From Chloroflexota bacterium (GTDB lineage: Bacteria; Chloroflexota; Dormibacteria; Dormibacterales; Dormibacteraceae), in NCBI GenBank assembly GCA_005881335.1, contig VBFV01000036.1, positions 1 to 38,908 on the forward strand: a stretch of 38,908 nt of DNA, given 5' to 3'. A program made the position numbers and the translations under genes. A model generated the notes under the pieces. It had not been told where the DNA came from, searched no databases, and worked only from the letters and a program-made list of their open reading frames with translations. Each line of letters opens with the position of its first letter. Position 1 is the first letter of the stretch. This document shows positions 1 to 38,908 of the stretch, one piece after another.

Positions 1-389
1 GCGCCTCCGTACGCATCGAGCAGCTCGGTTTGGGTATCGCTGTCGAGCAGAGCGTGGTGTTCGTGCTGCCCGTGCAGCGCAACCAGCCTGTCGCCCAGCT
101 CACGCAGCTGGCCCGGGGTGGCCGAGCGACCATCGATCCGAGCCGCCCCGCGTTTGCCGATCTCGCGCAGCAAGCTCACCGAATCGAAGACTGCTTCAAT
201 CGTGGCTCGCTCCGCGCCGTGGCGAACCTGGTCGGTGGAGGCCCGCGCGCCGAGCGCGAGACCAAGCCCATCGATGAGCAACGACTTCCCGCTGCCCGTT
301 TCGCCGGTAAGGAGGTTGAGCCCGGGCCCGAAACGCAGGGTCGATTCCGCGACCAGGGCCAGGTCGCGCACTTTCAACTCCTTGATCAA
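1..389 (-). CDS. recN: DNA repair protein RecN, N-terminal part (runs off the window edge)
   Basis: Minus-strand translation from TTG at 389: (M)IKELKVRDLALVAESTLRFGPGLNLLTGETGSGKSLLIDGLGLALGARAS..., the typical RecN N-terminus with Walker A GETGSGKS. Confidence 0.9.
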   Translation of the reverse strand, partial: MIKELKVRDLALVAESTLRFGPGLNLLTGETGSGKSLLIDGLGLALGARASTDQVRHGAERATIEAVFDSVSLLREIGKRGAARIDGRSATPGQLRELGDRLVALHGQHEHHALLDSDTQTELLDAYGG

Positions 390-390
390 G

Positions 391-1233
391 TTACTTTTTG
401 GGAACCAAGGGCCTGCCCCATCCCAGCTTGTCGGCCAGCCTCTGGTAGAAGCTCTCCGGCGGGCTGAACCGGATCACCTTCAGGCGCTTGGCGTGCGATC
501 TGCAGCTGACCACGTCGCCGATGGCCACCACCTGCCCCCGCCCCTGGCCGTCGACACGCATCTCGCCCGGTCCCCGCACAACAGTCACGCTGATCTCCTG
601 GCCCGGCGCGAACACGATCGGTCGCACCGTGAGCGCAAATGGGCTCATGGGCACGAGCACGAGGTCCTCCAGGGTCGGCTCGAGGATCGGTCCGCCGCTG
701 GCCAGCGCGTACGCGGTCGACCCGCTGGCCGTCGCAACGATGGCACCGTCCGCGTCGATCACGCCCACGCGCTGCCCGCCGACGTCGATCTCGAGGCGAA
801 GGATGTTCGTCTCGCCCGAATGGTCGACCACGACCTCGTTCAGGCCGATCTCCTGGATCAAGGTTCGGCCTTTTCGCGACTGCGTCACCTCGAGCATCGT
901 CCGTTCCTCGATCCGGTACGAACCGTCGAAGAAACGGCCCAAGCCCACGTCCATCTCCTCCGCTTCGATCTCGGTCAGAAACCCAAGATGGCCGTGGTTG
1001 ACGCCCAGGACCGCGATGTCCCGGGGAGCCGCCACCCGCGCGCCTGCCAGGAAAGTCCCGTCGCCGCCCAGCGTGAGAATCAGGTCGGTCTCCTTCAGGA
1101 GTTCGGCCACCATCTCCGCTTTGGCGTCGCGCTTCAGCTCCACGGCGTCGGCCTGCCGTGCCCTCATCGCGCGAAACACGCTGTCGACCTCGTGCTGCTC
1201 CACGCCAGACCCTCGGATGAGGCAGACCTTCAC
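391..1233 (-). CDS. nadK: NAD kinase
   Basis: 280 aa; LILTLGGDGTFLAGAR (GGDGT motif), NHGHLGFLTE, and SGSTAYALASGGPIL motifs. Confidence 0.95.
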   Translation of the reverse strand: MKVCLIRGSGVEQHEVDSVFRAMRARQADAVELKRDAKAEMVAELLKETDLILTLGGDGTFLAGARVAAPRDIAVLGVNHGHLGFLTEIEAEEMDVGLGRFFDGSYRIEERTMLEVTQSRKGRTLIQEIGLNEVVVDHSGETNILRLEIDVGGQRVGVIDADGAIVATASGSTAYALASGGPILEPTLEDLVLVPMSPFALTVRPIVFAPGQEISVTVVRGPGEMRVDGQGRGQVVAIGDVVSCRSHAKRLKVIRFSPPESFYQRLADKLGWGRPLVPKK

Positions 1234-1952
1234 AACTTCTCCGGCCGCAGCTGGACGAAGATCTCGCGGTTGCCCTCCGCGCCGGTGACCTCGGACGGCG
1301 CTTCCGCCTTGACCGCGTATCCGATGGCCCGACAGGACTCTCGGAAGCGGGAGAGGGCGGCGGCGATCGCCTCGGGGCTGCGCACGATGCCTCCCTTCCC
1401 CACCTCCGCCCTCCCGACCTCGAACTGGGGCTTGAAGAGGGCGACCACCTCGGCGTCGGGCGCCGCGCGGCGCACGGCGGGAAGCACCTTATCCAGGCTG
1501 ATGAACGAAACGTCGATCACCACCAGGGTCACCGGTTCGGGAAGCGATTCGAGGTCGCGGGCGTTGACGCGCTCGATCACGACGACACGCGGGTCCTGCC
1601 GCAGCCGCCAGTGCAGCAGGCCGCGACCCACATCGACCGCGTAAACCTTCGCGGCTCCTCGGCGCAGCAGTACGTCAGTGAAGCCTCCGGTCGACGCCCC
1701 GATATCGGCGCAGATCCGTTCTCGTGGGTCGACACCGAAGCGATCGAGCGCAGGCGCGAGCTTGAGAGCGCCGCGGCTGGCGTAACCCGGTTCGGAGTCG
1801 ACGGCGATCGCCGCGTCCTCGCTCACAGTGCGGTCGGGGCTGCGCACCGTCTCGCCCGCGACGCGAACCTTGCCCGCCAGGATGAGCGCCTGCGCTCGCT
1901 GCCGTGACTCAGCGAGCCCGCTCTTCGTCACCAGCACGTCGAGTCGAGGCAT
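1230..1952 (-). CDS. tlyA: TlyA family rRNA (cytidine-2'-O)-methyltransferase / hemolysin-like, S4 plus FtsJ-like domains
   Basis: MPRLDVLVTKSGLAESRQRAQALILAGKVRVAGETV (S4) then CADIGASTGGFTDVLLRRGA (SAM-binding). ATG at 1952 chosen over the ORF-track start at 1982. Overlaps nadK by 4 nt. Confidence 0.92.
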   Translation of the reverse strand: MPRLDVLVTKSGLAESRQRAQALILAGKVRVAGETVRSPDRTVSEDAAIAVDSEPGYASRGALKLAPALDRFGVDPRERICADIGASTGGFTDVLLRRGAAKVYAVDVGRGLLHWRLRQDPRVVVIERVNARDLESLPEPVTLVVIDVSFISLDKVLPAVRRAAPDAEVVALFKPQFEVGRAEVGKGGIVRSPEAIAAALSRFRESCRAIGYAVKAEAPSEVTGAEGNREIFVQLRPEKL

Positions 1953-1959
1953 CACGCTC

Positions 1960-2215
1960 TCAGAGGATGAGCCCGACGACAAGGCCGATTACAGCGCCGA
2001 CCAGCACTTCGAACGGCGTGTGTCCCAGAAGCTCACGCAGGTGCGCCTCCTGCACGCCCCGCATGTGCACCAGGTCTCGCGCTGTGGCTGCTGGGCATGC
2101 CGCCCGTCTCGGCGAGGACCCTGAGGTTCAGCCGCCGCTCACGAAAGGAGGTGAGCAGGAGCTTGGCAGCCTGGGCGATCGTCCAGGCCACCAGGGGCGC
2201 GAGGAGGAACTTCAC
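1960..2215 (-). pseudogene. Divergent PAP2 family (DUF212) protein, internally deleted and frameshifted
   Basis: The N-terminal frame reads MKFLLAPLVAWTIAQAAKLLLTSFRERRLNLRVLAETGGMPSSHSA; the family C-terminus LVHMRGVQEAHLRELLGHTPFEVLVGAVIGLVVGLIL* continues immediately afterwards in another frame. The middle of the family is missing. Confidence 0.75.
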
Positions 2216-2409
2216 TCGGCCAGCAATCTAGCGGTTTGCTCAGCGCGCGCTTTCAAATTGGCCAGGCGCGACTGGGCGTCGGCCAGCAGCCGGACCGCTC
2301 GTTGGTGTGCCGCAACCAGCTCATCCAGGGGCGACGTCCCCTCCGCAAGCTTGCCCATGGTGGCTTCGAGCTCGGCGAGAAGATCGTCGAGCTCCCGGAC
2401 CTGACTCAA
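2212..2409 (-). CDS. xseB: Exodeoxyribonuclease VII small subunit
   Basis: 65 aa; MSQVRELDDLLAELEATMGKLAEGTSPLDELVAAHQRAVRLLADAQSRL, XseB-like coiled coil. Confidence 0.85.
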   Translation of the reverse strand: MSQVRELDDLLAELEATMGKLAEGTSPLDELVAAHQRAVRLLADAQSRLANLKARAEQTARLLAE

Positions 2410-2810
2410 GTCGCCGTTGCAGCCACCCGGCCCAGGATCCCGTTGACGAACCTGCCGGAGTCGTCGCCCGAGAATGTCTTGGCCAGCTCGATGGATTCGT
2501 TGATGGCCGCCTTGGTCGGCACCTTACGGTCGATGGCGATCTCATAGACCGCGATTCGCAGGATGATGCGGTCGACCTTCGCCATCTGGTCGAGCTTCCA
2601 GTGCTCCGACGCCTCGCTCATGATCGCGTCGAGCCGGTCGCGATTGGCGATGACCCCGTCCACGAGCTGGCGCGCAAAATTCGTGACGTCTTCGCCCGCG
2701 CCATTCTCGGACGCGTGGTAGAGCACCACCTCCTCCGGATCGTCGTCGGTGCCTTCGAGCTGGAAGAGAACCTTGAGCGCCAGCTCCCTGGCCTGGTGGC
2801 GCTTGCCCAA
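2406..2810 (-). CDS. nusB: Transcription antitermination factor NusB
   Basis: 134 aa; MGKRHQARELALKVLFQLE ... VDRIILRIAVYEIAIDRKVPTKAAINESIELAKTFSGDDSGRFVNGILGRV. Confidence 0.95.
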   Translation of the reverse strand: MGKRHQARELALKVLFQLEGTDDDPEEVVLYHASENGAGEDVTNFARQLVDGVIANRDRLDAIMSEASEHWKLDQMAKVDRIILRIAVYEIAIDRKVPTKAAINESIELAKTFSGDDSGRFVNGILGRVAATAT

Positions 2811-2819
2811 CGCCGCCCG

Positions 2820-3170
2820 CTAGCTGGCGAAGGCGACGCTCGACACGAAGACGTTCACCTCACCGACCTCCAGGCCAAGCATTCGCTCCGTCGCTTCGAC
2901 GACGTTGGCCTGCACCGCCGCGGCCACGTCCGCGAGCTTGGCCTCCGAGTCGACGGTGATGAACACCTCGAGATGGATCGAACGATCGCCCTCGATGTGC
3001 ACACGGACGCCGCGATGCGCCGCCTGGCGTCGGACAAAATCGCCGAAATGACGTGCCGCGGCCTCGTCCATACCCTCCACACCTTCGACTTCGCATGCGG
3101 CCAATGCTGCGATGCTCGCGATCACCTCGTTGGCCACACGGACCGCTCCCAGGGAACCGTTCTCACTCAT
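2820..3170 (-). CDS. Asp23/Gls24 family envelope stress response protein
   Basis: 116 aa; VRVANEVIASIAALAACEVEGVEGMDE...GVRVHIEGDRSIHLEVFITVDSEAKLADVAAAVQANVVEATERMLGLEVGEVNVFV. Confidence 0.88.
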   Translation of the reverse strand: MSENGSLGAVRVANEVIASIAALAACEVEGVEGMDEAAARHFGDFVRRQAAHRGVRVHIEGDRSIHLEVFITVDSEAKLADVAAAVQANVVEATERMLGLEVGEVNVFVSSVAFAS

Positions 3171-3232
3171 AACCGACTGATCCTACGCCTCAGAGTTGCG
3201 CGTGGCAGGGCCTGAACCGGTTTAGGGCGCCG

Positions 3233-3790
3233 CTACGCTCGCTCGACGTAGGAATGGTCGCGGGTATCGACCCGGATCACGTCGCCCGACTGGATGAACA
3301 ACGGAACCTGGATGGTCGTCCCCGTCTCGAGCTTCGCGGGCTTGGTCGCGCCCGAAACGGTGTCGCCCTTGAATCCGGGATCCGTCGAGACGACCTTCAG
3401 GTCGACGTTGATCGGCAGCTCGACCCCGATCAGGCGGTCCTGGTATCGCTGCAGGAAGACCGTGCTCCCTTCCTTCAAGAGGGGAAGCACGGACTCCAGC
3501 ATGTCCTCGTCGACGGCTACCTGGTCGTACGTCTTGGTATCCATGAAGTAGTGATGGGCTCCGTCGGAGTAGCTGTAGGTCGCCTCCTGGCTGTCGATGC
3601 GGACCGGTCGGTATTTGTCTCCGCTTCGGAAGCTCTGCTCGAAGTTCGAGCCGGTCAGCACGTTGCGCAGCTTGGCTTTGATCACCGCTCCCGCGCGCGC
3701 GAGCTTGATGTGCTCGACGGTGACCACGGACAGCAGCTGCCCATCCATCTCGAACATCGTCCCGGGGCGAAAATCATTCGTTGAAATCAT
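3233..3790 (-). CDS. efp: Elongation factor P
   Basis: 185 aa; MISTNDFRPGTMFEMDGQLLSVVTVEHIKLARAGAVIKAKLRNVLTGSNFEQSFRSGDK..., EF-P three-domain sequence. Confidence 0.96.
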   Translation of the reverse strand: MISTNDFRPGTMFEMDGQLLSVVTVEHIKLARAGAVIKAKLRNVLTGSNFEQSFRSGDKYRPVRIDSQEATYSYSDGAHHYFMDTKTYDQVAVDEDMLESVLPLLKEGSTVFLQRYQDRLIGVELPINVDLKVVSTDPGFKGDTVSGATKPAKLETGTTIQVPLFIQSGDVIRVDTRDHSYVERA

Positions 3791-4218
3791 TCTTGTTTCG
3801 CGAGAAACTCCAGTGCCAGTTCATATCCCGCAAATCCCAGTCCCGTAATCACGCCCCGCGCGGCGCGAGCGGTCACGCTTTTGGATCGGAACTCCTCGCG
3901 CGCGTGGATGTTGGAGAGGTGGACTTCCACGACGGGCAGCGCGAGCGCCTGCAGACAATCGTAGAGGGCGAGCGAGTAGTGGGATAGCGCGCCCGGGTTG
4001 ATCACGATGCCGGCGGAGCCGGGCGCCTCCTTTTGCAGGAAGTCGATGATCTCGCCCTCGTGGTTGCTCTGGAAGACATTGACCTCCAGGCCGAGGTTGC
4101 CCGCCTTGTCGCGCACGGTCTGGTTCAGGTCGTCCAGCGAGCGGGTGCCGTAGATGTGCGGCTCTCGTTTGCCCAGAAGGTTGAGATTGGGTCCATGGAC
4201 CACCACCACGCGTTTCAT
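3787..4218 (-). CDS. aroQ: Type II 3-dehydroquinate dehydratase
   Basis: MKRVVVVHGPNLNLLGKREPHIYGTRSLDDL...QSNHEGEIIDFLQ...VINPGALSHYS...VEVHLSNIHAREEFR. Start moved from 4308 to the ATG at 4218. Confidence 0.95.
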   Translation of the reverse strand: MKRVVVVHGPNLNLLGKREPHIYGTRSLDDLNQTVRDKAGNLGLEVNVFQSNHEGEIIDFLQKEAPGSAGIVINPGALSHYSLALYDCLQALALPVVEVHLSNIHAREEFRSKSVTARAARGVITGLGFAGYELALEFLAKQE

Positions 4219-5291
4219 GCCAGCGACCTCGTGACGACGCGGCGAACCACCGGCGCGGGCACGGAGTGCCCAATTTCGGCGTGTCCGATGCGTCGCGGCA
4301 TGACCCATGCGACCTTGCCACGCCGTGCCTTCTTGTCCAGTGCCATGGCGGCCAGCACCCGTTTGGGGTCGGCATGTGGCGGCTTGTCAGGCAGGCCGAA
4401 GGCGTCGAGCAGCTCATCCTGGGAATCGACGGTCCGCTTGCTGCACAGGTCCAGGGCCAGGGCGATGCGCGCGGCGACCCGCATCCCGAAAGCGACAGCG
4501 CGGCCGTGGGTGACGCGGAACCCGGTCGCCGCCTCCAGCGCGTGGCCCGCGGTATGGCCGTAGTTGAGAATCGCGCGCGGTCCGCGGTCGCGCTCGTCCT
4601 TGGCCACGATCAGCGCCTTGGCGGCGACGCACCGGAAGACCACGCGCTCGAGCATGGCGGTGTCTCGCTCGACCAGGCGGGGACCATTTCGCTGCAGCAG
4701 GTCGAAGAGTCCTTTGTCCATGGCGACGGCGTACTTTACAACCTCGGCGAAGGCGTCCCGATAGCTCGGGACGGGTAGCGTCTCGATCGTGGAGAGGTCG
4801 GAGATCACGGCCGATGGCTGCCAGAACGCGCCGATCGCGTTTTTCGAGCGCCGGCCGTTGACGCCGGTCTTGCCGCCGATGCTCGAGTCCACCATGGCCA
4901 GGAGCGTGGTCGGCACCGCGACCAGCCGGACGCCCCGCTGCCAGATCGCGGCCGCCAGGCCTGCAAGGTCGCCGACCGTGCCCCCGCCCACGGCGATCAC
5001 GCAGCCCCCGCGATCGATCTGCTGCCGCTCGAGAAACGACAGGACGTCCTGCAGCTGGGTCATGGACTTGGAGCGCTCGCTCGCGGGGATGGCGTGGATG
5101 GAAGTCTTGAGGCCGACCCTTTTGATCGCCTTCGCCACCTTCACCGCGTACGGCCTGACATTGCCGTCGGTGACGATCGCCGCGCCAGTCGGGTCGAGGC
5201 GCGTGACAACGTTGCGCAGCTCGCGATGCAGGTTGGTTCCGATCAGGACCGGATAGCCCCCAGTCGTCGAGTCGAGGATCAGGCGGACCAA
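4215..5291 (-). CDS. aroB: 3-dehydroquinate synthase
   Basis: 358 aa; AVGGGTVGDLAGLAAAIWQRGVRLVAVPTTLLAMVDSSIGGKTGVN...ILNYGHTAGHALE. Confidence 0.96.
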   Translation of the reverse strand: MVRLILDSTTGGYPVLIGTNLHRELRNVVTRLDPTGAAIVTDGNVRPYAVKVAKAIKRVGLKTSIHAIPASERSKSMTQLQDVLSFLERQQIDRGGCVIAVGGGTVGDLAGLAAAIWQRGVRLVAVPTTLLAMVDSSIGGKTGVNGRRSKNAIGAFWQPSAVISDLSTIETLPVPSYRDAFAEVVKYAVAMDKGLFDLLQRNGPRLVERDTAMLERVVFRCVAAKALIVAKDERDRGPRAILNYGHTAGHALEAATGFRVTHGRAVAFGMRVAARIALALDLCSKRTVDSQDELLDAFGLPDKPPHADPKRVLAAMALDKKARRGKVAWVMPRRIGHAEIGHSVPAPVVRRVVTRSLA

Positions 5292-5758
5292 AGCGCCAAC
5301 ACCTCGTCCGCAACCAAGCCCGCCTCGCGCGTGCCGTCCACGCGGTGATCGGCCTGCTCGTAGCGCGCGCGGCGCCGGTCAAACAACGCCTCGACCTCCG
5401 ACACGGTGCGGTTGGCGATCAGAGGCCGGCCGGGCAGGCGGTGGATTCGTTGCCAGATCGTCTCGAAGGGTACTTCGAGATATACGGTGGTCGCGCTCTC
5501 CGAGATCAGCCGCCAGTTGTCGTCGTCCATCACCACGCCGCCGCCGAGCGCCACCACGGCCCCTGGTCGCAGCAAGCCGGGCAGCGTCTCCTTCTCGAAA
5601 GCGCGAAACGCCTCCTCGCTGTGGGTGGCGAAGATCTCCGCCACGGACATCCCCGCTTTGTCCTCGACCAGGTGGTCGAGGTCGAAAAAGGTCGAGTGGC
5701 CCCGTTGAGCCACCAGCGCGCCCACCAGCGTCTTGCCCGACCCCATGAAGCCGAGCAA
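5279..5758 (-). CDS. aroK: Shikimate kinase (exact start uncertain)
   Basis: MLGFMGSGKTLVGALVAQRGHSTFFDLDHLVEDKAGMSVAEIFATHSEEAFRAFE...VVALGGGVV; Walker A GFMGSGKT. The TTG start has no clear RBS. Confidence 0.9.
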   Translation of the reverse strand: MLGFMGSGKTLVGALVAQRGHSTFFDLDHLVEDKAGMSVAEIFATHSEEAFRAFEKETLPGLLRPGAVVALGGGVVMDDDNWRLISESATTVYLEVPFETIWQRIHRLPGRPLIANRTVSEVEALFDRRRARYEQADHRVDGTREAGLVADEVLALWSA

Positions 5759-5780
5759 CGCCAGGGGCTTGCGCGGGTTG

Positions 5781-6326
5781 TTAGATTCCGCTGGGATTGG
5801 AGGGCACGGGAGCCGCCGACGGCGCCGAGGGAGCCATCCCGCCCCGCCGCTTCTCCGACTGGACGAAGACCTGGTCCCGGAACTCTCCGGGCTTGGGCAG
5901 GTGGTCGAGCACTTCGGCTCCCTGCGCGCCGGCCGCGTCGACCTCCACGCGGCCGTAGCCGAGGATGCGACCGATGAGCGACTGCCTGGTCGTGCAGTCC
6001 TGGACCCGGTCGATGGGGATGATCTTTTCCTGGCGGCCGAAGACGCCGGACTCGAGCTTGATCCGCTGGTCGGTCAGTACGTAGGTGATCGACTGCCAGC
6101 GTATCCACACGACGATGAACCACAGCAGGGCGATCGCGATCACCAGCGCGCTGAGGACCTTGCGCAGGTTTGGCGTGTAGAAGCCGTAGTCGGGGCCGAG
6201 GATCGTGAAGTCGGCGACCGCGACGACGACCAGGAGGACCACCGGCACAACGGCGCTCTTGACGACTGTGATCCAGTGCGGGTGATCTTGCAGGACGAGG
6301 TTCTCGCCGGGAAGGAGCTTGCTCAT
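5781..6326 (-). CDS. PH-domain (bPH/YdbS-like) membrane protein
   Basis: 181 aa; two TM segments then ITYVLTDQRIKLESGVFGRQEKIIPIDRVQDCTTRQSLIGRILGYGRVEVDAAG. Confidence 0.82.
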   Translation of the reverse strand: MSKLLPGENLVLQDHPHWITVVKSAVVPVVLLVVVAVADFTILGPDYGFYTPNLRKVLSALVIAIALLWFIVVWIRWQSITYVLTDQRIKLESGVFGRQEKIIPIDRVQDCTTRQSLIGRILGYGRVEVDAAGAQGAEVLDHLPKPGEFRDQVFVQSEKRRGGMAPSAPSAAPVPSNPSGI

Positions 6327-6347
6327 GGCCGCGTATTCTCCATGTTT

Positions 6348-7007
6348 TTACGGAAGCTGGAGGAGGGTCAGCAGCGCTCCGGCCGCCAGGTATGGACCGT
6401 AGGCGATCGTGCCTTTCACTGAGCGGTGCATGACGATGAAGGCGATGGCTCCGACCGCCGCGAGCAGGACGCCGTAGAAGAGCGCGGTCAACGTGTACGG
6501 CCAGCCGAGCAGCAGGCCCATGAACAGGGCGAGCTTCACGTCCCCGAACCCGAGCGCCTCAGCCTTGAAGATCGCGGACCCGGCGAACGAGAGAAGCAGG
6601 AACAGCAGGCCCGCGGCCACCCCCATCCCGATGCCCGCAAACCACGCCTGGTGCCAGAGTCCCAGGTTGCCGGTCACCAACGGCGTGAGCGTGACCAGGA
6701 GCGCGAAGACCATCGCCGGAAACATCACCCGGTCGAGGATGAGGTGGTGCTCGAAGTCGAAGAAGATGACCTGGACCAGGACGAGCACGAACACGCTGCG
6801 AACGATGAGCAGCGGTAACGACGTGATCTCAAAGCCGTAGATCGCAAACAGCGCGGCGCACAGCACCGGCGGGCCGTATTCCTGCCACCACCTGCGCCCG
6901 GGCTCCAGCCCTTCGAGCACCGCCAGTTTGACCGACCCCCACCTGACGAGCCAGCCGCCGGCGGCGCCGACGACCGCCCACAGCAGGGCGATCAGGTACG
7001 GGTTCAC
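6348..7007 (-). CDS. A24 prepilin peptidase (catalytic domain only)
   Basis: Polytopic; FFDFEHHLILDRVMFP and EALGFGDVKLALFMGLLLG hold the two catalytic aspartates. GTG at 7007 overlaps the aroE stop (GTGA). Confidence 0.85.
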   Translation of the reverse strand: MNPYLIALLWAVVGAAGGWLVRWGSVKLAVLEGLEPGRRWWQEYGPPVLCAALFAIYGFEITSLPLLIVRSVFVLVLVQVIFFDFEHHLILDRVMFPAMVFALLVTLTPLVTGNLGLWHQAWFAGIGMGVAAGLLFLLLSFAGSAIFKAEALGFGDVKLALFMGLLLGWPYTLTALFYGVLLAAVGAIAFIVMHRSVKGTIAYGPYLAAGALLTLLQLP

Positions 7008-7765
7008 GGTTGGAGAGTCTCCCGCATCGCCTCGAGCGGCGCGCTCTGGCCCGTCCAGAGGAGGAACGAGATCGCGCCCTGCGAGAGCAGGACCTCCCAA
7101 CCGTCGACCGTCCTCAGCCCAAGCGAGCGTGCCTTGCGCACGAGCGGGGTTCCGCCGCTCACGTAGACGAGGTCGATCACCGCGCCCTCGCGCGGCAGCG
7201 CCGCCGGGCGCAGGGGCATCTCCTCGCGCCTGCCGAGCGGGGTTGCATTGACGAGCACGTCGGCCGAGCGGGTCAGCGCCGCGACCGACGGGTCATCCCA
7301 TCGCACCTTCCGTCCCGGTACGTCGGCCTCCTCGGGATGCCGCGTCACAAACGTCAGATGCGCTCCTTCCATCGCCGCGGCGGCCGCGCGGGCGGCGCCG
7401 CCGGCGCCGAGGATGACCGCGTTCACGCTCTCCGGGTCGACACCGACCTGTTCAATCGCCGCCCGGATCGCGGGGATGTCGGTGTTGTAGCCGCCGAGAC
7501 GGCCGCGGTCGTTCACGATCGTGTTCACTGCGCGCGCGCGCACCGCATCGGGGGCGATCGTGTCGAGTTGATCCATCACGGCCTGCTTGTACGGGATGGT
7601 GACGTTGGCCCCGCCGACATCCTGTGCCCGGAGCTCCGCCACTGCTCCGCGAAGCTGCGCCGGCGAAACGTCGAGCAGGTCATATGTCCAGTCCATCCCC
7701 AGCGCCTGAAAGGCGGCGTTGTGCATGGCGGGGCTGTGGGAGTAGGAGATCCCGTCGCCCAGCAA
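7004..7765 (-). CDS. aroE: Shikimate dehydrogenase
   Basis: LGDGISYSHSPAMHNAAFQALGMDWTYDLLDV...GGANVTIPYKQAVM...ILGAGGAARAAAAAM...LVNATPLG. Confidence 0.93.
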   Translation of the reverse strand: MLGDGISYSHSPAMHNAAFQALGMDWTYDLLDVSPAQLRGAVAELRAQDVGGANVTIPYKQAVMDQLDTIAPDAVRARAVNTIVNDRGRLGGYNTDIPAIRAAIEQVGVDPESVNAVILGAGGAARAAAAAMEGAHLTFVTRHPEEADVPGRKVRWDDPSVAALTRSADVLVNATPLGRREEMPLRPAALPREGAVIDLVYVSGGTPLVRKARSLGLRTVDGWEVLLSQGAISFLLWTGQSAPLEAMRETLQP

Positions 7766-7773
7766 ATAGATCT

Positions 7774-8838
7774 TCAGCTTCCGCTCACGCCGTACTGCTG
7801 CTTGTCGCGCTCAAAGTCCTGCTCGTTGGTCTCGAAATGCGTCGTGCCCTGCCTGTCTGTGAAGTAAAAGAGGAAGTTCGTCTTGGGAGGATTGATGCAC
7901 GCGGCCAGCGCGGCTTTGCCAGGGTTGCTGATGGGGCCGGGCGGCAGTCCGGCGTGGATGCGCGTGTTGTATGGCGAGTCGAGCTGCAGCTCCGCAAAAG
8001 TCGGCTCGGGGGTCAGGCGCCCGAGCGCGTAGAGCAAGGTCGCATCGACGCCCAACGTCATGTTGATCTTCAGCCGGTTGTAGTAGACGCTGCAGACGTT
8101 TCCGCGGTCGGTTGCCGTCTTGTTGTTCGCCTCACGGTCGACCATCGAGGCCAGGATGACGATGGTCCGGATGTCCTCAGCTGGACGCCCTGACGTCGGT
8201 TGCGTGATCTGCGACCGCCAGTCGGCCGAGAAGACGGTACCGAACTGCTCCAGCTGCGCCTGGACGAGGCCCTTGGCCCCGATGACCGGGTCGACCAGGT
8301 ACGTGTCCGGGAACAGGTAGCCCTCAAACGGGAAGTCAGCGTTGGTCGGTCGCGCGGGCAGGAACTTGTACGTGGCAGCCCACGCGGGATCCTTCGCGAC
8401 CCGGAGGTAGTCGGCGCCTGTGATGTAGCTGGGCGCGGTGCCGAGCTTCTTCTGGTCGACCAGCGCGGCCTGGTAGCGGAGCGGGAATCCTTCCGGAAAC
8501 GTGATCGTCTTCTCGTCGGGACGCCCGTGCTGCAGGGCGCTGACGATCTGGCTGAGCGACATGTTGGAGTTGAGCACAAACGAGCCCGCCTGGAACTTCG
8601 GCCCGGCGTTGGTCGCGCGCGTGTAGACGTCCCACGCGATCGTGCTCCGGATGAGGTGCAGGTCATAGAGGTCGGTGCCAATCTGAGTTGGCGTCTCGCC
8701 CGGGTCGATGTGAAAGCTCACGTTCTGGCCCGACGACGAGATCGGCGTGTTGACGTTGAAGTTCCACCAATCGATTCCGCGCGAGACAAGGAAACCCAAC
8801 AGGGCAAGGACCACGACCACGGCGATCAGGCGTCTCAC
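7774..8838 (-). CDS. mltG: Endolytic transglycosylase MltG
   Basis: 354 aa; single N-terminal TM, FPFEGYLFPDTYLV, VILASMVDREA, VYYNRLKINMTLGVDATLLYALG, SPYNTRIHAGLPPGPISNPGKAALAA. Confidence 0.93.
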   Translation of the reverse strand: MRRLIAVVVVLALLGFLVSRGIDWWNFNVNTPISSSGQNVSFHIDPGETPTQIGTDLYDLHLIRSTIAWDVYTRATNAGPKFQAGSFVLNSNMSLSQIVSALQHGRPDEKTITFPEGFPLRYQAALVDQKKLGTAPSYITGADYLRVAKDPAWAATYKFLPARPTNADFPFEGYLFPDTYLVDPVIGAKGLVQAQLEQFGTVFSADWRSQITQPTSGRPAEDIRTIVILASMVDREANNKTATDRGNVCSVYYNRLKINMTLGVDATLLYALGRLTPEPTFAELQLDSPYNTRIHAGLPPGPISNPGKAALAACINPPKTNFLFYFTDRQGTTHFETNEQDFERDKQQYGVSGS

Positions 8839-9056
8839 TCGACTCGGTCCTCTTCGAGCGCTTCCATCACGCGCTTGAACTCGTCCGCGTCGACCGTCTC
8901 GAGCCCACCCTCGGTCTCGCGCAGGAGCAGCACCCGGTCGGGGTCGCTCGTGTCCTCGACCAGGTAGAACGTCACACCATCGAGGTCGAAAGCATCGTGC
9001 AGCGTGAACCGGCGCTCGACCCCGGCGTCATCGATCAGCGTGACCTCTTCGCTCAA
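8835..9056 (-). CDS. DUF1292 family protein
   Basis: 73 aa; EEVTLIDDAGVERRFTLHDAFDLDGVTFYLVEDTSDPDRVLLLRETEGGLETVDADEFKRVMEAL. Confidence 0.75.
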   Translation of the reverse strand: MSEEVTLIDDAGVERRFTLHDAFDLDGVTFYLVEDTSDPDRVLLLRETEGGLETVDADEFKRVMEALEEDRVE

Positions 9057-9463
9057 CGACGTCGGTCGAGATGTGACTGCAGCAGCATTACCGCGGCCAC
9101 CCGGTCGACGGTGACGCGTCGCTTCGCGCGGCGGACACCGCCCGCGATCAATGAGCGCTCCGCCGCGACGGTGGTGAGGCGCTCGTCCACGAGCTCGACC
9201 GGCAGGCCGGATGCTTTGCGAAGCGAGTCCGCAAGCTCGCGTGCCGACTTCGCTTCGGGTCCGTACGAGCCGTCCATGCGGCGTGGCAACCCGACGATGA
9301 TGCGAGTCGCCTCTTTGTCGCGCGCGATCTCACCCAGGCGAGACGCAAGCGTTTCCGGCGGCGCGGCCTCGACGGTGGCAAGCGCCTGGGCGATCGTCCC
9401 TGTCGGGTCGCTGATGGCAAGTCCCACCCTCTTCGACCCGGGATCGACCGCCAGCACCCGCAC
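9053..9463 (-). CDS. ruvX: Holliday junction resolvase RuvX/YqgF
   Basis: C-terminal 136 aa of the longer ORF: VRVLAVDPGSKRVGLAISDPTGTIAQALATVE...IIVGLPRRMDGSYGPEAKSARELADSL...VELVDERLTTVAAERSL. GTG at 9463 abuts the upstream gene's stop. Confidence 0.92.
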   Translation of the reverse strand: MRVLAVDPGSKRVGLAISDPTGTIAQALATVEAAPPETLASRLGEIARDKEATRIIVGLPRRMDGSYGPEAKSARELADSLRKASGLPVELVDERLTTVAAERSLIAGGVRRAKRRVTVDRVAAVMLLQSHLDRRR

Positions 9464-11058
9464 TACGGCGATCGTTTGGGCGACGCCGACGGGCTGGGCG
9501 AAGCTTGCGCCGCCGCCGCGGCCGACGGCGCGTTCGACTCGACGACGTAGTGCAGCGTGATCCGGCGGTCGAGCAGCGGCATCAACGGGAGTGCCAGGGG
9601 CTGCTCCTTGATCGCGACCGACTTGATCGGCAGCTTCTCGAGGAAGAAGCGTGCCTGCGCCACCGGCCGGCCCACGATCGAGGCTCGGATTTTCTCCTCG
9701 TCCAGCTTCGGCGCAACGTAGGCCGAAGCGCTGCCGACGAAGACGAGGAAGCCGCCCTTGGCCGAGCTCAGAAGCCGGTACTGGACCTGGATCGGGCTCT
9801 CGGTCAGCAGCTGCTGATCGTTGGGCACGAGCCGCGTCAGGTGCGTCTTGTAGGCCTGGATGACGTCGGCGTCGTTGTAGAAGTCGCCTTCGCCACTGAC
9901 GGTCATCGTGCCCGTGAAGCTCGGCACCTTCTCCTGCGGCTGGTGGTCGGTCGTGAACTGCGGCGGGCCGAAGATGATCGTCTCGGCCAGCCTCTCGCCG
10001 GGCTGTCCGCCGGAGGAGAGCTCCTGCGCGATCGTCTGGTGGATCGACTGCTCGAGCTGCGCCCGCGCCGCGTCGAAGTCGGACACCGTCATCTGCGGGG
10101 TAGAGGAAGGATCGGTACCGTTGCCGGTGGCCTGCGGGTTGGTGACGTGGACTTTTGAAGCATCGAACGGCCCGCAGCATTCTTCGATCTGAGTGATTGT
10201 GTGGTCGCCGACGTTTCCGGCCGAGCCAGGCTTCACGGCGATTACGTTCACGGTCTTCTGGCCCCCGTTCCACGGCACAACGGTGTCACCAGACGTCTGG
10301 GCAAATTCGAGGCCGTTGGTGTTCATCAGCCGCTGGCCGTATCTGAACAGGAGTCCTGGCGAGCTTGTGAAACCTGACTTGAGATCGTTCGTATACACGA
10401 CCTGGCCCGTCGACGGCGCGAGCGGCACGTCGATCGAGCCGGTGACCTTGAAGCCCTGCGAGTTCGACTTCGCGATCACGACCGGCCTCACCTTGATCGG
10501 CGGCTTGCCCGGCTGCGCCGGGATCTCGACGTCCTTTTCGGTGAAGGGCGCAGCCTGTGCGATGAGCGTTACGGACGCCGACGGGACGAACACCGTGGCG
10601 GCGAAGAGGCCGACGAGGATCAGGGAGATCGCGGTCACGTAGAGCAGGAACCTTCCGGGCTTCAGCTCGGTCGCGGTCTTGGTGAGCAGCCTGGTCGGGG
10701 CGCCAATGCCGACATGCGTCGTCGGTGCGATGCGCTCGCGCTGCCACCACCTCCGGATCGGCTGCGCCGTCTCGGCTTCGGACGGGATGCCTTCGCCATC
10801 GGGGCTGACCGCGCCGAAAACAGGGAAGCCGCTCTCGGAGGCCATCTTCTGCACGGCCGGGTCGTCGCACACCACGGTCACGCGCTTGCCCAAACGGGCC
10901 GAGTAATTGCGAAGCAGCTGGAAGTTGAACCGGCTCTGGCCGATGCGCGATCGCATCGGCAGGACGAGCATCGTGTCCTCGCCGTGGTAGCGGCGAAGAC
11001 GCTCGACGAGCTCGGGAATCTCCTCTTCTGTTTCGACGTAAATCGGGTTCGTTGCCAT
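9463..11058 (-). CDS. Bitopic membrane protein with baseplate J/gp47-like extracytoplasmic domain
   Basis: 531 aa; soluble Rossmann-like N-terminus, one TM (FLLYVTAISLILVGLFAATVFVPSASVTLIA), then a baseplate-J-like beta region (AVKPGSAGNVGDHTITQIE) and a low-complexity Pro/Ser tail. Confidence 0.68.
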   Translation of the reverse strand: MATNPIYVETEEEIPELVERLRRYHGEDTMLVLPMRSRIGQSRFNFQLLRNYSARLGKRVTVVCDDPAVQKMASESGFPVFGAVSPDGEGIPSEAETAQPIRRWWQRERIAPTTHVGIGAPTRLLTKTATELKPGRFLLYVTAISLILVGLFAATVFVPSASVTLIAQAAPFTEKDVEIPAQPGKPPIKVRPVVIAKSNSQGFKVTGSIDVPLAPSTGQVVYTNDLKSGFTSSPGLLFRYGQRLMNTNGLEFAQTSGDTVVPWNGGQKTVNVIAVKPGSAGNVGDHTITQIEECCGPFDASKVHVTNPQATGNGTDPSSTPQMTVSDFDAARAQLEQSIHQTIAQELSSGGQPGERLAETIIFGPPQFTTDHQPQEKVPSFTGTMTVSGEGDFYNDADVIQAYKTHLTRLVPNDQQLLTESPIQVQYRLLSSAKGGFLVFVGSASAYVAPKLDEEKIRASIVGRPVAQARFFLEKLPIKSVAIKEQPLALPLMPLLDRRITLHYVVESNAPSAAAAAQASPSPSASPKRSP

Positions 11059-11086
11059 GGCGTTTAGTGGTCTCCTGGAGATCTGT

Positions 11087-12346
11087 TCAGACTTTTATAG
11101 CGCTTAGGACCCGTCTCATGACGGTATTCACCGTATCGCGCTCCTCGGCTTCAGTTCGCAAAGCATGGTTGGCCAGGCCCATCGGGGCGATGTCCTGGGG
11201 GCTCGACAGCTGTCCCGTGGAGTCGGTCAGGTTGCGCACGTCGGGCGGCACGAGGTGCCTCACGCGCGGCTCCCTGGGGAACGGAAGGCCCGCCGCCCAG
11301 TTGTTCTTGACCATCTCGAGGGTCAGCTCGGGGAGGAGGCTGCCGCCTCCGCACAGGTAGATGCTGGAAGGCAGGCGCTCGCCTCGCGAGAGCTCCTTGA
11401 TGCTGAGGGCAAGCCCCTGCAAAAGCACTTCGGCGTCGGCGCCCAGCAGCTCCGACACCTGGCGGTGCTGGTCCGAGGACAAAAGGCCTTCCGAGTGGCG
11501 GAGCTTGCGGGCCTCGGCTTCCTCGTAGCTCAACCCGAAGGCCAGAGCGAGCCGGCGGGTGAACGCACGCCCGCCGAGGTTGAACATGCGCGTGCCCTCG
11601 ACTCCGCCGTCGCGGATGAGCGCCACGTCGGTGGTGCCGCCACCGACGTCGACGAAGATCCCTCCCTCGGCCCAGATCTCCTCATTGGCGCACGCCCGAG
11701 CGAGTGCGTAAGGCTGGGCGACCGCGGCGGCAAGCTCCAGGTCGAGCTCCCGGACCACCGTCTCGATGGCATCGATGTGCGTCATTGGGGCGAAGGTGTT
11801 GAAGACGGTGACCTCCAGGTTCTTGCCCGTGAAGCCGACGGGGTTAGTGACCGGGTAGCCGTCGACCCGAACGTTGGTGATCGCCGAGTGCACGAGCCGG
11901 GCCTCGAGCTGGCCGTAGCTGCGCTCCAACTCGAGCAGGTGCTGGGCCTCGCGCAGCGCGCGGCGCTGCACCATCTGCAGCATCGTCGACATCTCGCCTG
12001 AGCGGACGCGGGACTTGGGGTTCTCACGTGGGTACGCGATGGTCGAGGAGAATCCTTTGATCAGCTCGCCCGCGATGCCGACGACGACCTGGCCGGGCAC
12101 CGTCTTCGCCATGTCCTCAGCGGCCTCGAGCGCCCGGTTGCACGACTGGATGACCGATTCGAGGTCGGCGATCGCGCCCCCCGACATGGCGGCCGGGCCC
12201 TGCGGCTCCCTCCCCACGCCGAGCACCTCGCCGTCGGGACCGTCCCGCCGCACGACCAGGACCTTGATCAGGTCGGTGCCGATGTCCAGCACGGTGAAAT
12301 GGCGGTAGTAGTCGCTCCGCTTGCGCAGGAACTTGAACTTGCTCAC
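11087..12346 (-). CDS. FtsA/PilM-like actin-fold ATPase
   Basis: 419 aa; FTVLDIGTDLIKVLVV, GGIFVDVGGGTTDVALIRDGGV, SSIYLCGGGSLLPEL phosphate/adenosine motifs. Confidence 0.82.
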   Translation of the reverse strand: MSKFKFLRKRSDYYRHFTVLDIGTDLIKVLVVRRDGPDGEVLGVGREPQGPAAMSGGAIADLESVIQSCNRALEAAEDMAKTVPGQVVVGIAGELIKGFSSTIAYPRENPKSRVRSGEMSTMLQMVQRRALREAQHLLELERSYGQLEARLVHSAITNVRVDGYPVTNPVGFTGKNLEVTVFNTFAPMTHIDAIETVVRELDLELAAAVAQPYALARACANEEIWAEGGIFVDVGGGTTDVALIRDGGVEGTRMFNLGGRAFTRRLALAFGLSYEEAEARKLRHSEGLLSSDQHRQVSELLGADAEVLLQGLALSIKELSRGERLPSSIYLCGGGSLLPELTLEMVKNNWAAGLPFPREPRVRHLVPPDVRNLTDSTGQLSSPQDIAPMGLANHALRTEAEERDTVNTVMRRVLSAIKV

Positions 12347-14910
12347 TTCAGCTCTTCCGCCAGGCGCTTGAACGCCTCGTCCGCGGGGACCGTCAGCTTG
12401 CCGCTGACCAGGTGGGGCCGGCCGCCGCCCGTGCCGAAGAAATCCTTGAGGCGCGTGGCATCGAACTGCGGCACGAGGTCATTGGACACCTTGATGACAA
12501 ACTTGTCTCCGGCGACAAGGGTTACGACGCCCGAGCGGACCCGTTCGAGGTAGCGGTCGGCGTAGGCCCTCAGCTCTTCGACGCTGGCAGCGTCGACCGT
12601 CTCCGCCACGTAGTCCACTCGGCCATGCTTGACCGCCAGGCCGTCTGCGCCTCCCACACGCGCAGAGCGCAGCTGGTCACGGAGCTTGGCGCGATCGCGT
12701 TCGGCCTCCTTGAGTTGACCGCGAAGCGCCTCGATGCGCTGTGGCAGCTGCTCCGGACTCACGTTGAAGGACTGGGCGAGCTCGGTCAGCAGGTCGCGTT
12801 CACGACGCACCAGCTCGTCCGCCGCCTCGCCGACGACCATGTCGATTCGGCGCAGCCCCGAGCCGATGCTGGACTCGGACACGATGACGGCGGTCCCGAT
12901 GTCGGCGGTGTTCTTCACGTGTGTGCCACCGCACAGCTCGCAGGTCCAGTCGCCGAAGCACACCACGCGGACGACGTCGCCGTATTTCTCTTCGAACAGG
13001 TGCATCGCGCCTTGCGCGACCGCTTCTTTGTACGGCTTGATGCTCTCGTGAAAAGGAAGCGCTTCTCGAATCTTTTCCATGACTCTGCGGTTGATCCGGT
13101 CGAGCTCATCCTTCGAGATCGCGCGGTTCAATGGGATGTCGAACGTGGTGTGATCGGGGCCGACCCAGGATCCTTTCTGCACGACCTGCTCGCCAAGAGT
13201 TTCGCGCAACGCCTTGTGGAGCAGGTGCGTGGCCGAGTGGTGGCGCATGATCTGACGCCGCCGCTTCATGTCCACCGCTGCGTCGGCCTTCTCCCCCACC
13301 CGTACCTCACCGGTGACCACGGTGCCGAGGTGCGCGATGGTGCCCTCCAGAGGTTTTTGTGTGTCTTCGACTCGAACGCGTCCGCTGGGAGTGTCGATCG
13401 TCCCGATATCGCCGATCTGTCCGCCCGACTCCGCGTAAAAGGGAGTCCGCTCGAGAAAGATCTCTATCTCGTCACCCTCCGCGGCGGCCTGAGCGAGGTC
13501 GCCGGCTTTGCGGATCGCGAGCACTTTGGTTGCAGTCGTCAGCTCTGTGTAGCCGGTGAACTCTGAGCGGGGGATGTCCTTGGTCACCGCCCAGCGGTGA
13601 GGAGTCGCCCGCCTGGATCGGTCGCGCTGCGCCGCCATCTCGGCGCGAAATCCGTCCTCGTCCACCTCGAGCCCGCGTGCCGCGGCCAGCTCACGCGTGA
13701 GCTCGAGCGGAAAACCGAAGGTGTCGTGAAGCCGGAAGGCATCGGCTCCCGAGACCGCGCTCGCGCCCCGTGAAGCCACCTTTTCGAATTGCTCCATGCC
13801 CTGCTCCAGGGTGCGCGCGAACCGCTCCGTCTCGGTGTCGATCGTCTGGGTTATGAATCGTTCTCGGTCCTTCAGCTCCGGGTAGTGCTCTCTGAACATC
13901 GCCACGGTCCGCTGCGCGCCGGCGGACAGCCTTGCGCTCAGAGCGATGTTGCGGCCGTGCAGCGCGGCGCGGCGGATGAGGCGACGCAGCACGTAGCCGC
14001 GACCTTCATTCGTCGGCACCACGCCATCGGCGATGCAGAACGTGATGGCTCGCACATGGTCGGCGATGATGCGCTCGGACAGAGTCGTCGGCTTCTTGCT
14101 GTGCTCTCGCACGAATTCGACCAGTGGCGCCAGCACGTCCGACTCGAAGACGTTGCTCTTGCCCTGGAGGATGAAGCTGATGCGCTCAAGTCCCATTCCG
14201 GTGTCGATGGCGGGCTTGGCGAGCGGCACCAGCGCGCCATCAGCGATGCCGCGGTTGATCGACTCGGCCGTCGTCGGCGGTCCTGAAAGATCCCCGCGCT
14301 GGTCGTACTGCGGCAACACGAGATTCCAGAACTCTGTGAAGCGCGCACAGTGATCGGGATAGCAGTCCGGCTGGCCGCATCCGGCCTCGCGGCCGCGGTC
14401 CCACCAGATCTCGGAATCCGGGCCGCACGGCCCTCGTCCAAGTCCCCACCAGTTGGTGCCGTCCCGCGTCACGTGTTCCGCGCGAATCGCCGTTTTGGTC
14501 GTCCAGATCTCGAAGGCAGCGTCGTCCGAAGGATGGACGGTCGCGCGTAGACGATCGGGTGGCATGCCGAAGCCTTTGGTCACCAACTCCCATGCGAGGG
14601 GGATCGCCGTCTCTTTGAAGTAGTCGCCCGTGGGTGCGAAGTTGCCGAGCATCTCGAAAAACGTGAGGTGACGTTCGGTTTTCCCGACCTCTTCAATGTC
14701 GCCGGTGCGCAGGCATTTCTGGGCGCTCGCCAGCCTGGGCGCGGGCGGCCGGCTAAAGCCCAGGTAGTAGGGCTGAAGCGGCTGCATTCCGGCCGAGATG
14801 AAGAGCGTGCTCGGGTCGCCGTGCGGCACCAGTGGCGCGCTGGGCAGGACCAGATGCTCCCGACTCGCGAAATGCTCTAGAAAGCGCGTGCGGATCTCGT
14901 TCCCGGTCAC
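12343..14910 (-). CDS. alaS: Alanine--tRNA ligase
   Basis: 855 aa; MTGNEIRTRFLEHFASREHLVLPSAPLVPHGDPSTLFISAGMQPLQPYYLG..., HHSATHLLHKALRETLG, CELCGGTHVKNTADIG. Confidence 0.97.
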   Translation of the reverse strand: MTGNEIRTRFLEHFASREHLVLPSAPLVPHGDPSTLFISAGMQPLQPYYLGFSRPPAPRLASAQKCLRTGDIEEVGKTERHLTFFEMLGNFAPTGDYFKETAIPLAWELVTKGFGMPPDRLRATVHPSDDAAFEIWTTKTAIRAEHVTRDGTNWWGLGRGPCGPDSEIWWDRGREAGCGQPDCYPDHCARFTEFWNLVLPQYDQRGDLSGPPTTAESINRGIADGALVPLAKPAIDTGMGLERISFILQGKSNVFESDVLAPLVEFVREHSKKPTTLSERIIADHVRAITFCIADGVVPTNEGRGYVLRRLIRRAALHGRNIALSARLSAGAQRTVAMFREHYPELKDRERFITQTIDTETERFARTLEQGMEQFEKVASRGASAVSGADAFRLHDTFGFPLELTRELAAARGLEVDEDGFRAEMAAQRDRSRRATPHRWAVTKDIPRSEFTGYTELTTATKVLAIRKAGDLAQAAAEGDEIEIFLERTPFYAESGGQIGDIGTIDTPSGRVRVEDTQKPLEGTIAHLGTVVTGEVRVGEKADAAVDMKRRRQIMRHHSATHLLHKALRETLGEQVVQKGSWVGPDHTTFDIPLNRAISKDELDRINRRVMEKIREALPFHESIKPYKEAVAQGAMHLFEEKYGDVVRVVCFGDWTCELCGGTHVKNTADIGTAVIVSESSIGSGLRRIDMVVGEAADELVRRERDLLTELAQSFNVSPEQLPQRIEALRGQLKEAERDRAKLRDQLRSARVGGADGLAVKHGRVDYVAETVDAASVEELRAYADRYLERVRSGVVTLVAGDKFVIKVSNDLVPQFDATRLKDFFGTGGGRPHLVSGKLTVPADEAFKRLAEELK

Positions 14911-14984
14911 GGGGTCGATCTAGTTTAGGGCGACTGCCCGACCCAGCCATTCGTGCCCGAGTGGCGCAATCACCGCCGATGGCC

Positions 14985-15581
14985 TCATGGGGCGAGGCGT
15001 TCGATGCGCCAGGCGTCGCCGGAGCGGCGAACGTAGCGCAGCCGGTCGTGCAGGCGGTCCTCCCGGTTCTCCCAGAACTCGATCCAGGTTGGCTGCAGCG
15101 CGTAGCCGCCCCAGCCCTTGGGCAGCGGCACCTCATCCGGATACTTCTCCGCCAGCTCGAGCACGCGGCGCTCGAGGACTTCGCGCGAGCGAATCACCTT
15201 GCTTTGCGGCGATGCCAGTGCCGAAAGCTGTGCGCCACGCGGCCGGCCGGCGAAATACGCGAGGGATGCCGCGTGTCCGACCTTTCGCACCGGACCGTAG
15301 ACACGGACCTGGTGCCGCGTGACCGCCCAGTAGAAGACGAGCGCCGCACGCCGGTCATGCGACAGGTCGCGGCCTTTACGGCTGGCGTAGTTGGAATAAA
15401 AGAGGAAGGTGCCATCGAGGATGCCCTTGAAGAGAACCATCCGCGCCGACGGGCCTTCTTCGCCGGTCGTGGCGAGTGTCATCGCTTCGGGCTGCAAGGC
15501 GCCGGCCTGGGTGGCTTCGCGAAACCAGCGGTCGAAAAGCAGTATTGGATCGCGCGGTGCCTCCGCTTCGAGCAGCGGCAT
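14985..15581 (-). CDS. pdxH: Pyridoxamine 5'-phosphate oxidase
   Basis: 198 aa; EAMTLATTGEEGPSARMVLFKGILDGTFLFYSNYASRKGRDL...WGGYALQPTWIEFWENREDRLHDRLRY. Confidence 0.94.
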   Translation of the reverse strand: MPLLEAEAPRDPILLFDRWFREATQAGALQPEAMTLATTGEEGPSARMVLFKGILDGTFLFYSNYASRKGRDLSHDRRAALVFYWAVTRHQVRVYGPVRKVGHAASLAYFAGRPRGAQLSALASPQSKVIRSREVLERRVLELAEKYPDEVPLPKGWGGYALQPTWIEFWENREDRLHDRLRYVRRSGDAWRIERLAP

Positions 15582-16363
15582 CAGTCAGCGCTTTCTTGCG
15601 GCACGTATTTGCGCAGCTGCTCGAGCGCAGCGCGCTGCAGCCGCGACACGTGCATCTGGCTGATGCCGAGCCGGCGCGCGATCTCCGACTGCGACATCTG
15701 CTCGTAAAACCTCATCGCCATGATCGCTCGCTCACGCGGGGTCAGGTGCTCCATGGCGCGATCGAGCACGTCGCGCATCTCCACCCGCTCCAGCTCCGGG
15801 TCCGCGCCGCCGATCTGCTCGGCCACCGATCGATTGTCCTGGCCGTCGCCGGACGAGATCGGCTGGTCGAGCGAGACGGGCACGTAGGCGGGGCCCATCT
15901 CCATCGCTTCCGTGACGTCATCGGGCGTGACGCCGAGGCGCTCGGCGAGCTCGCTCACGGTCGGCTCGCGACCCAGCTCGTTCTTCATCTGCTCGTTGAC
16001 GCGGACCACCGACTGGTGCAGCTCTTGCAGCCGGCGCGGGAAGCGGATCGCGGTTCCCTTGTCGCGAAAGTAGCGCTTGATCTCTCCCGCCACTGTGAGC
16101 GTCGCGAAGGTTGTGAACTCGTAACCGAGGTCGGGGTCGAATCGCTCGATCGCTTTGATCAGGCCGAGATAGCCGACCTGGACGATGTCATCGAGCGGCT
16201 CGCCGCGGTTCTGAAACTTGCGAGCCAGGAAGTAGACGAAATCGTGATATGCGTCGACCAGCCGCGCGCGGATGCGGTCGCGCTCGGCCGGGTCATTGCT
16301 TTCCTTGTAGCGGCGATGGAGCGCCCGCAGCTCCTCGCGGGGAATCCGCGTCGATGAGGCCAA
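15581..16363 (-). CDS. SigB/SigF/SigG-family RNA polymerase sigma factor
   Basis: 260 aa; DDIVQVGYLGLIKAIERFDPDLGYEFTTFATLTVAGEIKRYFRDKGTAIRFPRRLQEL...LTPRERAIMAMRFYEQMSQSEIARRLGISQMHVSRLQRAALEQLR. Confidence 0.92.
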   Translation of the reverse strand: MASSTRIPREELRALHRRYKESNDPAERDRIRARLVDAYHDFVYFLARKFQNRGEPLDDIVQVGYLGLIKAIERFDPDLGYEFTTFATLTVAGEIKRYFRDKGTAIRFPRRLQELHQSVVRVNEQMKNELGREPTVSELAERLGVTPDDVTEAMEMGPAYVPVSLDQPISSGDGQDNRSVAEQIGGADPELERVEMRDVLDRAMEHLTPRERAIMAMRFYEQMSQSEIARRLGISQMHVSRLQRAALEQLRKYVPQESAD

Positions 16364-16391
16364 TACCGATTAAGTGTCCGCCGGTCGGGGA

Positions 16392-16811
16392 TCAGCCTGC
16401 CAGGTGCTTGACCATGCGGAAGCTCACGTGACCCGTCAGCGGCTCGATCGACGGCCGGAAGTCGTCGACGAAGCAGCGGATCATCTCGTAGGCGAGCCGC
16501 TGCAGCTCAGGGTCAATGTGCGTCTCGTGCCTGGGCAGCGGCAGCGCGGCACCCGTCGGCATGAGGTCGACGTCGACGACGAGCGCCCTGTTGGTGGCGA
16601 AGTAGGTCAGCTTCAGGTCGGCCGGAGTGCCGAGGTCGTCGGCCGCGGCGATTGCGCTGTCACATGCCTGCGTGAGCGCAATCGCCAGCTCGTCCAGGTC
16701 CATCAGGCTCAGGCCGAGCTGGCCGCCCAACGTGGTGGCCACGCGTTTGGCCACCGGGATGAAGGCGGAAGCCGCGGGAATCTTGAGCTCCGCCAGGTTG
16801 CGCTTGGCCAT
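16392..16811 (-). CDS. RsbW-like anti-sigma regulatory factor (HATPase fold, divergent)
   Basis: 139 aa; LGLSLMDLDELAIALTQACDSAIAAADD in the N-box position; C-terminal PELQRLAYEMIRCFVDDF. Directly upstream of the sigma gene. Confidence 0.6.
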   Translation of the reverse strand: MAKRNLAELKIPAASAFIPVAKRVATTLGGQLGLSLMDLDELAIALTQACDSAIAAADDLGTPADLKLTYFATNRALVVDVDLMPTGAALPLPRHETHIDPELQRLAYEMIRCFVDDFRPSIEPLTGHVSFRMVKHLAG

Positions 16812-16822
16812 GAGGGGTCGGG

Positions 16823-17149
16823 CTACTCCTCCAGGTTCGTCGCGCGCTGCATCTTCCGGGCTGCAGTCGCCTCGAGCTCTTCACGCTTGCGCTTGGCGGC
16901 CGCGACCCCGTCCTGGATCGCCTTGCCGACCGGGTGCTCGGGATCCGTGACCATGGTCCGCGCTCGCTGCGCCGCCTCGCGCGCACGCTGGACCGTCTCG
17001 CTGCCGCTCAGCTCGATCGTCTTGCTGCGCAGGCCTTCGATCTGCTCCTTGCCGGGCCCGGTCGCGATGTACGCGCCGACCGCCAGGCCGACGAGGCCGC
17101 CGAGGATGAACCAGCCGAAACCGCCGCCGCCGTTCTCGTTGTCAGCCAT
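16823..17149 (-). CDS. YtxH-like membrane protein
   Basis: 108 aa; GGFGWFILGGLVGLAVGAYIATGPGKEQIEGLRSKTIELS then charged helix. Confidence 0.65.
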   Translation of the reverse strand: MADNENGGGGFGWFILGGLVGLAVGAYIATGPGKEQIEGLRSKTIELSGSETVQRAREAAQRARTMVTDPEHPVGKAIQDGVAAAKRKREELEATAARKMQRATNLEE

Positions 17150-17151
17150 GG

Positions 17152-17475
17152 CTAACCTCCTCTAACCGAGCGAACAAGGCTCTCTCCCGCCACCCTCACG
17201 CCGTGTGCGGCTGCGCCGATGCCGCGGCCCACGGCCGCCAGTCCGCGACCGCCTGTCCTGAGGCCGACATTCACGCCTGAGGTGATGTCGTTCACGTTCT
17301 CGATCGTCTGTCGCACCTCGGGCAGCGTCTCCTTCAGCTCTTCGTTAGTCGTGTCGAGCAGCTCCTCCACGGCACCAAGTGTTCCGCGAAGCCTGATGAG
17401 CAACGCGGCCAGGGCGAGCGCCACGACCAGGGCGGCCACCCCAAACGCGAGCCACATGAAGCTCTGACTGCTCAA
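17152..17475 (-). CDS. DUF948-like membrane protein
   Basis: 107 aa; N-terminal TM, then LRGTLGAVEELLDTTNEELKETLPEVRQTIENVNDITSGVN. Confidence 0.6.
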   Translation of the reverse strand: MSSQSFMWLAFGVAALVVALALAALLIRLRGTLGAVEELLDTTNEELKETLPEVRQTIENVNDITSGVNVGLRTGGRGLAAVGRGIGAAAHGVRVAGESLVRSVRGG

Positions 17476-17510
17476 GGACTGAATACCCGCAGCACGCCGA
17501 CCGCAAACAC

Positions 17511-17532
17511 ACCCGCAATAGTAAGTGCGGGT
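17511..17532 (-). terminator. Possible hairpin terminator for the 17536..17826 gene
   Basis: Perfect 7-bp inverted repeat ACCCGCA-N8-TGCGGGT just past the stop codon; on the minus strand it is followed by gtgtttg. Confidence 0.4.
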
Positions 17533-17535
17533 TCT

Positions 17536-17826
17536 CTAGTTGCTGGGCTTTGGTTCGGTCGGTTCGCGGTTGGGTCGCGGCACGAATCGGGCGAGCGGCT
17601 GCAGGAGCAGCGCGAAGGGCAGGGCCGGCAGCACGTTGGCCTGGCCGAGGCGAATCGACGGCAGCCCGAGGAAGTCCCAAAGCTGGCCCAGGCCGAAGCC
17701 GAGCACCGTCATCAGGAGGATGGGGATGTACGCGCGCCGGCGGTAAGGAAGGAAGGCGTAGCAGAGCTGGGAGACGATCAGCACGAGCAGCACGGCCACG
17801 ATCAGGCCGGGTGGGATGAGCTTCAC
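17536..17826 (-). CDS. Small polytopic membrane protein, unknown function
   Basis: 96 aa; MKLIPPGLIVAVLLVLIVSQLCYAFLPYRRRAYIPILLMTVLGFGLGQLWDFLGLP..., several hydrophobic segments. Confidence 0.6.
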   Translation of the reverse strand: MKLIPPGLIVAVLLVLIVSQLCYAFLPYRRRAYIPILLMTVLGFGLGQLWDFLGLPSIRLGQANVLPALPFALLLQPLARFVPRPNREPTEPKPSN

Positions 17827-17835
17827 AGCCGGCCG

Positions 17836-18012
17836 AAAGGTGCTCCCGCCGGGTTACGAGGGTGGGTTGTCCTGAGCATGCTCAGGTGGGTCCCCTGCCT
17901 CGGCTCTCCAAGTCCCGTCCAAGCGGGCGTTTGGTCGACCTTGCGGACTCCGGGGTCCCGATGATGAACTGTTGGGCAACGCGCACGTCACCCGCAGCCC
18001 ATTGGGAGCGCC
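17836..18012 (-). ncRNA. ssrS: Candidate 6S-like RNA
   Basis: Manual fold of the minus strand: closing stem GGCGCUCCC/GGGAGCACC (8 of 9) plus CGGGUGACG/CGUAACCCG (8 of 9) plus GUUG/CAAC; central bubble whose 3' side holds CCUGAG-CAUG-CUCAGG (17886..17871); apical stem GGGACCCC/GGGGACCC (7 of 8), AGUCC/GGACU, tip hairpin CCAAACGCCCGCUUGG. TAGTAT at 18021..18016 fits a -10 element. Confidence 0.6.
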
Positions 18013-18018
18013 TCAATA

Positions 18019-19776
18019 CTACGAAACAGGTTTCTTGGGCGGGACGACTTGAATGTGAAGCTCTTCGAGCTGCCTGGGGTCCACCTGGCTCGGCGCGCCC
18101 AGCATCAGGTCCTGGTGGCTCTGGGTCTTCGGAAATGCGACCACGTCCCGGATGTTCTCGGTGTCGGTGACCGCCATCATCAGCCGGTCGATGCCGGCCG
18201 CGATTCCACCGTGCGGCGGCACGCCGTACTCGAACGCGTCGAGCAGGTGTCCGAACTGGGATTGAATCCTCTCCCGGCTCATGCCGAGGATCTCGAAGAC
18301 TCGTTCCTGCAGCCCGCGGTCGTGGATGCGGATGCTCCCACCCGACACCTCGAACCCGTTGGCCACGCAGTCGTACGCACGGGCCCTCACTTCATACGGG
18401 CGCTCGCCCAACAGGTCCATGTCCTCGGGCCACGGCGACGTGAACGGATGATGACCGTAGGTCAGGTTGCCCTGGTCATCCTCTTCGAACAGGTACATGG
18501 GATAGATCCACGCGAACTTCCATTCCCCGTGGCGGACGAGCTTTCGGCGCCGCGCGATCTCCCGCCGCAACAGGCCCATCACGGTCTCCGCTTTTCGGCG
18601 ACGGTCGGCGACCAGGAGCACGATGTCGTCGGCTCCCGCGCGGACGGCTGCGCGGATGGCGGACATCTCACCTTCGCTGATGTGGCGGTCCAGCGGGCCC
18701 GGAATCCAGGCCAGCCCCTTCGCGCCTGCCCCTTTGGCCAGCAGGGCGAGCTCGTCGAGCTCGCGGCGGCTCATGTCCTTTCCGCCAGGGACGGCCAGAC
18801 ATCGCACGACGCCGCCCGCGTCGAGCGCGGAGCGAAAAACGGTCGCGCCTGACCCTCGCAGCGCGTCGCTGACGTCCGCGATCTCGAGCTCGTACCGCAG
18901 GTCTGGCTTGTCGGTCCCGTACCTCAGGAGCGATTCCTGCATGTCGATGCGTTGGAACGGCGTCGGGATCTCGATCCCCAACACGTCTTTCCAGACGGTC
19001 GCCCACAAACCTTCGATCAGCGCGAACACGTCCTCTTCGGTGCAGAAGGACATCTCGACGTCAAGCTGCGTTATCTCCACCACGCGGTCCGCCCGAAGGT
19101 CTTCATCGCGCAGGCAGCGCGCGATCTGGTAGTAGCGCCCGATCCCGGCGACCATCAACAACTGCTTCAGCTGCTGCGGCGACTGTGGCAGGGCAAAGAA
19201 TTCGCCGGGGTGAAGGCGCGAGGGAACGATGAAGTCACGCGAACCCTCGGGCGTGCCCTTGAGCAGCATCGGCGTCTCGACTTCCATGAACTCGTGCGCA
19301 TCCATGTAGCGGTGAATCGCCTGCACCACGCGATGTCGGAGCTCGAGGTTTTGAGTCATCTTCGGCCGCCGGATGTCGAGGTAGCGGTACTTCAGCCGGA
19401 GTGCCTCGTCGGCCTCGACGTCGTCCTCGATCGCGAACGGCGGCGTCTTGGCGACCGAGATCACCTCGAGGTCCGATGCGGCGACCTCCACCTCGCCTGT
19501 GGGCATGCGTGGGTTTTCTGCGCCGGGCCGGCGCCGCGCAACCTTGCCCTCGACCCGGACCACGAACTCCGAGCGCAGGTCCGACGCCGTCGTGTGCGCC
19601 TGCGGCGCGTGGGCGGGGTTGAACACCACCTGGACCGTGCCCCAGCGGTCGCGGAGGTCGATGAAGATCAGACCGCCATGGTCGCGACGCCGCGCCACCC
19701 ATCCGTACAGCTCGAGCTCGCGACCTTCGTCGGAGGCGCGCAGCGAGCCGCAGTGCGGGGCGGAAAAGCCGCTCAT
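18019..19776 (-). CDS. aspS: Aspartate--tRNA ligase
   Basis: MSGFSAPHCGSLRASDEGRELELYGWVARRRDHGGLIFIDLRDRWGTVQVVFNP..., SPQQLKQLLMVAGIGRYYQIARCLRDEDLRADR, GGIAAGIDRLMM. Start moved from 19803 to 19776. Confidence 0.96.
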   Translation of the reverse strand: MSGFSAPHCGSLRASDEGRELELYGWVARRRDHGGLIFIDLRDRWGTVQVVFNPAHAPQAHTTASDLRSEFVVRVEGKVARRRPGAENPRMPTGEVEVAASDLEVISVAKTPPFAIEDDVEADEALRLKYRYLDIRRPKMTQNLELRHRVVQAIHRYMDAHEFMEVETPMLLKGTPEGSRDFIVPSRLHPGEFFALPQSPQQLKQLLMVAGIGRYYQIARCLRDEDLRADRVVEITQLDVEMSFCTEEDVFALIEGLWATVWKDVLGIEIPTPFQRIDMQESLLRYGTDKPDLRYELEIADVSDALRGSGATVFRSALDAGGVVRCLAVPGGKDMSRRELDELALLAKGAGAKGLAWIPGPLDRHISEGEMSAIRAAVRAGADDIVLLVADRRRKAETVMGLLRREIARRRKLVRHGEWKFAWIYPMYLFEEDDQGNLTYGHHPFTSPWPEDMDLLGERPYEVRARAYDCVANGFEVSGGSIRIHDRGLQERVFEILGMSRERIQSQFGHLLDAFEYGVPPHGGIAAGIDRLMMAVTDTENIRDVVAFPKTQSHQDLMLGAPSQVDPRQLEELHIQVVPPKKPVS

Positions 19777-21029
19777 GCGAGACGGGTCGGCAACTCTACC
19801 CATGCCAGGTCAGTCTGCTCGCCGCTCGACATGTCGCGCAGCCTGGCGGTCCTCCGCGCCGCGTCTTCCGGCGTGAGCAGCACGACCAACTTCGCGCCGA
19901 GCTTGTTCGCCGAGCGCATCTTCGCCGTCAGGCTCTTCGGCTCGTAGTCGACCGCCGTCGAACGCACCGAGCGGCAGATGCGCGCGACCTCGGCGGCTTC
20001 GACCGCGAGGTCTCCGTCAGGCAGCACCAGCACGTCGGCCGCGGGGCTGATCGCAACTTCCTCGCCCTTCGCCGCCATCAGCTCGGTGACGCGATCCAGG
20101 CCGCCCGCGAACCCGACGCCTGGCGTCGGGGGCCAGCCCTCCGCCTCCGCCAGGCCGTCGTAGCGGCCGCCAGAAGCCAGCGCGTCCTGCTGCCCGGTCG
20201 CGCCACCCGGATAGAACTCGAACACCGTCCGCGTGTAGTAGTCGAGGCCGCGCACCAGGTAAGGGTTGTGCTGATATCCGATGCCGGCGGCCTCGAGGAG
20301 CCGCCGCACCGCCGCCCAGTGTGCGGCGCACTCGTCACACAGGTGGTCGGTGATTCGAGGCGCGTCGGCCTTGAACGGCTGGCACTGCGGCACCTTGCAG
20401 TCGAGCAGGCGCAGAGGATTCCGCTCGAGGCGGAGCTGGCAATCGCCGTGGAGCTGGGATTTCAAAGGACGGTAGTAAGCCTTCAGGCGCTCGAGGTAGG
20501 CCGGCCGGCACTTGCCGTCGCCGATGCTGTTGAGCTCCAGGCGCAGGTCCTGGAGACCGACCTGGTGCAGCCACTCGCTTGCCAGCTCGATCACCTCTGC
20601 GTCCAGCCCCGCCGCCGCGCTGCCGATCGCTTCCACGTTGAACTGGAAGAACTGCCGGTACCGGCCCTTTTGTGGCCGGTCATACCGAAACATCGGACCG
20701 AACAAATAAAGACGCGAGGGCTGCGGACCCTGGTTGAGGCCGCCTTCGAAGTAAGCGCGTACCACTCCCGCGGTCGCCTCCGGTCGCAAGGCCAGGTTTC
20801 GCCCTCCGCGGTCGTCGAAACGATAAAGCTCTTTGGCCACCGCATCGGTGTCCTCTCCCACGCGCTCGATCAGCTCGGCGTGCTCGAGGATCGGAGTGAT
20901 GATCTCCTCGTAGCCGAACCGGCGCCCGACCTCCGCCGCCCCTTGTTGCGCCGCCCTCCACAGCGGCATCTCGGCCGGAAGGATGTCGCGCACGCCGCGG
21001 ACGGCTTTGATCGGTTCGGTACGGGCCAT
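19773..21029 (-). CDS. hisS: Histidine--tRNA ligase
   Basis: MARTEPIKAVRGVRDILPAEMPLWRAAQQ..., LRPEATAGVVRAY, MFRYDRPQKGRYRQFFQFNVEAIGS, VRGLDYYTRTVFE. Start moved from 21095 to 21029. Confidence 0.96.
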   Translation of the reverse strand: MARTEPIKAVRGVRDILPAEMPLWRAAQQGAAEVGRRFGYEEIITPILEHAELIERVGEDTDAVAKELYRFDDRGGRNLALRPEATAGVVRAYFEGGLNQGPQPSRLYLFGPMFRYDRPQKGRYRQFFQFNVEAIGSAAAGLDAEVIELASEWLHQVGLQDLRLELNSIGDGKCRPAYLERLKAYYRPLKSQLHGDCQLRLERNPLRLLDCKVPQCQPFKADAPRITDHLCDECAAHWAAVRRLLEAAGIGYQHNPYLVRGLDYYTRTVFEFYPGGATGQQDALASGGRYDGLAEAEGWPPTPGVGFAGGLDRVTELMAAKGEEVAISPAADVLVLPDGDLAVEAAEVARICRSVRSTAVDYEPKSLTAKMRSANKLGAKLVVLLTPEDAARRTARLRDMSSGEQTDLAWVELPTRLA

Positions 21030-21082
21030 CGGAGTGTTCGATTGTAAGAAGCGGTGGTGCGGCGGGTTAAACTCTCGCGCCG

Positions 21083-21418
21083 GTGACAACGGCATATGTG
21101 CAGCTGGTCTCGGTGATCCTCGCGTCGCTGGCGCTGATCATGGGCGCCTACCTGCTCATCATCGGCAAGCGGCCGTGGCGTGGCGGCGAGAAGTCAGACG
21201 TGGCGCCGCGCGTGAGGCTGCTCGGCCTGAGCTACATCCTCGTTTTCGGTGCCGCCATGATCCAGATCATCGCCCAGCCGTCCGGCGTCGAAGCCGAAGC
21301 CCTCGGTGGGTTCATGGTGTTGGGCGGGATGATCGTGATCATCGTCGTCTACCTCGAAGCGCGGGCCTCACGGCGGGCATCGCACGAAGACCGTCTGGAC
21401 ACGCGGCTCAGAAGCTAG
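21083..21418 (+). CDS. Small membrane protein, unknown function
   Basis: 111 aa; three hydrophobic segments (VQLVSVILASLALIMGAYLLII; LLGLSYILVFGAAMIQIIA; ALGGFMVLGGMIVIIVVYLEA). Confidence 0.6.
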   Translation: MTTAYVQLVSVILASLALIMGAYLLIIGKRPWRGGEKSDVAPRVRLLGLSYILVFGAAMIQIIAQPSGVEAEALGGFMVLGGMIVIIVVYLEARASRRASHEDRLDTRLRS

Positions 21419-23028
21419 AGCCCGGCCTTCTCTCGGTTCGTGCGGTAGCCCACCGCGGCTTTCAACGCCTCGCTCAGCTCTTCGAGGCGCACGGGCTTGC
21501 TCATGTAGTCGTCGAAGCCCGCGCGCATGCAGCGCTCCTGGTCACCCGGCCCGGCCATGGCCGTGAGCGCGATCAGGCGCGGCCGGTTGCCCCGTGGCCA
21601 GCGGCGGCAGATGGCCTCCGCCGCGACAAGGCCGTCCATCTCCGGCATCAGCACGTCCATCAGCACGGCGTCATATGGCTCCTGCGCCACCGAGGCGACC
21701 GCCTCGCGACCGTTGGAGACGACGTCGGCGGTGTGGCCCAGCTTGCTGACCAGCCGCTTCAAGAGGTTCTGGTTCAACGCGTTGTCGTCCGCGACCAGGA
21801 CGCGAAGCGCACCCGGTTCCACCTGACGCGCCGGCTGCGGTTGGGCACCGCGCCCGCCGACCTGGATCATCACGTCGTGCAGCGTCCGCGGCGGCACCGG
21901 CTTGGTGAGCGTCGCCTGGATCAACCCGCTGTCGGCCGCGGCGGCTTCGACGGGACCTAGAGCCGCCGACGCGATCAGCACGATGGGCATCTGCTCGGGA
22001 CCTCGTGAGGCTCGAAGCGCGGTGGAGATCTCCAGCCCGTCGATGGCCGGCGGGCGATGCTCGATCAGCGCGATGTCGAACGAACGCCCGACCTGGATCG
22101 CGCCGAGCGCCTCTTCGGTGGTCGCCGATGTGGCCGTGGCTCCCCACTGCTCGACCTGGAGCGCGAGGACGCGCTTCTCGGTCGGGTCGGGGGCGATGAT
22201 CAGGACGTGCATCGCCTCGAGGGTCAGCAACGTGGTGGCCATCGCTCCAGGCAGGCTTTCGCCGAGGACGGTGAAGCCGAAGGTGGTGCCCGCGTCCGGC
22301 CCCGCCTCCACCCCTCCCTGCTCCACGCGAAGCTCACCGTCCATCATCTCGACCAGCTGCTTGGTCGTGCGCAGGCTCAGCACGGCCAGCCGGTCGCCTG
22401 GTTCGAGCTTGTCGTAGGGACCGGTCACGCCGTCGAGACCGCCACGAAGGATCCTCGCCGGCACGCCCCGACCGGTGTCGCGGATGTTGAACTGCAGCGC
22501 TACGAGGCCGCCGCGGTCTTCCGACGACAGCTCGATGCCGACCCCACCGCGATACGTGCGATCGACCGCGCCGTGCAGCAGCGTCATTAGGATCTGCTCG
22601 AGGCGCCGCGAGTCGCCAATCAGGACGTTCGGTACTTCCGGCGCAGCACTAAAGGAGATGTCGAGGCCCTTCGCGCCCGCCGCCTCAGAGACGAGGGCGA
22701 GGCAGCTCTCGACGGTCGAGCGGACGTCAAACGGGTGCAGCGCGAGCTCGAACTCGCCACTCTCGATGGTGACCGCGTCGAGCACCTCGTCCACGATGCG
22801 CGCGACCTGCTCGGCGCCCGTCTCGACGATCGCCGCCAGGTCGCGCTCCTCCCTCGTCTCCGCGCCGGTGGAAAGCAGGCCGGCCGCGCCGATCACCGCG
22901 TTGAGCTGGTTCCGCAGTTGGTGGCCGACGTCGGCCAGCAGCTCCGAATCGACCTGGATCAGGCGGTGCGGATGCCCGTCGGCGTGTTGCTCGGGTGGCT
23001 CCGCTCCGACGTCGCGAAACTCTCCCAT
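21415..23028 (-). CDS. Hybrid histidine kinase-like protein (HisKA - HATPase - REC - REC) with degenerate motifs
   Basis: 537 aa; HQLRNQLNAVIG H-box, IRDTGRGVP G1 box, first REC FDIALIEHRPPAIDG, second REC LRVLVADDNALNQN / YDAVLMDVLMPEMDG / MSKPVRLEEL. ATG overlaps the cpaF stop. Confidence 0.85.
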   Translation of the reverse strand: MGEFRDVGAEPPEQHADGHPHRLIQVDSELLADVGHQLRNQLNAVIGAAGLLSTGAETREERDLAAIVETGAEQVARIVDEVLDAVTIESGEFELALHPFDVRSTVESCLALVSEAAGAKGLDISFSAAPEVPNVLIGDSRRLEQILMTLLHGAVDRTYRGGVGIELSSEDRGGLVALQFNIRDTGRGVPARILRGGLDGVTGPYDKLEPGDRLAVLSLRTTKQLVEMMDGELRVEQGGVEAGPDAGTTFGFTVLGESLPGAMATTLLTLEAMHVLIIAPDPTEKRVLALQVEQWGATATSATTEEALGAIQVGRSFDIALIEHRPPAIDGLEISTALRASRGPEQMPIVLIASAALGPVEAAAADSGLIQATLTKPVPPRTLHDVMIQVGGRGAQPQPARQVEPGALRVLVADDNALNQNLLKRLVSKLGHTADVVSNGREAVASVAQEPYDAVLMDVLMPEMDGLVAAEAICRRWPRGNRPRLIALTAMAGPGDQERCMRAGFDDYMSKPVRLEELSEALKAAVGYRTNREKAGL

Positions 23029-24554
23029 CAGTAAAGCTGCTCCGTCGGTGGTTGATTCACCTGCGTGAACATCGAAATCGGAAACTCCACTCCGTTGGTC
23101 TGGAAATGCGCGAAGAAGTTGGAGCGGGTCCCGGTCGGGGTGTGATAGCCGACCGCGCGACCGTCGGGTGTGACCCCGACCTGCCGGAACGAGAACAGCT
23201 CCTGCAGGGCGATCTCACCGTCGACCATGCCGAGCACCTCCGCCACGCTCACGATCTTCCTCGCGCCGCCACGCAACCTCTCGGTCTGCACAACGATGTT
23301 GATCGCCGACGCAATCTGTCCGCGGATGGCGCGTGACGGAAGTTCCGTCCCTGCGAGGAGGACCAGCGTTTCGAGACGTGTGATCGCGTCGCGCGGGTTG
23401 TTGGCGTGCAGCGTGCTCATCGAACCGTCATGGCCGGTGTTCATCGCCTGGAGCATGTCCAGCGCCTCGCCACCCCGGACCTCGCCGACGATGATCCGGT
23501 CGGGACGCATGCGCAGCGAGTTGCGCACCAGGTCGCGAATCATGATCTCGCCGTGTCCTTCGACGTTGGCTGGTTTGGACTCGAGGCTGATCACGTGGAC
23601 TTGGCGCAGTCGCAACTCGGCCGCGTCTTCGCACGTGACGATTCGCTCGTTGGCGGGGATGAACCCGGACAGGACGTTGAGCAGAGTCGTCTTGCCGGAG
23701 CCGGTGCCACCAGAGACGATGATGTTCAGCCGGGTCTTCACCGCGGCGTCGAGATATTCGAGGATCCCTTCGCTCGAGCCGCCGGTGGCCACGATCTTCT
23801 CAGGGGTCAACACCTCGCGGCCGAACTTGCGGATCGTCAGGCACGGGCCGTAGATCGCGACCGGTGGGATGACGACGTTCACGCGCGAGCCGTCCTTCAA
23901 TCGCGCATCGCACATCGGCTCCGACTCATCCACGCGCCGTCCGATCGTCGAGACGATCCTGTCGATGACGCGCCGCAGGCTGGCCTCGTCCTCGAAGGCG
24001 AGGTTGGTCAGCTCGATCCGGCCGCGTCGCTCGACGAAGATCTGCTCCGGCCGGTTGACCATGATCTCGGTGATGTCCGGGTCGCGCAGCGGCGCCTCCA
24101 GCGGACCGAGCCCGATGACCTCGTCGAAGAGGATCTCGACCAGGCGCTCCCGGTCGGCCGCGGTGACCAGCGCGGCCGGGGGCTTGAGCCGGAAGTGCTC
24201 GTCGGTCAGCTGCATGAGGAGCCGCCTGATGCCCGCGCGGTTGGTGATGTCGATCGCCGCGGCGTGCCGTCGCAAGAGGTCGGAATGGATCTCCGCCTTG
24301 GCGGCGGCCAGCGCGGGGCTGAGCACGGCCGGGCCCTCGACGCGCGGCGTCTCCACCACGGCGATCGTCCCCTCTCGCGCCACCGCCCGCCGCTCCACCG
24401 GGGCGATGCTGGGCACCCCGTCGATCGGCGTCTGCGGTCCGGTGACGGGGGTCTGCGGTCCGGTGACGGGGGTTTGCGGCCCGGTGACCGGGGTTTGCGG
24501 CGCGGTTGCCGGCGTCTGCTGGTAGCGGCGGTCGAACCTCTCGGAAAGCTTCAT
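23028..24554 (-). CDS. cpaF: Tad pilus / type II secretion ATPase CpaF (TadA)
   Basis: 508 aa; DITEIMVNRPEQIFVERRGRIELT, NIIVSGGTGSGKTTLLNVLSGFIPANERIVTCEDAAELRL, RMRPDRIIVGEVRGGEALDMLQAMNTGHDGSMSTLHANNPRDAITRLE. Confidence 0.95.
   Translation of the reverse strand: MKLSERFDRRYQQTPATAPQTPVTGPQTPVTGPQTPVTGPQTPIDGVPSIAPVERRAVAREGTIAVVETPRVEGPAVLSPALAAAKAEIHSDLLRRHAAAIDITNRAGIRRLLMQLTDEHFRLKPPAALVTAADRERLVEILFDEVIGLGPLEAPLRDPDITEIMVNRPEQIFVERRGRIELTNLAFEDEASLRRVIDRIVSTIGRRVDESEPMCDARLKDGSRVNVVIPPVAIYGPCLTIRKFGREVLTPEKIVATGGSSEGILEYLDAAVKTRLNIIVSGGTGSGKTTLLNVLSGFIPANERIVTCEDAAELRLRQVHVISLESKPANVEGHGEIMIRDLVRNSLRMRPDRIIVGEVRGGEALDMLQAMNTGHDGSMSTLHANNPRDAITRLETLVLLAGTELPSRAIRGQIASAINIVVQTERLRGGARKIVSVAEVLGMVDGEIALQELFSFRQVGVTPDGRAVGYHTPTGTRSNFFAHFQTNGVEFPISMFTQVNQPPTEQLY
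24430..24513. repeat. 21-bp tandem repeat, 4 units, in the 5' end of cpaF
   Basis: Units (+ strand): gtctgcggtccggtgacgggg x2, gtttgcggcccggtgaccggg, gtttgcggcgcggttgccggc. They encode the TPVTGPQ-type repeats. Confidence 0.9.
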
Positions 24555-25393
24555 CGCGGCCTGCTCACCGCACGCCGCAGGAGGCGACGGTAAGCTCGAT
24601 CGGCAGTCTTCTTGACCGTCTGGTCTGGATCAGCCTCCGCAAGACGATGGAGGCCGTCGGCGGCGGAAGGGTCGCCGATCATGGCCAGCGCCTTGCAGGC
24701 CGCCAGCCGAACCGGCAGCGGCCATCTGCGGTCATGCGCGATCCCGAGCAGCGGCGACACGCGGAGCACGTCCCGGCGGAGGCCGCAGGCGAGGACCGTG
24801 GCGACTGCCGCGCGCTCACTCGCCGGCTGACGCATCAGCGCCTCGATGTCCACGTCGGAGGCGGCGCGCGACAGCGCGATGGCAAGGCGGTACAGGGGGA
24901 TCCCGTCGGCGGAGGCCATGATCTGCTCGACCGCCCGCCGGCCCCCCAGCCGGGACAGCGAACGCACTGCGGCGTCCTGCACCGGAGGGCTGGCATCCTG
25001 CAGCAGGTCCGCGATCCAGACGATCGACTCGGACAACCGGGCCGCGCCGCAGATCCTGGCCGCCGCGGCCCGCGTGGCGGGGTGGGGGCTGGCGAGCGCG
25101 TTCAGGAGGTCGTCGTGCAGCCCGGAGCGACGCAGCAGCTCGTGCGCCATGAAGTGCCCGAGGACGCCTACCCCAGGGCGGTCGAGGGCGGATTCGAACA
25201 CGGCCGCCACGGCCACGGGGTCGGCCAGCAGCTCAGCGCTCGTGGCGTTAAGAACCGCCGCACGCTCGCCCGCGAGGGCAGAGTTAAGCACCCGCTCAAC
25301 ACGTCCGGCCAGCCGGGAACGTACGGCCGTGCGGACTGAGGGCTGCGTCGGCAGCCGTGTATTTGAGCCATTGCTGCGAAGCGAAGGGTCCAT
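24551..25393 (-). CDS. HEAT-repeat protein
   Basis: 280 aa of repeated alpha-helical units, e.g. LLNALASPHPATRAAAARICGAARLSESIVWIADLLQDASPPVQDAAVRSLSRLGG and PLPVRLAACKALAMIGDPSAADGLHRLAEADPD. Overlaps cpaF start by 4 nt. Confidence 0.78.
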   Translation of the reverse strand: MDPSLRSNGSNTRLPTQPSVRTAVRSRLAGRVERVLNSALAGERAAVLNATSAELLADPVAVAAVFESALDRPGVGVLGHFMAHELLRRSGLHDDLLNALASPHPATRAAAARICGAARLSESIVWIADLLQDASPPVQDAAVRSLSRLGGRRAVEQIMASADGIPLYRLAIALSRAASDVDIEALMRQPASERAAVATVLACGLRRDVLRVSPLLGIAHDRRWPLPVRLAACKALAMIGDPSAADGLHRLAEADPDQTVKKTADRAYRRLLRRAVSRPR

Positions 25394-25417
25394 TTGGGGG
25401 GCGGTTGGTACAGTATC

Positions 25418-25432
25418 GGCGTTTTGAACGCC
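25418..25432. promoter_or_regulatory. Possible operator in the divergent HEAT-cpaF / cpaE-tad promoter region
   Basis: Perfect inverted repeat GGCGTT-TTG-AACGCC (25418..25432), followed by AGGTTcctgaAACCT, in the only intergenic gap between the two divergent arms. Confidence 0.4.
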
Positions 25433-25483
25433 CGTGAGGTTCCTGAAACCTTACAGCGGGCGCGGGAGGAAAGGCCACGTCAG

Positions 25484-26725
25484 ATGGGCGCTAGCGGCAG
25501 CGCACCATCCGGAGACCAGACGCCGTCCGCACTGCAGATGCGGATGCGGATCCTGGAAATATCGCCTGTTTTCTCAGACCTTAACGACGGCCTCCTCCGA
25601 GCGGTCGCGCGGAGGATGCGCGCGGTGGCCCTCGCCGCCAGGGATACCCTGCGGCTCGGAGGCGCGGGGGGCGACATAGTCGTCTTCCTCGCCTCGGGCC
25701 AGGTCGAGGAGTCGGTCACGGACGCCACCGGCAAGGTCCTTCTCACGCGGCGGCCCGCGCCCGGCGACCTGGTCATCCTCCCCGCCCCCCGGACGGGCGA
25801 CCGGTACGTGACCAATATCTACGGCCTCACCGACGCGGTCCTCCTGACCCTGGACCGCGACGGCATGCTCGAGGGGCTGGGGTCGGAGGTCGAGAAGGTC
25901 GCGCTGATGCTCGACAGGCTGTGGGAGCAGGAGCTGTCGGCAGCCGCCGCCGCCGAGGCACAGACCGCCTCGCGGACCGCCGCGCCGATCGTCGCCGTCT
26001 TCTCCGCCAAGGGCGGGGCGGGCACGACGACGCTGGCCATCAACACCACGGCGGCCCTGGCTCGTAAGTACCCGCGGCAGGTGCTGCTCATCGACCTGGC
26101 GGCGCCCTTCGGGCACGCGGCCCTTTTTGCCGACCTCATCGCGACGGGCTCCGTGGCGAGCGCGACCAAGGCCTCCGAGGCGGATTTCGAGCCCGTGCTC
26201 CGGGGCAACATCGTCAATCACAAGACCGGGATGGGCGTCCTGCCGGGAACCCTCCGGCCAGAGGAGGTCGACACCCTGACCGGGGAACGTGTCGGCCGCG
26301 TTCTTGACGTGGTGGTGGCATGGCAGAAGCTCATCGTGGTCGACCTGGGGACCTCCCTGGCCGAGGCGGCGCTCGCCGTGATCGAACGCGCGGAGTGCCT
26401 GGTCATCGTCGTGCCGCCCGAGATCGCGGCCATGACCGACGCCCGCCGCTCGATCGCGATCTTCCGGGACATCATGAACGTGCCCGATCACCGGATGGAG
26501 CTGGTGTTGAACCAGCGATCCCCCCACCCACCGCTGGACCGCGCCGCTGTGGAATCGATCCTCGGCCGCAAGATGTCGGTGGTCGTCGGTTTCGACGACT
26601 CGCGTCCTGAAGACTCGACGCTCGCCGGTGGACTCGTCTTGCAGCACGACCCGAACTCGATGGTGTCGCGAGGGGCGAGCGACATCGCGCGGGTGATCCT
26701 GACCAGCCTCAAGCTCGATGGGTAG
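25484..26725 (+). CDS. cpaE: CpaE/TadZ-like MinD-superfamily ATPase with N-terminal cNMP-binding-fold domain
   Basis: ATG at 25484 with upstream ggaggaaagg. N-terminus resembles a Crp-type beta-roll (LEISPVFSDLNDGLLRAVARRMRAVALAARDTLRL...FLASGQVEESV...APGDLVILPAP); C-terminus IVAVFSAKGGAGTTTLAINTTAAL...LIDLAAPFGHAALFADL. Confidence 0.82.
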   Translation: MGASGSAPSGDQTPSALQMRMRILEISPVFSDLNDGLLRAVARRMRAVALAARDTLRLGGAGGDIVVFLASGQVEESVTDATGKVLLTRRPAPGDLVILPAPRTGDRYVTNIYGLTDAVLLTLDRDGMLEGLGSEVEKVALMLDRLWEQELSAAAAAEAQTASRTAAPIVAVFSAKGGAGTTTLAINTTAALARKYPRQVLLIDLAAPFGHAALFADLIATGSVASATKASEADFEPVLRGNIVNHKTGMGVLPGTLRPEEVDTLTGERVGRVLDVVVAWQKLIVVDLGTSLAEAALAVIERAECLVIVVPPEIAAMTDARRSIAIFRDIMNVPDHRMELVLNQRSPHPPLDRAAVESILGRKMSVVVGFDDSRPEDSTLAGGLVLQHDPNSMVSRGASDIARVILTSLKLDG

Positions 26726-27212
26726 CCGCCGGCGTAGTCGCACAGGGCAGGCGCTCGTTGAGTTCGCCATCGCCCTGCCGGTGCTGGCCCTCCTCATTGC
26801 GGGCGTGCTCGAGATGGGACGCGGCTACTCGTTCGCCGTCGCGACCTCCGACGCCGCTCGCGACGCCGCACGGTACGTAGCCGGCAAGACCTCGAGCACC
26901 AACGGCCCCGGGCTGGCCGCCATGTGCACCCTGGTCACCTCCGACCTCGCCGCGATGACCTCCAATGTCACCTGTCCCACGCAGGTCAATCACGCACCTC
27001 CTTTCGTAGTCGGCACCGACTACACCAAGCCGGTCGCCGGGCAGGCGGTGGTTGCCGTGTACTGCGGCTCCAGCGCCAACTGCGCGGGCTCCATCACCAC
27101 GCTCTACCAATCCGAGGTCGACGTCTATGTGTATTACGGGTTCAGCGACCTCAACATCCTCGGCGGCGGGATCACGATCCAGGGGTCGAGCCGCGCCACG
27201 ACGGCCTGGTGA
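26718..27212 (+). CDS. TadE-like pseudopilin
   Basis: 164 aa; SRTGQALVEFAIALPVLALLIAGVLEMGRGYSFAVATSDAARDAARYVAG, TadE-type N-terminus with conserved Glu. Confidence 0.88.
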   Translation: MGSRRRSRTGQALVEFAIALPVLALLIAGVLEMGRGYSFAVATSDAARDAARYVAGKTSSTNGPGLAAMCTLVTSDLAAMTSNVTCPTQVNHAPPFVVGTDYTKPVAGQAVVAVYCGSSANCAGSITTLYQSEVDVYVYYGFSDLNILGGGITIQGSSRATTAW

Positions 27213-27826
27213 GACTTTCCAAATCCGGCCAAGCCCTCCTGGAGTTCGCGCTCATCGCGCCCGTGGTGCTGCTGATGATCGGCGCGACCGTCGACCTCGG
27301 TCGCGGCCTGTTGATCTACACCATGCTTCAGGGCGCGTCGCGCGATATGGCGCGACAGGCGGTCCTTGAGTACTACAGCGGCTCCAACACCCTGCCACCG
27401 ACGTGCACGGCTCTTGCCACGCCCTGCTCGCTGGGTCCGCTGACCAACGGCGCGCACCAACTGGACGCCCTCGGCATGTCCGTCGTCTACCAGGACTCGA
27501 CCGCAATCAGCAGCCCGCCTTCATACGGGACGTACGCGGCCAACGCCAACCCGCTTCTCCCGGGGACGATCACGTTGACCGGAGCCATCAACGCAAGCAC
27601 CGTCTACGTCTTCGTCTACGAGCTGGACGCGACCGGTGGCAACCCGAACCCGCGGTGGAGCTGTCCTTCTTGCGCCGGCGCCGCCGGCGCCGCTGTGCGC
27701 ACGTCGGGTCATCAGCTCGTCGTCGTCGACCTGAAGCTGCAGTGGAAGCCGGTGGTGAACACGCTGCTCGGCATCCCGAGCGTGATCACGTTCGACTCGC
27801 AGTCGGTCGAGAGGTTGGAGTTCTGA
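27209..27826 (+). CDS. TadE-like pseudopilin (second copy)
   Basis: GTG start at 27209 overlapping the previous stop; RLSKSGQALLEFALIAPVVLLMIGATVDLGRGLLIYTMLQGASRDMARQAVLEYY. Confidence 0.85.
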   Translation: MRLSKSGQALLEFALIAPVVLLMIGATVDLGRGLLIYTMLQGASRDMARQAVLEYYSGSNTLPPTCTALATPCSLGPLTNGAHQLDALGMSVVYQDSTAISSPPSYGTYAANANPLLPGTITLTGAINASTVYVFVYELDATGGNPNPRWSCPSCAGAAGAAVRTSGHQLVVVDLKLQWKPVVNTLLGIPSVITFDSQSVERLEF

Positions 27827-29853
27827 TGCACCGGCACGACCGGCAGTCGGGTCAGGTGATGATCATCGTCGCGGTCTGGCTGGTGGCGCTGATCGGGTCG
27901 GCAGCTTTGATCCTGCTGGCAGGCTCGGTGGAGTGGCAGCGCAACCAGCTGCAGCAGCTCGCCGACCAGGCGGCGCTCGACGCTGCGCTCAAGATCGGCG
28001 TCTCCTGCGACAACGCCAAGGCGAGCACTGTCATCACCGAGGCCGACAACTTCCTCGCCACGCAGCGCACTCGCACCGGCGCGTTGAACATCGGAGCCGG
28101 CACGTGCGCCGGCGGTTACACCGGCACCGATACGTTTTCGGGCGCGTTGAGCGAAACCATCCACTATCCGTACCGGGCGCACCAGCAGCAGGTCGAAGTC
28201 ATCTTGACCGTGTCCCTGCCGATCTCCTTCGGCAGTTACATGGGCGCATCGAACACCAACGTCACGCGACGTGCGGTCGCGCAGCAGCTGAGTGGATCGA
28301 CCGCGGCTGTCTCCGCGACCACCCTGTCGTGCACCGGTGGACAGTTCAACGTCGCGGGCACCATCGCCGCTTCGAACGCGATCACGTTGAGCGGCGCCTG
28401 CGCGATGTACGCGCACACGCGATTCGACGCGGCCTCGAGCACCTACTCGGACCTCGGCAACGCGTCGGTGTACGCCAATGGACAGGCATGGGTCGCCGGC
28501 GGCGGGCTGTGCGTCGCAGGTTCGAACGCCGGGTCGAGCAACGCCGTGTGCGCCGACGGCTACGAGCTGTCCGGCCACAACGCGACGACATGCGGGACGT
28601 CCGGAACGAGCGCCTACCTGTCGGCCGGCGACGCGGCGGTCAACGCCAACCCGTGCGCCGGCGGAAGCGGTGCCCACCCGGTCCCGCCGCTGTCCACCGC
28701 GCGACCGCCCGAGCCGAACACGGACGCGGCCGCGATCGGCACTTTGCAAGGAACGGGCGGCGCAGCATGCACACCCGGCGGCGTCTATCCCAACATCACC
28801 GCGGGCGGAACTGTCGTCGGCACCGGCCTTGGGCCCTCACCCGCGAGTGCCGACGCGAGCGGCTTCTACCACTTCAAACCGAGCTGCTACGGCTACTTGA
28901 ACCTCAGCACCATGGCAGGCGGCATTTCTGCCAGGCAGATCGGTGCAGAGAGTGCCCGCCAACGCCATTTCATAACGGCGACCATGCCGGCCGCGAGCCA
29001 GGCGGGCACCCTGCTCGTGGCCACCGTCTCCGCAGAGACGACCCCCAACAAGTTCGCCGCCACCGCCGGCTGGGTTTCGGCCGCCGAGGCCAACCAGGCC
29101 GGCGAGGGCCGGAGCGAGATCTGGTACTACGCGAACAACCCCGGCGGAATCAACAGCGTCACCTTCACCCTGAACCCCGCGACCGTCAACGGAAACGCCC
29201 AGCTGAGCGAGTGGACCGGGGTCGCCGTGGCTTCCCCGCTCGACCAGTCAGGATCGCAAACCGTTGCGGTGCCGACTACTACGACCACGGTCTCGACCGG
29301 CGGGGCGGTGACCCAGACCGGCGAGCTCGTGATCACAATCGATGGCTTTCAGAACCTGCCAGGACAGACCTTCTCACGTGCCGCGGGCTGGACTGGCGCC
29401 GTGACTGACATCGCGAACGGCTACAGCTCCGAGTACCGCCTCGACCTGCCGACCGGGGTCGCGTCCGAGACTCTGACTGCGGGTGTTCCCTCACTCTGGG
29501 CAAACGCAATCGCGACCTTCAAGCCCGCGAGTGCCGGCGGGGGCGCCGTGCTCGACCCGGGCTTCTATTACTTCAACGGCTCGGGTTTCGCAGGCGGAGG
29601 AGGGATCTGCCTCAACGGGGGCGAGCTGCTGGCCCGGGACGTGACGCTCGAGTTCGTCAACCAGACCGGCTTCTCGACGGGGACGTGCGCGGCTGGCGGC
29701 GGGGCTGCCTGCGCCGCCACGACCTGCCAGTTCGGTTCCACCCCCTGCTCGATCTCTGCGTGCCCGCCCAACGCTGCGGCGGACTCGGCCGGCGGGGGCT
29801 TGACCTGGTTTGCCGCCCCGTGCTCCCAGGCCCCGACCGGGGACTCGAGCTGA
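27826..29853 (+). CDS. TadG-like Flp pilus assembly protein, Cys-rich, with inserted beta-sandwich-like domain; C-terminus likely frameshifted
   Basis: ATG at 27826: MHRHDRQSGQVMIIVAVWLVALIGSAALILLAGSVEWQRNQLQQLADQAALDAAL (TadG N-terminus). Replaces the artefactual 27403 start. Confidence 0.8.
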   Translation: MHRHDRQSGQVMIIVAVWLVALIGSAALILLAGSVEWQRNQLQQLADQAALDAALKIGVSCDNAKASTVITEADNFLATQRTRTGALNIGAGTCAGGYTGTDTFSGALSETIHYPYRAHQQQVEVILTVSLPISFGSYMGASNTNVTRRAVAQQLSGSTAAVSATTLSCTGGQFNVAGTIAASNAITLSGACAMYAHTRFDAASSTYSDLGNASVYANGQAWVAGGGLCVAGSNAGSSNAVCADGYELSGHNATTCGTSGTSAYLSAGDAAVNANPCAGGSGAHPVPPLSTARPPEPNTDAAAIGTLQGTGGAACTPGGVYPNITAGGTVVGTGLGPSPASADASGFYHFKPSCYGYLNLSTMAGGISARQIGAESARQRHFITATMPAASQAGTLLVATVSAETTPNKFAATAGWVSAAEANQAGEGRSEIWYYANNPGGINSVTFTLNPATVNGNAQLSEWTGVAVASPLDQSGSQTVAVPTTTTTVSTGGAVTQTGELVITIDGFQNLPGQTFSRAAGWTGAVTDIANGYSSEYRLDLPTGVASETLTAGVPSLWANAIATFKPASAGGGAVLDPGFYYFNGSGFAGGGGICLNGGELLARDVTLEFVNQTGFSTGTCAAGGGAACAATTCQFGSTPCSISACPPNAAADSAGGGLTWFAAPCSQAPTGDSS

Positions 29854-30038
29854 CACGGTCAACGGCAGCAGCACGATCGACGGGACGGTCTCCTGCGGCA
29901 GCCTGTCGGTCTCGGCGGCGGTCGGGGCGGGCACCGCCGTGGGGAGCGACTACGGCATCAGCACGGCCCTCGTGGAGGCCGTTCTTGTCGAATGAGTTGC
30001 TTTAAGGCGTCCCTTTTGTGAAGCTTGCGCCCAATTAA

Positions 30039-30833
30039 GTGTCGATAGCCACCTCCGTCCTGTCCCGACCTCGCCGCGGGCGCCTGTACATCGTCATCGG
30101 CGCGGTGCTGGCGGTGATCGCCTTCGCGACCGCAGCCGGAATCGCCAGCCTGCCGCTGATCCAGGGCAACACCGCCGGCACCAAGGTCGTCGTGGCCGCC
30201 CACGACATCAAGGCGCGGACGGTGATCCAGGCGTCGGACCTCACACTCACCAACCTCACCCAACCCCCGCCGCAGGCGTTCGCGACGGTCAAGGACGTCG
30301 CCGGCAAAGGCTCGCGCGTGGACATCCCCGCCGGCATGCCGGTGACCGCCAACCTGGTCGCCCCGTCGGGCGATCTTCTGAGCAACAGCGATGTGGCATA
30401 CCTGCCCATCCCCAAAGGCTGGGTGGCCGTGACGGTGCCCACGAGCGAGCAGGTCGGTGTCGGCGGCTATGTGCAGGTCGGGGACAGGATCACCATGCTC
30501 GCCACCATCAACACCTCGTCGTTCGGCCAGAGCCCAGGCAGACCCGTCGTGCTGACGGTCTTCAAAGACGTCGACGTGCTTCGCGTGGGACCATCGACCG
30601 GTTCGACCGCGACCGGGGTGGTGACGAGCAGCCTCACGGTGCTCATGACCGGATGCGACTCCGAGTACCTCTTCTGGCTCCTCAACAACGCGTCGATGAA
30701 GTACGAGCTCGAGTCCTACACCGACTACCAGAGCCTTCCGACCGGACCCGACAGCAAGTGCCAGAACGTTTCCGCCGCGGCCGGCGTCGGCCCCAAAGAC
30801 GTCGACGGCCGCTGGCACTTCACCACGCACTGA
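30039..30833 (+). CDS. cpaB: CpaB-like Flp pilus assembly protein (SAF domain)
   Basis: 264 aa; N-terminal TM, TKVVVAAHDIKARTVIQASDLTLTNLTQPPPQAFATVKDVAGKGSRVDIPAGMPVTANLVAP, SEQVGVGGYVQVGDRITMLAT. Confidence 0.85.
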   Translation: MSIATSVLSRPRRGRLYIVIGAVLAVIAFATAAGIASLPLIQGNTAGTKVVVAAHDIKARTVIQASDLTLTNLTQPPPQAFATVKDVAGKGSRVDIPAGMPVTANLVAPSGDLLSNSDVAYLPIPKGWVAVTVPTSEQVGVGGYVQVGDRITMLATINTSSFGQSPGRPVVLTVFKDVDVLRVGPSTGSTATGVVTSSLTVLMTGCDSEYLFWLLNNASMKYELESYTDYQSLPTGPDSKCQNVSAAAGVGPKDVDGRWHFTTH

Positions 30834-30851
30834 GTGGCCCTGGACTGACCG

Positions 30852-31793
30852 ATGGGCATCCCGATCATCCTGGTCGCCGTCGCGGCGGCGATCGGCGTCG
30901 GCCTCGTCGTGTACGGCACCGTGAGCTCGCAACGTGCAGCGGCACCCCAGCAGCAAGTCAGCGCTTCATTTCGGACTCTGTCTGATGTTCGGGAGCAGCT
31001 GAGGCGGCGTTTCGACACGACCGGCACCCCGGCCTGGATCGCGTCCGAGCAGCGGCTCAGCAGCCTGCAGCGCGATCTGGTCAGCGCCGACATCGAGCTG
31101 CGCCCGTATGAGTTCAGGATCGTCCAGGCCGCGACTGCGATCTTGCTGGGGATCGTCGGCCTGCTGCGTTTTGGAATCGGCCTCGAGTTCCTCATCTTTG
31201 CGGTGATCGGTTACCTGGCGCCGTGGCTCTACTTGCGCAACCGCCGCGGCCATCGTTTGATGCAATTCGACGCGGGCATGCCGCGCACGATGGAACTGAT
31301 CGCCAACTCGATGAAGGCCGGGCAGTCGGTCGCGCAGTCGCTCTCTGCCGTGACCGACAACGCGGGGCCACCTATATCGGACGAGTTTGCGCTCGCGCGC
31401 CGCGAGATCGAGTTGGGCGCGTCCGTCGAGAGCGCGCTGAACAACATGGTCAAGAGAATCGGCAGCAACGACCTCCGGCTGATGGTGATGGTCATCACGA
31501 TCCAGCGCTCGGTCGGTGGAGATCTGCCTGCGATCCTCGTCACGCTCGCCGACACGATGCGGCAGCGCGAGGAGATGCGCGCGGAGATTCTCGCGGCGAC
31601 CGCTCAATCGCGCGCGACCGCCTTGATCATCACGCTGCTGCCCATCGTCACGGCCGTGCTCCTGTACTTCATCGTCCAGGACTACTTCCGTCCCATGCTC
31701 GTCAACCCGCTCGGTTGGGTGATGCTCGGCTTCGCGGCTTTACTGCTGTTCATCGGCAACCTGATCATCCGGCGCCTGACGGCGATCGTATGA
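30852..31793 (+). CDS. tadB: TadB-like type II secretion F family protein
   Basis: 313 aa; FDAGMPRTMELIANSMKAGQSVAQSLSAVTDNAGPPISDEFALARREIELGASVESALNNMVKRIGSNDLRLMVMVITIQRSVGGDLPAIL. Confidence 0.92.
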   Translation: MGIPIILVAVAAAIGVGLVVYGTVSSQRAAAPQQQVSASFRTLSDVREQLRRRFDTTGTPAWIASEQRLSSLQRDLVSADIELRPYEFRIVQAATAILLGIVGLLRFGIGLEFLIFAVIGYLAPWLYLRNRRGHRLMQFDAGMPRTMELIANSMKAGQSVAQSLSAVTDNAGPPISDEFALARREIELGASVESALNNMVKRIGSNDLRLMVMVITIQRSVGGDLPAILVTLADTMRQREEMRAEILAATAQSRATALIITLLPIVTAVLLYFIVQDYFRPMLVNPLGWVMLGFAALLLFIGNLIIRRLTAIV

Positions 31794-32719
31794 GCGTCCT
31801 CCCCATCCTCCTCGGCGTGGCGGCGGCGGTGGGCGCCTACCTGCTGACCGTGGGGATGATCGCCTCGCGTGCCGCGGACGCCGCAACGCTCGCCCGCGAG
31901 CGCCTCGCCCGCCAGGAGGTCGGCCTCGGCCAGAGCGCCGTCGCGCTGGAGCTGGAGAAGCCGTTCGTCCAACGCCTGACGGCGCCCCTGCGGCGCTGGC
32001 TGCAGCGGCAGATGACGCGCATGACGCCCGAGGCGCAGGCAGCGCATTTCCGCCGCCAGCTGGATTTCGTCGGCAACCCGCTCAACCTGGATCCGGCCGG
32101 CCTGCAGACATTGCGCATCGCCGCCGCCGCCGCCTTCGGCGCCATCGGGACCGCGATCGGCATGTTCATCGGCACGCCGTTCGCGATCGGCCTGGCCCTG
32201 GTGATCGGGGTGGGGCTGGGCTTTTACGTCCCGGTCTTCTGGCTGGAGCAGCTGGTGCGCGAGCGCCGAGCGCAGCTGGAGGCTTCGCTGCCGAACGCGC
32301 TCGACGTCGTCGCCATCAGCATGGAGGCGGGTCTTGGCCTCGACCGCGCACTGGAGCAGCTCGTGCGGCACCAGGACGATTCGCTGACCTTGCTCGTGGC
32401 GCGCGCGCTGCGGGAAATTCAGCTCGGACGGCCGCGGGCCGAGGCACTGGAGGAGATGGCGGTGTCGACGGGCGTCGACGACTTCGCGTCGCTCGTCCGG
32501 GGCATCCTCTATGCGGAGCGGACCGGCGTACCGGTTGCGCGAACCATCGCCGCACACGCCGCGCAGATGCGAGTCAAGCGCCGGCTCAAGATCCGCACCG
32601 AGGCGGCCCGCGCGTCGCTGAAGATCCTCATCCCGACTGTCGGTTGCGTGTTCCCGACGCTGTGGCTGGTGCTGCTGGGGCCCGCCTTGATCGTCGTGCT
32701 GACGCTGAGCTCGAAGTGA
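31790..32719 (+). CDS. tadC: TadC-like type II secretion F family protein
   Basis: ATG at 31790 (MSVLPILLGVAAAVGAYLLTVG...); LEASLPNALDVVAISMEAGLGLDRALEQLVRHQDDSLTLLVARALREIQLGRPRAEALEEMAVSTGVDDFASLVRGILYAERTGVPVARTI. Confidence 0.92.
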   Translation: MSVLPILLGVAAAVGAYLLTVGMIASRAADAATLARERLARQEVGLGQSAVALELEKPFVQRLTAPLRRWLQRQMTRMTPEAQAAHFRRQLDFVGNPLNLDPAGLQTLRIAAAAAFGAIGTAIGMFIGTPFAIGLALVIGVGLGFYVPVFWLEQLVRERRAQLEASLPNALDVVAISMEAGLGLDRALEQLVRHQDDSLTLLVARALREIQLGRPRAEALEEMAVSTGVDDFASLVRGILYAERTGVPVARTIAAHAAQMRVKRRLKIRTEAARASLKILIPTVGCVFPTLWLVLLGPALIVVLTLSSK

Positions 32720-32722
32720 GCG

Positions 32723-33349
32723 CTACGTAAGGAACGGGTTCATCCGGCGTTCCCGCCCGATGGTGGTGGCGGGGCCGTGGCCGCTGTAGACGATCGCGTC
32801 GTCGGCCTGTGAGAGCAGCCGGGCCTTGATGCCCTCGAGCAGCGCGGCCGTATCCGAGTTGGCGAAGTCGGAGCGTCCGATCGACCCGGCGAACAGCGCA
32901 TCACCCGTGAACAGGTGGCCGTCGATCTTGAGCGTGACGCCGCCAGGGCTGTGGCCCGGTGTGTGCAGGACCTCGAACTCGAGCGAGCCGGCGCGATAGG
33001 GCTCACCTTCGACCAGGGTGGTCACGTTGTCGACGCGCGTCGCGATCGGACCGAACTCCCGACGGAGCGGACGGCCCTCCGCGATGACGTCCTTTTCCGC
33101 TGCGTGGACCGCGATCGGGACCGGACCAAACGCTCCCCGCAGCTCGTGAAGGCCGGCGATGTGGTCGATGTCGGTGTGGGTCAGGAGGATGGCTTTGACG
33201 TTGGCGCCGCGTTGTTTGGCGACCTCGATCACCAGCTCCGGTTCGAGGTTGGAGTCGATGACCACCGCGTCGTGGGTCTGGTCATCCTCGACGAGGTAGG
33301 AGTTGGTGCCAAACCGCCGGTCGGCCGTGACCTCGACGCGAACCGTCAC
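32723..33349 (-). CDS. MBL-fold metallo-hydrolase (glyoxalase II-like)
   Basis: 208 aa; AILLTHTDIDHIAGLHEL, VLHTPGHSPGGVTLKIDGHLFTGDALFAGSIGRSDF, IVYSGHGPATTIGRER. Confidence 0.9.
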   Translation of the reverse strand: MTVRVEVTADRRFGTNSYLVEDDQTHDAVVIDSNLEPELVIEVAKQRGANVKAILLTHTDIDHIAGLHELRGAFGPVPIAVHAAEKDVIAEGRPLRREFGPIATRVDNVTTLVEGEPYRAGSLEFEVLHTPGHSPGGVTLKIDGHLFTGDALFAGSIGRSDFANSDTAALLEGIKARLLSQADDAIVYSGHGPATTIGRERRMNPFLT

Positions 33350-33353
33350 CCGT

Positions 33354-35483
33354 TCAGCTGGCTTCGCGCGCGACGGTGTGGACGTCCTTCACGCCTTCGA
33401 GCTTCTCCATCAGGCGCGAAAGTTGGGCCAGCGAGTCGATCTCCACGGTCGTTGACACGACGGCCGTTTTGTCGTCGTAGACGTGGACTTCGAGAGACGA
33501 CATGTTGACGCGGTTCTCGGCCACGACCGTGGCGATGTCGCGCATCAGTCCCTGGCGGTCGAAAGCTTCGATCTTGATCGCGACCGGATAGAGGTGGGTC
33601 GCGTCGGATTCCCAGTCCACCGGAACAACCCGCGCCGAGTCCTGTGCGTTGACGGCGTTGATGCAGTCGGCGCGGTGTACCGTCACGCCCTTGCCACGCG
33701 TGGTGTAACCGACGATCGCGTCGCCTGGCACCGGCTGGCAGCACGACGCGACCGTGGTGAGGATTCCCTTCTCGCCGCGGACCAGCACGCGCGGCGACGG
33801 TTGGACCTGCGGGATGAGCGGGATGGTCCGTAGGTCGCCTCCCGGCGTGTCGAGGTTGAGCGCCATCCGCATCACGACCGCGTGCGGAGAAAGATCGCCG
33901 TACCCGATCGCGGCCAGGAAATCGTCGATGGTCGCGTACCTGTGCAGGCCGGCGATCTCGAGCAGCTTGGGCTCGGGCAGGTCGGCCAGGCCGATGCGAT
34001 GCATGCGGTGGAGCTCCTTGTCGAGCAGGTCGTGCCCCTTGGCGACGTTCTCCTCGCGGCGCTGGCTTTTGAACCACTTGCGGATCCGCTCCTTGGCGGA
34101 CGCGCTTTTGACGAAGTTCAGCCAGTCACGGCTGGGCCCGTGCGGTCCTTTGGACGTGAGGATCTCGACGATCTCCCCGTTCTGCAGCGCGTACTCGAGG
34201 GGAACCATGCGCCCGTTGACTTTGGCTCCGATGCAGCGGTGGCCGACCTCGGTGTGGATGCGATACGCGAAATCGACTGGCGTCGAATCGGCCGGCAGGT
34301 TGATCACGTCGCCACGTGGAGTGAAGACGTAGACCTCGTCCTGGAAGAGGTCGACCTTGACGGTGTTGAGGAACGACTCGGCGTCCCCCACCTCGTTCTG
34401 CCACTCGAGCAAGCTGCGCAGCCACGAAAGCTTCTGGTCGAAGCTCGCGTCCTTGCCGCCTTCCTTGTAGGTCCAGTGGGCCGCGACGCCGAACTCGGCG
34501 ACGCGATGCATCTCGTGGGTGCGGATCTGGATCTCGATCGGCTCTCCCGTATGCGTGATCACAGTCGTGTGCAGCGACTGGTAGCCGTTGGACTTCGGCA
34601 TCGCGATGTAGTCCTTGAACCGTCCGGGCATCGGCTTCCACAGCGAGTGCACCACGCCCAGGACCCCATAGCAGTCGCGCACCGACTCGACCTGCACCCG
34701 GATCGCGGAAAGGTCGTAGATCTCGGAGAAGTCCTTGTCCTCGCGGGTCATCTTTTGCCACACGGAATAGATGTGCTTTGGCCGGCCGGTGATCTCGGCC
34801 TGGATCCCCACCTTCTCGAGCTCGCGGGCGAGGATCTCGCGCAGGTCGGAGACGAGCGACTCGCGCTCGTGACGCTTACGCGCGATGCGCTTGACGACGT
34901 CGTCGTAAGCCTCGGGCTCGAGGTTGCGGAGTGAGAGGTCCTCCAGCTCCCACTTGATCTGGCCGATGCCGAGCCGGTGCGCGAGCGGCGCGTAGATGTC
35001 GAGCGTCTCGCGCGAGATCTTGCGGCGCTTGGCTTCGGTGAGCGGCTCCAGGGTCCGCATGTTGTGGAGCCGGTCTGCCAGCTTGATGAGGACGACCCGT
35101 AGGTCTTCCGCCATCGCCACCATCATCTTGCGGATGTTTTCGGCCTGCTGCTGCTGGTCGGTGCGCAGGGAGATCCGGCCGAGTTTGGTGACCCCCTCGA
35201 CCAGGCGCGCCACCTCCGGGCCGAACTCGCGCTTGACCTCCTCGGCGGTCACGTTGGTGTCCTCCACGGTGTCGTGAAGGAGCGCGGCGGCGATCGTGGC
35301 GGCGTCAAGCTCCAGGTCAGCCAGGATCGCGGCCACCTCGAGGGGGTGGTTCACGTAGTCCTCGCCCGAGAGGCGGTGCTGGCCGTTGTGGGCGCTCGCG
35401 GCCCACTCGAAGGCCCTCCGGACCATGGCCTGGTCCTTCGGGTCGAGGTGGTCGGCGATCCTGAGCAGCTCGGAAACGGTCAC
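33354..35483 (-). CDS. rel: Bifunctional (p)ppGpp synthetase/hydrolase RelA/SpoT
   Basis: 709 aa; HD domain AALLHDTVEDT, VLIKLADRLHNMRTL; synthetase GRPKHIYSVWQKM, YIAMPKSNGYQSLHTTV; TGS YVFTPRGDVINLPADSTPVDFAY; C-terminal ACT. Confidence 0.97.
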   Translation of the reverse strand: MTVSELLRIADHLDPKDQAMVRRAFEWAASAHNGQHRLSGEDYVNHPLEVAAILADLELDAATIAAALLHDTVEDTNVTAEEVKREFGPEVARLVEGVTKLGRISLRTDQQQQAENIRKMMVAMAEDLRVVLIKLADRLHNMRTLEPLTEAKRRKISRETLDIYAPLAHRLGIGQIKWELEDLSLRNLEPEAYDDVVKRIARKRHERESLVSDLREILARELEKVGIQAEITGRPKHIYSVWQKMTREDKDFSEIYDLSAIRVQVESVRDCYGVLGVVHSLWKPMPGRFKDYIAMPKSNGYQSLHTTVITHTGEPIEIQIRTHEMHRVAEFGVAAHWTYKEGGKDASFDQKLSWLRSLLEWQNEVGDAESFLNTVKVDLFQDEVYVFTPRGDVINLPADSTPVDFAYRIHTEVGHRCIGAKVNGRMVPLEYALQNGEIVEILTSKGPHGPSRDWLNFVKSASAKERIRKWFKSQRREENVAKGHDLLDKELHRMHRIGLADLPEPKLLEIAGLHRYATIDDFLAAIGYGDLSPHAVVMRMALNLDTPGGDLRTIPLIPQVQPSPRVLVRGEKGILTTVASCCQPVPGDAIVGYTTRGKGVTVHRADCINAVNAQDSARVVPVDWESDATHLYPVAIKIEAFDRQGLMRDIATVVAENRVNMSSLEVHVYDDKTAVVSTTVEIDSLAQLSRLMEKLEGVKDVHTVAREAS

Positions 35484-35560
35484 TTTGTGCCTGGCATGAA
35501 GTTTAAGTTCGGTATCTAGCTTCCCCTTCCGAACACAAACCTAGACTTACTCGCCGCCAG

Positions 35561-38485
35561 ATGAATTCACTAAGGGCGGTCTGGGGGCTCCGGATTGGCC
35601 TTTCCGCGGCCACGGCGGCGCTGATCCTCGTGGGCGCGTCGCTGAACGCCAGCGGACGCGTCGGCTGGGCGGCGGCGCTCGCCGGCCTGGCCGGCCTGAT
35701 CGCGCTCGCCGCCGGAGTCGTGTACCGCACGTGGCGGGTTTCCGTTCCCGCCGGGGCGGGGGCCCTGGTGATGACCCTTCTCATCGCCCAGTTCAACCCG
35801 CGGCAAGGCGACCTCCTGCTGCAGCTTGCGGGCCTGATGGTGCTTGGCGCGGGTGGCGCCGCCGCCCGGATCGCCTACCGACGGTTCACCGACACCATCG
35901 AACGCCAGTCGCGCGAGCTCGAGCGGAAGAGCCGCGCGTTCCTGGCGGCGACCTCTGAGGTCGACGCCGCGCCCCCGGAGGATTTGGCCGCGCTTACATC
36001 CAACATCGCACGTCAGGTCGGCGCCGACTTCGCGTGCTGCTACCTGGCCACTGCGGACCAGCACGAGTTCGTGCCGCAGACCCCGGGTGTCGGCGTGGAG
36101 GGTCTGCACCCGCTCTCGGTCACGCGCCGGGCGAACGGCGCAGGGCCGCTGCTCGCGGCCGTCGAATCGGGCACCACGTTTTCCGCCGTGGGCAACGGCG
36201 CTCTGAAGGAGCTCTTCAACCACCTGCCCGAGGACGTTCGAATCGTGGACGTGGTCGCGGTGCCCATGCCGATCGGCGACCGGGTCGGCGGCTTCGTCCT
36301 TCTGGGCAGCCACCGGGCCAGGTTCAGCGAGGACGACCGGCGCCTCGCGACCACCTTGACGATCCGGGCCGGCTCACAGCTCGCCAGCGCGCATGCGGTG
36401 GCTCTATCCCAAAAGGAGTCGGCGCGCTACGCCGTGATGAACGAGCTGGTGAAAGAGGCATCGGGCAAGACGATGCAGGAGGCGCTCGAGGTGGTGCTCG
36501 AGCGGGGCAAGGAAGTCATCCGGTACGACGCCGGACAGGCCGTTCTCTTCCAGCCGGACGAGCCGGTCGACGAGCCTCTGCTCAGAGTCCGTAACGGCGA
36601 GACGGTCCTGCGTAACGCGGTGACCGAGGACCAGCGCACATTCAGCGGGCTGCGGCTCGAGACGCACGCAGTGACGGTCAACGAGGCGCTGACGCCGATC
36701 CGGGGCAAGACGGGCGTCATCGGCGCGCTTTGCCTGGGCCGGCGCGGGACGTCGAGCTTCACGCAGAACGACATCGCCGCGCTTGACGAGCTGGGCTCGA
36801 TGGCGGGCGTGGCAGTGGAGAACTCGCGCATCCTCCAGGTGGTGACCGGGCAGGCCTCGCGCCTCGACACCGCGCTTGACGCGCTGGGCGAGGTCTCGCA
36901 AGCCCTCACCACTGTGACGCAGGGACCTCGCGTGCTGGAGCAGAAGACGCTCGAGACGGCGGTGCGGGTGACCGTGGGGTCGGCCGGCTTGCTCACACGC
37001 AGCACCCCCGACGGCCGGCAGGCGGTGATCATGTCGGTCGGTCTGCCGGACGAGGTCGACGGCATGGAGTTCCAGAACGGACAGGGCATCGTCGGAGCGG
37101 TGATGCTGAGCCTTCGCGCCACCGCCGTGGCTGATTTCCATGCCGGGAGCGAGCTCCAATCACCTCCCGACTTGCAGACCTTCGGCATCCAGGCCGCGAT
37201 CTGCACGCCGATGCTCGAGGACGGCCGTCTCTGGGGAACGCTCTCCGTCTTCGACACCAAGCCGCGCGAGTGGACCGCGGACGACCAGCGCGTGCTGGCC
37301 ACGCTGGGCAACCAGGGCGTGGTTGCGGTGCGCAACGCGGAGCTGTACGAGAAGAACGAGCGAAGCATCTGGGAGCTGCGCAACCTCCAGGAGGCTCTGC
37401 AGGCGGCCACTTCGACGCTCGATCTGAATCAGGTGCTGCAGCAGGTGCTCGCGGGCGCGGCCAAAGCGTCGTCGGCCCAGATCGGATGTCTCGCCCTCGA
37501 CGACGGGGCCGGGTTGATCCTGAAAGGTGGATTCGGCACCGACCATCAGACGGCCGAGAAGCTCGCGCTTGGACTTGGCGGTGAGATCTGCCGGCGCGTG
37601 ATGGAGACGGGCGACTCGCTGATGGAGGCGATGGAGCACGAGTCGAAGGCGGACAGCCCACTGAACCCGCGCGCCGTGCTGTGCGTGCCTATCACGCTGC
37701 GCGGCAAGCCGCTGGGCGTCGTCTTCCTCGCCAACTACCAGGTCGGCCATGCCTTCACGGACGACCACCGCAACCTGGTCACCGAGCTCGCCGCGCAGGC
37801 GGCCGTCGCGATCGACAATGCGCGATTGTTCAAGGATCGCGAGGAGGTCATCCTGGCCTCGCTCGAGGCGCTGGCGAACGCGGTCGACGCACGCGACCCG
37901 TACACGGCCGGTCACTCCGAGCGCGTCACCAAATACGCGTTGATGATCGCGCGGCAGATGCACTACTCGCCGGACGACCAGGGCGCTTGGGTGCGGTTGG
38001 AACGGGGTGGGCGCCTGCACGACATCGGCAAGATCGGCGTGCCGGATGTCGTGTTGCAGAAGACCGGCAAGCTGACCGAGGCGGAGTTCGAGAAGATGAA
38101 GAGTCACACGGTCGTCGGGTTCAACATCCTGAGCGGGCTGCGCATGTTGACCGACGAGCTGGTCATCGTGCGGTCGCATCACGAGCGGTTCGACGGCAAG
38201 GGGTACCCGGACCGCAAGAAGGGCGACGAGCTGCCGATGTTTGCGTGGATCGTGAGCGCGGCAGACGCGATCGACGCGATGACGTCGGACCGGCCCTACC
38301 GGCGGGGGATGCCGCTGGAGGTGGCGGTGGAGCAGGTTCGAGCTGGGGCGGGGACGCACTTCCACCCGGACGTCGCGGAGGCGGTGCTGGACGCAGTCGG
38401 GGGCGGGACGCTGAACCTCGTCCCGCAGAAGTCCATGCATCCCGACGCGCCGAAGATCGGAGCGTTCGAAAACCCGACCGCCTAG
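35561..38485 (+). CDS. Membrane-anchored multi-GAF HD-GYP protein (cyclic-di-GMP phosphodiesterase)
   Basis: 974 aa; N-terminal TMs, several GAF-like modules, HD-GYP: DARDPYTAGHSERVTKYALMIARQ, RLHDIGKIGVPDVVLQKTGKLTEAEFEKMKSHTVVG, RSHHERFDGKGYPDRKKGDELP. Confidence 0.92.
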   Translation: MNSLRAVWGLRIGLSAATAALILVGASLNASGRVGWAAALAGLAGLIALAAGVVYRTWRVSVPAGAGALVMTLLIAQFNPRQGDLLLQLAGLMVLGAGGAAARIAYRRFTDTIERQSRELERKSRAFLAATSEVDAAPPEDLAALTSNIARQVGADFACCYLATADQHEFVPQTPGVGVEGLHPLSVTRRANGAGPLLAAVESGTTFSAVGNGALKELFNHLPEDVRIVDVVAVPMPIGDRVGGFVLLGSHRARFSEDDRRLATTLTIRAGSQLASAHAVALSQKESARYAVMNELVKEASGKTMQEALEVVLERGKEVIRYDAGQAVLFQPDEPVDEPLLRVRNGETVLRNAVTEDQRTFSGLRLETHAVTVNEALTPIRGKTGVIGALCLGRRGTSSFTQNDIAALDELGSMAGVAVENSRILQVVTGQASRLDTALDALGEVSQALTTVTQGPRVLEQKTLETAVRVTVGSAGLLTRSTPDGRQAVIMSVGLPDEVDGMEFQNGQGIVGAVMLSLRATAVADFHAGSELQSPPDLQTFGIQAAICTPMLEDGRLWGTLSVFDTKPREWTADDQRVLATLGNQGVVAVRNAELYEKNERSIWELRNLQEALQAATSTLDLNQVLQQVLAGAAKASSAQIGCLALDDGAGLILKGGFGTDHQTAEKLALGLGGEICRRVMETGDSLMEAMEHESKADSPLNPRAVLCVPITLRGKPLGVVFLANYQVGHAFTDDHRNLVTELAAQAAVAIDNARLFKDREEVILASLEALANAVDARDPYTAGHSERVTKYALMIARQMHYSPDDQGAWVRLERGGRLHDIGKIGVPDVVLQKTGKLTEAEFEKMKSHTVVGFNILSGLRMLTDELVIVRSHHERFDGKGYPDRKKGDELPMFAWIVSAADAIDAMTSDRPYRRGMPLEVAVEQVRAGAGTHFHPDVAEAVLDAVGGGTLNLVPQKSMHPDAPKIGAFENPTA

Positions 38486-38491
38486 TTTTCC

Positions 38492-38553
38492 CGGATAGTC
38501 CGGACTATCCGTGGTTTGCGGCTGCGCCCCGGCGGCTTTGTCCGGACTATCCG
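38492..38553. repeat. 20-bp perfect palindrome plus displaced 13-bp copy (possible terminator or REP-like element)
   Basis: CGGATAGTCCGGACTATCCG (38492..38511) is perfectly self-complementary; TCCGGACTATCCG recurs at 38541..38553 and is also the reverse complement of 38492..38504. Confidence 0.85.
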
Positions 38554-38605
38554 ATGGTGGGCCGGGGCTTAACAGGCTCGATTGTCGCCGACCGTCGAGC
38601 GCGCG

Positions 38606-38908
38606 ATGCTCGAAGGCATGGCCGTCAAGTCCTCACCTCAGCCGGCGTTGCGAGGTGGTCCATTCACCGTCGCCGACGCCAGGCGAGTCGGATTGCGGTG
38701 GGACGATTTGCAGACAAGGAGCTGGGCGCGTTTGAGTCGCGGCCAATACGCCTGGATGGGCCTCCCGCAAGATGCGCTGTTGAAGCTCGAGGCTGTTGCC
38801 CAGCGCGTGCCGGCGAGTTACGCGTTCTCGGGTTCCACAGCGGCCTGGTTTTTGGGCCTCGATGTGGCTTGGTGCGATCCCATCGAGGTGACCATTGGAC
38901 GTGAGGTG
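38606..38908 (+). CDS. AbiEi/DUF559-like protein, N-terminal part (runs off the window edge)
   Basis: Open frame from ATG 38606 to the window end without a stop: MLEGMAVKSSPQPALRGGPFTVADARRVGLRWDDLQTRSWARLSRGQYAWMGLPQDALLKLEAVAQRVPASYAFSGSTAAWFLGLDVAWCDPIEVTIGREV. Absent from the ORF track because no stop is in the window. Confidence 0.5.
   Translation, partial: MLEGMAVKSSPQPALRGGPFTVADARRVGLRWDDLQTRSWARLSRGQYAWMGLPQDALLKLEAVAQRVPASYAFSGSTAAWFLGLDVAWCDPIEVTIGREV

Follow-up and report, generated by a model that had tools for sequence, protein, structure and literature searches.

A probable divergent 6S RNA gene directly behind aspS in the Dormibacteria

The gap behind aspS on the minus strand of the analysed DNA (the window: 38,908 nucleotides of contig VBFV01000036.1, from a Chloroflexota bacterium of the class Dormibacteria) very probably encodes a bacterial 6S RNA. 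Its reading as a divergent 6S/SsrS RNA follows from a -10 element, a covarying rod, homology with the Rfam 6S family in both directions, and a position behind aspS as in Bacillus. 6S RNA is a well-known small RNA that mimics an open promoter and thereby sequesters RNA polymerase; it acts as a global transcription regulator in slow growth. The Dormibacteria are mostly uncultured soil bacteria, and a search of the literature (a limited collection) gave no paper that names 6S RNA together with Dormibacter. An earlier note had proposed a 6S RNA at this place from the letters of the window; the proposal is supported by the top Infernal match, by strong covariation and by aspS-6S synteny in two further families of the class.

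The gap of about 190 nt had been described as non-coding, and no convincing gene was found within it (Table 1); the window holds no tRNA or tmRNA. The predicted transcript is probably about 175 nt long, starting at about 18012-18008 and ending at about 17836, a length inside the 160-200 nt typical of 6S/SsrS. The neighbourhood comprises hisS, aspS, the 6S gene, small ORFs, a DUF948 gene, an RsbW-like gene and a SigB/F/G gene. The SigB/SigF/SigG-type sigma factor gene (TIGR02980, 271 bits) and the gene of the RsbW-like anti-sigma protein (a weak match) lie together at 15581-16811 of the minus strand, 1-2 kb downstream of the 6S gene.

Table 1 Features of the predicted 6S RNA locus (window coordinates; A1, alignment of 29 homologues; R1, covariance model built from the window's own family).
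Feature	Position	Strand	Evidence or remark
Minus-strand gap	17827-18018	-	between aspS (18019-19803) and the 96-aa ORF (17536-17826)
aspS, upstream neighbour	18019..19803	-	TIGR00459, 680.9 bits
96-aa ORF, GTG start, 3' of the gap	17536-17826	-	small, membrane-protein-like
Predicted 6S RNA gene, first to last base of closing stem	17842..18009	-	RF00013 match 17836-18014; R1 match 17835-18015; covariation
Predicted -10 promoter hexamer TAGTAT, over the aspS stop codon	18016..18021	-	GTANNAT invariant, 32/32 family members
Closing stem, outer 5' strand GCUCCC	18004..18009	-	A1 columns 8-13 with 231-236; 5/5 counted pairs change on both sides
Closing stem, outer 3' strand GGGAGC	17842..17847	-	pairs with 18004-18009
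Closing stem, inner 5' strand GCGGG	17991..17995	-	A1 helix 3; both-side changes in 3/5 pairs
Closing stem, inner 3' strand	17856..17860	-	pairs with 17991-17995
Bubble-flanking helix, 5' strand UUGCCC	17974..17979	-	Rfam 6S alignment; within the proposed pRNA template
Bubble-flanking helix, 3' strand GGACAA	17867..17872	-	pairs with UUGCCC, one C/A mismatch
Central bubble, 5' strand	17960..17973	-	unpaired in consensus and Rfam alignment
3' bubble hairpin CCUGAG-CAUG-CUCAGG	17871..17886	-	A1 helix 10; 96.6% of cells paired; 2 pairs change on both sides
Apical arm	17888..17959	-	A1 helices 5-9; 8 pairs change on both sides
Apical arm pairings GGGACCCC/GGGGACCC, GUC/GGC, CCAA/UUGG, CCCG/CGGG; loop CUUGGA	17888..17959	-	
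Proposed pRNA 5'-GUUGGGCAACGCGC	17971..17984	+	first template base C17971; inferred

At gathering cut-offs, Rfam has no match anywhere in the window. In a permissive scan of 451 bases against 4227 Rfam families, RF00013 (6S) was the best match (26.3 bits, E 0.0016), aligned over its full length (model positions 1-187) to 17836-18014 of the minus strand; as 6S had been named before the scan, the single-model E-value is about 4e-7 (0.0016 / 4227). The Infernal search thus ranks the proposed family first and over its full length, but places the window copy 20 bits under the gathering cut-off of 46.4 bits, which is a curation threshold and not a biological feature. RF00013 matches the same place in 13 of 20 relatives' loci, with the best score (46.3 bits) in a Candidatus Dormiibacter relative. 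The genome-wide search of the window's own genome with RF00013 returned nothing, even at E 1-10, which is probably a loss in the search's initial pass, given the 26-bit match seen locally. Reciprocal search and synteny stand in here for this cut-off.

The window's family belongs to the class Dormibacteria, which takes in Candidatus Dormiibacter; by aspS matches, the window's genome groups with metagenome-assembled genomes labelled Chloroflexi and with Candidatus Dormiibacter. Of 61 relatives, 36 have the DNA of the gap, and every one of the 36 belongs to this family. A covariance model built from this family only (R1) finds the RNA in 38 of the 42 family members searched (37 full copies and one damaged copy), directly behind aspS in every family locus with the aspS end in view. 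In the damaged copy (locus L033, genome G008) runs of G and C interrupt the sequence after GGGACCCCGGAG; this may reflect a genuine lesion or an error of assembly.

Single-sequence folding of the window RNA, one of the checks proposed in the earlier note, was unremarkable (-75.2 kcal/mol, z -1.54, with 16 of 200 shuffles equally good), and its minimum-energy fold places the 5' third in a local hairpin, not quite a 6S rod. Such folding is weak evidence, so the case for 6S rests on comparison. The consensus fold of A1 comprises 39 pairs, with a closing stem in three blocks, a central bubble, a hairpin on the 3' side of the bubble and an interrupted apical arm; the 6S-like shape that had been folded by eye therefore holds in the 29-sequence consensus, but not in the single-sequence fold. 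Compensatory changes on both sides were found in 20 of the 39 pairs (9.6 in shuffles, at most 11 when the partner strand was slid), and 96.5% of cells were paired, versus 88.6% with the 3' letters shuffled and at most 52.5% with the partner slid. No shuffle reached the observed covariation score; covariation downstream of aspS in the relatives is strong and far above both controls, and it supports the rod expected of 6S (closing stem, large bubble, interrupted apical arm). The bubble-flanking helix falls outside the covariation test because its letters are invariant in the 29 sequences. A mini-helix proposed by alifold (A1 columns 35-43) was left out, as its invariant letters probably match only by chance.

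In six of the loci examined (L014, L017, L020, L021, L024, L026) the apical loop contains a palindrome of about 40 nt, GACCCCACGAAATCTTCGATTTCGTGGGGACC. Searches with its core gave between a few and a dozen further occurrences in most genomes searched, and the reversed control gave none; the palindrome is a dispersed repeat that these 6S RNAs tolerate. Several relatives (L003, L014, L016, L017) have repeated palindromes, of the type TAGTCNNGACTA, immediately behind the 6S gene.

The earlier note had pointed to a -10-like TAGTAT over the aspS stop. The overlap is real, and the hexamer (18021-18016) is one instance of GTANNAT, which is invariant in the family. GTANNAT is also the aspS stop codon in most members; in seven it is separate from the stop, sitting from 5 nt before to 99 nt after it, and is still kept, so that the stop codon does not explain its conservation. 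Copies in two further families of the class are also preceded by similar hexamers (TANNNT). No recognisable -35 consensus was found upstream of the 6S gene, no terminator-type stem at its 3' end, and no site in a promoter and terminator pattern scan. One locus (L015) has a partial tandem copy of the 5' part of the 6S gene about 100 nt upstream of the full gene, with TAGTAT before the partial copy and TAGAAT before the full one.

Flanked by co-oriented genes and lacking a clear terminator, the RNA might also be a cis-acting element: the terminal part of the aspS mRNA, or an attenuator or leader acting on the downstream small-ORF and DUF948 genes. This is hardly credible here: the RNA has a conserved -10 element of its own, remains intact where the downstream DNA turns to repeats (L002, L003, L016, L027), persists behind hisS where aspS is absent, and lacks the terminator-type stem at its end.

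The aspS-6S synteny extends to those two further families (f2 and f4). R1, built without them, recovers all 20 f2/f4 loci, and in f4 the places reported by RF00013 are those found by R1. Fourteen of these loci lie directly behind aspS, five behind hisS with aspS absent from the locus, and one near a contig end, so that aspS or hisS is directly upstream in 19 of the 20; a sigma factor gene matching the window's SigB/SigF/SigG-type gene follows the 6S gene in 20/20. The order hisS-aspS-6S-...-SigB/F/G is therefore common to the window's family and two further families. The f4 and f2 sequences, each set folded on its own, adopt this same rod (z -11.6 and -10.2, respectively, versus column shuffles). 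In a third family (f3, loci L123-L131) no 6S RNA was found behind aspS, nor genome-wide in the nine genomes searched; hisS-aspS is kept there, but a different gene follows aspS, and the 6S RNA may have been lost, moved or diverged. Against a 6S RNA stand this family, the score of the window copy under the Rfam cut-off, its absence from the genome-wide RF00013 search, the unremarkable single fold, and the missing -35 element and terminator.

Across the class, RF00013 at E up to 0.1 reported 30 of 110 genomes, none over the gathering cut-off; among 151 genomes sampled elsewhere in the phylum, 28 had a match above it. Several of these Rfam-accepted 6S genes were recovered by R1 at full length and at the same coordinates, and on loci passing RF00013 its E-values were 1.2e-5 (L116) and 1.4e-4 to 9e-4 (L118-L122). 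RF00013 finds the window RNA and R1 finds accepted 6S RNAs, and thus each finds the other. Over the whole phylum sample R1 matched the window's family only, although it did match known 6S loci when these were targeted. One Rfam-accepted 6S gene in another family of the phylum (L109) adjoins a close aspS.

We infer that the Dormibacteria RNA is expressed, binds sigma-A RNA polymerase and supports pRNA synthesis. RNA polymerase with the housekeeping sigma factor would make the RNA from a start near 18009, and the rod would imitate an open promoter and occupy the housekeeping holoenzyme, chiefly while growth is slow. Once nucleotides are available again, the polymerase would use the 5' strand of the bubble as template for a short pRNA, the synthesis of which would open the UUGCCC/GGACAA helix and free GG17871-17872; these would then complete the 3' bubble hairpin, leading to release of the enzyme. 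The pRNA start was placed by projecting the E. coli start onto the window through the Rfam alignment, which sets the first template base. The 5' bubble side bears the nearly invariant GUGCGCGUUGCCCAACA. Two alternative partners are available to GG17871-17872, namely CC17974-17975 of the bubble-flanking helix and CC17885-17886 of the 3' hairpin, and the letters of both pairings are invariant or nearly so, which would fit a switch during pRNA synthesis.

A relative of 6S RNA that binds core polymerase without sigma and has no pRNA cycle, like the actinobacterial Ms1, would have a similar rod. Ms1 and 6S are related in structure (PMC9130861), and neither shape nor position by itself identifies the partner as Ms1-like or 6S-like. 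We nevertheless regard an Ms1-like RNA as very improbable: RF00013 is the best match and no other family scores above chance (among families with an Rfam model, which Ms1 may lack); the neighbours are aspS and hisS, and the HAD hydrolase gene typical of Ms1 is not among them; and the predicted pRNA template, where conservation along the 5' strand is highest, is similar to the B. subtilis 6S-1 template.

The order 6S, small genes, RsbW-like gene and SigB/F/G gene, conserved in three families of the class, might form one co-regulated stress locus, in which read-through from the terminator-less 6S gene feeds the sigma genes. We consider this unlikely; if true, both ways of removing polymerase from the housekeeping sigma factor would be linked at one locus. 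The 6S family is nearly universal and the Dormibacteria copies are ordinary in kind. They lie under the Rfam cut-off throughout the class, and pipelines based on it would therefore report 6S as missing. The Dormibacteria alignment could mend the RF00013 model, and the loci are targets to look for in soil metatranscriptomes.

Compared with RF00013 6S/SsrS RNAs in general, the window RNA has the same full-length alignment, rod, central bubble, length and conserved GGGA...ACCCACCUG at the apical side of the bubble, whereas the Dormibacteria copies are divergent, G+C-rich and all under the gathering cut-off, which the 6S RNAs of other families in the phylum pass. Ms1 of Actinobacteria has a 6S-like rod as well and binds RNA polymerase (PMC9130861), but has another gene neighbourhood and binds the core enzyme rather than the holoenzyme. 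A parallel in position is found in B. subtilis, where bsrA (6S-1) is flanked 5' by aspS and 3' by yrvM (PMC11077062), which confirms the nearness to aspS pointed out in the earlier note: both RNAs lie directly downstream of aspS, and the 3' flank differs, being a small membrane-protein-like ORF in the window. The shared aspS-6S position would fit old common ancestry. In B. subtilis 6S-1 the small hairpin in the 3' bubble strand is already present in the free RNA, before pRNA synthesis (PMC8876501), and a hairpin is predicted there in the window RNA. The predicted pRNA resembles the B. subtilis 6S-1 pRNA, 5'-GUUCGGUCAAAACUA (PMC12005410), in that both start with GUU, although the sequences differ.
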